Shown here one piece after another: positions 1 to 45,245 of a stretch of 45,245 nucleotides of DNA (the first letter of the stretch is position 1; every line of letters starts with the position of its first letter). Both the position numbers and the translations under genes were made by a program. Source of the stretch: a virus; IMG/VR virus record IMGVR_UViG_3300012929_000028, positions 1 through 45,245 of that record. One strand, given 5' to 3'. The notes under the pieces were generated by a model. It was given only the letters and a program-made list of their open reading frames with translations. It did no database searches and had not been told where the DNA came from.

Positions 1-119
1 AACTTCTCGAAGAGGAGAGGAATAGTTGTAAGTTCGGGAAAGAGGTGGCTCGAGTCAAGGAAGCGAACCACATCGCGGACGGGCTTGACATGCTGCTGGA
101 GGATCGACTGGTCAATCAT
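1..119 (-). CDS. Hypothetical protein, N-terminal part only (cut by window edge)
   Basis: An open frame starts at ATG 119-117, overlaps the stop of the next gene upstream by 8 bp (AATGATTGA), and runs off the window edge after 39 codons (starts MIDQSILQQHVKPVRDVV). The tight overlap fits the operon style of this strand. I do not recognise the family. A competing plus-strand frame ending at 140 is open too but has no visible start. Its place next to the preQ0 genes makes it worth checking as a DNA-modification gene, but nothing in the 39 residues shows that. Confidence 0.5.
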   Translation of the reverse strand, partial: MIDQSILQQHVKPVRDVVRFLDSSHLFPELTTIPLLFEK

Positions 120-435
120 TCTTCCCCATCATCTCCTTGAGAGATACGAACCCTTCGACGTTCGCTACTGGATGTTTGGATACGAGCTTCTGGATCGATT
201 GCTGGAGAAGATAGAGCTTGACGTAGGTCATGCGTGCGTAGTTAGCTAGATCCACTACCTCGAACATAGCCTCTTCGAGAGTGTCTGTACCTAGGAACTT
301 GAGTGGACCGTACTTCTCCTCTCCTCGCTGCATTCGTGTGCTTGTCTCGTCCCAGAATGCCTGATTAGCATCTCTTAGCTGAGTCGTAAACTCTTCAGCC
401 AAATCGCTTGGCGTTGGCTGCTCGGACTCTGGCAT
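112..435 (-). CDS. MazG-like / dNTP pyrophosphohydrolase-type small protein
   Basis: This is a 107-residue, probably all-helical protein. Residues about 36-75 carry R-G-E-E-K-Y-G followed by an E-E-A-x-x-E-V-x-D-L-A-N-Y-A helix. That is the layout of phage all-alpha NTP pyrophosphatases, where acidic residues on two helices bind Mg2+. The ATG at 435 has a strong ribosome site (AGAGGAG) and lies inside the 3' end of the next MazG-like gene (41-bp overlap). Two neighbouring pyrophosphohydrolases beside preQ0 genes would suit control of nucleotide pools. It could instead be an unrelated helical protein; the family call is by pattern only. Confidence 0.55.
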   Translation of the reverse strand: MPESEQPTPSDLAEEFTTQLRDANQAFWDETSTRMQRGEEKYGPLKFLGTDTLEEAMFEVVDLANYARMTYVKLYLLQQSIQKLVSKHPVANVEGFVSLKEMMGKND

Positions 436-691
436 ACTGCTCCTCTGGGTCCATTTCTAGGATGGTGAAGATGCTAAGCAGGTAGACTAGTACGTCTATC
501 GCTTCCTTGCTCATCTTGTCCTGGATCTCGGCGAAGGTGACTGTACCTCGCTGAGCCTTTTTCACGAGGTTAGCTAGTTCGCCTGCTTCACCGCAAAGAC
601 CGAGAGCCTGATGTGGCAGGTTCCAGGCTAGGTCAGGAAACCATTTCTCTACGTCTTCGTGACACTGTATAGCTAGTTCATTGAGCGTCAC
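395..691 (-). CDS. MazG-like nucleotide pyrophosphohydrolase
   Basis: The protein has 98 residues with the MazG signature: H-Q-A-L-G-L-C-G-E-A-G-E-L-A-N at about 27-41 and K-E-A-I-D-V-L-V-Y-L-L at about 62-72, giving the ExxE...ExxD metal-binding set. The family hydrolyses (d)NTPs to monophosphate and PPi. Single-domain phage forms like this usually act in the cytoplasm on nucleotide pools or alarmones. The start overlaps the folE stop by 4 bp (ATGA), so translation is probably coupled to the preQ0 operon. Confidence 0.85.
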   Translation of the reverse strand: MTLNELAIQCHEDVEKWFPDLAWNLPHQALGLCGEAGELANLVKKAQRGTVTFAEIQDKMSKEAIDVLVYLLSIFTILEMDPEEQYARVRAANAKRFG

Positions 692-1287
692 CTGATTGCC
701 TCCATGAACTCCGCTTTTGCTGTTCGATCGTGGTCACCGAACACACCACGCATGGCTGCTGTTCTTGTCTTGACACCTATAGCTCGAGCGCCTCGGATTG
801 CCATACAGGTGTGTTCTGCTTCCATGATGACGGCGACACCTAGCGGTAGGAGATGCGCGATCATACTGTTCGCGATCCGAGCTGTCAGATCCTCCTGAGT
901 GTTAAGTTTTGCCGATTCGAGTGCGACTAGTCGTGGGATCTTGCTGAGTCCTACGATCCTACCGTTGGGTATATATCCGACATGACACACGCCCGTGAAG
1001 GGAAGGAGATGATGGCGGCAGAGCGTCGCGAACGGAATACCCTTCTCGATGACCATGTCAGTGTAGTCGCTGTCAAACATCGTGAACGAGAAGTACTGAG
1101 GAGTAGTTAGCTCGAGAAGGGCTTCGACATAGCGTCGTGGAGTATCTTTCTCTTCAGGATTGTCGACGTCGAGACCTACGAGATGTGTCAGTAGCTTTTG
1201 AGCTATACTGATACTCGACTCACTTGGCTCAGAGGAGAGATCAGCATTGTACGTATACGTGAGATCTTCGTCTATATCAGGTTCCAC
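688..1287 (-). CDS. folE: GTP cyclohydrolase I (first step of preQ0 synthesis)
   Basis: FolE converts GTP to 7,8-dihydroneopterin triphosphate, the substrate of QueD. Zinc ligands are visible as C90-R-H92-H93-L-L-P-F and the E-A-E-H-T-C161 motif; the surrounding G-V-C-H-V-G-Y-I-P core is typical of the family. I chose GTG 1287 as start: it gives 199 residues, near the family's usual length, and has GGAG nine bases upstream. The frame is open further upstream to 1416, but that stretch lies inside queE and looks non-coding. The gene overlaps queE by 11 bp and is the last of the four preQ0 genes. Confidence 0.93.
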   Translation of the reverse strand: MEPDIDEDLTYTYNADLSSEPSESSISIAQKLLTHLVGLDVDNPEEKDTPRRYVEALLELTTPQYFSFTMFDSDYTDMVIEKGIPFATLCRHHLLPFTGVCHVGYIPNGRIVGLSKIPRLVALESAKLNTQEDLTARIANSMIAHLLPLGVAVIMEAEHTCMAIRGARAIGVKTRTAAMRGVFGDHDRTAKAEFMEAIR

Positions 1288-1975
1288 GAACTTGTGCTCC
1301 GTAGATGTAGTTATGAACTTGCGTGTTGAGTCGCCAAGGTAGCTTGTTCTCCTTGATGTACTCGACGATACGTTGTGCTGACATCTCCTCCCAGACAGGA
1401 CCGACGAAGATGTCAAACACGTCTCTTTGTAGATGTTCCTGCCAGAGCGTATGAGCTAGAGCTAGATCAGCTTGTGATGCGATCGTAAACTTGATCGACG
1501 TTGCAGGTCGTTGAAACTTCTTCAGGTTCGCGATTCGCACGTCGTTGAAGGGATCTTCGCCTGAACCTTCCAACTTCCAGTCGACTACAAAGTTACAGTA
1601 ATCGATCAGATCATTACTGACATCTCGCGTCCCGTTGGTAAAGATCTCTGGTGCATAGATCCCATACGTAGTAAGACGCTCGACAAGAATCGCCAGCTCA
1701 CCCTGTGGCTGAATGAGAGGCTCTCCACCCGTGAAGCAGATGTTTCGGGCGCCTGTCTTCTGCTCTTCGTCGGCAATAGCCTTAGCTAGTGACTGGCTGG
1801 TATGGATCTTCTGCTCCGAGTTGAAGAGCTTCGGATCGATCGCGAATGGAGTGTCACATGGCCAGCTAGGACACTTGAGATTGCATCCGGCGAACCTGAC
1901 GAACTGTGTAAGCTTACCTACGCGCGGACCTTCACCTTGTGTCGAGGTATAATGCTCGAGCAGTCTCAGGGCCAT
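1277..1975 (-). CDS. queE: 7-carboxy-7-deazaguanine synthase, radical SAM
   Basis: QueE contracts 6-carboxytetrahydropterin to 7-carboxy-7-deazaguanine using SAM and a [4Fe-4S] cluster. Visible are the N-terminal E-H-Y-x-S-x-Q-G-E-G substrate segment (about 7-16), a cysteine cluster at C31, C35 and C40, and the SAM-binding T-G-G-E-P-L at 82-87. The length, 232 residues, is normal. The cysteine spacing is CX3CX4C (C-N-L-K-C-P-S-W-P-C-D-T) rather than the textbook CX3CX2C. It overlaps queD by 44 bp and folE by 11 bp. Confidence 0.92.
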   Translation of the reverse strand: MALRLLEHYTSTQGEGPRVGKLTQFVRFAGCNLKCPSWPCDTPFAIDPKLFNSEQKIHTSQSLAKAIADEEQKTGARNICFTGGEPLIQPQGELAILVERLTTYGIYAPEIFTNGTRDVSNDLIDYCNFVVDWKLEGSGEDPFNDVRIANLKKFQRPATSIKFTIASQADLALAHTLWQEHLQRDVFDIFVGPVWEEMSAQRIVEYIKENKLPWRLNTQVHNYIYGAQVRGT

Positions 1976-2414
1976 ACCTACCCTCCCATGTTGCGTTGTT
2001 GACTGCTGTCTCCCAGACGTCTACCTTAACGAAGTTGCACATGGGAAACGTCAGTCTTCCCCATGAGCCTATTGTGTAGGCGATACGCTCTGTCGTCGGA
2101 TTGCCCACGAATCTCTGTAGGCCTGGCAGTTCTACATGCTCGAGAGCATCATCGCCTACTTGCATATGTCCAGCGAAAGGATCGTCCATGTTAAGCAGAA
2201 GACGATGGTCGTAGGTTCCGTCGAGGTACTTACGGAACGTACTCTTGATCAAGGCGAAGTCTAGACCTTCGAGCATCCCAGTTCGCGAACGAACCTGACC
2301 TCCTAGCGTAAGTGTGACTTGCCAGGAGTGACCGTGAATGTTTTCGCATTTACCTTCGGTCTCGAACAGCCTGTGAGCCATCTCCATGTTGTGCCTGACT
2401 GATACAGTTTGCAC
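1932..2414 (-). CDS. queD: 6-carboxytetrahydropterin synthase
   Basis: QueD turns dihydroneopterin triphosphate into 6-carboxy-5,6,7,8-tetrahydropterin. Zinc histidines H14, H27 and H29 are visible (A-H-R-L and C-E-N-I-H-G-H-S-W), with catalytic C23, the Y-D-H-R-L-L-L-N motif in mid-protein, N-P-T-T-E-R, and the late W-E-T-A glutamate. The GTG start at 2414 overlaps the previous stop (TAGTG) and is preceded by GAGGGGAGG. The length, 160 residues, is slightly above the bacterial norm. Confidence 0.93.
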   Translation of the reverse strand: MQTVSVRHNMEMAHRLFETEGKCENIHGHSWQVTLTLGGQVRSRTGMLEGLDFALIKSTFRKYLDGTYDHRLLLNMDDPFAGHMQVGDDALEHVELPGLQRFVGNPTTERIAYTIGSWGRLTFPMCNFVKVDVWETAVNNATWEGRYGPETARALYLDTR

Positions 2415-2713
2415 TATTCCTCCCCTCTAAGTGCCTTGAATAGCCTCTTTGCGTCAGCAGTCCAGCCAGGTCCAGGTGTCCATGTACTGAGTTCCTCTGC
2501 TAGATCTTCTAGCTCTTCAGGTCGACCCTTAAGCGTCACTGTTACGGTCGTATAGCCTTCGACAGCTAGATCGGCTACCTTGTGAAACAGTGTCAGGTAT
2601 TCCTGTAGCGTTTCGGGCTTGAGTGCACCCGCTTCTGAGACCGAGGATTCTATCTCTACTGCCTTACGTCTATAACTTGGCAACTTGTTCCTTCCAGAAC
2701 TCGGAGTCCTCAT
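2414..2713 (-). CDS. Hypothetical protein between queD and queC
   Basis: The product is 99 residues, unrecognised, with a Ser/Arg-rich N-terminus and a helical, acidic C-terminal half (E-E-L-E-D-L-A-E-E-L). It overlaps the queC stop by 44 bp and ends exactly at the queD start, so it is embedded in the preQ0 operon. The true start is uncertain; a TTG near 2686 would trim about nine residues. Its position suggests a link with base modification, but no motif supports that. Confidence 0.6.
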   Translation of the reverse strand: MRTPSSGRNKLPSYRRKAVEIESSVSEAGALKPETLQEYLTLFHKVADLAVEGYTTVTVTLKGRPEELEDLAEELSTWTPGPGWTADAKRLFKALRGEE

Positions 2714-3386
2714 AAGGAGTCAGATCGGGAACTCCTGCATTGTGTAGTGCTTCCTGGCGTTCGACACACGTTCCGCATCTGCCGCAGTGTTGTTCTCGAC
2801 CGTTATAGCACGACCAGGTCTTCTCGATGGGAACTGCGAGTACCTGAGCGAGAGTTGCGATATCCGTTTTTGACTGTAGGATGAACGGTGTGTAGATATG
2901 GAAGTTCGGATGGACAAAGCCCTCATTTGCGATCCTGATTGCCGAACGCATAGCCTGAATGAAACCAGGTCGACAGTCAGGATAGATCGCGTGATCACCG
3001 GAGTGGATAGCCGTAGCGACGTAATCGCCCTTGATCGAGATACAGAATGCTGCAGCAATCGAAATCATGGCCATATTACGGTTCGGTACGACTGTCGCTT
3101 TCATAGTTTCGGCTGCGTAATGCCCTTCCGGAACTACAACGGTATCGTCGACTAGAGCCGAACCGCTAAGCTCTGTGATCCAGCCGAAGTCCGTGAAGTC
3201 GAAGACTCGCTGCTCAATTCCGAGCAGGTTACAGACCTCTCCTGCCGCACTGATTTCACGAACGTGACGCTGTCCGTAATCGAAGCTGAGTACGAACGGC
3301 CGACGGTTATCCTGAAACAGGAGCTTGTATAGCATCGTGATACTGTCGAGGCCACCACTTACGATTGCGACGCCATCGTTGTCCAT
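2670..3386 (-). CDS. queC: 7-cyano-7-deazaguanine (preQ0) synthase
   Basis: QueC converts 7-carboxy-7-deazaguanine to preQ0 with ATP and ammonia. The PP-loop S10-G-G-L-D-S15 is near the N-terminus; S-F-D-Y-G-Q-R-H and P-N-R-N-M match the family. A C-terminal zinc site reads C-x8-C-x2-C-x2-C (ending C-G-R-C-G-T-C). The length is normal at 238 residues. ATG 3386 follows CGGAGGAGAATAAC. With queD, queE and folE this completes GTP to preQ0. It is the plain QueC form, without an amidotransferase fusion. Confidence 0.95.
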   Translation of the reverse strand: MDNDGVAIVSGGLDSITMLYKLLFQDNRRPFVLSFDYGQRHVREISAAGEVCNLLGIEQRVFDFTDFGWITELSGSALVDDTVVVPEGHYAAETMKATVVPNRNMAMISIAAAFCISIKGDYVATAIHSGDHAIYPDCRPGFIQAMRSAIRIANEGFVHPNFHIYTPFILQSKTDIATLAQVLAVPIEKTWSCYNGREQHCGRCGTCVERQEALHNAGVPDLTPYEDSEFWKEQVAKL

Positions 3387-3387
3387 G

Positions 3388-5538
3388 TTATTCTCCTCCG
3401 AGTATGTTATACGTTGTCATACGGCCTTCGCCGCCGACGGTAACTAGTCCGCGCATGTTCAATGTACGGTAGATGTCATCCATTTCGCGAGCCGTTAGAT
3501 GATACATTTGCATAAGTCGTGTACGAGGCATTGAACCTGATTTGGTTACTGCATTCAGACACAGTTGAATCTTGTGCTCGATTTCACCTCGACCCAGCTG
3601 ACTAGTTACGTCTTGTGCAAACCTCCTCCATGAGTCGCCATACGATGCGGCGCGGAGGATATGAAGCTCAGTAATCTCCACAGGAGGAGCTGGTGATTCC
3701 GCTACCGCTAGCAGGAGCGCACATTTGAGAATCGACACCGCTAGCCGAACGTTCATAGGTACTAGGGTCTCCGAGAGTTCTCCTGACCTCGAACCTATGT
3801 CGGTTAGTGTCTGCTCAAGTTCGTTGTATCTGCCCCAAGCGTCTGGCGTCATTCTTGCTTCGTGAACGACCTTTTGTACCCCGGCTACCTTGCCGTTAAT
3901 GACAATAGGTACGTTGCTATCGAATATTGAGCTGATCTCTCGGAGCTCGGTCTTGATCCTATCTCGTCCCTTGGTATTCTTCTCTACTGGAGGTCCTAGG
4001 GGCTTGACTTTTGTTGGATCGGCTTCTGCCGTCACGATGATGAACCTTGGAAGGAATCCAGAATCAACATGTTCGTAGGTGAGTAGCCGAGTCATCTTAG
4101 ACTTAATGCCCCCAGTGAACAGGATGAATAGTGGATTGCGTATAATGATCTCCTCCTTTCGCAGGAGGCGCTTTTGATCCCTTCCGTCGTAGAGCTTGGT
4201 AAAGAACTCTGGCATACCTGCCAAGTAGTCCTTTTTGGACATCTGTTGTATGAGACCAGTGAACTCGTCCCGGAGGAATACTGACGGTACGCCCTTGCGT
4301 GCCTGGAGAGCGGTCATCAGACCCTCGATAGAGCCGTCTGTCGCCATCAGAGTATTGTCGTCGATTTCGGTCACTATGTCCATGCCTAGTTCCATCGCTG
4401 TTGACTTGCGTGTCAACGTCGTTTCCGCCAGAATCATAAACCACAAGTTCGGACGGATAGTCCCATACGATGTAGGCAATTTGACGCTCCCCGAGAGAAG
4501 TGCGGAGAGGCATGTAAATGCGGTTGCCACGTGATACTGTTCTGGAGCGTCTCCTACCGTCTTTGCCCACGCTACATACCTATCTACGAAGGACTGACTC
4601 GAATTTCCTACTCTTGCCGTCTCTTCGGCTGTAAGTAGGCTAAGTTCGTCTCCAGGAGGCAGTGTTTGTATTCTCCTGTTTTCGTTAAACCTACTCTTAG
4701 CTCTGCAGATGTCCTTCCAGAGACGTACATCGTCATCTGCAAACTTATTGCAGAGAGCATCTCTACACACCTGGAACGTATCTGCAAGAGATAGGTTACC
4801 TTCGAAACAGTACATTTCCAGTCGGAAGAGAGCTGCAGAGCGATCGGCTTCAGGCGCCCTGTGGAATAGAGTAAACGCTGCACCGCTAACCCTAAACCTG
4901 TTACGCTCTAGGATCTCCGATCCCTTTTCTGGAATTAGATCTGGGAACGGAATGTCTAGGTACTCGTATCCTTCAACCTGAGGATACATGTCGAAGGCGT
5001 TAAGCTCATAACTGTTGTCATTCCAGTCTATGATTTTAACCTGGTATGGCTCTACGTTTTCGTACTTGTAATTGTACGTACCTGGAACGCGGAGTAGCTG
5101 TGTTAGGTCCCAGCCTGATCTGTCTGATCCTTCTTGTGCGTGCCCGTAGGCTATCCTACGCGAAGCAGCTTCTGCATCTTCACCTGGTACTAGATACTTT
5201 AGTGTCCAGATCGCCTGGTACCTGCCAGGACTAGTTTCTAGTGCGAGAGTCGGCTTAACTTGTAGCAGTTCTGGACTACAGGCATCTAGATCTGCCCAAA
5301 CGCAGGATACTGTATCTACGTTGGATTTGTTTCGCCTTGCTTCTGTCAAGAGTTGCGGACAGAAATAGACGTTCTCAATTTGAGCTTTGAGTCTGGAGAA
5401 GCTTATTGCTTCCTTCAATTGATCTGGATACTTGAAGAACTTCTCCGTAAACTTGCCTGTTGTACGTCGCGATGCGACACACATATAGCCTTTAGCATTG
5501 CCGTAGGCTGCCTCGAAGAATTCGGCCAAACCAGGCAT
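3388..5538 (-). CDS. Primase-helicase (AEP/RepB-like primase plus DUF3987-like ATPase)
   Basis: This 716-residue protein is presumably a replication primase/helicase. Residues about 1-190 look like an archaeo-eukaryotic-type primase: V-W-A-D83-L-D85-A supplies the paired aspartates, followed by E-T-S-P-G-R-Y-Q-A-I-W. The middle (about 310-560) is a DUF3987-type P-loop ATPase with Walker B F-L-R-D-E-F at about 421-426. Its Walker A is degenerate: A-E-T-T-L-T-R-K-S-T at 371-380 lacks both usual glycines. The last 90 residues look like a winged helix (S-M-P-R-T-R-L-M-Q-M-Y). It lies 1 bp from queC, downstream of the recombination genes. Confidence 0.8.
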   Translation of the reverse strand: MPGLAEFFEAAYGNAKGYMCVASRRTTGKFTEKFFKYPDQLKEAISFSRLKAQIENVYFCPQLLTEARRNKSNVDTVSCVWADLDACSPELLQVKPTLALETSPGRYQAIWTLKYLVPGEDAEAASRRIAYGHAQEGSDRSGWDLTQLLRVPGTYNYKYENVEPYQVKIIDWNDNSYELNAFDMYPQVEGYEYLDIPFPDLIPEKGSEILERNRFRVSGAAFTLFHRAPEADRSAALFRLEMYCFEGNLSLADTFQVCRDALCNKFADDDVRLWKDICRAKSRFNENRRIQTLPPGDELSLLTAEETARVGNSSQSFVDRYVAWAKTVGDAPEQYHVATAFTCLSALLSGSVKLPTSYGTIRPNLWFMILAETTLTRKSTAMELGMDIVTEIDDNTLMATDGSIEGLMTALQARKGVPSVFLRDEFTGLIQQMSKKDYLAGMPEFFTKLYDGRDQKRLLRKEEIIIRNPLFILFTGGIKSKMTRLLTYEHVDSGFLPRFIIVTAEADPTKVKPLGPPVEKNTKGRDRIKTELREISSIFDSNVPIVINGKVAGVQKVVHEARMTPDAWGRYNELEQTLTDIGSRSGELSETLVPMNVRLAVSILKCALLLAVAESPAPPVEITELHILRAASYGDSWRRFAQDVTSQLGRGEIEHKIQLCLNAVTKSGSMPRTRLMQMYHLTAREMDDIYRTLNMRGLVTVGGEGRMTTYNILGGE

Positions 5539-5566
5539 CCACTATCCCTCACCTCGCAAAGGGTGG

Positions 5567-5613
5567 GACGGGTCCGAGGATATGATGGGTGGGAAGGTAT
5601 CCTCGGACCCGTC
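5567..5613 (-). other. 16-bp perfect hairpin in the leader of the primase-helicase gene
   Basis: Bases 5567-5582 and 5598-5613 are perfect inverted copies (GACGGGTCCGAGGATA) around a 15-base loop, 29 bases before the primase-helicase ATG and just after the stop of the DUF669-like gene. No T-run follows on the minus strand, so it is not a classical terminator. An mRNA processing, attenuation or protein-binding role is inferred. Confidence 0.7.
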
Positions 5614-5628
5614 GTCTATGGTGTGCTG

Positions 5629-6132
5629 CTACGGCAGAAGGCTTGCCGTCTTACTAGCACCACTAGGCTTGGCCGGGTTGCTAGCACCGTTTGCTGCATT
5701 TGCATCGTGAGGAGCGAATCGCCGAATGTCGACCCACATCGACGCGTCGTCGTCGGGGTTCTCTTCCTTCCGCTTCTTGTTGACGCCACGAATGACGTCG
5801 ATATCACGCCCGACGTAGAACGAGGGAGAGTCAGGAATCGTTAGCTCTCCGTTTGCGAAACAGTTATCGTACTCGCCGAGTGCCTTGAGGATGTTAACGA
5901 TCGTGTAGAGCGCCCCCGACCAGAGGCAGGCGTTCTGCTGCATGTCCTTCTCGGCGTACTTACCGTCTTGAACGGTAAGCGTAAAGTTGAGCATCGGCTT
6001 GCCAGGATTGGCTTGCGACTTCGACTCGACCTTCTCGGCATCGGTGATGACGCACCAGAAGCGTCCCGAAGGTAGTGGGTCCCACGAGCCAGACTTGGCT
6101 TCCTGATCGCTGACGTTAACCTTGATCGACAT
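5629..6132 (-). CDS. DUF669-like protein, probable ssDNA-binding/recombination accessory
   Basis: The protein has 167 residues. A beta-rich core with W-D-P-L-P-S-G-R-F near the start and V-G-R-D-I-D-V-I near residue 107 is followed by a flexible, Ala/Asn/Pro-rich tail. The fold pattern and its place directly after a Sak4-like ATPase gene resemble DUF669 proteins of other phages, which accompany that ATPase. Single-strand DNA binding is inferred, not shown. It lies 4 bp from the upstream gene. Confidence 0.6.
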   Translation of the reverse strand: MSIKVNVSDQEAKSGSWDPLPSGRFWCVITDAEKVESKSQANPGKPMLNFTLTVQDGKYAEKDMQQNACLWSGALYTIVNILKALGEYDNCFANGELTIPDSPSFYVGRDIDVIRGVNKKRKEENPDDDASMWVDIRRFAPHDANAANGASNPAKPSGASKTASLLP

Positions 6133-6136
6133 TGAG

Positions 6137-7189
6137 CTACTCCTTGGTGATCATGTTGTAGAGATCTGACATGTTGGGATCTTGGACTAGTAGTGGTAGG
6201 TTTCCTGAGCGGTCCTTGGTGACATATCCTTCGAGTGCACCTGTCATGAGTATACGTATGATTTCTGTAGCCTTCGACTCGTCACCTGTCTGCTGTTGTT
6301 TGGTATAGAGGTACATGACCTGGTCGAAGAGCCCTGCGACCTGATTGGTCAGCTTGCCTGGTAGGTCAGGCTTCTTCCACAGGGTGCCTCTGTTATCCCG
6401 ATCATCCTGTTCGTGACAGATCAAGATGAAGTTGATCGGGAGATCGCGGAACCGTCGGAGATATAGCCTCATGCGGTTCGTTGACTTACCCCAGTCGTGT
6501 AGAGCGGGGACGTCCGGGTCACGGTCTGGATGACTAGAGATGGTTCCCTTCATCACCCAGTCCATGTTGATCTTCTGTAGCTCAGTACCTGTGTCGACTA
6601 CGACCGTTTTGTAGTCGCAACCGTCCTTGGTGTTGTAGCATTGACGGTCGAGCTCGTCATATACTATCTCGAACTCTTCCCAGGTCACCGACCCTCGAAC
6701 GCTTGGGTCAGGAAGGATCATGATATCCTTGGAGACCTGCTTGATCGTATTCGCACCTGCTTCAGCGTTAACGAACATGACAGGAGACATGGCCTTACAG
6801 AGCGCAGCGGTAGCAGCCAGCCGCGTCTTACCTGAACCAGGTCGTCCGTAGATCAGCTGGTTGATGAGAGGCTTAGCTTCACCGACAGGTGCAATCGGAA
6901 TACCAGCGAACATTCGCACTTCGCGACGTGACATATCGTGTGTGTCTGGTGACGTATTCCTGAAATCGTTCTGCGGTTCAGGAGGAATGACGGGCAAGTC
7001 CTCTACACCTGTTCCTATGAATGAAGCTCTGCCGCCGTAGTTGTCGCGATCAGCTAGGATTCGGAGCTCGTCGCTAATCTCTCCTGCTTGAGGTTCGTCA
7101 GGGTCGTAGTGGTGAATGTCTCGAAGAGGTTCCTTCTTGACTCCGCCGGGAAAGAGATCGTCGTCTGGAATGTCTTCTACATCTTCCAT
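6137..7189 (-). CDS. Sak4-like RecA-fold ATPase, single-strand annealing/recombination
   Basis: This 350-residue protein has an acidic, disordered first 100 residues and then a RecA-type ATPase core: Walker A G115-R-P-G-S-G-K-T122 and Walker B Y-K-T-V-V-V-D199-T. C-H-E-Q-D-D further on fits the sensor region. This matches the AAA_24/Sak4 group of phage recombinases. It overlaps the Cas4-like nuclease stop by 1 bp and precedes the DUF669-like gene, a common phage recombination trio. Confidence 0.8.
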   Translation of the reverse strand: MEDVEDIPDDDLFPGGVKKEPLRDIHHYDPDEPQAGEISDELRILADRDNYGGRASFIGTGVEDLPVIPPEPQNDFRNTSPDTHDMSRREVRMFAGIPIAPVGEAKPLINQLIYGRPGSGKTRLAATAALCKAMSPVMFVNAEAGANTIKQVSKDIMILPDPSVRGSVTWEEFEIVYDELDRQCYNTKDGCDYKTVVVDTGTELQKINMDWVMKGTISSHPDRDPDVPALHDWGKSTNRMRLYLRRFRDLPINFILICHEQDDRDNRGTLWKKPDLPGKLTNQVAGLFDQVMYLYTKQQQTGDESKATEIIRILMTGALEGYVTKDRSGNLPLLVQDPNMSDLYNMITKE

Positions 7190-8388
7190 TAGTATCGCCT
7201 GTCAGTAGAGGGTTCCTGAAGTTCGTAGTAACGTGGTTTGACTTCGTACATTGTGTCTAGAGCGTATTGGTAGTCTCGTCCTGCTGTTCGGTCAATACAC
7301 GGACCTTGGAAAGGACACCATGCACAAGTGAAACGACCAGGAGAGGGATAGATAGCAGGTCCGCTGATCATTTCCTTTGCTTGCAGATAGATGTAATGAC
7401 CGACATTGTCAAGCGTCTGAGCTGGCTTATGCAAGGTATGAACCTGTATAAAACGTGGTCCGTCTGTCTTAAGCCAATTGAGGAACTCGTCGTAGATACC
7501 ACTCTCATATCCGTCAGCGTCGCCCTTTACCAGAGCTTGAAGATATGTCGTGTGATCTGTGTTAAGGCTCTTCGAGACAGAGAACTTACGTCCGAGTCGA
7601 ATTACCTTCATTGGTAGAGGCTCTTCGGGAAATCCCTTCCTGAGTTCTACGTACTTGAAGCCTCGAATGTTCAAGCCCATTGCTACGCGGAAGGCCCAGC
7701 AGTAAGATGCCACCTGGTCGTCGACTTCGAGTACCACGTCAGAGTCTTCTGCTAGCATACGCATGGTTGTCTTCCAGTCGAGAATCCAGAACCCGTCCCA
7801 CTTGTCTCGAACAAGAGCGTCGACTCGACCTTCGTAGACAACAGGAAGTCCGTACCAGAGTTGCCATTCTTCGTATTCGGTGTAGATACGTTCAGGGCCC
7901 GAAGCGAGATATTTCTTCCAACAGCGATCGCATTTACAGTGAAGCTGGTTACCATTCTCGTTAAGGACTGGAACGCTGAACTTATGCTCGACAGCTATCG
8001 GAGTGAAGTCGGCTTGCGGAAGGTGATTTGTGACGTACCACTTGAGCATTCCGATACCGAGCTCGAACGAGGTTTCATAATCGTGCTCTTCCTTCTCATC
8101 TAGTCCTCCGTACTTAGCCCTTGCACGGATGTAGGCAGCACGCTGTTGCTTGCAAGCCTCTATGAAGGCTGTTTCAGCTCGGACACCAAGAGCATACTTG
8201 TCTAGGTGCCACGTTCTTGGATCGTACAGTACTTGCATCGCCCTGTGGAACGCTATGCCAAATTCCAGAGGCGTCGGTGTGATAAGCGGTTGACGGTTCT
8301 CGTTGAACAGCCAGTGATGGCGAAGGCGACAGCCTCGGTAGGAGCGAAGCTCCGAGACATGTATTTCATGAACAAGATCTTCAGCCAC
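7189..8388 (-). CDS. Cas4/RecB-like PD-(D/E)XK exonuclease with Fe-S cluster
   Basis: The 399-residue nuclease has F-G-I-A-F-H-R-A-M at about 43-51, V-D190-A-L, D204-W-K206-T-T and a later Q-V-A-S-Y helix, the ordered motifs of the RecB nuclease fold. C20 plus C-A-W-C-P-F-Q-G-P-C near the C-terminus give the four cysteines of a Cas4/AddB-type [4Fe-4S] cluster. A central insertion has three more cysteines (C-K-C-D-R-C, 151-156). It probably resects or processes DNA ends for the adjacent Sak4-like recombinase. It is the first gene after promoter 8413-8442. Confidence 0.85.
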   Translation of the reverse strand: MAEDLVHEIHVSELRSYRGCRLRHHWLFNENRQPLITPTPLEFGIAFHRAMQVLYDPRTWHLDKYALGVRAETAFIEACKQQRAAYIRARAKYGGLDEKEEHDYETSFELGIGMLKWYVTNHLPQADFTPIAVEHKFSVPVLNENGNQLHCKCDRCWKKYLASGPERIYTEYEEWQLWYGLPVVYEGRVDALVRDKWDGFWILDWKTTMRMLAEDSDVVLEVDDQVASYCWAFRVAMGLNIRGFKYVELRKGFPEEPLPMKVIRLGRKFSVSKSLNTDHTTYLQALVKGDADGYESGIYDEFLNWLKTDGPRFIQVHTLHKPAQTLDNVGHYIYLQAKEMISGPAIYPSPGRFTCAWCPFQGPCIDRTAGRDYQYALDTMYEVKPRYYELQEPSTDRRY

Positions 8389-8412
8389 CTTGCTTCCTTT
8401 CTTTATATACTA

Positions 8413-8442
8413 ATTATAGCGCAGCCTCAATTGGTATCACAA
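8413..8442 (-). promoter_or_regulatory. Sigma70-like promoter for the replication/preQ0 operon
   Basis: On the minus strand TTGTGA (8442-8437) is followed after 18 bp by TATAAT (8418-8413), about 25 bp before the Cas4-like gene. The same -35/spacer/-10 recurs at 32436-32465. It probably drives the recombination, replication and preQ0 genes. Confidence 0.8.
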
Positions 8443-8469
8443 GAGGCTCGTTTTACTTTGTATAACTTC

Positions 8470-8748
8470 TTACTGTTGCGAGTAGACCTGAAGAGCTGCC
8501 TGATTGGCGAGCTTGATAAGCGTCTTGGTAGATAGACCGTAACAGGCTTTTGGTTCAGTATAAGGCTCAGGAGTTGGATTGAGCATCCAGGTCTTTGTCT
8601 CCGTACTCTGAAGCTCCTTGACCATCGCAGCCTTACAAGCTACCTCGTTCGAGTCGGTATGATTCGCCAACAATATGAAGAATCCTGTTAGCAGGATCGC
8701 TACTGCTACCATTAGCACTATCAGGTTGTTCCGTAGCCGTCTGGACAT
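8470..8748 (-). CDS. Small single-pass membrane protein
   Basis: The 92-residue protein has a basic start (M-S-R-R-L-R-N-N) and one membrane helix at about 8-28, then a soluble domain with two cysteines (A-C-K-A-A, K-A-C-Y-G) that could form a disulfide outside the cell. The start has a strong ribosome site (GGAGGTGG). The first 116 bp overlap the end of the upstream gene in another frame, unusually long for this genome. Family unknown. Confidence 0.65.
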   Translation of the reverse strand: MSRRLRNNLIVLMVAVAILLTGFFILLANHTDSNEVACKAAMVKELQSTETKTWMLNPTPEPYTEPKACYGLSTKTLIKLANQAALQVYSQQ

Positions 8749-9202
8749 TGTCCACCTCCAATATGTTATTCGTGTGATCGTGGTGTGCAGGGCACCCTGC
8801 TACAATGTGCTCGGTGTTTGGCATGATGTGTATGTCTGACTTGCGTTGTGTTATCAGTCCTGGTATGAGATCGTGCTCTCCCTGTCGGTGGTTCTTCACG
8901 AAGTCTCGGACGACGTAATAGCTGACTCGATTACACTGGTCGTGTACGAACCAGCCGAACTTCTTTGTTTTAGTCCACCCTCTGCTACGACCACGACCGA
9001 TCCTACATTTGCACCAGACAGTAGGCTGAGCTACCATCCACTCGACCTTGCTGTAGGCAGACGCTAGGACACCTAGTTCGGTAACGTGAGCTCGCCAGCC
9101 GTCTGCATCATCTTTCTGGATGTTGTCGCTAGCCAGAATCAGCTTGACGAACGCTTCTGCAGCGTCATTGTCCTTGAATGTTAGGAGCAAGGCTCGAGCC
9201 AT
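8633..9202 (-). CDS. Hypothetical protein with possible DNA-binding helix
   Basis: This is a 189-residue unknown. The N-terminus (M-A-R-A-L-L-L-T-F-K-D-N-D-A-A-E-A-F) resembles other short proteins of this phage that begin with a beta strand and an E/A-rich helix. A W-C-K-C-R-I-G-R-G-R-S-R stretch is strongly basic, and C-N-R-V-S-Y-Y-V-V-R-D-F-V-K recalls the helix of the gene at 22780. The C-terminal 39 residues share DNA with the membrane protein at 8470. Confidence 0.65.
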   Translation of the reverse strand: MARALLLTFKDNDAAEAFVKLILASDNIQKDDADGWRAHVTELGVLASAYSKVEWMVAQPTVWCKCRIGRGRSRGWTKTKKFGWFVHDQCNRVSYYVVRDFVKNHRQGEHDLIPGLITQRKSDIHIMPNTEHIVAGCPAHHDHTNNILEVDNVQTATEQPDSANGSSSDPANRILHIVGESYRLERGSL

Positions 9203-9386
9203 CGACTGTCCCCCATCCGTCTACTAGAACGCCCTTTTCGTACATGACATGTTGGTAGTCCTGACATTTGCGTGGTTTGCCATGAAGGTGAACGATAACC
9301 TGGTCTTGGTCTGTCTTAGTTGTCTTAGCTGCACTTTCGATTGTCTTCTGCTTGTCGATACCGACGAAGACGTACATCTGCCTCAT
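9165..9386 (-). CDS. Hypothetical protein, 73 residues
   Basis: Unrecognised. It begins M-R-Q-M-Y-V-F-V-G-I-D with a Lys/Thr-rich middle and a plausible beta-rich second half. It starts 2 bp after the upstream stop (TGACATG) and overlaps the next gene by 38 bp. Confidence 0.55.
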   Translation of the reverse strand: MRQMYVFVGIDKQKTIESAAKTTKTDQDQVIVHLHGKPRKCQDYQHVMYEKGVLVDGWGTVDGSSLAPNIQGQ

Positions 9387-9387
9387 G

Positions 9388-10101
9388 TCACTCCCAGTAG
9401 TGGTCTGAGTGTAGTGACATAAGACACTCGTTGATGAAGTCCTTCAGGTCAAAGCGAAGGATTGCCTGCCAGACACGATGAGTGCGACGCTTCTTCGGCT
9501 TGGCCTTAATTTCTGCATCAGCCTCTTCGTAGGCCTGTAGCATACTGGTAACTCTGAGATTGACGATATCGTCCTGAGGTAGATCGCTCCAGCCTCTATC
9601 TTCGTGGTAGGATAGAGCTACAGCAGGAATCGGTTCCGTTCTCGGTTCCTCATGCATGACAGGCTGAGGAGCTGTCGGTGTAAATGATGGACGACGAACG
9701 GTGTACTCGAATGCTGGTTCGTGTACACGAAACATATTGCCAGGGGGGAGACCGATCCGAGACTCCATGTACCTGGCTGCAGCTGAGTAATCCACAGGGG
9801 GCGGCGATGTGATTGCCGTGATCAGGTCTGCAGGGTCGTGAGGCATCATCTGTACTAGACCGAATGCCCCAGTAGCGCTAGGACGTGTTGAAATCGGAGG
9901 AGGCTGGATCTGCCTACGACCTGCTTCGAATGCATGGCGAGCTCGATCGATTGACTCGCGCTCCATGAGGTCGCGCACAGTGATAGACGGTTCAGCATTC
10001 TGAGACGGTGAGAGATCTGCCCACTGACCGCAGAGCTGCTGAAAGACGTCGGAGCCGAAGCTGATCTTAACCGGTGTGTGTGAGTCGAGTACATCCATCA
10101 T
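9388..10101 (-). CDS. Hypothetical protein, 237 residues, Pro-rich
   Basis: Unrecognised and probably partly disordered (P-P-P-I-S-T-R-P-S, P-S-F-T-P-T-A-P-Q-P), with a basic patch K-A-K-P-K-K-R-R-T-H-R at about 201-211 and a hydrophobic C-terminal helix. It starts with tandem ATG codons directly after the upstream stop (TAAATGATG). A nucleic-acid-binding or scaffolding role is possible, but no known domain is visible. Confidence 0.65.
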   Translation of the reverse strand: MMDVLDSHTPVKISFGSDVFQQLCGQWADLSPSQNAEPSITVRDLMERESIDRARHAFEAGRRQIQPPPISTRPSATGAFGLVQMMPHDPADLITAITSPPPVDYSAAARYMESRIGLPPGNMFRVHEPAFEYTVRRPSFTPTAPQPVMHEEPRTEPIPAVALSYHEDRGWSDLPQDDIVNLRVTSMLQAYEEADAEIKAKPKKRRTHRVWQAILRFDLKDFINECLMSLHSDHYWE

Positions 10102-10425
10102 TTACTTGTTCCTTCCGTTGAGTGCACTAAGAGCGTCAGAGCGTTGCTTACGCAGACCATCACAACCTCTCTGCAAGAGCTCGGTGAGTACTTCGTCCGA
10201 TACGAAGGGAGAGTCGACAGCGCTTACCTGCGTAAGGTTCTGACCGATTACAGGGCTCTTGATTACGTAGATGATATGCCACATCAGAGTCATTCCCTGC
10301 GGAGTCTGCATAACCATCGTGCCTGTATCGACTGCGACGATCTCGAGTCCGAAGCTGACCTTGCCCAGAATATCGAGGCCTCGCTTGAGTAGGTCGGAAG
10401 TAGGATGGATCTGGTCCTTAAGCAC
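10102..10425 (-). CDS. Hypothetical protein, 107 residues
   Basis: Unrecognised, mixed alpha/beta, with a beta-rich middle (F-G-L-E-I-V-A-V-D-T-G-T-M-V-M) and a basic helical tail. It overlaps the SNF2 helicase stop by 8 bp, so its translation is probably coupled to the helicase. Confidence 0.65.
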   Translation of the reverse strand: MLKDQIHPTSDLLKRGLDILGKVSFGLEIVAVDTGTMVMQTPQGMTLMWHIIYVIKSPVIGQNLTQVSAVDSPFVSDEVLTELLQRGCDGLRKQRSDALSALNGRNK

Positions 10426-11866
10426 TTACATCTCCTAGGATGTATCGGAGTTCTTGCCACTTGTTAGCTACGCGCTGTAGTCGGCCCATGTCGACCGTAT
10501 TACGAGCTATGATGTCGATTACTTGGACTCGGTTGACTTGACCAATGCGATGAAGTCGATCTTCAGCCTGCTTATTCTTAGTTGGATTCCACGAGCGATC
10601 CAAGAAGACGACGTTAGAGGCTCGGTGAAGGGTGATTCCCTCACCGCCTGCTGCGATGGTGGCTGCCAGTAGTAGCGTGTCGCCTGCTTGGAATGCTCGA
10701 ATATTCTGCTCACGGTCATACTGGGAAACGTTACCTGTATACGCCGCACATGGTATGCCGGCCTTACTCGCTCGGTTGATGACGAGATCGACCATGCTTC
10801 GTGATTGGGAAAAGACGACCAGAGGCTCTGTAGGATTTCCCGCCATGAGCTCCATGAGTCGATCAAGCTTGATAGATGGATCACGTAGAGTTACCTTCCC
10901 TTCTGGATTGAAATCGACAGTTGCTAGAGCCATCTGCTGTAGCCGAACCAGCTGCGCGACTACGACTGGTGAAGATAGAGGTGTGTCTTCGTTCTCGCCA
11001 ATCCAGGCCAGCATGTTCTTACGCATCTGGTCGTAGACACGTCGCTGTGCAGGAGGCAAATCGACATGAAGTTCGGTGTAGTACTTCTCCGGAATGTCAA
11101 GACCTATAGCAGGATCGTCTTTAGTCCTGCGTATATAGTAGGGAGCAATCGAGCGATGAAACTCGGGCATCGCTGCTTTGTTAACGCCTACGACCTTCCT
11201 AAAGGTCGTTCCTAGCTGACGATTCTCCTCGGTCTTTTGCTCACAGTACGTAGCGATAAATCGCCAGTACGACGGAAACTGCTTAGGATAGAGCCAGTTC
11301 AGAATCGACCAGATATCCTCAGGCTTGTCGTCTGCAGGTGTACCGGAAAGCCCCGTCTTGAAGAACGTAGGTAGCTTCTTGAGTGCGACGGTCTGTTGCG
11401 CCTTGCGACTCTTCGCCCTGTGGACTTCGTCAGCTATGACGTGAAACCACTTATGATCCGCCAACTCAGGCATGAGTCGAAGGGCGTCATAGTGGATGAT
11501 AGCGTACATCGGCGGCGTATCGTTGATTCGTCTAACGAAGGCGTCTCGATTCTTTCGATCGATGACTGCTACGTTTCGTTCGATCGACTTGTCATCCCAG
11601 CCATCGTGCTCCGACAGCTCAGAATGCAGTGTCGCCCACCAAGCGTCGTAGTGTGTAGCTAGCGGTGCGACAATAAGTGTAGGACGCTTATAAGGAGGTA
11701 TGAGAATGTGTGCACCTTGGTAGTGCCTCTCTGATCGAAGTTCACGATCAATAAGGATCCCTTCTAGAGTCTTACCTAGGCCCATGTCATCGGCTAGAAG
11801 CCTACTCGGCAGGTTTGGTCTTGCCAGTTTCTTAACTGCTTCTACCTGATGCTTGTATGGCTTCAT
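10418..11866 (-). CDS. SNF2-family DNA helicase/translocase
   Basis: The 482-residue superfamily II ATPase carries Q-like K-H-Q near residue 6, Walker A D-D-M-G-L-G-K32-T, box II A-D146-E-V-H149, T-G-L-S-G-T-P-A (motif III) and the SNF2 C-terminal signature G-E-G-I-T-L with R-L-H-R-I-G-Q. Compact SNF2 helicases of this size are common in actinobacteriophages and are thought to remodel or translocate on duplex DNA during replication or recombination. It lies 3 bp downstream of the preceding gene. Confidence 0.9.
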   Translation of the reverse strand: MKPYKHQVEAVKKLARPNLPSRLLADDMGLGKTLEGILIDRELRSERHYQGAHILIPPYKRPTLIVAPLATHYDAWWATLHSELSEHDGWDDKSIERNVAVIDRKNRDAFVRRINDTPPMYAIIHYDALRLMPELADHKWFHVIADEVHRAKSRKAQQTVALKKLPTFFKTGLSGTPADDKPEDIWSILNWLYPKQFPSYWRFIATYCEQKTEENRQLGTTFRKVVGVNKAAMPEFHRSIAPYYIRRTKDDPAIGLDIPEKYYTELHVDLPPAQRRVYDQMRKNMLAWIGENEDTPLSSPVVVAQLVRLQQMALATVDFNPEGKVTLRDPSIKLDRLMELMAGNPTEPLVVFSQSRSMVDLVINRASKAGIPCAAYTGNVSQYDREQNIRAFQAGDTLLLAATIAAGGEGITLHRASNVVFLDRSWNPTKNKQAEDRLHRIGQVNRVQVIDIIARNTVDMGRLQRVANKWQELRYILGDVSA

Positions 11867-11869
11867 GTC

Positions 11870-12061
11870 TCAATCCCTACTAGCCACGATTTCTGCTACG
11901 TCTCTGTCGACTAGTATTGTGGTAACGATATAGATCCGTGCTGGAGCGCACAAGTCCTTGCTTACCCTATGACGCCAACGATTCGTTATAGGATCGAAGA
12001 CGGACACTATTCCGTGCTGTCCGCACTTGAAGAATGTTCCTGTGTTAAGCGTTGGCGGCAT
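11870..12061 (-). CDS. Hypothetical protein, 63 residues
   Basis: Unrecognised small protein beginning M-P-P-T-L-N-T-G-T-F-F-K-C with a beta-rich look (H-G-I-V-S-V-F-D, I-Y-I-V-T-T-I-L-V). I chose ATG 12061, with GGAG eight bases upstream and just behind the previous stop, rather than a longer in-frame start that would overlap that gene by 100 bp. Confidence 0.6.
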   Translation of the reverse strand: MPPTLNTGTFFKCGQHGIVSVFDPITNRWRHRVSKDLCAPARIYIVTTILVDRDVAEIVASRD

Positions 12062-12062
12062 T

Positions 12063-12452
12063 CTATTTACTCCACTTATCGCCGAAGTTTGGGCCTGGCA
12101 GATTAGTTGGACGAGTCGCGTCCTTGTAATGCCAAGTGGAGCCCAATCCCAGGCAGTATTCACACTGTTGCGTGTTGGCGATTGGTCCCTGCATTACTCC
12201 GTATGCCTTAGCTGTGTCGGAAATCGTACGGTAAAAGGATCGGTGCTTTAGAGGAATTGGAACTGTACCTCCATCACCATCTAGCATGACGACGCCGCAC
12301 CCCTCGCAGTATTCGCACGATCTATACAGGGGCTTTTCTTTATCAGCGTAGGCGAGGCTTGCACCGTTGAGTCGAATGGAGCGTGCTATCTGGCAGCCTA
12401 CGAATACTAGGAAGAGGATTACCAGAGCGAGAGCTCCGTAGATGATTGTCAT
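12063..12452 (-). CDS. Membrane-anchored protein with CxxCxG zinc-binding repeats
   Basis: In 129 residues there is an N-terminal membrane helix (about 3-22) and a cytoplasmic part with two DnaJ-like cysteine units, C-E-Y-C-E-G-C-G at about 46-53 and C-E-Y-C-L-G-L-G at about 97-104, likely sharing one zinc. DnaJ central domains use this spacing, but there is no J domain. Function unknown; a membrane-tethered chaperone-like or regulatory role is inference. Confidence 0.65.
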   Translation of the reverse strand: MTIIYGALALVILFLVFVGCQIARSIRLNGASLAYADKEKPLYRSCEYCEGCGVVMLDGDGGTVPIPLKHRSFYRTISDTAKAYGVMQGPIANTQQCEYCLGLGSTWHYKDATRPTNLPGPNFGDKWSK

Positions 12453-12742
12453 TTTGTCGCCATTCGCTTCGTCCTCACAGGGAGCCCGACCTTCTGGCGT
12501 GCTGTAGCCTCGTTACGCTTGAGGAACTTGATACACCGATCGTGACCAGGGTGCTTCTTTCCTCCGGTGTGCCTCGTAGGATCTGGACAAGCATTGAACG
12601 GCTCACGCTCCGGTGCTGTTGGGACGACGAATTTGAGGTTGTGTACAGGTGGTGTCCAGTTCTGGGCTATAGTATCGGCCTTATCGAGTCGCTTCCTACG
12701 AAGGTCTGCTTCGAGCTTCTTGACATCGAATCCACTGCTCAT
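12449..12742 (-). CDS. Hypothetical basic protein, possible zinc site
   Basis: The 97-residue protein is Arg/Lys-rich at both ends, with C-P-D-P-T-R-H-T-G-G-K-K-H-P-G-H-D-R-C in the middle, a set of Cys and His that could bind zinc. Nucleic-acid binding is plausible. Its stop overlaps the next start by 4 bp. Family not recognised. Confidence 0.6.
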   Translation of the reverse strand: MSSGFDVKKLEADLRRKRLDKADTIAQNWTPPVHNLKFVVPTAPEREPFNACPDPTRHTGGKKHPGHDRCIKFLKRNEATARQKVGLPVRTKRMATK

Positions 12743-12743
12743 A

Positions 12744-12827
12744 TCAGTGTCCCGCCATTACGTAAATTGCGAATGCCATTAGAGCGAAGAAAGCGACCCA
12801 CTCGAGCGCTTCCGCTAGGAACTTCAT
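12744..12827 (-). CDS. 27-residue membrane peptide
   Basis: A tiny gene sits exactly between two others: its ATG overlaps the upstream stop (ATGA) and its TGA is 1 bp before the next ATG (TGATATG). The peptide starts M-K-F-L-A-E-A-L-E-W and continues as one hydrophobic helix (V-A-F-F-A-L-M-A-F-A-I-Y-V-M). Start and stop coupling on both sides is the main evidence that it is translated. Confidence 0.65.
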   Translation of the reverse strand: MKFLAEALEWVAFFALMAFAIYVMAGH

Positions 12828-13132
12828 GGTAGGAGTCCCTTCTTCTTGGCGTCTTGAACTTCAGGCCGTTCCCAGAGATTGTGGCGACGTCGGACTTCTT
12901 GCTCGTCGTGGAACTTCTTGAGCTCAGCCATCATCTCTGGTGACCAGTCGGGTGTGATAGTGACGAACAGCTCCTGAATGTGGAGCTGTCCGTAGTATGG
13001 GCTGTCTCCGTACTCGTTGTCCCAGAGTGCAAAAGGCTTCTTCCTGTCGTCTTCGGATAGCGCCTGTAGCTGTTCGATTACCTCGTCGACAGTCCACTTC
13101 TTAGCGTTATTGACGATCTCGTGAGGTGTCAT
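12824..13132 (-). CDS. Hypothetical protein, 102 residues
   Basis: Unrecognised. It starts M-T-P-H-E-I-V-N-N-A with a helix-rich first half (V-D-E-V-I-E-Q-L-Q-A-L), then F-A-L-W-D-N-E-Y-G-D-S, and a basic C-terminus. The start overlaps the upstream stop and the stop overlaps the 27-residue membrane peptide, so the three are translationally chained. Confidence 0.65.
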   Translation of the reverse strand: MTPHEIVNNAKKWTVDEVIEQLQALSEDDRKKPFALWDNEYGDSPYYGQLHIQELFVTITPDWSPEMMAELKKFHDEQEVRRRHNLWERPEVQDAKKKGLLP

Positions 13133-13626
13133 GCTGTGTAGCCTCCATCCGGAAAGATCTCTGGATCGAGAGGTCTAAATGACTGCTCCTGCGGCTCTTG
13201 GATAGAGCCATACGGAGCTGGAAGACGACCCGTTGGGGATCCGTATACCTCGGACATACCGCCTTCGTCGTCGACTTCAGGTTCTGGGTCGTAGTCTGGA
13301 ACTTCTCGTTCCGCTGCGAGGTCGTTCTCATCGCCTAGCTCTGCTAGGATCTTGTCTCGAAGATACTCGATCGTAAGCTCCTCGATGCCTTCTGCAGGAG
13401 TACCCATGCACGCGTATGCGTAGAAGTAACCACTCCACAGGGCTGCGAAGCACTTGTCCTCGTCTGACATCTCTGGGTCGTCGAAGATGGTCTTCTGTGC
13501 TTTGGCCATCGCATTGCCATCAGCGGCTAGAAAGCTAGCAACTTCACGTTCGGAGCCTTCCTCGAAGAGGACTACGACTCCACCGTGCTGCTGGATGAGA
13601 TACAGGTAACTAGGTAGACGTGCCAT
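13129..13626 (-). CDS. Hypothetical protein with acidic, disordered tail
   Basis: The 165-residue protein has a folded N-terminal half (Y-L-Y-L-I-Q-Q-H-G-G-V-V-V-L-F) and a C-terminal part from about residue 105 that is acidic and Pro/Gly-rich. It overlaps the next gene by 4 bp. Family not recognised. Confidence 0.65.
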   Translation of the reverse strand: MARLPSYLYLIQQHGGVVVLFEEGSEREVASFLAADGNAMAKAQKTIFDDPEMSDEDKCFAALWSGYFYAYACMGTPAEGIEELTIEYLRDKILAELGDENDLAAEREVPDYDPEPEVDDEGGMSEVYGSPTGRLPAPYGSIQEPQEQSFRPLDPEIFPDGGYTA

Positions 13627-13793
13627 CAGCTCTTCTCCTTTTCCGACTTGACGAACTGTCCGAACTTGGCGATGACTTCCTGAGTTTTATTGCAGTCGTA
13701 GGCCTTAGGCCAACCGTTAGCCCAAGCCCAAGGACACTCCTGCTCGCCTGCAACGATGAGCTCGAGGATGACGTCCCACTCTTCAGGAGTCAT
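13626..13793 (-). CDS. Hypothetical protein, 55 residues
   Basis: The small gene is bounded by shared bases on both sides: TAATG at its start (13793) and TGATG at its stop. The product begins M-T-P-E-E-W-D-V-I-L-E-L with an amphipathic helix, has two cysteines (E-C-P-W-A-W, D-C-N-K) and a Lys-rich tail. Family not recognised; existence rests on the perfect operon fit. Confidence 0.65.
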   Translation of the reverse strand: MTPEEWDVILELIVAGEQECPWAWANGWPKAYDCNKTQEVIAKFGQFVKSEKEKS

Positions 13794-14026
13794 TACACCT
13801 GCTCGATTCGTGTGATGTGGGCGGGAAAGCCCTTGAGCTCCATCTGGGTTCGGGTAAGGTAGTTAGCGCCTTCCCAGTCGTCAGCCGAAACGATAAAGGA
13901 GTGATGCTCCCCTGTGACGTCGGTACAGTGGAGTGAGAACGGACACGGACCTATTAGCTTGTTATGTGGATTATGATCACCGTTCCAGTTCTTCGGGAGC
14001 TTGATCGTCACGATCCAGGTCTTCAT
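13793..14026 (-). CDS. Hypothetical protein, 77 residues
   Basis: The product begins M-K-T-W-I-V-T-I-K-L-P-K-N-W and looks beta-rich with a central C-P-F-S-L-H-C. The start is uncertain: ATG 14026 has only a weak ribosome site, and GTG 14131 (GGAG ten bases upstream) would add 35 residues but overlap the HTH gene by 155 bp. The shorter form is preferred. Confidence 0.6.
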   Translation of the reverse strand: MKTWIVTIKLPKNWNGDHNPHNKLIGPCPFSLHCTDVTGEHHSFIVSADDWEGANYLTRTQMELKGFPAHITRIEQV

Positions 14027-14288
14027 TCCGACCGTCGCTACCGGGTCTCTCACTTCGATTTGCCTGAGGGAGCCTCCCGAGGGATCGAAGGAGTTCATCG
14101 GCATCTTCGAGGGCGATGCATCTACGTCCACAATCGCATATCTCCGTTCTGAGTTTCTTTGACCTGATATAATAGTAGACTAGTTGAGGTGCTATTCCGC
14201 GTAGTCGTCCGTATGCTACTGGTGTGATTAGTCGCTGATCTTCTTTGTCGTCTTCTTCTACCTGTTTGAGGAATTCGTCGAGGTTCAT
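13977..14288 (-). CDS. Small HTH (MerR/excisionase-like) DNA-binding protein
   Basis: In this 103-residue protein, residues about 21-68 match the excisionase/MerR winged-helix pattern: T-P-V-A-Y-G-R-L-R-G-I-A-P-Q-L-V-Y-Y-Y-I-R-S-K-K-L, then a short wing and I-A-L-E-D-A-D-E-L-L. The C-terminal 30 residues are charged and probably disordered. In a lytic phage this suggests a transcription regulator rather than an excision factor. Confidence 0.65.
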   Translation of the reverse strand: MNLDEFLKQVEEDDKEDQRLITPVAYGRLRGIAPQLVYYYIRSKKLRTEICDCGRRCIALEDADELLRSLGRLPQANRSERPGSDGRNEDLDRDDQAPEELER

Positions 14289-14300
14289 TAGACTTTGTTG

Positions 14301-14456
14301 CTACCTGAACGGGTAGTGTTTGTCCATCTCCTCGAAGGTCTCGTCGAGACTCTTGCAAGCTCTCTTGTGCGCTTGCACAGCAAGGAAGAACGTTGTGAGC
14401 CACGCTACGAAGAATAGTCCCATTCCCGCTGCGATAAGCCATCCCCACCATGGCAT
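14301..14456 (-). CDS. Small membrane protein, 51 residues
   Basis: The protein begins M-P-W-W-G-W-L-I-A-A-G with one membrane helix (about 4-27), followed by a charged cytoplasmic segment. I chose ATG 14456 because GAGGAG lies eight bases upstream and the previous gene stops 1 bp before; longer in-frame starts lie inside the DUF397 gene. Confidence 0.65.
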   Translation of the reverse strand: MPWWGWLIAAGMGLFFVAWLTTFFLAVQAHKRACKSLDETFEEMDKHYPFR

Positions 14457-14457
14457 G

Positions 14458-14685
14458 TTAGTTGCTCCTCTTGACTTGACGCGTAAACTCTGTCCACGTG
14501 TCACGGCTGAATTGCAGGATAGGACTTGTGTCTGCGATCTGACTATCACGGACTAGAACGCTAGCTCTGCTCGTTGCTGCTTCGACACAAGCCCCGTTGG
14601 AGTAGCTAAGCGTGCTCTTGATCCATATGGTATCGGCTTCTACACACGCACCATGGTTCAGGCTGTACGATGATGTCTTCCACAT
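14458..14685 (-). CDS. DUF397-domain protein
   Basis: The 75-residue protein follows the DUF397 pattern: W-K-T-S-S-Y-S near the N-terminus, G-A-C-V-E-A, V-R-D-S, then a late W-x-x-F helix. DUF397 proteins are abundant in Streptomyces, usually beside XRE-type regulators of the WhiJ type, with which they form regulatory pairs. The cysteine segment appears twice (H-G-A-C-V-E-A at 11-17 and N-G-A-C-V-E-A at 30-36), an internal duplication. No XRE partner is adjacent, so interference with host regulators is an inference. Confidence 0.85.
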   Translation of the reverse strand: MWKTSSYSLNHGACVEADTIWIKSTLSYSNGACVEAATSRASVLVRDSQIADTSPILQFSRDTWTEFTRQVKRSN

Positions 14686-14686
14686 A

Positions 14687-15025
14687 TTACCCTCCTAGTA
14701 TCCTAATAATCTCACGACGTGTGAGGTTTGGGTGTAGTGACTGGATCTCGAGGATCTGAAGTTCCTCTCTGGCCCTCTGGGCAGAAGCTGAAAAATGATT
14801 CAGCTTCGGAAAGGTCTTCGGTCCCTCGCGACGTTGAGGTATGCTTCCGTCAGGGTTAGTCTGAACGATCCAACGTTCGCCATGACGAGTGCATCGCTCA
14901 TTCTGGCATTCGAAGGTATGAACTCTGCCGCCCTGTGGAATCGGCGTAGCCGCTACCTCCTTGCCCGCCTGGTTGCATCCAGTTGCTGGGCACCGTTTGG
15001 CCAGTTCGAAGGTCGTATCAGCCAT
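14687..15025 (-). CDS. Zinc-ribbon protein
   Basis: The 112-residue protein begins M-A-D-T-T-F-E-L-A-K-R. C-P-A-T-G-C and C-Q-N-E-R-C, about 25 residues apart, form a likely zinc ribbon; the C-terminal third is helical (L-T-R-R-E-I-I-R-I-L-G-G). ATG 15025 is chosen because it overlaps the stop of the upstream gene; a start four codons earlier is also possible. Nucleic-acid binding is plausible. Confidence 0.65.
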   Translation of the reverse strand: MADTTFELAKRCPATGCNQAGKEVAATPIPQGGRVHTFECQNERCTRHGERWIVQTNPDGSIPQRREGPKTFPKLNHFSASAQRAREELQILEIQSLHPNLTRREIIRILGG

Positions 15026-15191
15026 CGATCTTCTCATACTTCACGTCGGTAACATCCCACTCGTGCAGCTCACCTTCGATGTCGTTCCAGCTTACGACAG
15101 CAGGATCACCTTCGTATTCCGGCTTAGCGTCTTCGACGAAGAACTTAGCTTCTTCTTCGCTTTCCACGACGAAGCTGATACGGTAAGGCAT
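15018..15191 (-). CDS. Hypothetical acidic protein, 57 residues
   Basis: The protein begins M-P-Y-R-I-S-F-V-V-E-S-E-E-E-A-K-F-F-V-E-D: a beta strand then an acidic helix, the layout seen in several small proteins of this phage. A very strong ribosome site (GGAGGTATCATA) precedes ATG 15191, which shares a base with the upstream stop. Family unknown. Confidence 0.7.
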   Translation of the reverse strand: MPYRISFVVESEEEAKFFVEDAKPEYEGDPAVVSWNDIEGELHEWDVTDVKYEKIDG

Positions 15192-15604
15192 TATGATACC
15201 TCCTTCTCTACTAGAGCTTCGACTAGCTGCTCGAGAGCATCCACTCGTCTTGCGAGATTTTTTGTCATGTCAGAAGTCTGGCCTAGCTTGGTTTGAGACT
15301 TCGACCTCGTATCTTCGAGAGGTTCGTAGAGGTCCCAGGTAGGATCCTTGATTAGTTCCCATCGAGAAGGAGACTGGCCTCCGCCACGTGCGAGTTGTCG
15401 AACACAGCCCATAGCCTTGAGCATGTTCATAATCTTCGTGTAGTAGGGAATTGCCAGTCCTAGGTCACCGAATAGCCTAGTTAGGTACCCTTCATATACG
15501 AGAGCATGTACGCCTTCGATTTCGGTAGGCGTGGACTTCTTTCTCATAGCCTCGAAAACCGTCATGCAGTGTTCAAACGGTCTCGGAGGTGCCACGTTAT
15601 TCAT
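15191..15604 (-). CDS. Probable winged-helix regulator with coiled-coil tail
   Basis: In 137 residues, about 25-95 (V-Y-E-G-Y-L-T-R-L-F-G-D-L-G, I-M-N-M-L-K-A-M-G-C-V, R-W-E-L) resemble a winged-helix domain with a basic Gly-rich wing (R-G-G-G-Q-S-P-S-R-W). The last 25 residues (L-A-R-R-V-D-A-L-E-Q-L-V-E-A-L) look like a short coiled coil, suggesting a dimer. A transcriptional role is inferred from the fold pattern only. Confidence 0.6.
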   Translation of the reverse strand: MNNVAPPRPFEHCMTVFEAMRKKSTPTEIEGVHALVYEGYLTRLFGDLGLAIPYYTKIMNMLKAMGCVRQLARGGGQSPSRWELIKDPTWDLYEPLEDTRSKSQTKLGQTSDMTKNLARRVDALEQLVEALVEKEVS

Positions 15605-15806
15605 TTGAATTCAACTGCCTCCCTAGTTTCTTGAGTAGCGTTATCGCTTCTCCAGATATAGCTGTCGATTCTAGGAGGGCTTCCCAGCTGTCGAAGCCTT
15701 CCTCAGATAGTATGCGTTCTAGTTCTCCTTCCCAGGCTTCTTGTTCTATACCTAGGATGTTGCAGAGCAACTCCGCTTCGGCTTCCGTTAGTTCAAGTCT
15801 TGCCAT
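15597..15806 (-). CDS. Hypothetical acidic helical protein, 69 residues
   Basis: The protein is highly acidic and helical throughout (E-A-E-A-E-L-L-C-N-I-L-G, E-G-E-L-E-R-I-L-S-E-E-G-F). It is the first gene after the non-coding RNA block; GAGG precedes ATG 15806 at a long spacing. DNA mimicry or an anti-host role is conceivable for so acidic a small phage protein, but nothing specific is visible. Confidence 0.6.
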   Translation of the reverse strand: MARLELTEAEAELLCNILGIEQEAWEGELERILSEEGFDSWEALLESTAISGEAITLLKKLGRQLNSNE

Positions 15807-15830
15807 GTATTACAACCTCGGTCGCTTAAA

Positions 15831-15880
15831 ACTGGGAGCCGAATCTGTACCCTGCCAGAGGTACTATGACGGCTCCCAGT
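15831..15880 (-). terminator. Hairpin at the end of the RNA block, possible intrinsic terminator
   Basis: An 11-bp perfect stem (15831-15841 with 15870-15880) encloses a second 5-bp stem (15847-15851 with 15860-15864). On the minus strand it is followed by TTTTAAG, a short U-tract. It could end the tRNA/ncRNA transcript or be an RNA processing signal. Confidence 0.55.
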
Positions 15881-15935
15881 CCCAGACTGGCATCCAGTTG
15901 CAGACTCGAAAGCTATGAGCTTAGGAGGCTACCGC

Positions 15936-16064
15936 AGAAGAGGTAGGACTTGAACCTACAAGCGAGGATCTGCTATCACGTCCCCGCGTTCCTGTTAGCA
16001 TGTCCGACTTTCGACGGTCAGGAACACCGCTACAGCCTGATTACTGGTGGCGGTATGCTCTTCT
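15936..16064 (-). tRNA. Aberrant 129-nt tRNA-like RNA, serine-type features
   Basis: A perfect 7-bp acceptor stem (AGAAGAG with CTCTTCT) and a canonical T-arm (GTAGG, loop TTCAAGT, CCTAC) are present. Between them lie three more stems: a 5-bp arm with a 19-nt loop (D-arm position), a 7-bp arm with a 24-nt loop (anticodon position) and a 7-bp arm with a 12-nt loop (long variable arm). The anticodon-position loop ends ATGCTAA, which would place GCT (serine) after U33, but 17 extra bases precede it. The next base is G, as in serine tRNAs; no CCA is encoded. It may be a disrupted or processed tRNA-Ser, or a non-translational tRNA mimic. Confidence 0.6.
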
Positions 16065-16110
16065 ACCTCGTGACGGACTGCCTAACACAAGACAGCTACC
16101 CGACACTAAG

Positions 16111-16184
16111 TAGCGGAGGTTGGATTCGAACCAACGACTTCTAGCTTATGAAACTAGCGGGCTACCGAACTGCCCTACTCCGCT
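16111..16184 (-). tRNA. tRNA with CAT anticodon (Met, or Ile if lysidinylated)
   Basis: A standard cloverleaf: acceptor AGCGGAG/CTCCGCT (7 bp), D-stem GGGC/GCCC, anticodon stem CTAGT/GCTAG with loop TTCATAA, T-arm GTTGG-TTCGAAT-CCAAC, discriminator A, no encoded CCA. Position 1 pairs with 72, so it is an elongator-type rather than an initiator tRNA. It supplements translation in a host whose codon use differs from the phage. Confidence 0.93.
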
Positions 16185-16187
16185 TTG

Positions 16188-16283
16188 TGCGTGCTGGGCT
16201 GAGATTAGCTCGCCCTTCCTCGAGTGAGGCCTGCACGCCTGCCTCCTTGTCACCTCTACGTGCGGGGGCACACGCTTCGGTGA
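16188..16283 (-). ncRNA. Two small stem-closed RNA domains beside the tRNA
   Basis: GCGTGC near 16188 pairs with GCACGC near 16230, enclosing GGGC/GCCC and CCTC/GAGG stems. A second unit from about 16248 to 16283 has GTCACC/GGTGAC around CGTGC/GCAC. There is no open frame and no tRNA signature. They continue the chain of hairpin domains that fills this non-coding block. Strand is assumed from neighbours. Confidence 0.45.
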
Positions 16284-16289
16284 CGTTTA

Positions 16290-16383
16290 AGAAGAGAGAC
16301 ACCATAGGCTGGTTTGCCCGTAAAGCGACCTTCAAATTCATCTAGCGCTAAACTGCTTCACTCGCACTGCGTTGTCTCTCTTC
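16290..16383 (-). ncRNA. Structured RNA domain closed by an 11-bp stem
   Basis: GAAGAGAGACA at 16290-16300 is perfectly complementary to 16373-16383, enclosing 72 bases with weaker internal pairing. No tRNA or coding features. Part of the domain chain 16188-16779. Confidence 0.5.
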
Positions 16384-16388
16384 GAGGG

Positions 16389-16439
16389 GCAGCCCGCCCT
16401 AGCGCGCCGTGGAAATGTCAACAAACTAGAACGGGCTGC
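16389..16439 (-). ncRNA. Structured RNA domain closed by an 8-bp GC stem
   Basis: GCAGCCCG (16389-16396) pairs with CGGGCTGC (16432-16439). A CTAG/CTAG inner stem lies two bases further in. The domain is 51 nt in total. Confidence 0.5.
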
Positions 16440-16445
16440 GTTGGG

Positions 16446-16514
16446 GGAACCCTCTCCGTTTCGTACTAGCGCAAACCTCCCATGGAAAACACTAGTCGTT
16501 CGGGAGAGGGTTCC
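16446..16514 (-). ncRNA. Structured RNA domain closed by a 12-bp stem
   Basis: GGAACCCTCTCC (16446-16457) pairs perfectly with 16503-16514. Inside, an internal loop (CGAACG opposite ACGAAAC on the minus strand) separates it from an ACTAG/CTAGT stem. The layout of outer stem, purine-rich internal loop and inner stem repeats in neighbouring domains. Confidence 0.55.
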
Positions 16515-16524
16515 GTTTTAACCC

Positions 16525-16605
16525 GTCCGAGGTTCCCAACTACTCGGCCACCCTTGGAAGGTTGCCTTTCGCAGCTCACCACCCAGCTGTGCCCTCGCCT
16601 CGGAC
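16525..16605 (-). ncRNA. Structured RNA domain closed by an 8-bp stem
   Basis: GTCCGAGG (16525-16532) pairs with CCTCGGAC (16598-16605). Inside are CAGCT/AGCTG and CCTT/AAGG hairpins. The size (81 nt) is tRNA-like, but no T-arm or anticodon arm can be built on either strand. Confidence 0.5.
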
Positions 16606-16609
16606 AGGC

Positions 16610-16666
16610 CCTGTTAGAACAAGGTCGTGCTCAGTATACCGAGTCGACCACTTCGGCTCTAACAGG
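16610..16666 (-). ncRNA. Structured RNA domain closed by a 9-bp stem
   Basis: CCTGTTAGA (16610-16618) pairs with TCTAACAGG (16658-16666). An asymmetric internal loop follows, then GGTCG/CGACC and CTC/GAG inner stems. Total 57 nt. The 3' strand of the internal loop region (CCTTGT on the minus strand) recurs in the next domain. Confidence 0.55.
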
Positions 16667-16682
16667 AGTATTCAATTGTCAA

Positions 16683-16779
16683 GTAGCTTCCTACAAGGCC
16701 CTGCTAGGCTGACCTGGAATTACCGCCCAGTCACCGAGTACAGCGACGATTTGCCTAGCAGGACGTTGAGGGAAGCTAC
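16683..16779 (-). ncRNA. Structured RNA domain, 9-bp plus 10-bp stems
   Basis: GTAGCTTCC (16683-16691) pairs with 16771-16779, and CCTGCTAGGC (16700-16709) with 16753-16762, separated by an internal loop. A bulged 7-bp stem lies inside. The outer stem overlaps the stop codon of the upstream gene, so the block begins exactly where that gene ends; it could also act as a 3' stabiliser or terminator. Confidence 0.6.
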
Positions 16780-17231
16780 TCGGCTTCCTCGAAGGTACCC
16801 TCAGGCTCTACCTCTGAGCTCGCGTCAGGAGCTTCGACACCGTCTGCATCGGCAGTTCCCGCTGGCGCGGAGGCAGTGGTAGTTGCCTTAGTGGCGCGAG
16901 CCATCCACCAGTCGACGCCCCCCTGTAGGCTGGTGATACCTGGTCGCGTGAGTACCTCGGCCGACTGCTTGTCGTACACGTTACCTTCCTCGTCGTACCA
17001 CTTGACGGGAAGCGCATTGTCGCCCTTACCAGGCGCCTTGACGAAGCCATACATCTGCTGCGGCTTCAGTGACTCGGCAGCGTACTTGTTCTTGACCAGG
17101 TAGTTGCGCAGGTCGATCGGAGACACGACGCCCTTCGGCAGGTCGAACCTCGCGGTCTTCGGTGCTGCTTCCAGCGGGACGGCAGGTGGCGGAGTTGTGA
17201 CGACTCCAACAGCGGTATCAGTCTCAGACAT
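16776..17231 (-). CDS. Hypothetical protein of a phage paralogous family
   Basis: In 151 residues, a disordered Thr/Pro/Ala start is followed by a folded part at about 37-112 (S-P-I-D-L-R-N-Y-L, L-K-P-Q-Q-M-Y-G-F-V-K) and an Ala-rich acidic tail. The L-x-P-Q-x-M-Y block and the following W-Y-D-E-E-G align with the genes at 23782 and 24911, so these are divergent paralogs. ATG 17231 is preferred because GAGGAGG lies just upstream; an earlier in-frame ATG (17279) has no such site. Transcribed from promoter 17298-17326. Confidence 0.75.
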   Translation of the reverse strand: MSETDTAVGVVTTPPPAVPLEAAPKTARFDLPKGVVSPIDLRNYLVKNKYAAESLKPQQMYGFVKAPGKGDNALPVKWYDEEGNVYDKQSAEVLTRPGITSLQGGVDWWMARATKATTTASAPAGTADADGVEAPDASSEVEPEGTFEEAE

Positions 17232-17297
17232 TTTGTCCTCCTCAGGTTGTCCGATAATCTTCGTTCTTCTGGTTGCCATTCTTTTGGCGCTACTTTA

Positions 17298-17326
17298 ATT
17301 ATAGCTGGTCTCTCATTGGAAAGCAA
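17298..17326 (-). promoter_or_regulatory. Sigma70-like promoter
   Basis: Minus strand TTGCTT (17326-17321), 17-bp spacer, TATAAT (17303-17298) then TAAA. It sits in the gap before the gene starting at 17231 and gives a leader of roughly 60 bases. Confidence 0.8.
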
Positions 17327-17358
17327 GGACCTTTTATGGGTTTCTTTTGGGGAATTTT

Positions 17359-17550
17359 TTATCCACCACGAACAGCAGGCTCCTTAAGCTTCTCCAGCTT
17401 GGCGACGATGTCGAGAAGACTTCCCTTCAGGGAAATCTTATACCTAATAGTGCCTCCACCGTCTAGTTCGTCGTTGTACTTGTTGACAGGTATGATGTCG
17501 ACACTGACGGCTGCGATGAAGTGATCGGCGTTCGGGTCTCGGGTCGTCAT
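17359..17550 (-). CDS. Hypothetical protein, 63 residues
   Basis: The protein begins M-T-T-R-D-P-N-A-D-H-F with beta-rich sequence (F-I-A-A-V-S-V-D-I-I-P-V) and an amphipathic C-terminal helix. ATG 17550 has GGAG at good spacing and sits 2 bp after the upstream stop, so it is preferred to an earlier ATG. Family unknown. Confidence 0.6.
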   Translation of the reverse strand: MTTRDPNADHFIAAVSVDIIPVNKYNDELDGGGTIRYKISLKGSLLDIVAKLEKLKEPAVRGG

Positions 17551-17552
17551 GG

Positions 17553-17858
17553 TTACTCCGGAATCCACAGGGAGCGTCTTAGCGGTCCGTATTCCTGTAG
17601 CTGACTTGTAGTCGTTTTGGCGTACTCCTTCTGGTTAGCCAGTGTTCGTATATCCTGGATGACGACTGGTATCCACTTACCATCCTTGACTTCGATCCAG
17701 AGATCTCCGTCTCGGTCTAGACGAAGACCGAAGCCTAGGATGGACGTGTCGAATTCGGTGGGCTCCTCAGCATGCTGGATACCAAGCCAGCCACCTCGCG
17801 CGTGGTTGATGAAGTTCTTGAGTCCATTGTCCTCTAGACAAACGACTACGTGCTTCAT
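17553..17858 (-). CDS. Hypothetical protein, member of a tandem paralog set
   Basis: The 101-residue protein begins M-K-H-V-V-V-C-L-E-D-N. It shares the opening strand, a central L-D-R-D-G-D-L-W block and a late Y-G-P with the protein at 18013, showing local duplication. Function unknown. Overlaps the neighbouring gene by 4 bp (ATGA). Confidence 0.65.
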   Translation of the reverse strand: MKHVVVCLEDNGLKNFINHARGGWLGIQHAEEPTEFDTSILGFGLRLDRDGDLWIEVKDGKWIPVVIQDIRTLANQKEYAKTTTSQLQEYGPLRRSLWIPE

Positions 17859-18016
17859 CGAGATGACACCTTCTTCGATTGGTCAGGAAGGTCTACGATA
17901 ACAGTGGTATGACTTTCCTCGTCGTGCATTTCTTTGAATTCGAAAGTCAGCTCCTCATGTTCGGTTATACCTGCGAAGTGCCAGGTGTTTTCGTAGTAGA
18001 AAAGAGCCCACTTCAT
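17855..18016 (-). CDS. Hypothetical acidic protein, 53 residues
   Basis: The product begins M-K-W-A-L-F-Y-Y-E-N-T-W and is acidic and beta-rich. Both ends overlap their neighbours by 4 bp (ATGA at each), which is the best evidence that it is a gene. Family unknown. Confidence 0.65.
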   Translation of the reverse strand: MKWALFYYENTWHFAGITEHEELTFEFKEMHDEESHTTVIVDLPDQSKKVSSR

Positions 18017-18651
18017 CGAGGTGTACCTCCGACGGGTTTCCTGAGGGCGTCGTCGACGTTGTCGATGTTGCTCCCGATCTTTCCGAGTTGGTAGTTAATG
18101 TTCTTGAGAACTTCGGTCTGTGCCTTGATCGCGTCGGCGGCTGCCTTTGTGAAGTCAATACCTCCGTCACTATCTTCTAGTACCTTACGAAGCTTTACCT
18201 CGAGGTCTGACTTTTCCTCTTTAGGCTTTACCTGCCTGACTAGGACTACTTCGAGGTTACCTGTCTCCATGTTGAACTGGAGTTTCGTCACCCTGAAGGT
18301 AAACTCCTCATCTAGCTGGATGTCGTCCTCGCCCATACCGAGAACCGTGTATCGCCTCATATTACCTTCTCCACTTCTATCCAGTCTGGCGCGCCAGACT
18401 GGTCCGTGAGCGTTAACGATAGTTGCGAGTGTTTCAGTACTAGTAGGATCGGCTACGAGTGTGTAGTGTTTTACTCCGTTCCTATCCGTACCGTAGACCT
18501 GCCAGACGTCTCCGTCCTTGTCGAGAATGAACTCCGGATCGGCTTCGTAACGAAGAAGATGCTTTACACCTCGAGTCCACCTCAACTCCTCGATCTTCTT
18601 CGTTACGAAGTCGACTCGATCGTCTTCGACTGCGACTACCAGATACTTCAC
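18013..18651 (-). CDS. Hypothetical two-part protein (paralog module fused to a second domain)
   Basis: The 212-residue product starts at GTG 18651. Residues 1-97 match the paralog at 17553 (opening strand, L-D-K-D-G-D-V-W, H-G-P). From M98 a second unit begins (M-R-R-Y-T-V-L-G) with a beta-rich part and a long helical C-terminus. M98 (ATG 18360) has its own ribosome site (GGAGAAGG), so the unit may also be made alone. This looks like two adjacent genes fused by loss of a stop. Confidence 0.65.
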   Translation of the reverse strand: MKYLVVAVEDDRVDFVTKKIEELRWTRGVKHLLRYEADPEFILDKDGDVWQVYGTDRNGVKHYTLVADPTSTETLATIVNAHGPVWRARLDRSGEGNMRRYTVLGMGEDDIQLDEEFTFRVTKLQFNMETGNLEVVLVRQVKPKEEKSDLEVKLRKVLEDSDGGIDFTKAAADAIKAQTEVLKNINYQLGKIGSNIDNVDDALRKPVGGTPR

Positions 18652-18788
18652 GATAGCTTCTCCACTTCCGAGAATTCGATCTGGTCGATAACGACTTGCT
18701 TAACGTAGACTTCCCACGGACCCTGTTCGAGTTCCTCGATAAGGTCGTCTGCATCTTCGTCTTTGACCATTACGGCGAAGTACTTCAC
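18648..18788 (-). CDS. Hypothetical protein, 46 residues, short paralog
   Basis: GTG start at 18788 overlaps the upstream stop (GTGA), and its own stop overlaps the next GTG. The product begins (fMet)-K-Y-F-A-V-M-V-K-D-E-D, like the starts at 17553 and 18013, and has Q-G-P-W-E-V in the middle. A truncated member of the tandem set. Confidence 0.6.
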   Translation of the reverse strand: MKYFAVMVKDEDADDLIEELEQGPWEVYVKQVVIDQIEFSEVEKLS

Positions 18789-18940
18789 GACTTCCTCTCT
18801 ACCTTAAACCAGGCACCTAGTTCCATTGCGTCGTATAGCAGTACCAAGGCTGCTATGTCTTGATCGCGATTGTCCTTGAGAACCATTTCGTCGACCCTGC
18901 CATCCTCGGGACTGTAGATCGAGAGGTAGATCTGTTTCAT
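18785..18940 (-). CDS. Hypothetical protein, 51 residues
   Basis: The product begins M-K-Q-I-Y-L-S-I-Y-S-P-E-D-G-R. AGGA precedes the ATG, and both ends overlap neighbouring genes (ATGA at 18937-18940; GTGA at 18785-18788). Mixed strand and helix; family unknown. Confidence 0.6.
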   Translation of the reverse strand: MKQIYLSIYSPEDGRVDEMVLKDNRDQDIAALVLLYDAMELGAWFKVERKS

Positions 18941-19053
18941 GTTCGTCCTAGATTGTAGAGGCAGTAAAGCCAGAATATGGCTACTGCACAGAGAGCTAGT
19001 ATGGTCGTGACCCTCATGATTAGATCGATCAGGTCCTCGAGCGTAGAGGGCAT
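18937..19053 (-). CDS. 38-residue membrane peptide
   Basis: The peptide begins M-P-S-T-L-E-D-L-I-D-L and has one membrane helix (T-T-I-L-A-L-C-A-V-A-I-F-W-L-Y), then a short basic end. TAATG joins it to the upstream gene and ATGA to the downstream one. Existence rests on that coupling and on the clean hydrophobic helix. Confidence 0.65.
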   Translation of the reverse strand: MPSTLEDLIDLIMRVTTILALCAVAIFWLYCLYNLGRT

Positions 19054-19400
19054 TACGCCTCCAAGGTCATGAGCTCCGTGTAGTGGTACTGGCGCTGGAA
19101 GGCATTGAATCTGTTCTCATCGAACATGGAGGCCCAAGCGTGTCCAAAAACCTCGAACATTTTCACACGAGCGGCATCCTCGTTGGTAGCCGAGATCTTG
19201 ACATATTTGCCTACGAGAGGAATGCCAAGCTGGCTGTCATCGAACGTCTCGTCCTTGCAATACGAGACGAGCTTGTGTCCGAAGCCGAACGTGAAGTAGT
19301 AGTTATCCTTCGTTTCAGGAACTTCCTCTCTGTCTGCACCCCACTCTGCACGTGAGATAGGATGGCCGATACCTTGAGGTCCGCCGTACTCTTTCATCAC
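19053..19400 (-). CDS. Hypothetical protein, 115 residues
   Basis: This soluble protein has a distinctive order: S-R-A-E-W-G-A-D, F-T-F-G-F-G-H, Y-V-K-I-S-A-T-N-E-D-A-A-R and F-G-H-A-W-A-S-M-F. I have the impression of a conserved actinobacteriophage protein of unknown function, but cannot name the family. Overlaps the upstream gene by 4 bp. Confidence 0.7.
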   Translation of the reverse strand: MMKEYGGPQGIGHPISRAEWGADREEVPETKDNYYFTFGFGHKLVSYCKDETFDDSQLGIPLVGKYVKISATNEDAARVKMFEVFGHAWASMFDENRFNAFQRQYHYTELMTLEA

Positions 19401-19552
19401 TTCTCCTCGTAGTCGAGTAGTCGGCAGAGCCAGAGCTTGCCTTTGATCTTCACCGAGACGGGATCACCTAGGTCAAGACTGTCCAAGTCTCGCTTGAGTT
19501 CTGGAACTTCCGTTGTGTGATCGACGCACTCTAGCGTCATTCGGAGCTTCAT
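19397..19552 (-). CDS. Hypothetical protein, 51 residues
   Basis: The product begins M-K-L-R-M-T-L-E-C-V-D-H and is beta-rich (V-S-V-K-I-K-G-K-L-W-L). ATG 19552 overlaps the upstream stop by 4 bp; the frame is open further upstream but that part lies within another gene. Family unknown. Confidence 0.65.
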   Translation of the reverse strand: MKLRMTLECVDHTTEVPELKRDLDSLDLGDPVSVKIKGKLWLCRLLDYEEK

Positions 19553-19788
19553 GATACCTTCCTTACTTCTATCCAGACGCGGGTACTGCCAGCAGTCCAC
19601 AGGAAGTCGGGAACTTTCTCTTCGAGTTCGGCAGACGTGTAGAGCGCAGCTGCGCCTGTCTCTTCTTCGTACTTCACCATCGCGTCCGTGAACGCGTTGT
19701 GCGGTCCGATTGACTCGACGATCTTGTGATAGCGAATCGGATGATCTGTGTGCGTCCAGTCTGTATGTATTTCGACCAGGTATTTCAT
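19549..19788 (-). CDS. Hypothetical protein, 79 residues
   Basis: The product begins M-K-Y-L-V-E-I-H-T-D-W and ends V-W-I-E-V-R-K-V-S, with a central helix. It is similar in outline to the M-K-Y-x-V-V proteins at 17.5-18.8 kb. It is the first gene after the structured leader at 19797-19888, whose GGAGG is its ribosome site. Confidence 0.7.
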   Translation of the reverse strand: MKYLVEIHTDWTHTDHPIRYHKIVESIGPHNAFTDAMVKYEEETGAAALYTSAELEEKVPDFLWTAGSTRVWIEVRKVS

Positions 19789-19796
19789 TCTCTTTT

Positions 19797-19888
19797 CCTC
19801 CTTTCAAAGCCCTGCTCTACGACCTTTCAGAGGCTGTCAGAGTTCTAAGAGTTCTAGCTGACACGTAGAGCAGGACGTTCAGAGGAGG
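19797..19888 (-). promoter_or_regulatory. Structured mRNA leader that pairs with the Shine-Dalgarno
   Basis: On the minus strand CCTCCT (19888-19883) can pair with the AGGAGG ribosome site (19802-19797) of the gene at 19549. Between them are an 11-bp stem (19811-19821 with 19864-19874) and a 6-bp stem (19835-19840 with 19858-19863). CTCTGAANGT after the anti-SD and GCTTTGAAAGGAGG at the SD are shared with the leader at 21040. Translational control by SD masking is inferred. Confidence 0.65.
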
Positions 19889-20080
19889 TTACCTAGGATT
19901 TGTTACAACTGCTCCGAGGAGTTCAGCGTTCACCAGTCCGTTGATGTCGTCCGATGTGTCCAGGAAGTTCTCGGCTGCTTCCAGACTCTCGAACTCGAAG
20001 CGGAGAACCCTGGTAACGATGTGCGGGTTGCAGCCCTGCTCGTCTCCGACGTGTACGATTGTGGCGATAATCTCCGTCAT
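19889..20080 (-). CDS. Hypothetical protein, 63 residues (paralog of 20720)
   Basis: The product begins M-T-E-I-I-A-T-I-V-H-V-G-D. The V-T-R-V-L-R-F-E-F-E-S block and the following helix match the protein at 20720 (V-V-R-I-E-F-E-S), so they are paralogs. ATG 20080 has AGGAG at good spacing and overlaps the upstream stop by 4 bp; an earlier ATG is less likely. Confidence 0.65.
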   Translation of the reverse strand: MTEIIATIVHVGDEQGCNPHIVTRVLRFEFESLEAAENFLDTSDDINGLVNAELLGAVVTNPR

Positions 20081-20265
20081 GTTGTTCTCCTGGTGTCTTC
20101 TTCTACCCACTGCTTACAGACCTTGCCTAGCGGCCGACCGGACATAAGAACGAGAGGGATACCCACAGGGAGCCCGACGATCGTAAGGCACAAAGCCGTC
20201 CCTGTGGCTGCCAGTCCTATTCCCTTGAGGAGCGGTAGGACGGACTCCTTAAGCCGTGGCTTCAC
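20077..20265 (-). CDS. Small membrane protein, 62 residues
   Basis: A basic start (M-K-P-R-L-K-E) is followed by about 35 hydrophobic residues, enough for one long or two short membrane helices (G-L-A-A-T-G-T-A-L, I-V-G-L-P-V-G-I-P-L-V-L-M), and a charged C-terminus. A holin-like or superinfection role is possible but not supported by position. Shares bases with both neighbours. Confidence 0.65.
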   Translation of the reverse strand: MKPRLKESVLPLLKGIGLAATGTALCLTIVGLPVGIPLVLMSGRPLGKVCKQWVEEDTRRTT

Positions 20266-20720
20266 TATATAGCGGCCTTCGTTGCCCTATCGGGAGTCTC
20301 CATGAACGTTGTGATCTCGTCGATAAAGGCCGAGAGGCATCCGATGTAGTAGTACAGGAACGCGAAGTCCTCGTTCGGGTCGTACAGGTTGTCGGTAATG
20401 CCGCTGTCGTCATACTTAAAACCGTTCTTCCTACACGTAATACGGTGTACGTCCTTGTAGGTCGCTCCCATACGCTGGAGGGCTCGATAGTTCTCGGCGT
20501 CTTCCAGGAGCTCCGCCCGCTTGGTATCGGCGACGTCCTGCATCTTTTGGAGTGCATCTGCACTCCACAGGAACGTGCGATTCTCGTCCTCGAACGACTC
20601 TGGTATCTCGGGGTCTGGCTCGGGATAACATCCGAGCCACTGCTGCAGGCTGATACCTAGCCTGACTTTCATTGTTCCTGTAAACTCTTGCGGGAAGAAC
20701 TCGAAGTCGTCACTGTACAT
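20265..20720 (-). CDS. Hypothetical protein, 151 residues
   Basis: This soluble, acidic protein has an N-terminal F-E-F-F-P-Q-E-F-T-G-T-M, a helical centre (A-D-A-L-Q-K-M-Q-D-V-A-D-T-K-R) and an aromatic C-terminal segment (F-A-F-L-Y-Y-Y-I-G-C). Not recognised. Shares one base with each neighbouring gene's start or stop. Confidence 0.65.
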   Translation of the reverse strand: MYSDDFEFFPQEFTGTMKVRLGISLQQWLGCYPEPDPEIPESFEDENRTFLWSADALQKMQDVADTKRAELLEDAENYRALQRMGATYKDVHRITCRKNGFKYDDSGITDNLYDPNEDFAFLYYYIGCLSAFIDEITTFMETPDRATKAAI

Positions 20721-20884
20721 TACAGGATATCTCCTAGCGTTTGTACGTCCAGAATGCCGTCGTTGTCTAGTAGGTTCGCTAGACTGTGTGTCATGTCGTA
20801 TTCTGATTCGAACTCGATACGAACAACTTTCGTCATTGGTGTACCGTTTTCGAACGTAACGAGTGTTACGACCATTTCGTTCAT
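20720..20884 (-). CDS. Hypothetical protein, 54 residues (paralog of 19889)
   Basis: The product begins M-N-E-M-V-V-T-L-V-T-F-E-N-G and contains V-V-R-I-E-F-E-S-E-Y-D, shared in outline with the gene at 19889. ATG 20884 lies just behind the upstream stop with GGAAGAG upstream; a longer in-frame start would overlap that gene. Confidence 0.65.
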   Translation of the reverse strand: MNEMVVTLVTFENGTPMTKVVRIEFESEYDMTHSLANLLDNDGILDVQTLGDIL

Positions 20885-20885
20885 T

Positions 20886-21035
20886 TTACTCTTCCATCTC
20901 GTTTCCGTCCCAGTCAATAAGGCCGTCGAGGTATTTCTCGGCCATCATGTCTGAACCGAAATGCTGGGCGACAGATGCAGTGTAGTTTCGAAAGTCGCTG
21001 ACATCTTCTACTGAAGTATAAACTACATAACCCAT
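20886..21035 (-). CDS. Hypothetical acidic protein, 49 residues
   Basis: The product begins M-G-Y-V-V-Y-T-S-V-E-D-V-S-D-F. GGAGGAACA directly before the ATG is a very strong ribosome site and belongs to the structured leader at 21040-21090. Family unknown. Confidence 0.7.
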   Translation of the reverse strand: MGYVVYTSVEDVSDFRNYTASVAQHFGSDMMAEKYLDGLIDWDGNEMEE

Positions 21036-21039
21036 TGTT

Positions 21040-21090
21040 CCTCCTTTCAAAGCCTAACTAGTCAGAGACTAGTTAGACCTTCAGAGGAGG
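21040..21090 (-). promoter_or_regulatory. Structured mRNA leader that pairs with the Shine-Dalgarno
   Basis: On the minus strand CCTCCT (21090-21085) can pair with AGGAGG (21045-21040), the ribosome site of the gene at 20886. A perfect 10-bp hairpin (21054-21063 with 21067-21076, 3-nt loop) brings the two together. Flanking sequences (CTGAANGT, GCTTTGAAA) are the same as in the leader at 19797. Confidence 0.7.
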
Positions 21091-21091
21091 A

Positions 21092-21268
21092 CTAGTAGGT
21101 CATGGACCCGTTGTTGATACCGCCGAGAATCTGCTCCTTGTCGGTTGGGGTCAGCTCGTTCCACTCGTCACGGAAAGCGGCCAGACCCTGCATGGTGCCG
21201 TCGGCCAGACGCTGCTTCCCGAAGTACTTCATCGCCACCGCGACGCCACTGGTCTTCTGCTCGGTCAT
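21092..21268 (-). CDS. Hypothetical protein, 58 residues
   Basis: The product begins M-T-E-Q-K-T-S-G-V-A-V-A-M-K-Y-F and has a helical middle with E-L-T-P-T-D-K-E-Q-I-L-G. AAGGAG at ideal spacing precedes ATG 21268, and the hammerhead ribozyme lies directly upstream, so its mRNA would begin with the 3' cleavage product. Family unknown; the processing and strong ribosome site suggest high expression. Confidence 0.75.
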   Translation of the reverse strand: MTEQKTSGVAVAMKYFGKQRLADGTMQGLAAFRDEWNELTPTDKEQILGGINNGSMTY

Positions 21269-21279
21269 GGTTCTCCTTA

Positions 21280-21327
21280 GGACTCATCAGGACCCTCTTT
21301 GGGCCGACTCCTTTCGGAGTTTCGTCC
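21280..21327 (-). ncRNA. Type II hammerhead ribozyme in a 5' leader
   Basis: Reading the minus strand from 21327: GGAC (stem II), GAAA, CUCC-GAAA-GGAG (stem III with GNRA loop), UC, GGCCC-AAAGA-GGGUC (stem I), CUGAUGA, GUCC (stem II). Every conserved core base is present, including A15.1-U16.1 and G10.1-C11.1. Cleavage is expected after C at 21306 (GUC), leaving a 5'-OH end 37 bases before the ATG at 21268. Stem II is the open helix, hence type II. Confidence 0.9.
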
Positions 21328-21335
21328 GTCTTCCT

Positions 21336-21596
21336 TCAGTATTTTGGAGAGGTAATACAGAAAGCTGGAACGTCTTCGTGGTGGTGGACCTTAATCGTCG
21401 TTATCGCTTCTCCTTCGATCTTGTCAGGTCCATCAGAAATAAGCAGCGCCTCCCAGGCCAAACTCCTGAGATCTGCTCTCGATAGGTCGTATAGCTGCTC
21501 GACCATTTCCTCCAAAGAGCTCGGGACGTATCCGCTCTCCCTAGCTTCCTGGATTTGTTCCTTAATGGAGGCCTTCTCTGCATCAGAACGTTGCAT
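21336..21596 (-). CDS. Hypothetical protein, 86 residues
   Basis: A helical N-terminal half (A-E-K-A-S-I-K-E-Q-I-Q-E-A-R-E-S-G-Y-V-P-S-S-L-E-E) is followed by a beta-rich C-terminal part (I-T-T-I-K-V-H-H-H-E-D-V-P). It ends 9 bp before the ribozyme on the mRNA, so cleavage would release its 3' end. Family unknown. Confidence 0.65.
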   Translation of the reverse strand: MQRSDAEKASIKEQIQEARESGYVPSSLEEMVEQLYDLSRADLRSLAWEALLISDGPDKIEGEAITTIKVHHHEDVPAFCITSPKY

Positions 21597-21597
21597 G

Positions 21598-21828
21598 TTA
21601 CTTGTTCTTACTAGGGTTGTCTTCGTATACGACTTGTTCCTTCGTAAACGCCTCGTAGTCGAACAGGATTTGAACGAGGTTCTTGGTCGAGTCGTCCTTC
21701 AGGTCGTAGCCGGTACCGTCCAGGTAGGTGGCGATCTTCTTGGCGACTGTGAGATCGCCTTTTTGGTTGTACTCATCTTCCGTATCTACTACCATCAGAT
21801 AGCAGAGCAGAACGTCTTTTTCTGTCAT
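21598..21828 (-). CDS. Hypothetical protein, 76 residues
   Basis: The product begins M-T-E-K-D-V-L-L-C-Y-L-M-V-V-D-T-E-D and is acidic and helical. It is the first gene behind promoter 21858-21887 and ends 1 bp before the next ATG. Family unknown. Confidence 0.65.
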   Translation of the reverse strand: MTEKDVLLCYLMVVDTEDEYNQKGDLTVAKKIATYLDGTGYDLKDDSTKNLVQILFDYEAFTKEQVVYEDNPSKNK

Positions 21829-21857
21829 CTCATCTCCTAGTTTTTTGCTCTTATTTA

Positions 21858-21887
21858 ATTATACCTGGTCCTCTTGGGCTTTTTCTA
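21858..21887 (-). promoter_or_regulatory. Sigma70-like promoter
   Basis: Minus strand TAGAAA (21887-21882), 18-bp spacer, TATAAT (21863-21858), then TAAA. It overlaps the stop of the upstream gene and drives the operon that contains the ribozyme. Confidence 0.7.
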
Positions 21888-22059
21888 GTACATCCTCATG
21901 GGTTTTTTTCGCGGCTCGTATGGAATGGATCACAATCGAGAACTCGCCAGAGACGGTACGACAACGTTTGCCGGCCTCTGAACCACAGAATCCACAGGGC
22001 GATTCTCTGACGTTCGGATTCTCGGCTGTGTTAGACCACTTAAGCATGGTCGTTGCCAC
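21859..22059 (-). CDS. Small zinc-finger-like protein, 66 residues
   Basis: C-G-F-C-G-S-E-A-G-K-R-C at about 22-33 gives three cysteines in a CxxC-x7-C arrangement, with a later His (I-H-S-I-R-A-A) that could complete a zinc site. Similar short zinc-finger proteins of unknown role are common in actinobacteriophages. It overlaps the upstream gene by 20 bp. Confidence 0.65.
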   Translation of the reverse strand: MATTMLKWSNTAENPNVRESPCGFCGSEAGKRCRTVSGEFSIVIHSIRAAKKTHEDVLEKAQEDQV

Positions 22060-22357
22060 CTATAGGCAGGTCGGCGTTGATCTCCTCGTCTGAGATAGGA
22101 TGGTTTAGCGTGAACGTTATATCCATGGTATTGTGGTTTAGGTGGTCGAGACCACGTCGTACTTCCACCTTACCGCTTCGACGCTGAGCGGCGTTGTAGA
22201 TTTGAGGAAAGAGAGTCGCTGGCGGCACGTCGAAATCCTTACCTTGAACGATTCGGACCGTCTTGCCGTGAACGAGCCACTCATCCCACTTGTACTTATT
22301 TTTGCGTCCCATTGTAAGGTAGGTGACCGGTCGTGAGTTATCATCGACAATTTCCAT
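22040..22357 (-). CDS. Hypothetical protein, 105 residues
   Basis: The product begins M-E-I-V-D-D-N-S-R-P-V-T, followed by a basic W-D-E-W-L-V-H-G-K-T-V-R-I-V-Q-G-K-D-F block and R-R-S-G-K-V-E-V-R-R. The start has AAGGAGG and follows promoter 22394-22423 closely. Possibly nucleic-acid binding (basic, beta-rich), unproven. Confidence 0.7.
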   Translation of the reverse strand: MEIVDDNSRPVTYLTMGRKNKYKWDEWLVHGKTVRIVQGKDFDVPPATLFPQIYNAAQRRSGKVEVRRGLDHLNHNTMDITFTLNHPISDEEINADLPIGGNDHA

Positions 22358-22393
22358 TTTACTTGCCTCCTTGTTGGTTTTGCTGTTTAATTA

Positions 22394-22423
22394 ATTATAT
22401 AGCGGCACAGCTTGGGCTTGCAA
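22394..22423 (-). promoter_or_regulatory. Sigma70-like promoter
   Basis: Minus strand TTGCAA (22423-22418), 18-bp spacer, TATAAT (22399-22394), followed by TAATTAA. First gene is 22040-22357. Confidence 0.8.
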
Positions 22424-22779
22424 TACTAAGTGTTACGTTGCTAAGTTTGCCAATAATCATAGCGAACCGCATTAGGTTCACAACACAGTGCAAACGGTAC
22501 TAACGGTTGGCATAGAAATCCGTGTTCTAGGTTCTCTTTTCTAGCCTAATCCCGGCTTGAAAAACGTAAGGGTCTACGGCCTAAACAGATAAAAGAGATA
22601 AAGCTGCACAGAACTTATATCAAACTGTTTTTTTTTTTTTCGTTTACGCTGTTTGTTCTAGTTTTTTGCTAGCGCAAACACTAAAACCAAAGGTTAGACT
22701 ATGCTCCTCAGGCAGGAGTGAGGACACACCTGGGCTTGTTACTTTATCATTAATTAATATTATTATATATTGTTAATAT
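22424..22779. other. 356-bp AT-rich non-coding region, possible control region or origin
   Basis: No convincing gene. It holds a 13-base T-run (22628-22640), an imperfect inverted repeat GTTTACGCT/AGCGCAAAC (22642-22650 with 22671-22679) around CTAG/CTAG, a small CTCCT/AGGAG hairpin near 22700, and a very AT-rich stretch (about 22740-22780). Replication origin or upstream promoter control is inference only. Confidence 0.4.
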
Positions 22780-22992
22780 CTATAAGTCGACAGCGGTGTT
22801 ACAAGGATAACTACCGTAGCTCTTATAAGATTTGCTGAGGGAGATTTTAGTTCCCAGCGATTTTCGCACGTTCATACGAATGATATAGTAACTTACACGG
22901 TAACATTTGCTCAGCACCGTTTGGGATATCTTATTAACACTAAGCAGCTCTGCTAGGTATATCTTAGGAACGGCTTTGCGTAGATTTGCCAT
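22780..22992 (-). CDS. Small basic HTH-like protein, 70 residues
   Basis: The start M-A-N-L-R-K-A-V-P-K-I-Y-L-A-E-L-L and then S-Q-T-V-L-S-K-C-Y-R-V-S-Y-Y-I-I-R reads like a two-helix HTH with a recognition helix, followed by a Lys/Ser/Tyr-rich tail. The C-x-R-V-S-Y-Y helix resembles a segment of the protein at 8633. A DNA-binding regulator is likely; target unknown. Confidence 0.55.
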   Translation of the reverse strand: MANLRKAVPKIYLAELLSVNKISQTVLSKCYRVSYYIIRMNVRKSLGTKISLSKSYKSYGSYPCNTAVDL

Positions 22993-23248
22993 GAGGCGAG
23001 TCAGGTTCGCATGAACCTCCGACGTTAAGAGTAAGGCCTTTTGTGTCCGATCTGATCGGAGTTTGATTCCATTGCGACTCAGACTGGAACATAGCCTTTA
23101 TCGTGTTTCTAGTCTGCGACAAGGCTATTCGTTGCCTATTAGACGTTTGCTTCTTAATAGCCCTAGGTCGTCCTGGAGCATCGGGTGGACGTTGGCTGAT
23201 CTCTTTTTCCGCCTTGGCCATATATTCTAGCCAGTCAGCAGGAATCAC
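22964..23248 (-). CDS. Hypothetical protein, 94 residues
   Basis: GTG start at 23248 follows TAGGAGG at good spacing. The product begins M-I-P-A-D-W-L-E-Y-M-A-K-A-E-K-E-I, with a Pro/Arg-rich middle (R-P-P-D-A-P-G-R-P-R) and a low-complexity end. It overlaps the HTH-like gene by 29 bp. Family unknown. Confidence 0.55.
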   Translation of the reverse strand: MIPADWLEYMAKAEKEISQRPPDAPGRPRAIKKQTSNRQRIALSQTRNTIKAMFQSESQWNQTPIRSDTKGLTLNVGGSCEPDSPHGKSTQSRS

Positions 23249-23281
23249 GTTTACCTCCTAGTAACTTGACTTGCACAGCCG

Positions 23282-23310
23282 CGCCCTGTGGAATCGCGTC
23301 CGCAGGGCGC
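23282..23310 (-). other. GC-rich hairpin between two genes
   Basis: About 23281-23288 (GCGCCCTG) pairs with 23303-23310 (CAGGGCGC), 8 bp with a 14-nt loop. It lies between the lipoprotein gene and the gene starting at 23248. No T-run follows on the minus strand. One CCCTGTGG copy (23284-23291) lies within it. Confidence 0.5.
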
Positions 23311-23330
23311 CACTGAACTAGTCCTGCCTA

Positions 23331-23540
23331 CTAGCAGGTTCGGACAGTTGAGCATTCGATGACGGTCAGCTTACCGCCATCATTCGTAGGTGCGGATAGA
23401 GCGCCCAGGCGCGTATCGTCGCCGACGTGGTAGTTGGTGTTATTCGTAATTGGTGTAGGATGGACGACGTGCTTCGGCTGGTGCTGTACACAGCCGACTG
23501 CCGAGAGCACTACGGCTACCGCTAGTACGATCTTCTTCAT
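23331..23540 (-). CDS. Small phage-encoded lipoprotein
   Basis: The 69-residue protein has a classical lipoprotein signal: M-K-K then a hydrophobic stretch (I-V-L-A-V-A-V-V-L) and lipobox S-A-V-G-C17. The mature part (about 53 residues) has H-Q-P-K-H-V-V-H-P-T-P-I, a Gly/Asp-rich middle and a C-terminal cysteine pair (E-C-S-T-V-R-T-C). It should be anchored on the outside of the cell membrane. Phage lipoproteins often block superinfection; that role is inferred. Confidence 0.75.
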   Translation of the reverse strand: MKKIVLAVAVVLSAVGCVQHQPKHVVHPTPITNNTNYHVGDDTRLGALSAPTNDGGKLTVIECSTVRTC

Positions 23541-23542
23541 GG

Positions 23543-23728
23543 CTACACGTACCTGTACATGATTGCGACCTGGTCACGAACGAATCGGTCGACGTTGACG
23601 TTAAACTTCTTGAACTGGTCCGTCAGCTTCTGGACCTTGTCGGCCTGAATGTCCTGCTGGCCGGCGAGCTGCAGGATACATAGGATCTCGAGGTACACGT
23701 CGTCTCCTTTTTCTGTTGTAGTAGGCAT
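23543..23728 (-). CDS. Hypothetical protein, 61 residues
   Basis: A helical, charged protein beginning M-P-T-T-T-E-K-G-D-D-V-Y-L-E-I-L, with K-V-Q-K-L-T-D-Q-F-K-K-F in the middle. The ribosome site (AGGA) lies just behind the hairpin at 23734-23779. Family unknown. Confidence 0.65.
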   Translation of the reverse strand: MPTTTEKGDDVYLEILCILQLAGQQDIQADKVQKLTDQFKKFNVNVDRFVRDQVAIMYRYV

Positions 23729-23733
23729 ATAGT

Positions 23734-23779
23734 CCTACTAGACCGAAGAGCTCCTTTCGGAGCTCTACGATCTACTAGG
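23734..23779 (-). terminator. Long hairpin with GAAA tetraloop between two genes
   Basis: The inner stem AGAGCTCC/GGAGCTCT (23747-23754 with 23759-23766) is closed by GAAA on the minus strand. An outer 9-bp stem with one mismatch joins 23734-23742 to 23771-23779. There is no T-run after it, so RNA processing or 3' protection of the upstream mRNA is as likely as termination. Confidence 0.55.
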
Positions 23780-23781
23780 TC

Positions 23782-24120
23782 CTACATGTACTGCTCGGCC
23801 AGCTTGTCGTAGTTCTGGCGGCCGCCGACCTGTGCGGTTCCGGTCATGTACGCGGTCAGCCAGGTCTTGAAGGCCTCTCCGTCGAAGTAGACCTTCTTGT
23901 CGCCGGCCAGCTGGACGGTCGCGATCTGGCCCTTCTTGGCCATCCCGTAGAACCTCTGCGGCGCCAGCTTGGAGCTGTCCAGGCTCCTGGCGGTCAGGAC
24001 GGCCTCCGCGACCTTCCATGCAGCGTAAGGAGTCAGCGGGCCGAGCTTCGGCGCCGCAGCGACCTCTTCCGTCTGCTCGGTGGTCTCGTTGACGGTCTCG
24101 TTGGTGGTGTTCTCGGACAT
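23782..24120 (-). CDS. Hypothetical protein of a phage paralogous family
   Basis: In 112 residues, an acidic Thr/Glu-rich start precedes a folded domain at about 30-100: L-T-P-Y-A-A-W-K-V-A, L-A-P-Q-R-F-Y-G-M-A-K-K-G, K-V-Y-F-D-G-E-A-F-K-T-W-L. This aligns closely with the gene at 24911 and more distantly with 16776. The helix, short helix, beta-wing order resembles MerR/excisionase winged helices, so DNA binding is plausible. It has its own promoter (24268-24297), a structured leader and locally higher GC, suggesting strong expression. Confidence 0.75.
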   Translation of the reverse strand: MSENTTNETVNETTEQTEEVAAAPKLGPLTPYAAWKVAEAVLTARSLDSSKLAPQRFYGMAKKGQIATVQLAGDKKVYFDGEAFKTWLTAYMTGTAQVGGRQNYDKLAEQYM

Positions 24121-24144
24121 GATGTCTCCTCTCGTCCCGGCTAC

Positions 24145-24187
24145 TTGCCGGCGACAATTCAGGATCTTCCTGAACTCTCGTCGGCAA
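24145..24187 (-). promoter_or_regulatory. Two-level hairpin in the leader of the 23782 gene
   Basis: TTCAGGA/TCCTGAA (24158-24164 with 24168-24174, 3-nt loop) sits inside a TTGCCG/CGGCAA stem (24145-24150 with 24182-24187). The mRNA from promoter 24268 has a leader of about 140 bases carrying this structure. Confidence 0.5.
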
Positions 24188-24267
24188 CTAGAAGTTTTGA
24201 GCAGACGGATAGACTGTATATAGTACGGCTGTTTATTTTGTTTGTTTTTATATTTTGTTATATTTTA

Positions 24268-24297
24268 ATTATACATGGGCTTCATCTAGTAAAGCTA
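24268..24297 (-). promoter_or_regulatory. Sigma70-like promoter
   Basis: Minus strand GACTAGCTT with -35 TAGCTT (24297-24292), 18-bp spacer ending CCATG, TATAAT (24273-24268) and TAAAAT. Nearly identical to the promoter at 24707-24736. Confidence 0.8.
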
Positions 24298-24326
24298 GTC
24301 TTTTTCTAGGACCACTTTTGGTCGCT

Positions 24327-24545
24327 CTAGCATCCGCAGGAACCGTTGACGGACTTGGTCTCGAAACACTCCGAACATATGTTCGACTTCCTGACGTTGT
24401 ATCCGCCGTCCAACTTTCGATCTGCTGCCTGGTCGAGTACTATCTGACTCGGCATTGGCCGCTTCGGCTCCTTAACGTGTGCCAGGTGTTGTACGTTACC
24501 TCGCCGTGTCGTTGTTTCGTATTGTGTGCGCTGTGACGGTAGCAT
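24327..24545 (-). CDS. Small protein with C-terminal zinc motif, 72 residues
   Basis: A basic N-terminal half ends in C-S-E-C-F-E-T-K-S-V-N-G-S-C-G-C, a CxxC-x9-CxC set likely to bind zinc at the very C-terminus. An internal ATG (M-P-S-Q-I-V-L) is an alternative start. Similar short zinc proteins occur in actinobacteriophages; function unknown. Confidence 0.6.
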   Translation of the reverse strand: MLPSQRTQYETTTRRGNVQHLAHVKEPKRPMPSQIVLDQAADRKLDGGYNVRKSNICSECFETKSVNGSCGC

Positions 24546-24554
24546 CTTCGTTTC

Positions 24555-24668
24555 CTATTCTGATTCGTTGTCGAAGTCGTGACCGGCATTGCAGTACCAG
24601 AAGTTACCTTCTGTGTCGTGCTTGAGTTCGTTTTCCGTTCCGTACATATTTTGACATACTGGACACAT
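24555..24668 (-). CDS. 37-residue zinc-ribbon protein
   Basis: The product begins M-C-P-V-C-Q-N-M-Y-G and continues to F-W-Y-C-N-A-G-H: CxxC plus C-x3-H, a minimal zinc ribbon. CTAGGAG at good spacing precedes the ATG, and promoter 24707 is just upstream. Too small for catalysis; a binding or adaptor role is likely. Confidence 0.7.
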   Translation of the reverse strand: MCPVCQNMYGTENELKHDTEGNFWYCNAGHDFDNESE

Positions 24669-24706
24669 TTCGGCTCCTAGGTATATTATTTTTTTGTTCT
24701 ATTATT

Positions 24707-24736
24707 ATTATACATGGTCAGCAGATGGTAAAGCTA
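24707..24736 (-). promoter_or_regulatory. Sigma70-like promoter
   Basis: Minus strand GGACTAGCTTTACC with -35 TAGCTT (24736-24731), 18-bp spacer ending CCATG, TATAAT (24712-24707). It shares 5' flank, -35 and end of spacer with 24268-24297. Confidence 0.8.
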
Positions 24737-24787
24737 GTCCATTTAAAGGTCAATTTTATAGGCACCTAATTCAGTAGTGGTTACGAC

Positions 24788-24826
24788 GGTCCGGCACCCC
24801 GGGTTAGGAGCGGAGGGTCCGGCACC
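24788..24826. repeat. Direct repeat GGTCCGGCACC in a GC-rich island
   Basis: The 11-mer occurs at 24788-24798 and 24816-24826 inside a GC-rich stretch (about 24785-24850) within otherwise AT-rich non-coding DNA, upstream of promoter 24707. Possible operator or protein-binding site. Confidence 0.6.
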
Positions 24827-24860
24827 TCTATACTCCCAGGGAGGGGAGGACTATAGAACA

Positions 24861-24905
24861 AAAAGAAACTACGTAGTATCGATCTGATACTACGTAGTTT
24901 CTTTT
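24861..24905 (-). terminator. Strong intrinsic terminator, 20-bp stem
   Basis: Bases 24861-24880 and 24886-24905 are perfect inverted copies around a 5-nt loop. On the minus strand the stem ends in CTTTT and runs into TGTTC. It directly follows the stop of the gene at 24911. The symmetric A/T ends would let it work on both strands. Confidence 0.88.
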
Positions 24906-24910
24906 CTAAC

Positions 24911-25180
24911 TTACATATAATCTTTCGCTAGATTCTCGTAGTCGTTACGGCGACTACTATTGTTCCGGAGACTCTGAATATACTTACTGAGGAACTCTTT
25001 GAACGCTTCGCCGTCGAAGTATACTTTGTTGTCGTCGGCGACTGATGTAGTCTTGATGTACTGCTTCTTCGCGTATGTATACATCATCTGCGGCGTTATC
25101 GTCTTGTCGATGTCGTTAGCTGCGAGCGCGATGTTGACGATTTTAGCAGCAGCGTACGGAGTTAGCGGAGCGAGCGACAT
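24911..25180 (-). CDS. Hypothetical protein of a phage paralogous family
   Basis: In 89 residues: L-T-P-Y-A-A-A-K-I-V-N, I-T-P-Q-M-M-Y-T-Y-A-K-K-Q-Y-I-K, K-V-Y-F-D-G-E-A-F-K-E-F-L-S-K-Y, then a basic Arg/Asn segment and E-N-L-A-K-D-Y-M. It aligns along its whole length with 23782-24120, including the shared C-terminus. It looks like a compact winged helix of MerR/excisionase type (inference). It is the first minus-strand gene at the divergence point and stands alone between its own promoter region and a strong terminator. Confidence 0.75.
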   Translation of the reverse strand: MSLAPLTPYAAAKIVNIALAANDIDKTITPQMMYTYAKKQYIKTTSVADDNKVYFDGEAFKEFLSKYIQSLRNNSSRRNDYENLAKDYM

Positions 25181-25206
25181 TGTAAGCTTCTTTCTGTTGT
25201 AGCGAT

Positions 25207-25303
25207 TATAAACTATTTTTATAGTTTATATAGAAAATTATTTAATTAGAACAAATAAAAACAAAAACAAAATTTTATTTTTTATTTTGTTTTTATTTGT
25301 TCT
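25207..25303. other. AT-rich hairpin pair at the point where transcription diverges
   Basis: TATAAACTAT/ATAGTTTATA (25207-25216 with 25221-25230, 4-nt loop) is followed by a perfect 19-bp inverted repeat (25248-25266 with 25285-25303). A minus-strand TATAAT (25210-25205) overlaps the first hairpin and could start the gene at 24911. The large AT hairpin could insulate the two transcription directions. Confidence 0.65.
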
Positions 25304-25347
25304 TATAACTATATTTTACTATAGATTCAGAGTGAAAAAACTCCCCG

Positions 25348-25451
25348 TAGGATTCCCTGGTTGCCAAGGGAAAATCATGTGTTACCATGTTACTAGGATT
25401 CCCTGGCATTGTGAGGATTTTTCTCAGGATAAAGGTTGCCGAGAGAAAATC
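25348..25451. repeat. Direct repeats upstream of the terminase genes
   Basis: TAGGATTCCCTGG occurs at 25348-25360 and 25394-25406. A second unit, GGTTGCCRAGRGAAAATC, occurs at 25359-25376 and 25434-25451 with two differences. Their position just before the terminase small subunit gene suggests packaging-initiation or regulatory sites. Confidence 0.6.
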
Positions 25452-25484
25452 GCTATGTATAACATGGGTCTGTGTTACTTGGTG

Positions 25485-25515
25485 TTGTACGTCCCAATGT
25501 GTGGTATGGTATAAT
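25485..25515 (+). promoter_or_regulatory. Promoter for the late/structural genes, apparently leaderless
   Basis: TATAAT at 25510-25515 is preceded by TGG (extended -10) and, 19 bp upstream, TTGTAC (25485-25490). The ATG of the first plus-strand gene starts at 25522, 7 bp after the -10, the usual distance to the transcription start, so the mRNA would have no leader. Confidence 0.7.
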
Positions 25516-25521
25516 TATAGC

Positions 25522-25803
25522 ATGAGTGAGCAGCGTGATCCTATGGCAGACATCGAACAGGAACTGTATGGCGATGGAGATTCAGTCTCTCGTACTAAGC
25601 GCATCTTCGAGATGGCAGGACCTCGAGCTGCGTGGAAAATTGTTGACCTAGCTGAAAACGGTTCAACAGACCACATCAAGCTTAGGGCTTCCCAGTATGT
25701 GGTAGATCGCATTCTAGGTCCAGTTGGTAGAGATGAGAACCAAGATGTTCTGCACGAATTCCTAGAAGGTATCGAGAAGATCGCAAACGGTCAAGACATC
25801 TAG
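25522..25803 (+). CDS. Probable terminase small subunit
   Basis: In 93 residues, an acidic start (M-S-E-Q-R-D-P-M-A-D-I-E-Q-E) and helices including R-A-A-W-K-I-V-D-L-A-E-N-G and H-I-K-L-R-A-S-Q-Y-V-V-D-R-I-L-G resemble the helical DNA-recognition subunits of actinobacteriophage terminases. Size and position before the large subunit agree. I chose ATG 25522; the open frame extends upstream but without a ribosome site, and the promoter lies there. No leader or ribosome site is seen. Confidence 0.7.
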   Translation: MSEQRDPMADIEQELYGDGDSVSRTKRIFEMAGPRAAWKIVDLAENGSTDHIKLRASQYVVDRILGPVGRDENQDVLHEFLEGIEKIANGQDI

Positions 25804-25931
25804 CGGCCCTGTGGCTGCGCGAAGCGCGCATAATCGAAGGAGGCCCTGACCTCCTGATTCCGGAAGTAGTCAATCGCACTCATCAAGTCGACGCTCTGGC
25901 AAACGTATTCGCGTATATCAAGGAGAGGTAC

Positions 25932-26159
25932 ATGTCTTACAGCTTTACGGTAGAGGTCAAGGAAGACGGAACTGTCACTATTCCTGGCGCTGTAGAGGAA
26001 ACACCTCTCGCTGTAATTGCGAAGGTGCGGCATGTCCCAGCTGGAAAGTTCGAGATCTCAGGGCATGTGGAACCTGATGGCAAGAACGAGACCCTGAACA
26101 TTAGTCGCCGGAGCATCTCAGGCGACGTTGTAGCGCTGTCGCAGAGTTGGCATAAGTAG
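25932..26159 (+). CDS. Hypothetical protein, 75 residues
   Basis: The product begins M-S-Y-S-F-T-V-E-V-K-E-D-G-T-V and is beta-rich (V-R-H-V-P-A-G-K-F-E-I-S-G-H-V). AAGGAGAGG precedes the ATG. The same frame stays open back to about 25764 with protein-like content (A-L-W-L-R-E-A-R-I-I-E-G-G) but no normal start codon. Unknown function, between the terminase subunits. Confidence 0.7.
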   Translation: MSYSFTVEVKEDGTVTIPGAVEETPLAVIAKVRHVPAGKFEISGHVEPDGKNETLNISRRSISGDVVALSQSWHK

Positions 26160-26184
26160 CTAACGACAACGAACAACCAAACAT

Positions 26185-26259
26185 GCCCCTACCCTGGATT
26201 GGTCTCCGCTAGCCGGAAACAGCTAGCAATGGAGTATCCGTTCGAATCGGACAGGGGCT
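26185..26259 (+). ncRNA. tRNA-like RNA just upstream of terminase large subunit gene
   Basis: GCCCCT (26185-26190) pairs with AGGGGC (26253-26258). A canonical T-arm is present (TCCG, loop TTCGAAT, CGGA at 26237-26251). Between them a single long arm (CTCC-GCTAGC, 8-nt loop CGGAAACA, GCTAGC-AAT-GGAG) replaces the D and anticodon arms; no proper 7-nt anticodon loop with U33 exists. It looks like a tRNA mimic or decayed tRNA, not a decoding tRNA. Confidence 0.6.
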
Positions 26260-26286
26260 CTACCCTTAGGGAGGTGCTAGCCACCG

Positions 26287-27801
26287 ATGCCACAAATTGA
26301 TCCAGTAACACGAGCATTTTGGACAAAGGTTGGCTACCACCCTCACCCTAAGCAGCTCCTGTACCACGCATCTCAAGCTCGATTTAGGATTCCCACGTGT
26401 GGGCGTAGGTTCGGGAAATCAACTATGGCGGGACGGGACGTGTCCCCAAGGTATCTGCTGAAGCCCAATAAAATGGTCTGGATTGTTGGACCTACGTATG
26501 ACCTTGCTGAGAAGGAGTTCCGGGTTATTTGGAACGACCTTATCGTTGGGCAACAACTGGGAAAGGATAAACGTGTCCGCAAAGCCTACTCCAAGCGGTC
26601 AGGGGACATGTTCATCCAGTTCCCTTGGGGTACCAGGGTGGAGTGCCGTTCAGCGGAACATCCTGAGTATCTTGTTGGTGAGGCTCTTGATCACGTCATC
26701 ATGTCTGAAGCAGCTAAGCACAAGCGTGAGACCTGGGAGCGATATATACGTCCGGCTCTTGCTGACCGCCGAGGTGGAGCTGATTTCCCTACTACTCCAG
26801 AAGGTTTCAACTGGCTACACGACCTCTGGCAGCTTGGTCGTCGTGACAAATTCAAGGGTATTTACGAAAGCTGGCGCTTCCCCGCTTGGGAGAATACAGC
26901 CGTATATCCACAGGGACGCCATGACCCTGAAATCGAGCTCCTGTATGAGACGATGGAGCTAGAGTGGTTTGATCAGGAAGTCGGAGCCGACTTCGCCAGC
27001 TTCGTAGGCAAGATCTTTCCTGAGTGGGATGAAGCACGATCTGTTCTCAGCGGTGATTACAAGTTTATCCCTGCCTGGCCGAATTACATTGCCTGGGACT
27101 GGGGGTATACCAATCCACTGGCAGCAGTGGAGTTTCAGGTAAGCCCTCAGGACGAGATTTTCGTTTGGCGTGTCCACTACAAGAAGTTCAAGACCATACC
27201 CGACCACGTCAACCTTATGTTCGCCCGTGACCAACCGCCTAACTATCATGTCGACATGATGTTCGGGGACCCAGCAGACCCCGAAGCTGCTGTCATGGTG
27301 TCTCGAGAGTTCACTAAACACGGTCTACCGACCCAATGTTGGGCGCCTAAGGAACTGAAGTCTGAATACACTTGGCGTGACGGCGTAGACTTTATGTCGT
27401 CCTTTATGCACCCAGTAAAGCGTGGTGAAGACAGGTGGGGAGCTCCAATCGAGTTCCCGCGATACTGGGTTGGCTACGATTGTAAGGACCACATCAGGGA
27501 GCTAAACAACTACCGCTCAAAGGAGCCAGTAAAGGGACAGAATGTTCCTGAACTAGGCAACAAGGTCGAAGACCACACGATCGACGCTGTGCGGTATGCC
27601 TTGATCTGCTTGTTCAAGATGGGTGCTCATAACTCTCACCTGACAGATGGAATGGTTAACGCCGCCCCTGTGGAGCTCTCAGCCGCGCAGCGCCAAGAAG
27701 CACGTGCGGCCGATGGACAAAGTGCTTGGGTGAACTTGATGGGTGGAGACAACGGTGGAGGGTTCTTCCAGCATAGAGGGGAGAACGAGGTTGTCTTCTG
27801 A
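26287..27801 (+). CDS. terL: Terminase large subunit (packaging ATPase-nuclease)
   Basis: The 504-residue protein packages DNA through the portal. ATPase: G39-R-R-F-G-K44-S45-T (Walker A) and H-V-I-M-S-E141 (Walker B plus catalytic Glu; the usual Asp is replaced by Ser). RNase H-like nuclease: A-W-D271-W-G-Y-T-N, M-F-G-D328-P-A and D-H-T-I-D-A-V-R-Y near residue 425 supply the metal-binding acids. GGGAGGTG lies somewhat far upstream of ATG 26287. Length and motif order are normal for the family. Confidence 0.92.
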   Translation: MPQIDPVTRAFWTKVGYHPHPKQLLYHASQARFRIPTCGRRFGKSTMAGRDVSPRYLLKPNKMVWIVGPTYDLAEKEFRVIWNDLIVGQQLGKDKRVRKAYSKRSGDMFIQFPWGTRVECRSAEHPEYLVGEALDHVIMSEAAKHKRETWERYIRPALADRRGGADFPTTPEGFNWLHDLWQLGRRDKFKGIYESWRFPAWENTAVYPQGRHDPEIELLYETMELEWFDQEVGADFASFVGKIFPEWDEARSVLSGDYKFIPAWPNYIAWDWGYTNPLAAVEFQVSPQDEIFVWRVHYKKFKTIPDHVNLMFARDQPPNYHVDMMFGDPADPEAAVMVSREFTKHGLPTQCWAPKELKSEYTWRDGVDFMSSFMHPVKRGEDRWGAPIEFPRYWVGYDCKDHIRELNNYRSKEPVKGQNVPELGNKVEDHTIDAVRYALICLFKMGAHNSHLTDGMVNAAPVELSAAQRQEARAADGQSAWVNLMGGDNGGGFFQHRGENEVVF

Positions 27802-27952
27802 CCACAACTATGGTTGGCATTGGGGTTGGTCTTGGAATCCTAATCACATCTACATGCGTGGTTGGGGCCTTATCTTCGGCGTCGTAGGGCTCTTCCTCGT
27901 CCTTGGTGTTTTCAAGTACATTGAGTGGAAGGTGAAACGAAATGGAATTTAG
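27791..27952 (+). CDS. Small membrane protein between terminase and portal
   Basis: TTG start at 27791 with GGGGAG seven bases upstream, overlapping the terL stop by 11 bp, gives 53 residues. An aromatic start (Y-G-W-H-W-G-W-S-W-N-P-N-H) precedes one membrane helix (G-L-I-F-G-V-V-G-L-F-L-V-L-G-V) and a basic tail. It overlaps the portal start by 11 bp. A holin is conceivable but position is unusual for one. Confidence 0.6.
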   Translation: MSSDHNYGWHWGWSWNPNHIYMRGWGLIFGVVGLFLVLGVFKYIEWKVKRNGI

Positions 27953-29888
27953 AGACCTTCCGCGTGTCAACTTGCAAGACCTTCTTGATGGTGGCTATGA
28001 GCCCGTTATCGCACATCAGGGTGACGATGCCTTTATCGTTATGGCGCCTCCTGGTGGAAGTTCTGATCGTATTCTCGACGAAGTTGCCGAAGCTAACGAG
28101 AAGGTAGATACAACTTACACAACGGTTGCTAACCAGGATGAAGTTGTACGGCTTCACGAAGAAAGGAGGATGGCAGAAGAAGGTGGTTATCAACTCGATA
28201 CTATGCGCTCTCGAACGGGTGTGCAACGCCGTGGTCGACCTCCTCAAAGCTCTCCGGGCACTATTGTTCCAACTGGCGCGAGCCACTTTCCCGAACCTCC
28301 TACGACCAGAGATGGCTTTGGACAGGTCACGGGTGAGATCAGACCTCACCAGCGAGTTGACCTTGCACAAGGACAGGGTGTTGGTGCAGCAGCTCCCGTT
28401 TCGCTTCTTGGCGCTGAACTTGGCTCCTCGGTACCGTCTCCTTTCACTTCCTGGGTTAGACGTGAGTACAACAAGGACCTATTTGGTCTCAAGGGACTTC
28501 GGATTTACGACAAGATGCGTAAGTCCGATGGTACCGTTCGCGGTACCATGCGCCTCGCGAAGACTCCTGTTCTTGGCGGGCAATGGTCGATAAAGGCAGC
28601 ATCCTCTTCTGACAAGGATCAGAAGATAGCCGACTTTGTCTGGATGAACCTGACGCAGTGGATGTCGACGTCATGGCCTCAGTTCTTGACCGAAGCGCTT
28701 CTGATGCTCGACTTCGGTTACTACATGTTCGAGAAGGTGTACGCTAAAGGCGAGCAGGTGACTAACGACCCTGCAGCTAAGGGCAAGATCGTTTGGAAGA
28801 AGATGGCGCCACGACATCCTATGGATGTACGTGAGTGGTTCTTCGACATGGAGGGTGGTCCACTCTCCGTAGATATGTGGGCAGCTCCTGCACAGCTTCC
28901 TGGCTTTCAGGGCGGTGTGTTTCAGGGTTTTGGTCAGTACGTTAACATTCCGATTAACAAGATGCTAGTCTTCAGCTTCGACAAGGAAGCTGGCAACATC
29001 GAGGGAATTAGCCTTCTGCGTTCCGCGTACAAGCACTGGTACTATAAGGACAACCTGTACAAGATCGACGCGATTCAGAAGGAGCGTCATGGTATTGGCG
29101 TGCCTGTCATCCAGCTACCGGTTGGTTATAGCCCTCAAGACCTTGCTCTTGCAGATGCGCTGGGAAGAAACCTTCGGACTAACGACCGAGCGCATGTTGT
29201 ACTGCCGCCGAACTGGATGCTATCTTTCGCAGAGCTCAGAGGCCAGCCGGTTGACTGTATCAGGTCTATCGAGCACCATGATACGTCGATCGAGAAGCAG
29301 ATTCTAGGTCAGTTCCTCGAGACGAAGCAGAAGACTGACGAGCAGGACCAAACACTGTTCTTGAAGGCGACGCGGTTCACTGCTGAGATTGCATGCGACG
29401 TGGTTAACTCGTATGGTATACCGCAGCTCGTCGATATGAACTGGGCCGGTGTCAGGTATCCGAAGCTAGTTGTCAAGCGTATCGGTGAGCAGGAAGACTG
29501 GCGTACAGCTTCTTTCACGCTTCGTAACTACGTAGGCGCTGGCATTATCGTTCCTGACCAGCCGCTCGAAGACCATCTGCGTGAAGAGATGGGCCTTCCA
29601 CCTTCTGATCCTACGACTGCTCGTCTTGTCAATACGAAGTTCAACCAGCAGATTGCTAACCCGCCACCTCTCGAGCTACCTGGCACTCCTGAGGAAATGA
29701 TGGCGGCTCTCAAGGACGGTTCCATTACTATGGAACAGCTCCAGCAGATGACGAACCAGCAACAGCCTCAACCTGGACAGCAGCAGGGAGCTCAGGCAGG
29801 TACTCCCAGGCAGACGCCTCCTGGTACTGTAGCACCTTCCACAGGGCGAGGGGATAGCTCGGGCAGTTCCGGTCGTAGGGGGCAGTAG
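27942..29888 (+). CDS. Portal protein (DUF935 / Mu gp29 type)
   Basis: The 648-residue protein has a long, disordered N-terminal part up to about 170. The portal core then starts S-W-V-R-R-E-Y-N-K-D-L-F and continues D-F-G-Y-Y-M-F-E-K-V-Y, M-L-V-F-S-F-D-K-E-A-G-N and Y-Y-K-D-N-L-Y-K-I-D, the pattern of DUF935 portals. The C-terminus is Gln/Pro/Gly-rich (about 595-648). It forms the dodecameric channel for DNA at the capsid vertex. Position after terL agrees. Confidence 0.88.
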   Translation: MEFRDLPRVNLQDLLDGGYEPVIAHQGDDAFIVMAPPGGSSDRILDEVAEANEKVDTTYTTVANQDEVVRLHEERRMAEEGGYQLDTMRSRTGVQRRGRPPQSSPGTIVPTGASHFPEPPTTRDGFGQVTGEIRPHQRVDLAQGQGVGAAAPVSLLGAELGSSVPSPFTSWVRREYNKDLFGLKGLRIYDKMRKSDGTVRGTMRLAKTPVLGGQWSIKAASSSDKDQKIADFVWMNLTQWMSTSWPQFLTEALLMLDFGYYMFEKVYAKGEQVTNDPAAKGKIVWKKMAPRHPMDVREWFFDMEGGPLSVDMWAAPAQLPGFQGGVFQGFGQYVNIPINKMLVFSFDKEAGNIEGISLLRSAYKHWYYKDNLYKIDAIQKERHGIGVPVIQLPVGYSPQDLALADALGRNLRTNDRAHVVLPPNWMLSFAELRGQPVDCIRSIEHHDTSIEKQILGQFLETKQKTDEQDQTLFLKATRFTAEIACDVVNSYGIPQLVDMNWAGVRYPKLVVKRIGEQEDWRTASFTLRNYVGAGIIVPDQPLEDHLREEMGLPPSDPTTARLVNTKFNQQIANPPPLELPGTPEEMMAALKDGSITMEQLQQMTNQQQPQPGQQQGAQAGTPRQTPPGTVAPSTGRGDSSGSSGRRGQ

Positions 29889-30592
29889 TGGCCTGGAACG
29901 TTGTTCAGTCTCAGGGTGCTAACTTCTTCGGCCTCTCTGTCACAGCGACGTTCGGGAGCAATGCTAGTTCAAGTAGTAAGATTATCGCTGTTGTAGGTAG
30001 TGACTGGTCTGACACTCCGACGAGCGTTAAGGACGTAGCTACTAATAGCTGGACACTACTAGGGTCTGCAGCGTCTACAACGAACGGTTCTGTCTGGTTG
30101 TACGGCCTGGACGTTCCGACTGGCGACATAGGTATCGCTCCAGTAATTACGGCCCTGTTTCCTAGTTCTAACGGACAGAGTATCGTTATCCAGGAAGTCT
30201 CAGGGCTACTCGCAGGTAACACCTCTGCGATGCTGGACGGTTCTCCTGCGTCACTAACCGGAACAGCTGGAACGACAGGTAGTCCCTCGTATTCCTCTAC
30301 AGCGTCGAACGAGTACCTCCTTTGCATGTACGCTGATAAGGGTGGCGCAGTCACTGTTACAGCTGCATCTGGGTACACGCTCGACGCTCACAATCAGGCT
30401 AACTTCTCTGACGCCTCAGCCGAGTACAAGAACAGTACAAACGGTTCAGAGTCTAGTGGGTTCGGAGGCGCGTTCACCACCGGCTGGACTGTCATGACCG
30501 TAGCGTTCAAGCTTGCTGCAGTCGCTGGAGGAGCTACGCCTTCACCTATCGTAAGTCCATCGGCTGCGGCAATACACGCAGCTAACTGGTAA
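29888..30592 (+). CDS. Beta-sandwich structural protein, possible decoration/adhesin
   Basis: GTG start shares a base with the portal stop (TAGTG). The 234 residues are Ser/Thr/Gly/Ala-rich and beta-rich, resembling a jelly-roll or concanavalin-like domain (A-W-N-V-V-Q-S-Q-G-A, W-T-L-L-G-S-A, W-T-V-M-T-V-A-F-K), with a Pro/Ser/Ala tail. A surface-exposed virion protein is inferred from composition and position. Confidence 0.65.
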   Translation: MAWNVVQSQGANFFGLSVTATFGSNASSSSKIIAVVGSDWSDTPTSVKDVATNSWTLLGSAASTTNGSVWLYGLDVPTGDIGIAPVITALFPSSNGQSIVIQEVSGLLAGNTSAMLDGSPASLTGTAGTTGSPSYSSTASNEYLLCMYADKGGAVTVTAASGYTLDAHNQANFSDASAEYKNSTNGSESSGFGGAFTTGWTVMTVAFKLAAVAGGATPSPIVSPSAAAIHAANW

Positions 30593-30601
30593 GGAGAAAG
30601 C

Positions 30602-31084
30602 ATGGCAAAGGCCGGATATTCACTTCAGACAGGTGCAGCTGTAGCTCTGGTAGCTGCGACGGCAAAGACGGCTCTGTTCGTAACAGCGGGTGCGCAGTTC
30701 GGTTTGGACCTGAAGAAGTTTCGGATCGGCTTTGATGGCGTAACGGCCTCAGCGATTCCTGTCTTCTGGGAGCTGAACTACAGCACCGCAGCTAGCAACT
30801 CGACACCAGGTACAGGTAATACCACTGCCACAGCCCTTATTAACCAGGTATATGGTAGGGCGATCGCCACTACGGGCATGCTAGCTGGCTACAACTGCTC
30901 GTCCGAGCCAACAGTCCAGACACCTATCGATTCAAACAACCTGACACCCAACGGGGGACTGCTAGTCTACGACTTCCCACTCGGAGACGTGCCTGACTCA
31001 GCGGCAGCTCAGGGCTTCTGCCTACGTCTTACAGCACCGGCGGCAGTCAACGTTCGCTGCGGGTTCTTCTTCGAGAGGCTCTAG
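30602..31084 (+). CDS. Hypothetical structural protein, 160 residues
   Basis: A beta-rich protein beginning M-A-K-A-G-Y-S-L-Q-T-G-A-A-V-A-L, with F-R-I-G-F-D-G-V-T-A-S-A-I-P-V and a C-terminal V-R-C-G-F-F-F-E-R-L. AAGGAGAAAGC precedes the ATG. Composition and place suggest a virion surface component, family not recognised. Confidence 0.65.
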   Translation: MAKAGYSLQTGAAVALVAATAKTALFVTAGAQFGLDLKKFRIGFDGVTASAIPVFWELNYSTAASNSTPGTGNTTATALINQVYGRAIATTGMLAGYNCSSEPTVQTPIDSNNLTPNGGLLVYDFPLGDVPDSAAAQGFCLRLTAPAAVNVRCGFFFERL

Positions 31085-31096
31085 TAGGAGTAGATA

Positions 31097-32410
31097 GTGT
31101 CTATTCTCGGTAGAGGTACACCGAATAGGCCTATCGTTATCCGTAACGACCTGGCGGACCCGCCTGTTCTAACAACTGCTCCTCCTGTAGTTGAGACGGG
31201 TCCGCCAGCGTCGATCTGGTTCAGCACACATCCTGTACTACAGACTCGTAGCTCATTTGAAGACTCCAGCGACTTCAACTCACATTCACAAACTACAGTA
31301 ATAACGCGTCAGCCGGATACCAAATATAATGGCGGATTCAGTTACAGCACTCGAAACACTCTTCAAGATCCACCTGTTCTGACTACGCCTGGTCCTGTAG
31401 TCATATCTGGTTCGTCGAGTCTGTACTTCAACAAGAGCTTTAACCAGGTATCTGTAGCGCCCTTCATAGCGCCATCTACTACAGGTCCTACAACTATTCC
31501 ACAAGTGCTAACTGCTCCTCCAGCTGCGACATGGTTTGATGTTGGCTCACCCACTACTGTACGAAACACACTGCAAGATCCTCCGGTACTTACTACTCCA
31601 CAACCTACAGTTATATCAGGTTCATCCAACCTATACTTCAGCAAGAACTTCAATCAGGCCTTTGCAGCACCTTCTAGCGCCCCTGTGGCTCCGGGAGCTC
31701 CTACCCCCGGTCCGATCATAGCAGGTGTAAGAAACGTTGGACAATGGTTTGATATCAAACCTGCTCAGGTTATTGATAACGTACAGCTAGGCATACCTAC
31801 ACAGGCTTCACCAGATCCAATCGTTATATCTGGTCCTAGGTCGCTACTGTATCAGCCAACTCGAACGATTATTATTGACAATGTCCAATTGGGAACGACC
31901 AGTAGTGTTGTCCGTCCTGTCTGCTTTAGCGGGACTGTTGCTGATGAAAATTCCTTTACAGGAATTTTTATTGATGATCTAGTTCTTAGCGGTAACGTTG
32001 TAGGCCACCTCATTTTGAGTGGCGCTATAGTTGATGAGAATACCTTTACAGGAACTATGAAGGGGTGGTGTATGCAAGAGGTAGATATTACGGCTGGTGA
32101 GTTTAACGACGAGTCGTGGGACTTCACAATCAACGCTGGTAGCCCTCCTAGCCCGTTCAATATTACGGGTCTGACACTTGAGATGTACTTCAAGACAGCT
32201 GCGGGTGTATCTGATACCGATCCATCGACTGTCAAGATAACCACTCCAACCGATATCACTATTACTAGTGGTCCTGCTGGTCAGGGGACAGCTTCACTAC
32301 CTAGTACCAATTTGCAGAACAACAACCTGGGATTCTATAGGCTCGATGTACTGCAAAGTAGTAAACGTCACACCGCACTCTATGGAAAGGTAGGCATTAC
32401 ACTACTGTAA
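31097..32410 (+). CDS. Repeat-containing structural protein with BppU-like C-terminal domain
   Basis: GTG start 31097 (AGGAG upstream), 437 residues. The first 250 residues contain tandem units built on D-P-P-V-L-T-T-x-x-P-V-V-I-S-G-S-S-x-L-Y-F (three clear and one or two weaker copies). S-G-T-V-A-D-E-N-S-F-T-G and its near copy form another pair at about 278-315. The last 110 residues (G-L-T-L-E-M-Y-F-K-T-A-A-G to Y-G-K-V-G-I-T-L-L) resemble the N-terminal domain of baseplate upper proteins. Probably a fibrous virion surface protein; role inferred. Confidence 0.65.
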   Translation: MSILGRGTPNRPIVIRNDLADPPVLTTAPPVVETGPPASIWFSTHPVLQTRSSFEDSSDFNSHSQTTVITRQPDTKYNGGFSYSTRNTLQDPPVLTTPGPVVISGSSSLYFNKSFNQVSVAPFIAPSTTGPTTIPQVLTAPPAATWFDVGSPTTVRNTLQDPPVLTTPQPTVISGSSNLYFSKNFNQAFAAPSSAPVAPGAPTPGPIIAGVRNVGQWFDIKPAQVIDNVQLGIPTQASPDPIVISGPRSLLYQPTRTIIIDNVQLGTTSSVVRPVCFSGTVADENSFTGIFIDDLVLSGNVVGHLILSGAIVDENTFTGTMKGWCMQEVDITAGEFNDESWDFTINAGSPPSPFNITGLTLEMYFKTAAGVSDTDPSTVKITTPTDITITSGPAGQGTASLPSTNLQNNNLGFYRLDVLQSSKRHTALYGKVGITLL

Positions 32411-32416
32411 CGTGTT

Positions 32417-32465
32417 ACAAGGGAACTCTTACCCCTTGTGAAACCTCGCGGACATAGAGTATAAT
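32417..32465 (+). promoter_or_regulatory. Sigma70-like promoter with overlapping inverted repeat
   Basis: TTGTGA (32436-32441), 18-bp spacer, TATAAT (32460-32465), as at 8413-8442. A 7-bp inverted repeat ACAAGGG/CCCTTGT (32417-32423 with 32433-32439) overlaps the -35 and could be an operator or a short terminator stem. It would boost capsid gene expression. Confidence 0.75.
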
Positions 32466-32484
32466 CAGCATAGAGGAGTGCGTG

Positions 32485-32760
32485 ATGTCCGTATACTCAC
32501 CAAGTGGTTCCGGAAACGTTCACGTCGATAGGGTCATGGGAGGGAGCAAGCGCGTGGCAGCACCCAAGGCCAGAAAGCCTATGGCTAAGAAGGGTATGGG
32601 CTTCCCAGCAGCTGCAAAGGCTGCTGGAGGTGGGAAGAAGGGCGCTGCTATCGTAGCTGCCGCTTCTCGAAAGGCCTCTCCTGCAGCGAAGGCAGCTAAT
32701 CCTAACCTCAAGAAGGTCGCAATGCCTAAGGCTGCTGCGAAGAAGGGTTCGGCTAAGTGA
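32485..32760 (+). CDS. Lys/Ala-rich basic protein with a capsid-protein-like N-terminus
   Basis: The 91-residue protein has two parts. Residues 1-15 (M-S-V-Y-S-P-S-G-S-G-N-V-H-V-D) match the major capsid protein start (M-A-V-Y-A-P-T-G-S-G-N-V-H-I-D). The rest is a histone H1-like tail with many Lys, Ala and Pro (K-K-G-M-G-F-P-A-A-A-K, A-A-A-K-K-G). ATG 32485 follows GAGGAG; a GTG one codon earlier is possible. It is the first gene after promoter 32436. Binding of packaged or intracellular DNA, with the N-terminus docking to capsid, is inferred. Confidence 0.75.
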   Translation: MSVYSPSGSGNVHVDRVMGGSKRVAAPKARKPMAKKGMGFPAAAKAAGGGKKGAAIVAAASRKASPAAKAANPNLKKVAMPKAAAKKGSAK

Positions 32761-33884
32761 ACAAGTACGGCTTCTGGGTCGATCTCGGTAAACGGCGGCT
32801 CTTCGACGTAGGCAGCTCTGGCTGGCTTCATGCCTTGCCAATCGGAACGTATGAGCATCCGGTTTACGGTCAGATGCAGTTCACGCCTGAGAAGGTTGCA
32901 GCCTTCGCTGCTAGCGTTAACAACAAGATTCGTGGTATCGATCCCGATATCGACTACGAGCATAAGGACAAGACCACCAAGGCCGCAGGTTGGGTCAAGG
33001 CGGCAGAAGCTCGTGCCGATGGCTTGCACCTGAAGGTCGATTGGACCAAGGCAGCTGCAGATGCCATCAAGGCCGGTGAGTATCGATACTTCAGTCCTGA
33101 GTTCGACGATGAGTGGACTGACGCAAGTGGTGTCAAGCACACCAACGTTCTGTTCGGTGGAGCACTGACCAACAGGCCTTACCTGAAGGACCTGCTTCCC
33201 GTTAACCTGTCTGAAATCACTACACAGCAGCCACAGGGAGGCACATTGGATCCCAAGCAACTGCGTGCGGCACTGAAGTTGAGTGAGACGGCAACCGATG
33301 ACGAAGTCATGGCTGCGATCGCAAAGCTCAATCAGCCAAGCGCAGTCCCGACTCCGACACCTGCTCCTACGCAGCTCACGGAAGACGCTCTCGCCAAGAT
33401 GCTCACTGACCTTCCTGCCTTCAAGGCGCTTCAGGAAGGTCTTGTCGGAGCTCAGAAGGCCTTGTCAGACTCGGAGAAGGCACGTCAGCTTTCGGAGACC
33501 AAGCATCGTCTTGGCGCGCTGCAGGCTACTCAAGGCGGACGGAAGTATGTTCTCCCCCCTTCGATGATCGACGCTGTAGCAGAAGGATCTACGCTTGCAG
33601 ATCCTACGGCTGCAACGCTCAAGTTCGTCGAGGGCCTCGAAGCCTTCATGAAGACGGGTATGGTCGAGCTAGGCGAGCGAGGTACTGCTCGAACTGGTAA
33701 CCTCGGTGACAAGAACGCGACGCAGCAGCTTAGCGAGCAGGTCGTTGCTCGGCAGACGAGTCACTTCCAGGCAACTGGTAAGACGCTGTCCTACCGCGAT
33801 GCCATCGCAGCTACAGTTCGTGACAATCCCGACCTGTACACCGAGTATCGTCAGGACTCTTACGCTGGGAAGGAGGAAAGCTAA
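32757..33884 (+). CDS. Head maturation protease/scaffold (Mu gpI type)
   Basis: The 375-residue product starts at GTG 32757 and overlaps the previous stop (GTGA). The N-terminal 150 residues follow the Mu I-protein protease pattern: G-I-D-P-D-I-D-Y-E-H-K, K-A-A-G-W-V-K, E-Y-R-Y-F-S-P-E-F and G-G-A-L-T-N-R-P. The C-terminal 200 residues are Ala/Gln/Pro-rich and helical, typical of a scaffold that is cut away during head maturation. It sits just before decoration and capsid genes, as expected. Confidence 0.87.
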   Translation: MNKYGFWVDLGKRRLFDVGSSGWLHALPIGTYEHPVYGQMQFTPEKVAAFAASVNNKIRGIDPDIDYEHKDKTTKAAGWVKAAEARADGLHLKVDWTKAAADAIKAGEYRYFSPEFDDEWTDASGVKHTNVLFGGALTNRPYLKDLLPVNLSEITTQQPQGGTLDPKQLRAALKLSETATDDEVMAAIAKLNQPSAVPTPTPAPTQLTEDALAKMLTDLPAFKALQEGLVGAQKALSDSEKARQLSETKHRLGALQATQGGRKYVLPPSMIDAVAEGSTLADPTAATLKFVEGLEAFMKTGMVELGERGTARTGNLGDKNATQQLSEQVVARQTSHFQATGKTLSYRDAIAATVRDNPDLYTEYRQDSYAGKEES

Positions 33885-34363
33885 TGCCAGGTATGGACTA
33901 TGGCAGGTCGAAGGCCTATTTGGCTACTGGCTCTGTTGCATACAAGCGTGGCTATGTGGTTAAGGCTACTACAGGTACGACGCTAGTTCCTGCGCAGTGC
34001 GGCATTTTGGTCGCTACCACCGATGCCGCCGTTCCACCTCTAGGTGTATGCATGGAGGACCTGGACGCTGCCAAGGTAACTACGGGTAAGGCCTTCATCA
34101 ACATCGCACTCGAAGGTAACGTCAAGGTCATCTGGGATGGTTCTGGTACAACGCCTTCTCCAGGTCTGTACGTAGGTCTGTCAGGTGGTTCGGCAGGTGT
34201 CAAGGACGGACAGGTCACTGTCGTTGCTGCTACTCCCGGCGCTGCGACCTTCGTGATCGGTCGTGTTCTTAGCATTATCGGCAACTCAATCGGACAAGCA
34301 GCCACCGCAGGTGACTACATGGACATCCAGCTACTGCCGGGCGAGCGGATGTTCGTTAGCTAA
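33884..34363 (+). CDS. Probable head decoration protein
   Basis: A 159-residue beta-rich protein with many Gly/Val/Thr (G-I-L-V-A-T-T-D-A-A-V-P-P-L-G-V, G-L-Y-V-G-L-S-G-G-S-A-G-V). The repeated beta-turn pattern and its place between protease and major capsid protein resemble DUF2190-type capsid decoration proteins. Shares its first base with the protease stop. Confidence 0.72.
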   Translation: MPGMDYGRSKAYLATGSVAYKRGYVVKATTGTTLVPAQCGILVATTDAAVPPLGVCMEDLDAAKVTTGKAFINIALEGNVKVIWDGSGTTPSPGLYVGLSGGSAGVKDGQVTVVAATPGAATFVIGRVLSIIGNSIGQAATAGDYMDIQLLPGERMFVS

Positions 34364-34378
34364 GAGAGGAGGATCCTA

Positions 34379-35497
34379 ATGGCTGTCTACGCACCAACTG
34401 GTTCGGGCAACGTCCACATCGATGTTGTCCTTACTCAGATCTCGGTCGCATGGCCAAATGAGGGGCTGGTCGGGAACTTCCTCTTTCCAGGAGTTCCGGT
34501 CCAGAAGCAGTCGGACAAGTACTACATCTTCCAGGGACGTGAAGGTTGGTACCCTGATCTGGATGACCTGCGTGCACCTGGTACTGAGGCTAACGAAGTT
34601 CCTGGCCTCACTGTCAGCCTCGGTAGCTATTACGCTCAGGAACACGCACTCCAGATCGCAATCACGGACGAAGAACGTCAGAACGCCGACTCACCCCTGA
34701 GTCCTGATGTCGATGGCGCCGAGATGCTCGCGTCCAGGATCGCACTGGGCAAGGAGTACCGGATTTACAATCTGGTCACTACCGCTGCAAACTACAACAC
34801 AGCACTGACGGCCGTTCCTGGTACGACTACAGGGTACGGTCCACAGTGGGACAACTACGTGAACTCGACGCCAGTTCGGGACATCCGTGTCGCTTGTCGA
34901 GCAATGCACAATATCTCGTTCATGACGCCCAATCAGGTAGTGATTCCCTACAAGGTGATGTCCGCCTTGGAGGACACACAGGACTTCATCGAGCGGATCA
35001 AGTACTCCGAGCGTGCTATCCTGACGCCTGATCTGGTCGCTACGCTTCTTAACCTGAGCAACGTCGTTGTTCCTGGTTTCGGTATCGCGACGAACAACCC
35101 TGGTCAAACTCTGGCACTCCAGTATCTCTGGAACATCGAGGTCCTGCTCGCCTATAGTCCGCCAAGGCCTGGTCTCAAGGTACCTGCCTTCGCCTACCAG
35201 TTCACCTGGGGCTTCGGTGGTGGAGGTGCAGGCGGTCTCGGCTTCGGATCGGGCGCCTTCTCCGGACAGGGCATTCCTCACGGTCCCACCAATACGATTC
35301 TGAACCCGACGAACATGCAGGGTACAGACAACGCACTCGGTGGCGGTATCGTGGACCGCTGGCGTGAGGAGCGTAGGGCTTCCGACGTCATCAGATTCCG
35401 TCAGCGGTACGACCTGGAGCTGATTGGGCTCGACGCCAACAACAAGTCGATCTGCGGCTTCCTCTTCACATCCGTTCTCAGCTCGAGCTTCGTGTAA
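34379..35497 (+). CDS. Major capsid protein
   Basis: The 372-residue protein has a very strong ribosome site (AGAGGAGGATCCTA). Its features fit HK97-fold capsid proteins of the Mu gpT-like type: an N-terminal arm, Y-Y-I-F-Q-G-R-E-G-W-Y, A-I-T-D-E-E-R-Q-N-A-D, V-I-P-Y-K-V-M-S-A-L-E-D, and a Gly-rich loop (F-G-G-G-G-A-G-G-L-G-F-G-S-G) at about 277-290. Position after protease and decoration genes agrees. Highest-expressed gene expected. Confidence 0.9.
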   Translation: MAVYAPTGSGNVHIDVVLTQISVAWPNEGLVGNFLFPGVPVQKQSDKYYIFQGREGWYPDLDDLRAPGTEANEVPGLTVSLGSYYAQEHALQIAITDEERQNADSPLSPDVDGAEMLASRIALGKEYRIYNLVTTAANYNTALTAVPGTTTGYGPQWDNYVNSTPVRDIRVACRAMHNISFMTPNQVVIPYKVMSALEDTQDFIERIKYSERAILTPDLVATLLNLSNVVVPGFGIATNNPGQTLALQYLWNIEVLLAYSPPRPGLKVPAFAYQFTWGFGGGGAGGLGFGSGAFSGQGIPHGPTNTILNPTNMQGTDNALGGGIVDRWREERRASDVIRFRQRYDLELIGLDANNKSICGFLFTSVLSSSFV

Positions 35498-35508
35498 GGA
35501 GGAGTGAT

Positions 35509-35835
35509 ATGGCTTACGTCGCTTATACGGACCTAGGAGCGGGTAGTGGAGCTCCTGTCGAGGAGGAGAACTACTCTCCTGACGAGTGGAAGTACATGCT
35601 CGATCACAGCATGGTAGTGCTTCAGGGCTCGCCAGACGATCCGAACGTCCTAGCAGCAAGCGCTGCTGGCGAGGGATACACCGATCCACGCGATGTCAAG
35701 ATCGCAGAGCTTGAAGCGCAACTGGCCGCGCTTCAAGGTGGGGATACCTCGGGTGGTGAGCCGAAAGAGGGCGGCAAGCCACCCGAGGCCCCTGTGGAGC
35801 CCCTGAAGGGGCCTGAAACCCCTCCGGTTAAGTAG
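35509..35835 (+). CDS. Hypothetical head-region protein with Pro/Gly/Glu tail
   Basis: The 108-residue protein has an acidic N-terminal half (S-P-D-E-W-K-Y-M-L-D-H-S), a short coiled coil (I-A-E-L-E-A-Q-L-A-A-L) at about 65-75 and a disordered Pro/Gly/Glu tail. GGAGGAG precedes the ATG. Located between the major capsid and head-tail connector genes; role unknown. Confidence 0.7.
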   Translation: MAYVAYTDLGAGSGAPVEEENYSPDEWKYMLDHSMVVLQGSPDDPNVLAASAAGEGYTDPRDVKIAELEAQLAALQGGDTSGGEPKEGGKPPEAPVEPLKGPETPPVK

Positions 35836-35848
35836 GAGGCGAGCTTCG

Positions 35849-36322
35849 TTGGCGCATTTCACTGCTACTCAGGTACAGACTTGGCTTGAGTCGACGAAGC
35901 TTAATGTTACGTCGATTGAGGTCGGCCTAGAAGCTCAGGTTGCTGGAGAGGTTCTAGGCCGACTTACTCAGACATATGCACAATACGTTCCTGCTTGGAT
36001 AGACGCGACTACCACGCCTGAAGTAGTCCAGCAGGTTATGTCTATGCAATATGCAGGTTGGATGTATGACCGAGCGTATTCAGAAGCTGGTGAAACGACA
36101 GCTACCTATGGCAAAACTCTTCGAGGTTGGTCTACTAACCTTCTTAATGACATTCTTAAGGGTTCTGTAGCTATTGTCGAGATTGCACCAAACAAACCTG
36201 CAGTTGCGCCTGTGTTCTATCCGACAGATGTTAGTTCTACAAACGAAGCTCTTTGGGCTAATACTGATTGTAACGATCAGTCTCTGGGTCCGGCTAAGTT
36301 TACAGTTGACAAAGTCTTCTAG
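35849..36322 (+). CDS. Probable head-tail connector (adaptor)
   Basis: TTG start at 35849 behind GGAGG, 157 residues. Mostly helical in the first half (V-Q-T-W-L-E-S-T-K-L, V-L-G-R-L-T-Q-T-Y-A-Q-Y-V) as in gp6/gp15-like adaptors, which join portal to tail. Assignment rests on size, helix content and position rather than a signature. Confidence 0.6.
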   Translation: MAHFTATQVQTWLESTKLNVTSIEVGLEAQVAGEVLGRLTQTYAQYVPAWIDATTTPEVVQQVMSMQYAGWMYDRAYSEAGETTATYGKTLRGWSTNLLNDILKGSVAIVEIAPNKPAVAPVFYPTDVSSTNEALWANTDCNDQSLGPAKFTVDKVF

Positions 36323-36330
36323 GAGGTGTC

Positions 36331-36873
36331 GTGCCGACTTACACTACTTCGGGAGGTGTTCGTGGTGACAGTCTCGTTAACCTGAAGACTTCCTTCAGTC
36401 CTACAATTGCACTGTCTGCGCGCAAGTTTGACGCGCTAGACTTGAGTATCAGGTCGTTTCGCGAACCTCTCAAGCGTAGCATTCAGCGTGTTATCTCTCC
36501 CAGTATAGGTAAGAACTTTCTAGCAGGTGGACGTCCTATAGTCTGGGTACCTCTGGCTGATTATACGCTAGAGGCTAAGGGTAAGGATCCCAAGACGCGC
36601 TTTCCTGTTAACGATCCGTTGCTGCGTTCTGGCCTATTGATGAAGACTATGCAACAGTATAACATCTGGACTGTTACAGAGGTTCAGGCAGCTATCTTGA
36701 GTCTACCAGATAAGATCTGGTACGGAAACTTGCATCAGGCAGGTACGCGTAGTGGAGCAGCTAACATTCCTGCACGTCAATTTGCTATGCTTCAGTCAGA
36801 AGATATGGACGCTATCCAGATCGAGTTTGAAATTTGGTTGAATGAGCGTATCATTGCAACTTTGGGACTATGA
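36331..36873 (+). CDS. Virion morphogenesis / head-tail joining protein (gpG or HK97 gp10-like)
   Basis: GTG start 36331 (AGGAGG upstream), 180 residues. D-P-L-L-R-S-G-L-L-M-K-T-M, followed by strand-rich sequence, I-W-Y-G-N-L-H-Q-A-G and I-P-A-R-Q-F resembles tail completion/morphogenesis proteins, in which the H-Q-x-G and P-x-R-x-F motifs recur. It probably shapes the neck. Confidence 0.75.
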   Translation: MPTYTTSGGVRGDSLVNLKTSFSPTIALSARKFDALDLSIRSFREPLKRSIQRVISPSIGKNFLAGGRPIVWVPLADYTLEAKGKDPKTRFPVNDPLLRSGLLMKTMQQYNIWTVTEVQAAILSLPDKIWYGNLHQAGTRSGAANIPARQFAMLQSEDMDAIQIEFEIWLNERIIATLGL

Positions 36874-37328
36874 TGCCGACACTGACTGATAGCTCCGAAG
36901 TCATAGCTACTTACATCTACAACAAGCTTAACGATCCGACAAACAAAACGGCAATGCAAGTTATTGACGTTTGGTATGGCGATCAAACAATTTTGCCTCG
37001 AACTCCCGCTATTTGTGTTGCGCCTGGAAATAAGCGTAGGCAGTTTCAAGGTGCTACGTTTCGGACTCTGAATAACATAGAGACGTATGTCTGGGTTTAT
37101 TATGGCAAGCTTCAGGACGTACAGCAGAACTTGCATGGTGTGATGACGATAACGGACGCTATCGAACTTCTAGTGCATAGTGACTTGAAGCTCGGAGGAA
37201 ACGTAGTCGCTGTGCTGTGTACGCAGAGTGAACCTGGTATCGCGCAGAAGAGCGGTGACCTCATGATGGCTGCGAGGTTGACGTTTGAGTCAATGAGCAA
37301 GACAACTCTTCCACAGCAGGTGGTGTAA
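36870..37328 (+). CDS. Probable tail terminator protein
   Basis: The 152-residue alpha/beta protein starts with tandem ATG and overlaps the previous gene by 4 bp. Helix-strand order (V-I-A-T-Y-I-Y-N-K-L, A-I-C-V-A-P-G-N-K-R, V-W-V-Y-Y-G-K-L) and position before the tail tube fit the tail terminator, which stops tube growth and joins head and tail. No firm signature. Confidence 0.6.
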   Translation: MMPTLTDSSEVIATYIYNKLNDPTNKTAMQVIDVWYGDQTILPRTPAICVAPGNKRRQFQGATFRTLNNIETYVWVYYGKLQDVQQNLHGVMTITDAIELLVHSDLKLGGNVVAVLCTQSEPGIAQKSGDLMMAARLTFESMSKTTLPQQVV

Positions 37329-37329
37329 A

Positions 37330-37611
37330 ATGCCAATCAAAGTTACAGTAGACCACCCTAATATAGGGGAAGGTTCGTCTCTTATCATTCAAGGTCTCGG
37401 AACGTTCAAGAACGGTACCGATACCATCGTCTCTGACGAACAGGTAGCTCGCTATCAGGCAGCACATTCTGTCGTCGATACAGAAGTCGACGAGGACACT
37501 GGCAATCTCATACTCAAGCCGCGACTCGGTCCACATCCTGCAGATCAGGAGATCTACGGAGTCAAGATCGTACGTGGTAAGGTTACAGGCGAGACTGGAG
37601 AGGAGGCATAA
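37330..37611 (+). CDS. Hypothetical tail-region protein, 93 residues
   Basis: A small beta-rich protein beginning M-P-I-K-V-T-V-D-H-P-N-I-G-E-G, with a short helix (V-S-D-E-Q-V-A-R-Y-Q-A-A-H). It shares one base with the tail tube start. Function unknown; its position suggests tail assembly. Confidence 0.65.
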   Translation: MPIKVTVDHPNIGEGSSLIIQGLGTFKNGTDTIVSDEQVARYQAAHSVVDTEVDEDTGNLILKPRLGPHPADQEIYGVKIVRGKVTGETGEEA

Positions 37612-38546
37612 TGGCTCTTGGAATTGGTGCAGGCGGTATCATCGGTGTAGCCTTCGAGACGGTATCGGGAACGTATACGGCTCCTACCAAGTACGTTCCA
37701 ATTCTGAACGAGACACTCGAATTTAAGGAGATGAATATCTATCGGAGGCCGATTCGTCAGTCGGCTGCTCAGATAGGTGTCGTTGCTGGTAACTTCGACG
37801 TCGAAGGTACCATCACGATGGAAGCGACAGAGGATACTTGTCTCTATTTCACAGAGTGCAGTCGTGCTATAGGCGTGAAGACAGGTTCGACAAACTTCAC
37901 GTATACTTACACACCTACCGCTGTCGCTATTCCTGCTAGGACGATGTCGATTACTGTTGTTCGTGATGGCGTTGTTTTCGCTTACACGGGTTGCTGTGCG
38001 TCGAAGCAGACCTTTACCGTGAACAACAACATCCTCGAATACTCTGTCGACATCCTAGGTCTGAACGAGGCTACTCAATCTTCACCGACGGCTACCTGGC
38101 CTACTTCCGTTCCTTACGGTCCAGGTTCGTGGACAGTTCAAATTCCGCTATCCACTACCGTTACAGACCTAGATACCTTCTCGTTCGACATCGACGATGC
38201 TGGTAGTGCTGAGTATAGGCTGAAGGCTACAAAGGGTGCAGCCTTTATCCGTTACGGCGAGCGCTCTATCCAAATGACTGCATCTCGAGACTTCCTCGAC
38301 AAGACGGACTATGCAGCCTTCCAGGCTGTTACTGGTCAACACCTCATGATCTCTACGGCGAACGGCGCCAACAACAGTATTCAGTTCGACATGTACAACG
38401 GTATCAAGGATGTGTATCAGGTACCGTTGTCAGGTCAGGGTGATCTGATTCGCGCCAACATCACATACCAATCAACACTCGATAACACTGGTGCTGAGTA
38501 TCAGATCATCTACAAGACGCAGGAAGTTATCACTCCGCACACGTAA
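37611..38546 (+). CDS. Major tail (tube) protein
   Basis: The 311-residue beta-rich protein has the tail tube hallmarks: G-V-A-F-E-T-V-S-G-T-Y-T-A-P near the start, G-N-F-D-V-E-G-T-I-T-M-E-A at about 64-76, and T-F-T-V-N-N-N-I-L-E-Y-S-V-D in the middle. Position between neck and tail chaperone genes agrees. GAGGAGG precedes the ATG. Confidence 0.85.
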   Translation: MALGIGAGGIIGVAFETVSGTYTAPTKYVPILNETLEFKEMNIYRRPIRQSAAQIGVVAGNFDVEGTITMEATEDTCLYFTECSRAIGVKTGSTNFTYTYTPTAVAIPARTMSITVVRDGVVFAYTGCCASKQTFTVNNNILEYSVDILGLNEATQSSPTATWPTSVPYGPGSWTVQIPLSTTVTDLDTFSFDIDDAGSAEYRLKATKGAAFIRYGERSIQMTASRDFLDKTDYAAFQAVTGQHLMISTANGANNSIQFDMYNGIKDVYQVPLSGQGDLIRANITYQSTLDNTGAEYQIIYKTQEVITPHT

Positions 38547-38555
38547 GGAGAAGCT

Positions 38556-38903
38556 ATGGGAAGGCTTCAAGACCAGGTCACTCTCGGCGCTCTCGCTGCG
38601 CAGAGTACCAACTTCACTGGTACTGCTTTCAATTTCAGCTCGTATACCGGTGGAACCGTTCTCGTCAACACGACTGTCGCTGGTACTACCATGACACCTG
38701 ACGTTCAGACTTCGCTTGACGGTGGCGCGAACTGGGTTACTATCCCAACGTCCGTTCTGACTGCTCGAGCAGCTATCACAGCTACGGGTCTCATCGTCTA
38801 TGTGTTCACACCTGGTGTAGCTTTCCCGTTCATCAGGTTCGTCGCTACTGCCTTTACAGGTGCCTTTACCGCTTCTGTGATTGGTATCTTCAACCATCCG
38901 TAA
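38556..38903 (+). CDS. Small beta-rich virion protein, 115 residues
   Basis: Thr/Ala/Gly/Val-rich throughout (N-F-T-G-T-A-F-N-F-S-S-Y-T-G-G), with S-L-D-G-G-A-N-W-V-T-I-P and a late V-F-T-P-G-V-A-F-P-F-I-R-F. This looks like an Ig-like or jelly-roll decoration of the tail. Not recognised as a family. Confidence 0.65.
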   Translation: MGRLQDQVTLGALAAQSTNFTGTAFNFSSYTGGTVLVNTTVAGTTMTPDVQTSLDGGANWVTIPTSVLTARAAITATGLIVYVFTPGVAFPFIRFVATAFTGAFTASVIGIFNHP

Positions 38904-38950
38904 TGCCTAGTCGTCGCGCACAAAGAAGAAGAACCCGAGGAGTCTCCAAA

Positions 38951-39406
38951 ATGCCAGTCGCAACGGTAGCTGTCGAACCGCAGCACTTCGATCTCAAGTC
39001 CGCACCGCCAGATGGCTTCGTCGATCTTAGGCGAATGACTCACGGTCAGATGTTGCATCGTCAGGACATCGCTATGACGATGCAGATGAATGCTGATCGT
39101 CGCTCGAGTAACGCGAATCTCGATATCAAGCAGTCTCAGACGGCTGTAGGTAAGTTCGAGCTTGCTGTATGTGTCGTAGATCACAATCTAACCGATGTGT
39201 CAGGCAACAAGCTTGACTTCACCAATCCGAAAGTCGCTGAACAGCTCGATGGACGTATCGGAGCCGAGATCGCAGCACTCATTCAAGACATGCATGATTG
39301 GGAGAAGTCGGACCCAAACTTGAGCGAGAAATCTACGGAATCGTCCTCAGTACCGGAAAGTCCAACGCCAGTCGAAGCGGCTCCGATACTCGAACCGGTA
39401 AGCTAG
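38951..39406 (+). CDS. Tail assembly chaperone (upstream frame, gpG-like)
   Basis: The 151-residue protein begins M-P-V-A-T-V-A-V-E-P. ATG 38951 with GAGGAG eight bases upstream is preferred; an earlier in-frame ATG (38903) has no ribosome site. Helical with M-T-H-G-Q-M-L-H-R-Q-D and a Ser/Glu/Pro tail. It precedes the tape measure gene and overlaps a second frame with a slippery heptamer, the universal layout of siphovirus tail chaperones. Confidence 0.8.
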   Translation: MPVATVAVEPQHFDLKSAPPDGFVDLRRMTHGQMLHRQDIAMTMQMNADRRSSNANLDIKQSQTAVGKFELAVCVVDHNLTDVSGNKLDFTNPKVAEQLDGRIGAEIAALIQDMHDWEKSDPNLSEKSTESSSVPESPTPVEAAPILEPVS

Positions 39407-39585
39407 CTAACCATTTCGTAGGTATCGTTCACACCTGCGAAAGGATGCACTGCCTTCCTCAAGCTGGAGGCCTGTTCGATCAGGACTCGTTCTTCGTTTA
39501 CGCAATGAACATAGTCCTAGCAGCGATACAGGTTAAGGAGGAAGAAGAGCGGAACAAGAATAAACCAAGGGGAAGGAGGCGGTGA
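39313..39585 (+). CDS. Tail assembly chaperone extension made by -1 frameshift (gpT-like)
   Basis: The heptamer C-CCA-AAC (39313-39319) is in the X-XXY-YYZ register of the upstream gene (GAC CCA AAC). A -1 slip continues as K-L-E-R-E-I-Y-G-I-V-L and on through V-G-I-V-H-T-C-E-R-M to a charged end (K-E-E-E-E-R-N-K-N-K). No good independent start exists. The frame stops 1 bp before the tape measure ATG. The fusion protein would help assemble the tail tube around the tape measure. Confidence 0.8.
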   Translation, partial: PKLEREIYGIVLSTGKSNASRSGSDTRTGKLANHFVGIVHTCERMHCLPQAGGLFDQDSFFVYAMNIVLAAIQVKEEEERNKNKPRGRRR

Positions 39586-39586
39586 C

Positions 39587-42500
39587 ATGCCACTTGGCGT
39601 CAGGGAAGTTCTGATCGTCATGCGTGCAGAGAGCACCGCCTCTCCTGCTATCCAGAGTCTTGTTACGCAGTTTGGTAACTTGGATAAGGCTCAGCAGAAA
39701 ACAATGGCAACGGCCCTTGCTAATGGTAAGGCGCTGATGACTGTCGGTGCTACCGTTGGAGTACTCGGCGCTGCAGGTCTTGCCTTCTATAGTGAGGCGA
39801 CCAAGCAAGCTGTCGATTACAACAAGCAGGTAGCACTTACTAAGACGCAGATGTTCGGTGTCAAGGCCAGCTTTGATCAGGTTGCTAAGGCTGGCCTTGA
39901 TGTTGCTAACACAATCGCAGTTCCTCTAGACCAGATTCAGATGGGCCTGTATGACATCTTTTCTTCAATGGATGTCAACCTAACACAAGCTAAGTACTTG
40001 TTGGTGAACTTCTCTAAGGAGGCTGTTGCTGGTCAGGTTACACTGAACGTTGCTGAACGTGCTACTATTGGTATTATGAACGCGTATCAGCTGAAGGTGA
40101 GAGATGTTGCTAGGATTCAGGACATCATGTTCAACCTGGTCAAGTACGGTGTTGGTACCTATGAGAACTTTGCAAACGTAATTGGACGTGTTACCGGTCC
40201 CGCTGTTCGTGCTAATCAGACCTTTGAGCAAACCGCTGCCTTGATGGCATTTACCACTCGTAATGGTCTATCAGCTGCAAATGCTGCCTCTTCGGTAGGA
40301 CGTGCTCTAGACGCTATTGGCAAGTCTAGAGACAAGATTGCAAACTTTGGTCGAATTGTTGTTAGTGTGCTTGGTAAGGGGGCTGCTAGCGGACTAAACC
40401 TTACTGCGCGCGCTCTAGCTAGCATTTCTGATAATACTGGCAAGTTGCTATCTACGAAACAGGTAGTAGCTAACTTGAGCGATCTCGTTATCAATATTCT
40501 AGGTAAGAAAGGTGCAGCAGCTCTAGGTATTACTGCGGGCTCTATGGCAGGCATTACTAGTAAAACCGGTAAGCTATTGTCCATCAATAAGATTTTGAAG
40601 GACTTTACGGATGTCGTTACAAAAGGTCTAGGAGGCAAGACTGCTAGTGCTCTAGGTATTACTGCTGATTCTATGATCAAGATGACTGACGCTGCAGGCA
40701 AGCTGTTGCCTATCAACGTTATTATGACTGAGCTAGGAACAGCACTAAAGGGTTTGAACCCAACGCAGTTGAATGACGTCTTGACAGCGATGTTCAAGGG
40801 CAGCGGTGGTACGATTCAGGCTATGCGATTTCTCGATATCGCTGTCCATAACTTTGGACAGTTGAACGGTATTGTTAAGGAGATGGGTGCAAGTAAGGGA
40901 GCGTTGCAGGCTGCATATAACATTATGGCTAATACGCCTGCCATGCAAATCCAGTTGCTGAAGAACAACTTCCACTCGTTGATGATCGAAATTGGCACTA
41001 TCCTTTTGCCCATACTGAACAAGTTCACTATCTACATCAAGGACGTATTCCAGTGGCTCAATAAGATCCCACATCCTATTCTAGTTATCAGTACTATAGC
41101 TGGTGTCTTTACCTCTGTCTTGCTCGTTCTTGCTGGTGCTGTTATCTTCCTTGCCGGTGCCTTCGTCATTGCTTCTACTGCTGCTGGTCTTCTCGATATC
41201 GTACTTGCACCTATCCTTGCTCTTGTCGCTCTAGTCATCGTAGCTATTATCGGATTGGCTGTAGCCGCGTACTTTATCTATAAGTACTGGAGACCAATCA
41301 GTGTTTGGTTCCACAATATGTGGTTCGATATGTGGCACTGGATTGATAAGATCTGGGGTGATATTTGGAAGTCGATTAAGGGCTACTGGGATGATATCGT
41401 TGGCGTATTTAATAACATCAAGCACTGGTTTACAAGCAACTTCAACAAGTGGTGGAAGACTCACGGCGATTCGATCAAAATCATTTGGAAGTACGTTTGG
41501 GACTTTGTCGGAAGGTACATTAAGCTAAACCTTGCCCTTATAATCGGCGCTGCTAAGATCTTCTTTGCTATCATGTCTACCATCTTCAAGATCGGCATTG
41601 CGCTTTGGATGGCAGTGTTCAAGATTGCTTGGGCAGTCATAGTCGCAGTCTTTAAGACATCTATCTCAGTTATCGTAGCGCTCTGGCACATCTTCTGGGC
41701 GATTATGGTATCTGCACTCAAGTTGGCTTGGGCTGGTATCACATTCGTCTTTAAGAGTGCCTGGGACATCATCGCAGGCATCTTCAGTATCTTTATCGAC
41801 TTGATGACAGGCCATTGGCATCAAGCCTGGGTTGACTTCCTTAGTCTTGGCAAGCAACTCTGGAACAATATCAGAGCATACCTCAGTACTATCTGGCACG
41901 TTATCTCAGGCCTATTCATAGTTATCTTCAGGAACATTGAATCTGTTGCTGTAGCCGTTTGGCATAACATCTACAATGCTACACACTCGATTTGGTCAAC
42001 TATCCTAGGCTTCTTCCATAATGTTTGGGGAGACCTTCGTTCTGGATTCACTAGCGTCGTACACGACCTAGGAACCATTTGGGGTAAGATCGAAGACGTC
42101 TTCAAGACGCCTGTTAACTACGTCATTCGGTTTGTGTACGACGACGGTATTGCTAAGGTATGGAATACGGTAGTTAGCGCAATCGGGCTGAAGTCGATTT
42201 CGCTGCCTATTGTTAACACACTTGCTTCAGGTGGACGACTTCCAGGCTTTGGCGGTGGCGACAGAAACCTAGCATTGCTTGAAGACGGTGAAGCTGTTGT
42301 CGACAAGCATAGGACCAGGAAGTACGCTTCCGTCTTCAAGGCCATGGGCGTTCCTGGATTTGCTTCTGGAGGCATAGTTGGTGGAGGCGGTCTGGGCGGC
42401 CTCCTAAGTACGGGCCTCGACTTCGCAAAGATGGCCCTAGCAGTTCTCACTAATAACCCTGTGGCTTTTGCCAATGCAATGGCCGGTACGTTCCTGAATA

Positions 42501-43177
42501 AGACACCTGTTGGTTCCGCTGGCAATTACGCTAAGATGCTAACGACTATGCCAGGTGTGCTAGTTCAGGACGCTGTTAAGGGTGTTTGGAAGAGGATTAC
42601 CACTGCCTGGAACAGTCTCATATCAACTGTAGGCAGTGGAGGTGGTAGCTTCCCCATCGGCGCAGGACCTGGCGGTGGTAATGCTGCTGCTAACATGGCA
42701 CTAGCACAGTCTCTCATGCCTGGCTGGTCGACAGGACTTGTCTGGCAGGACTGGGCCAAACTTTGGAACCAGGAATCAGGTTGGAACCAGTACGCGTACA
42801 ACGCTGGTTCAGGCGCCACAGGGATCCCGCAATCGTTGCCTTACACGAAGATGCCTAGAGCAGCTTGGTTGCCATCTCAGGGCGGTTCGGCTAACGTTCG
42901 TGCTCAGGAGTCTTGGGGTATTAACTACATCCAGGGTAGGTACGGTACTCCTGTAGGTGCATGGGGACATGAAGTAGCCTTCAACTGGTACGACAACGGT
43001 GGTTTCCTACCTCCGGGTATGTCTCTGGCCTACAACGGAACTGGAAAGCCAGAACGTATTCCGAGCCCGCGAGGTGGAGACGGAACGACGCAGAACTTCT
43101 TCATCAGAACGCAAGAGATTGATCCTCGCCGTCACGCTGCGGAACTCGGCTGGGAACTTGCAAGAAGGAGTGGCTGA
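39587..43177 (+). CDS. Tape measure protein with C-terminal lytic transglycosylase domain
   Basis: At 1196 residues it is the longest gene here. It sets tail length and is ejected ahead of the DNA. The N-terminal half is helical, with repeated K-T-G-K-L-L-S-I-N-K-type units (about 260-385). Several long hydrophobic segments (about 490-560 and 640-720) follow. A C-terminal domain at about 1040-1160 has L-W-N-Q-E1063-S-G-W-N, G-A-T-G-I-P-Q and E-S-W-G-I-N-Y-I, the lysozyme-like transglycosylase fold with catalytic Glu, for local peptidoglycan opening at infection. Confidence 0.92.
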   Translation: MPLGVREVLIVMRAESTASPAIQSLVTQFGNLDKAQQKTMATALANGKALMTVGATVGVLGAAGLAFYSEATKQAVDYNKQVALTKTQMFGVKASFDQVAKAGLDVANTIAVPLDQIQMGLYDIFSSMDVNLTQAKYLLVNFSKEAVAGQVTLNVAERATIGIMNAYQLKVRDVARIQDIMFNLVKYGVGTYENFANVIGRVTGPAVRANQTFEQTAALMAFTTRNGLSAANAASSVGRALDAIGKSRDKIANFGRIVVSVLGKGAASGLNLTARALASISDNTGKLLSTKQVVANLSDLVINILGKKGAAALGITAGSMAGITSKTGKLLSINKILKDFTDVVTKGLGGKTASALGITADSMIKMTDAAGKLLPINVIMTELGTALKGLNPTQLNDVLTAMFKGSGGTIQAMRFLDIAVHNFGQLNGIVKEMGASKGALQAAYNIMANTPAMQIQLLKNNFHSLMIEIGTILLPILNKFTIYIKDVFQWLNKIPHPILVISTIAGVFTSVLLVLAGAVIFLAGAFVIASTAAGLLDIVLAPILALVALVIVAIIGLAVAAYFIYKYWRPISVWFHNMWFDMWHWIDKIWGDIWKSIKGYWDDIVGVFNNIKHWFTSNFNKWWKTHGDSIKIIWKYVWDFVGRYIKLNLALIIGAAKIFFAIMSTIFKIGIALWMAVFKIAWAVIVAVFKTSISVIVALWHIFWAIMVSALKLAWAGITFVFKSAWDIIAGIFSIFIDLMTGHWHQAWVDFLSLGKQLWNNIRAYLSTIWHVISGLFIVIFRNIESVAVAVWHNIYNATHSIWSTILGFFHNVWGDLRSGFTSVVHDLGTIWGKIEDVFKTPVNYVIRFVYDDGIAKVWNTVVSAIGLKSISLPIVNTLASGGRLPGFGGGDRNLALLEDGEAVVDKHRTRKYASVFKAMGVPGFASGGIVGGGGLGGLLSTGLDFAKMALAVLTNNPVAFANAMAGTFLNKTPVGSAGNYAKMLTTMPGVLVQDAVKGVWKRITTAWNSLISTVGSGGGSFPIGAGPGGGNAAANMALAQSLMPGWSTGLVWQDWAKLWNQESGWNQYAYNAGSGATGIPQSLPYTKMPRAAWLPSQGGSANVRAQESWGINYIQGRYGTPVGAWGHEVAFNWYDNGGFLPPGMSLAYNGTGKPERIPSPRGGDGTTQNFFIRTQEIDPRRHAAELGWELARRSG

Positions 43178-44034
43178 TGCCTCCAGCACTAACTGACTAC
43201 ACATACGCTTTCGGAGATACGGGCCAGATCCTTAACACCGACTCGATGGGTCTACCGTTTCTTGACGTGACGAAGGTCTCCGGTCTAGACACAGCACCTC
43301 TGCGTACAACGACTGACGAGCATCAAGGTATGGACGGTACGTACATCGATACGCCATTCTTGTCAGCTAGGACAGTCGTTGTCGAGGCAACGCTATATAC
43401 CGATCCTACTCAGCCTGAGACTTTCCTGGACCAGTTGAGGTCAGATTACAACTCCAACACTGTTAGGCCATTCTACTTTCAGCACCCAGGTCAAGGCTTG
43501 CGGTTCGTTAATGGTCAGGGCGGCGGTTGCGCATATGACGTAGATGCTAGTCGTCGTACAGGAACTCAAGACGTTCAACTGATGGTGCTAGCTGGCGACC
43601 CATACATCTACTCGTATCCGGCATCTACAGGGAGCGTAACGGTACCGACTGTCATTACGGTAGGCGTAGGCTTTAACATTTCCTTTAACGTAAGCTTTGG
43701 CGGTTCTAGTCCTAGCGCTTCAGCTAACGTCTTCAACAGTGGAACACATACGGCTTATCCTGTCATTACGATTACAGGTGCATGCGTTAACCCTGTACTA
43801 ACAGATGGCTACGGAATTACCATGCAGTTTGCTATCACACTGGCAGCTACAGACCAACTAGTTATAGACTGTCGAAATAAGTCTGTTGTCTTGAACGGTA
43901 CGGTAAGTCGTAGGTCTACGTTGCAGGGTCTCAAGTGGTTTTCTGTTCCCGCTGGAATGCCAGAGACGATCTTCTTCGGCGCTGCTTCAGGTACTGCAAC
44001 AGCTTTCGTAACCACGAACGGTACATTCTTTTAG
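43177..44034 (+). CDS. Distal tail protein (Dit-like)
   Basis: In 285 residues, an N-terminal D-Y-T-Y-A-F-G-D-T-G and G-M-D-G-T-Y-I-D-T-P-F, then R-T-V-V-V-E-A-T-L-Y and a middle G-T-Q-D-V-Q-L-M-V-L-A-G-D-P-Y-I-Y match phage tail-tip Dit proteins. It forms the hub connecting tube to minor tail proteins and directly follows the tape measure gene (shared stop/start bases). Confidence 0.8.
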   Translation: MPPALTDYTYAFGDTGQILNTDSMGLPFLDVTKVSGLDTAPLRTTTDEHQGMDGTYIDTPFLSARTVVVEATLYTDPTQPETFLDQLRSDYNSNTVRPFYFQHPGQGLRFVNGQGGGCAYDVDASRRTGTQDVQLMVLAGDPYIYSYPASTGSVTVPTVITVGVGFNISFNVSFGGSSPSASANVFNSGTHTAYPVITITGACVNPVLTDGYGITMQFAITLAATDQLVIDCRNKSVVLNGTVSRRSTLQGLKWFSVPAGMPETIFFGAASGTATAFVTTNGTFF

Positions 44035-44042
44035 GAGGCCCT

Positions 44043-45023
44043 GTGGCTGTCACCAACCCGCCCTGGGCATGTCAGGGTAGGACCGATCACCCAGCAGCTC
44101 TATTCCGCATGGCACTAGCTGGTGCTGTGATGCCGAGCGTTACTGCTGGCGCTACCGTATCTACGGGCGGTGTTAATCCTTACTTCGGTAACCTGCTATC
44201 CACTACAGGCCAAGCCTCGATGAACGTATCGGTAGGCACCGGCCTAGTTTACATACCCAGTAGTACTGCCTGGAATGGTATGTATGCGGGATACAATACC
44301 GCTGCACTAACCGTTGCTATTGCAGCTTCATCTTCTACGCAGTGGCGTCAGGATTACATCGCAGCTGTAGTTACTGATCCAGGAGACAACACTGCTAACT
44401 GGAATATCGTAGCTGTAACAGGTACATTCTCTTCATCGTCTCCTGGTACACTGCCTGCGCTTCCCAACAATGCTGTACCACTAGCTATTGTCAAGGTTGT
44501 TCCTAACATGACAGTGACTAACGGTGGCGGTACTGTTGTCGATGCACGTATCTGGCAGCCGCTAGCGGGTACCTTTGTCACTACTGCTTCTGGTAAGCCG
44601 CCTACGTCTCGGCCCGAAGGTACGATGTGGGTTGAGACCGATACCAACCTCATGGGCGTGCTGCTCAATAACCAACAGCAGTACTTCATGACTAGTACTA
44701 GCGTACCAGATACCTGGCATACTGCTACGATGCAGAACGGTTGGACTGGGCCGGTTCAGTATAGACTCTTCCCTGCACTGAATGCGGTATGGGTACAAGG
44801 TGTTATAGATCCTGCATCTGAGTCGTCAACGACGTTTATGACGCTACCTGTCGGTTACAGGCCTGCTAGCGTTCAGGATTGTGAGCTGGGCTTCCATACT
44901 AGTACGGGTGCATCATCTGGCGACTTCCTGCGCGCACAGACAAGCGGCGCATTGCAGGTCTTCAACGTAGCGACAGGACATGGCGTGATAGTAGTTAACA
45001 ACTTCATATCTCTGGACATATAA
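44043..45023 (+). CDS. Minor tail protein, probable receptor-binding/tip component
   Basis: I chose GTG 44043 with GGAGG four bases upstream, giving 326 residues; the frame is open further upstream but lies within the Dit gene. The N-terminus (A-V-T-N-P-P-W-A-C-Q-G, H-P-A-A-L-F-R-M-A) resembles actinobacteriophage minor tail proteins; the rest is beta-rich, with G-T-M-W-V-E-T-D at about 200 and a C-terminal jelly-roll-like part (W-V-Q-G-V-I-D-P). Host binding is inferred. Confidence 0.75.
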   Translation: MAVTNPPWACQGRTDHPAALFRMALAGAVMPSVTAGATVSTGGVNPYFGNLLSTTGQASMNVSVGTGLVYIPSSTAWNGMYAGYNTAALTVAIAASSSTQWRQDYIAAVVTDPGDNTANWNIVAVTGTFSSSSPGTLPALPNNAVPLAIVKVVPNMTVTNGGGTVVDARIWQPLAGTFVTTASGKPPTSRPEGTMWVETDTNLMGVLLNNQQQYFMTSTSVPDTWHTATMQNGWTGPVQYRLFPALNAVWVQGVIDPASESSTTFMTLPVGYRPASVQDCELGFHTSTGASSGDFLRAQTSGALQVFNVATGHGVIVVNNFISLDI

Positions 45024-45245
45024 TGGCAGCCCAGTACACTTACTTGGCTACAGATCTGGTAACAGGAACTGTCCTAGGTGAGTTGCCGGTAAACAACGTC
45101 TCTCTAGACTGCCAGCTGTTGCAGCCTGGAAATATGAGTGCAGGCGGAAAGCTTTCAGACAAGCGACTTCTGAGTGACGAGTTCATCGCTAGGACCATAC
45201 CAGGCAAGACAGCGTTCTGGGCTTATCGGGATGATCAGATAGTCT
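45023..45245 (+). CDS. Minor tail protein, N-terminal part (cut by window edge)
   Basis: ATG 45023 shares a base with the preceding stop (TAATG). The first 74 residues begin M-A-A-Q-Y-T-Y-L-A-T-D-L-V-T-G-T-V-L-G-E-L-P, with V-S-L-D-C-Q-L and a G-K-L-S segment. This is the familiar start of actinobacteriophage minor tail proteins in the tail hub (T-G-x-V-L-x-E-L-P followed by a Ser/Gly-rich strand). Confidence 0.8.
   Translation, partial: MAAQYTYLATDLVTGTVLGELPVNNVSLDCQLLQPGNMSAGGKLSDKRLLSDEFIARTIPGKTAFWAYRDDQIV

Follow-up and report, generated by a model that had tools for sequence, protein, structure and literature searches.

The window comprises the complete linear record of a virus in IMG/VR, 45,245 bases in length. 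Protein matches place large terminase and portal genes on the rightward strand and a DNA primase gene on the leftward strand, matches that identify a tailed phage, as a sequence-only reading of the window had proposed. Among the portal matches, Mycobacterium and Gordonia phages rank first, at 28-30% identity; a terminase search of bacterial genomes returned no relative. Other genes of the record encode an AAA-domain protein (6137-7189), a PD-(D/E)XK nuclease (7189-8388), an SNF2-type helicase (10418-11866, minus strand) and a single tRNA with the anticodon CAT (16110-16184, minus strand). The leftward strand also carries an operon of small genes, which is taken as early from the layout. Within this operon, a 48-base type II hammerhead ribozyme occupies the 67-base gap between an 86-codon gene and a 58-codon gene, on the minus strand at 21327-21280 (Table 1). 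It is the only hammerhead in the record; a motif scan of the 45 kb detected no type I, no type III and no one-mismatch hammerhead elsewhere.

Table 1. Features of the hammerhead locus and of the surrounding operon.
Feature	Coordinates	Strand	Basis
Upstream gene, 86 aa; stop codon 8 bases ahead of the ribozyme	21336..21596	-	ORF list, homolog search
Type II hammerhead ribozyme, complete motif	21280..21327	-	sequence, fold, motif scan, covariance model
Stem II 5'-lying strand GGAC, open helix	21324..21327	-	sequence; partner 21280-21283
Core GAAA (G12 A13 A14 A15.1)	21320..21323	-	sequence
Stem III with GNRA tetraloop, ACUCC-gaaa-GGAGU, including A15.1-U16.1	21307..21320	-	sequence, fold
U16.1 C17	21307-21306	-	sequence
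Predicted cleavage site, C17 (21306) / G1.1 (21305)	21305..21306	-	inferred from hammerhead chemistry
Stem I hairpin GGCCC-aaaga-GGGUC, predicted 5' end of downstream mRNA	21291..21305	-	sequence, predicted folds
Core CUGAUGA	21284..21290	-	sequence
Stem II 3'-lying strand GUCC	21280..21283	-	sequence
Shine-Dalgarno AAGGAG of the 58-codon gene, one base past stem II	21273..21278	-	sequence
Downstream gene, 58 aa; weak match to phrog_9674 (unknown function)	21092..21268	-	ORF list, profile match
151-aa gene, same operon	20265..20720	-	homologs in two related phages with a hammerhead 7-10 bases before the start

The element reads GGAC-GAAA-CUCC-gaaa-GGAG-UC/GGCCC-aaaga-GGGUC-CUGAUGA-GUCC, with the slash at the predicted cut. 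All core bases of the hammerhead are present, namely CUGAUGA, GAAA and the UC that forms the UH at the cleavage site. Three helices meet at this core: stem II of 4 bp, stem III of 5 bp when A15.1-U16.1 is counted, and stem I of 5 bp including one G-U pair. Stem II is open and stems I and III are closed, which makes the permutation type II. Folded alone, the segment adopts exactly the hammerhead structure (-18.5 kcal/mol, z -2.0). The complete minus-strand type II hammerhead described in the sequence-only reading is therefore present in core, helices and fold, and its placement directly before the ribosome site of the 58-residue protein is borne out by the position of the Shine-Dalgarno sequence. 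Stem II ends 11 bases from the ATG at 21268, and the predicted cut falls 37 bases ahead of this codon, at the distance given in that reading. Cleavage would be harmless to both frames because the stop codon precedes the motif and the start codon follows it.

Detection of the element depends on the covariance model that is used. The Rfam model RF02276 (Hammerhead_II) scores 21327-21280 at 17.8 bits against a gathering cut-off of 37, which is a curation threshold and not a structural feature, and whole-window Rfam scans list no match at the site; the copy is filed as type II by its structure. A covariance model was built from 31 hammerheads of other phages, with the window sequence left out. This model matches the window copy at 34.4 bits (E 3.1e-7 in 45 kb, filters off), with its second-best match within the window at 11.8 bits. 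The covariance search that had been suggested as a check thus fails with the Rfam type II model and succeeds with the phage model, and the Rfam miss is attributed to model sensitivity in view of the latter E-value. In the alignment of the 31 phage hammerheads, 13 of 16 pairs are changed on both sides, a count that leans towards structure as the rows had been selected as paired. Simulated sequence with the trinucleotide make-up of the window (299 Mb) yielded 42 loose motifs, none with helices as long. A chance match, or a plain hairpin near the Shine-Dalgarno sequence with a hammerhead-like core, would agree with the score under the curated cut-off, but it is contradicted by the simulation and the independent model, and related phages have the same element in the same position; we consider this reading hardly credible. 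The Rfam cut-off overlooks small hammerheads such as this one, which is a small member of the already known phage type II hammerheads (Perreault et al., 2011; PMC3088659).

The related phages comprise 29 IMG/VR contigs with a terminase at 54-79% identity, the full records of which were scanned with the phage model. Hammerheads are present in six of the 29: three copies each in G003 and G004, one in G005, four in G007 (one weak), three in G026 (one weak) and one in G015. The single hammerhead of G005 is a copy that it shares with both G003 and G004. Relatives with a terminase 76-79% identical to that of the window harbor one to four hammerheads each, in the same early operons; many of the remaining records are fragments, in which absence is weak evidence. 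The inspected copies lie 7-26 bases ahead of a start codon with a Shine-Dalgarno sequence, a range that includes the spacing in the window.

Two hammerhead leaders are orthologous between G007 and G026. One precedes the homolog of the 151-aa gene, and the other precedes a gene whose product begins MPD.SVSI. The proteins downstream of these leaders are only 33% and 45% identical, and the stems are largely rewritten; the hammerhead core is intact in both, so that other leaders of the same phage group have kept it. These leaders provide the best evidence here for selection on a ribozyme in this operon, as judged from sequence comparison, and the window's own copy is not covered by it. The window has no hammerhead before the start of its own 151-aa gene. 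No ortholog of the window copy was found with homologs of the 58-aa and 86-aa genes or with a 1.2-kb DNA search around the locus against phages, the latter returning no match. The 58-aa protein has no IMG/VR relative and shows only a weak match over 28 residues to mycobacteriophages such as Faith1, in which the matched locus contains no hammerhead. A 54-aa protein behind a G026 hammerhead was considered as a homolog and rejected on comparison. Two partial homologs of the 86-aa gene upstream were detected, in L142 and L174; no hammerhead follows the gene in L142, and none was found in L174.

The gap after the 58-codon gene contains another RNA element, a near-perfect long hairpin at 21026-21104 on the minus strand (-33.5 kcal/mol, z -6.3), so that the gene is flanked by the ribozyme and this hairpin. 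It reads UCCUCCU CUGAAGGUC UAACUAGUC ucu GACUAGUUA GGCUUUGAA AGGAGGA, and its outer stem hides the Shine-Dalgarno sequence of the next gene. The element recurs on the minus strand at 19797-19888 and 16682-16780, and in L123, L132, L133, L139, L143 and L167. The stems differ yet pair around the kept segments CUGAAsGUC and GRCYUUGAA, the apical part ranges from 3 to over 100 bases, and most copies have the Shine-Dalgarno sequence in the outer stem. It has no Rfam match in the window and may be a site for RNase III or a control of translation bound by a protein. The L139 copy of this hairpin stands ahead of the 151-aa gene homolog, at the leader that carries a hammerhead in L127 and G026; the two elements seem interchangeable there. 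A perfect 20-bp hairpin with A-rich and T-rich ends, of the shape of a bidirectional terminator, follows a small gene at 24861-24905 (minus strand).

Type II hammerheads are widespread in IMG/VR, in which a strict pattern detects at least 119 stretches. Complete helices are present in 118 of the 119 listed loci found by the core pattern alone, and these loci hold at least 230 distinct type II hammerheads, with up to 12 per locus. In L104, L117, L100 and L112, a type II hammerhead stands before nearly every gene of a stretch, with at least seven copies in the space of a few kb. Of the 230 listed type II hammerheads, 80% are followed 5-60 bases downstream by a start codon that has a Shine-Dalgarno sequence, with a peak at 20-30 bases, compared with 13% of random control points. 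Types I and III were scanned with equally strict patterns; among the matches listed, a start lies within 60 bases for 77% of type II, 41% of type I and 22% of type III, all counts being lower bounds from which total abundance is not inferable. The higher leader share of type II fits a usefulness of hairpins on both new ends, and other causes are possible. The view that type II is among the less common layouts finds no support in bacteria or phages: Perreault et al. (2011; PMC3088659) report that in bacteria it matches types I and III in frequency, and, like them, it is plentiful in IMG/VR.

The window copy is unusually small. The combined length of its helices falls within the lowest 4% among family members, and its stem I has 5 bp, whereas the commonest class has 6 bp. 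Longer stems are present in the related leaders L127:5195-5245 and L154:1269-1320. The first base of loop I is an invariant U in model alignment A1, a U that the window loop AAAGA lacks. An A beside stem II, present on either side in 79% and 55% of the family, is replaced by C and U. Other members have a long loop I able to pair with the 3' tail; in the window this pseudoknot is absent, as AAAGA has no complement in the tail UAAGGAGAACC. The feature is not defining, since many family members here likewise lack it and it has been reported in the majority of type II hammerheads, not all (Perreault et al., 2011; PMC3088659).

Natural hammerheads owe their speed at cellular Mg2+ to contacts between stems I and II, and those that lack such contacts are slow (reviewed in PMC6155905). 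Given the 5-bp stem I and the missing tertiary contacts, fast cleavage by the window copy is uncertain and slow cleavage is a real possibility. The copy could descend from an active leader ribozyme of the phage group and now be too slow to matter before translation or decay. The short stem I, the loss of the conserved loop I U, the flanking A residues and the pseudoknot, the low helix total and the lack of an ortholog would all accord with such a history; however, every core base and pair is intact within a 67-base gap, which would be disfavoured under decay, stem II is intact and stem III is GNRA-capped. A decayed or slow hammerhead is accordingly judged unlikely, though it deserves some weight. 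The window copy is a useful test of the smallest natural hammerhead still able to cut.

A different possibility arises from folding of the longer leader. When the Shine-Dalgarno sequence is included, the predicted best fold is no longer the hammerhead, and the Shine-Dalgarno sequence pairs with the CUCC of stem III; in predicted folds, the hammerhead probability falls from 0.39 to about 0.02 as the Shine-Dalgarno sequence gets transcribed. Low values are usual across the family under the same folding model, and the window copy is ordinary in this respect. A translation switch, in which the uncleaved leader masks GGAG (21276-21273) with CUCC (21319-21316) and cleavage frees the 58-codon gene, would be in keeping with GGAG bases that are 1-12% unpaired in the full-leader fold and with the last two of them becoming 34-97% unpaired after cleavage, the two G staying mostly paired. 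It would also suit the order of the folds, the hammerhead being best before the Shine-Dalgarno sequence is transcribed and the masking fold best afterwards. Yet the folds are only 1.2-3.0 kcal/mol apart in a model that omits core and tertiary stabilisation, and the masking in the window reaches only the top 4-7% among family members. Cleavage as a general means of unmasking the Shine-Dalgarno sequence was rejected, as 189 family members show no such trend. The switch is therefore quite improbable. A kinetic version, in which the hammerhead must cut before the Shine-Dalgarno sequence appears or else the CUCC of stem III captures it and silences the 58-codon gene, has a slightly slimmer chance still; if true, the speed of cleavage, and hence Mg2+ or polymerase speed, would set translation.

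The reading that we favor, and hold to be probable, is that a cis-acting type II hammerhead cuts the transcript of the leftward early operon after C21306 and that its job is most likely the processing of polycistronic mRNA. The analysis establishes the structure and position of the window copy, its kinship with hammerheads across phages and the retention of such ribozymes in the operons of relatives, and we infer its cleavage, the timing of the cut and the effect on mRNA life or translation. The cut would occur co-transcriptionally between the 86-codon gene and the 58-codon gene, and would turn a long polycistronic phage mRNA into gene-sized messages with ends shielded from exonucleases and 5'-end-dependent decay. 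Type II is the sole permutation that places the cut between two closed hairpins, as follows from its geometry. In predicted folds, the cleavage products carry hairpins at both new ends: the 3' end of the upstream product would be stem III with its GNRA cap, and the 5' end of the downstream product would be the hairpin of stem I. Hairpins at the termini, together with a 5'-OH and a 2',3'-cyclic phosphate, should retard exonucleases and decay pathways that depend on the 5' end, and we therefore prefer processing into stable single-gene messages. Of the role in mRNA maturation or decay put forward in the sequence-only reading, maturation is backed by the leader hammerheads of the relatives.

Processing of long phage transcripts was proposed for prophage hammerheads by Perreault et al. 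(PMC3088659), who reported that other prophage hammerheads cleave in vitro and in vivo. The type II hammerheads of bacteria and prophages in RF02276 (PMC3088659) share with the window copy the core, the open stem II and a position between phage genes, often with several per genome, as well as the proposed cutting of phage transcripts into gene-sized messages. The window copy differs in its 5-bp stem I, the lack of the loop I/3'-tail pseudoknot, a score below the Rfam cut-off and a stem II that nearly touches the Shine-Dalgarno sequence. The HHphage variant of haloviruses HF1 and HF2 (PMC3088659) similarly stands in front of an early phage gene, 13 bases from its start codon, and a mapped transcript end suggests activity in vivo; in contrast to the window copy, it is a structural variant that belongs to an archaeal virus and precedes a helicase gene. 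Self-cleaving RNAs of tailed phages also include the theta ribozymes found in gut phages (PMC10879173), which differ in having an HDV-like fold and in being linked to suppressor tRNAs rather than to leaders of protein genes.

The function of hammerheads in phages was called an open question by a 2017 review (PMC6155905), and a literature search of partial coverage returned, apart from Perreault et al. (2011) and reviews, no more recent study dedicated to type II hammerheads of phages. Type II hammerheads cluster in a narrow interval ahead of start codons, to a greater degree than types I and III, and are retained there while their stems and the neighbouring proteins diverge. This wider leader pattern is of more interest than the single copy in the window. 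It fits the processing of polycistronic mRNA into hairpin-capped single-gene messages, and makes one answer to the question of phage hammerhead function testable.

Follow-up and report, generated by a model that had tools for sequence, protein, structure and literature searches.

The N-terminal arm of a phage major capsid protein recurs on a lysine/alanine-rich protein of the same head operon and probably acts as a head-incorporation tag

In the virus genome analysed here, residues 1-15 of a small Lys/Ala-rich protein probably copy the distal N-arm of the phage's major capsid protein (MCP) and serve as a tag for incorporation into the head. A head-docking tag is the simplest reading because the arm is limited to the shell protein, a basic protein whose composition suits DNA binding, and the protease, always stands at their extreme N-terminus and is the shell's own contact element.

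The shared arm in the head operon

The window, i.e. the whole stretch of DNA that was analysed, is a 45-kb IMG/VR virus record (45,245 nt). Its head operon contains the following features:

26287-27801, terminase (phrog_2)
27942-29888, Mu-type portal (Portal_Mu match)
32472-32478, plus strand, AGAGGAG Shine-Dalgarno of the basic-protein gene (from the sequence)
32485-32760, plus strand, Lys/Ala-rich basic protein of 91 aa with MCP-type N-terminal arm (orthologues in about 20 soil-phage contigs)
32485-32529, plus strand, shared N-terminal arm MSVYSPSGSGNVHVD, residues 1-15 of the basic protein (MCP HMM E 2.8e-4)
32590-32718, plus strand, KGMGF...NPNLKKV mini-domain, residues 36-78 of the basic protein (optional in other lineages; also occurs unarmed)
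32757-33884, plus strand, Mu-type head maturation protease (PF10123, phrog_328)
33884-34363, plus strand, 159-aa protein at the usual site of a head decoration protein (assigned by position only)
34379-35497, plus strand, MCP with HK97 fold (phrog_1005, AlphaFold2 model)
34379-34423, plus strand, MCP N-arm tip MAVYAPTGSGNVHID (model residue 15 aligned with HK97 residue 117)

Three uncharacterised proteins are encoded between the portal and the basic protein, while connector, tape measure and tail genes come after the MCP. The basic-protein gene starts with ATG at 32485 behind a ribosome-binding site of its own, and its last 4 nt (GTGA) overlap with the protease gene, which starts at 32757. An earlier note, made from the sequence alone, had placed a head protease between the basic-protein and MCP genes, and the enzyme encoded there is indeed a Mu I-type protease (PF10123, E 8e-29, 101.6 bits against a gathering cut-off of 25.2). 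The 159-aa protein had no family match in Pfam and PHROG profile searches. Just before the basic-protein gene, a 437-aa protein (31097-32410) contains internal repeats (DPPVLTTPxPxVISGSSxLYFxKxFNQ) and a weak C-terminal match to phrog_1084.

The basic protein begins with MSVYSPSGSGNVHVDRV and the MCP with MAVYAPTGSGNVHIDVV. Residues 1-15 share 11 identities (12 of 17 with V17 included), which agrees with the count of about 11 in the earlier note, and both reading frames lie where it had put them. When the N-termini from 632 candidate starts across the window were compared all against all, the top BLOSUM62 score (61) fell to this pair, followed by pairs from spurious ORFs (46 and 42), and a six-frame scan found the arm motif nowhere else in the window. 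Likewise, an HMM built from 122 MCPs, with no basic protein included, matched only the MCP (3.3e-153) and the basic protein (2.8e-4) among 839 window ORFs, the next E-value being 5. The presence of a capsid-type N-terminal arm on the basic protein, as first proposed from the letters of the DNA, is thus well founded.

Carriers of the arm among relatives

Relatives were taken from IMG/VR as MCP relatives, basic-protein relatives and exact matches to the arm pattern. The fetched loci contained 186 distinct arm-bearing ORFs, comprising 148 MCPs, 31 Lys/Ala-rich basic proteins and 7 Mu-type head proteases; no other kind of protein among these 186 carried the arm, which always formed the extreme N-terminus. 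The fused architecture, for which a search in other phages had been suggested, therefore recurs on 31 basic proteins and additionally on seven proteases. A genome has at most one extra arm, either on the basic protein or on the protease and never on both. The arm pattern occurred once or twice per record in 50 long contigs and never more often (0 for a reversed-pattern control); two copies were present in 18 of these contigs, and in G026 and G048 the second arm lies in an MCP variant missed by the pattern. The MCP was the only armed protein in 24 of 44 pattern-matched contigs, a pattern-based count from contigs that may be incomplete, and by this count the tag is dispensable in many relatives.

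All window-clade contigs in which the upstream region is covered encode an armed basic protein at the same place, except for one sister branch (L310/L432, L473, L023). Armed basic proteins are also found in other clades (L093, L199, L232-L234), and in L264, L341 and L365/L424 the armed basic gene lies 6-8 kb upstream of the MCP, ahead of the terminase. A confinement of the arm to the window clade was rejected given these armed basic genes elsewhere. The armed basic proteins have in common the arm, usually xx[IM]xGG next to it, and a Lys/Ala-rich body; the KGMGF...NPNLKKV mini-domain is present in 25 of the 31 and missing from the Lys/Ala tail of the other six. In the best tree of MCPs, from which the arm was left out, armed status changed by gain, loss or transfer at least five times. 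The arm is portable, occurring on basic proteins with or without mini-domain, at two genome positions, and on seven proteases. A tblastn search with the basic protein gave no match in cultured phages, and the fetched stretches of six cultured MCP relatives contained no second protein with their MCP N-terminus. Our partial coverage of the literature yielded no published report of an MCP arm common to another head protein.

The armed proteases belong to five MCP lineages of one clade (L036, L038, L063, L212/L177, L422), are 442-453 residues long and match PF10123 (39-51 bits in L036, L038, L177 and L063, cut-off 25.2). In L036, the arm is missing from the small KGMGF protein at the usual place and is found on the protease encoded directly downstream. 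The protease arms probably go back to two or more events of copying or conversion, because the protease of L177 copies about 25 MCP residues (YSPSGSGNVHVDQVLPGVSVGWPN) whereas the L036-type arms end in ISGG, as in basic proteins. Between arm and protease domain, the armed proteases carry an insertion (PYEIRMxxGRHCVYKK...GCHDTH...ALYA; L036:2239, L177:2189, L422:2430).

Position of the arm in the shell and possible docking

The MCP matches phrog_1005 over residues 9-366 (8.5e-57). Its AlphaFold2 model from a deep alignment reached a pLDDT of 83.5, with moderate values of about 61-65 at the arm tip (an earlier model from 18 sequences with a pLDDT of 41 was set aside), and matched its nearest solved relative 3bjq with a Z of 23.4 and HK97 (1ohg) with 16.1, so that the predicted structure clearly points to an HK97 fold. 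Mature HK97 starts near residue 104, and residue 15 of the model aligned with HK97 residue 117; the 15-residue arm therefore corresponds to the distal N-arm. Within it, H13 is one of four residues invariant in 122 MCPs, and V12, D15, P6 and G8 are nearly so.

N-arms of this kind make contacts in several phage heads. In JBD30, two N-arm hooks touch across capsomers at each pseudo-two-fold axis (PMC11445458). The N-arms of SPP1 also meet across capsomers, paired antiparallel, and its scaffold binds the MCP N-terminus in the procapsid; the scaffold of P22 likewise binds the N-arm (PMC6813328, PMC9965877). During assembly, the basic protein would offer its arm peptide to whatever receives the MCP N-arms; candidate receivers are the partner N-arm at two-fold and quasi-two-fold capsomer contacts, a groove next to the E-loop or spine helix, and the procapsid scaffold. 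The protein would be co-assembled into the head and its Lys/Ala-rich body left inside, where it may contact packaged DNA. In the sister lineage, the same tag would be placed on the protease, the other protein needed inside the procapsid. Docking to the capsid, one of the functions suggested in the earlier note, is the best supported one and is strengthened by the sister-lineage protease carrying the same arm, although we infer docking, location inside the head and DNA contact.

The other suggestion was a common targeting or cleavage signal, of which targeting by docking is favoured. An arm that marks the MCP, the basic protein and, in one lineage, the protease as substrates to be recognised and cut by the Mu-type head protease is unlikely, even though the three kinds of carriers are the usual substrates of head proteases and the protease gene sits between the basic-protein and MCP genes. 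In T4, gp21 trims shell and internal proteins in such a way. However, judging from the model, the arm aligns with the N-arm that is retained in mature HK97 capsids and not with the removed pro-domain, and JBD30, which has a prohead protease, has its MCP modelled from residue 2 in the mature head (PMC11445458). Moreover, VHxD/LTNIS is kept in MCPs of cultured relatives in which the gene upstream of the MCP has no Mu-type protease match, and most genomes with protease and MCP arm have no second armed protein.

An armed protein might alternatively tune shell geometry as competitor, spacer or plug at MCP N-arm sites, e.g. at the portal vertex. This would agree with the limit of one armed partner per genome and with JBD30, where the N-arms bend aside at the portal and take a special conformation at the portal vertex (PMC11445458), but it leaves the basic tail in one case and the protease in the other without explanation and seems improbable.

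Selection on the arm and its origin

Across 16 window-clade proteins, conservation within the basic protein is highest in the arm (93% amino acid identity, dN 0.085, pS 0.80), compared with a dN of 0.43 in the linker and 0.16-0.21 in the domain. The dN of the orthologues is far below dS, and the silent sites of the arm are saturated (dS), so its conservation reflects selection on the peptide. The two genes are similar at the DNA level, as noticed before (36 of the first 48 nt are identical), but codons at identical arm residues agree no more often within one genome (40%) than between genomes (41%), and the DNA similarity therefore reflects only the peptide. A shared regulatory nucleic-acid element at both gene starts, with the peptide similarity as by-product, would be in line with a similarity that begins at the start codon in both genes; it is highly implausible because amino acids are kept while silent positions are saturated, and on these grounds any DNA- or RNA-level explanation was rejected. 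Equally far-fetched is a non-functional relic of a recent partial duplication: the similarity is limited to a short N-terminal stretch, yet the arm is old, is the part of the basic protein conserved best and appears at several separate places on the MCP tree.

The earlier proposal of a partial gene duplication stands, and the saturated silent sites indicate that this duplication is old. Copying from MCP to partner is supported as the natural direction because VHxD..LT..S is deeply conserved in MCPs, including those of relatives without an armed partner.

Arms matched within their own genome better than under shuffled matching (P = 0.02). An N at arm position 5 of the partner was present in nine of eleven genomes whose MCP has this N vs 0 of 19 others, and an E after GSG is common to MCP and protease arms in L036, L038, L063 and L422, genomes with this E in both arms being located at two places on the tree. 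With tree structure respected, the covariation was not significant (of the three independent contrasts, a number too small for a test, 2-3 agree), and a joint change of MCP and partner arms is suggestive only. As a tentative extension of the docking tag, the tip of the MCP N-arm may be a self-derived, portable head-entry code that is placed on a DNA-binding protein or a protease, with homotypic arm-arm pairing keeping the arms matched within a genome.

Comparison with known head-entry systems

The selection of internal proteins and proteases by phage heads is known in detail for only a few systems. In T4, the capsid-targeting sequence (CTS) is a propeptide that is associated with the scaffold core and cut off by gp21, and the 10 N-terminal residues of IPIII are enough to direct it to the head (PMC9026906). 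The arm resembles the CTS of IPI-IPIII, which brings proteins into the head, in being a short N-terminal peptide common to several head proteins, some of them small; as with the CTS, its carriers are unrelated head proteins (MCP, basic protein and protease). Unlike the CTS, the tag described here reproduces the N-arm of the MCP itself and gives no sign of removal. The basic protein had no PHROG, Pfam or PDB sequence match that would bear on a possible homology to T4 IP proteins. Encapsulin cargo-loading peptides are similar in that a short peptide on the cargo directs entry into an HK97-fold shell. They are usually C-terminal and are not known to be copied from a shell segment. The genes described here lie in the head operon of a tailed phage, together with those for terminase, portal, protease and tail.

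Heads of the Mu/JBD30 type are another point of reference: the window has a Mu-type protease (PF10123) and a Portal_Mu match, and the N-arm hooks of JBD30 pair between capsomers, whereas the MCP of the window belongs to phrog_1005 with 3bjq as nearest solved relative. A second protein with the MCP arm is not described in the consulted passages on JBD30. If true, a shell-derived tag would give head entry a simple rule, namely imitation of the arm, provide a sequence signature for internal proteins of uncultured phages and suggest a peptide with which proteins could be loaded into HK97-fold shells.

The basic body and its genomic slot

The tail of the basic protein resembles histone H1-like Lys/Ala tails in amino acid composition, and to this extent its initial description as H1-like holds. 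However, the basic protein of the window has no histone or head family match in Pfam, PHROG and NCBIfam, no Pfam match at E up to 1, linker histone H1 and bacterial histone-like families included, and nothing relevant turned up when PDB sequences were searched with the basic family. Unlike histone H1, most armed basic proteins contain the conserved mini-domain.

This mini-domain also occurs alone as an unarmed protein of 60-80 aa in unrelated freshwater-phage contexts and in a Jatrophihabitans MAG (L099:6046-6231, L104, L117, L140, L103, L161). In L432 and L473, which belong to the sister branch of the window clade, it forms the C-terminus of an unarmed basic protein of 213-225 aa encoded about 2.3 kb ahead of the MCP. 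By profile comparison, two of its members weakly resemble the C-terminal region of phrog_53 head maturation proteases (E 0.01-0.02). The slot ahead of the protease has the appearance of a swap site: depending on the lineage (L034, L041, L424, L455), it holds different small basic modules, e.g. YPIPDxxHARNALARVAQxGTPxEKxxVRAAV. Small basic proteins that occupy this slot but otherwise differ share a recurrent short motif, S[VA]RQR[RS], possibly a further common signal (L026, L034, L093, L201, L271, L424, L455).
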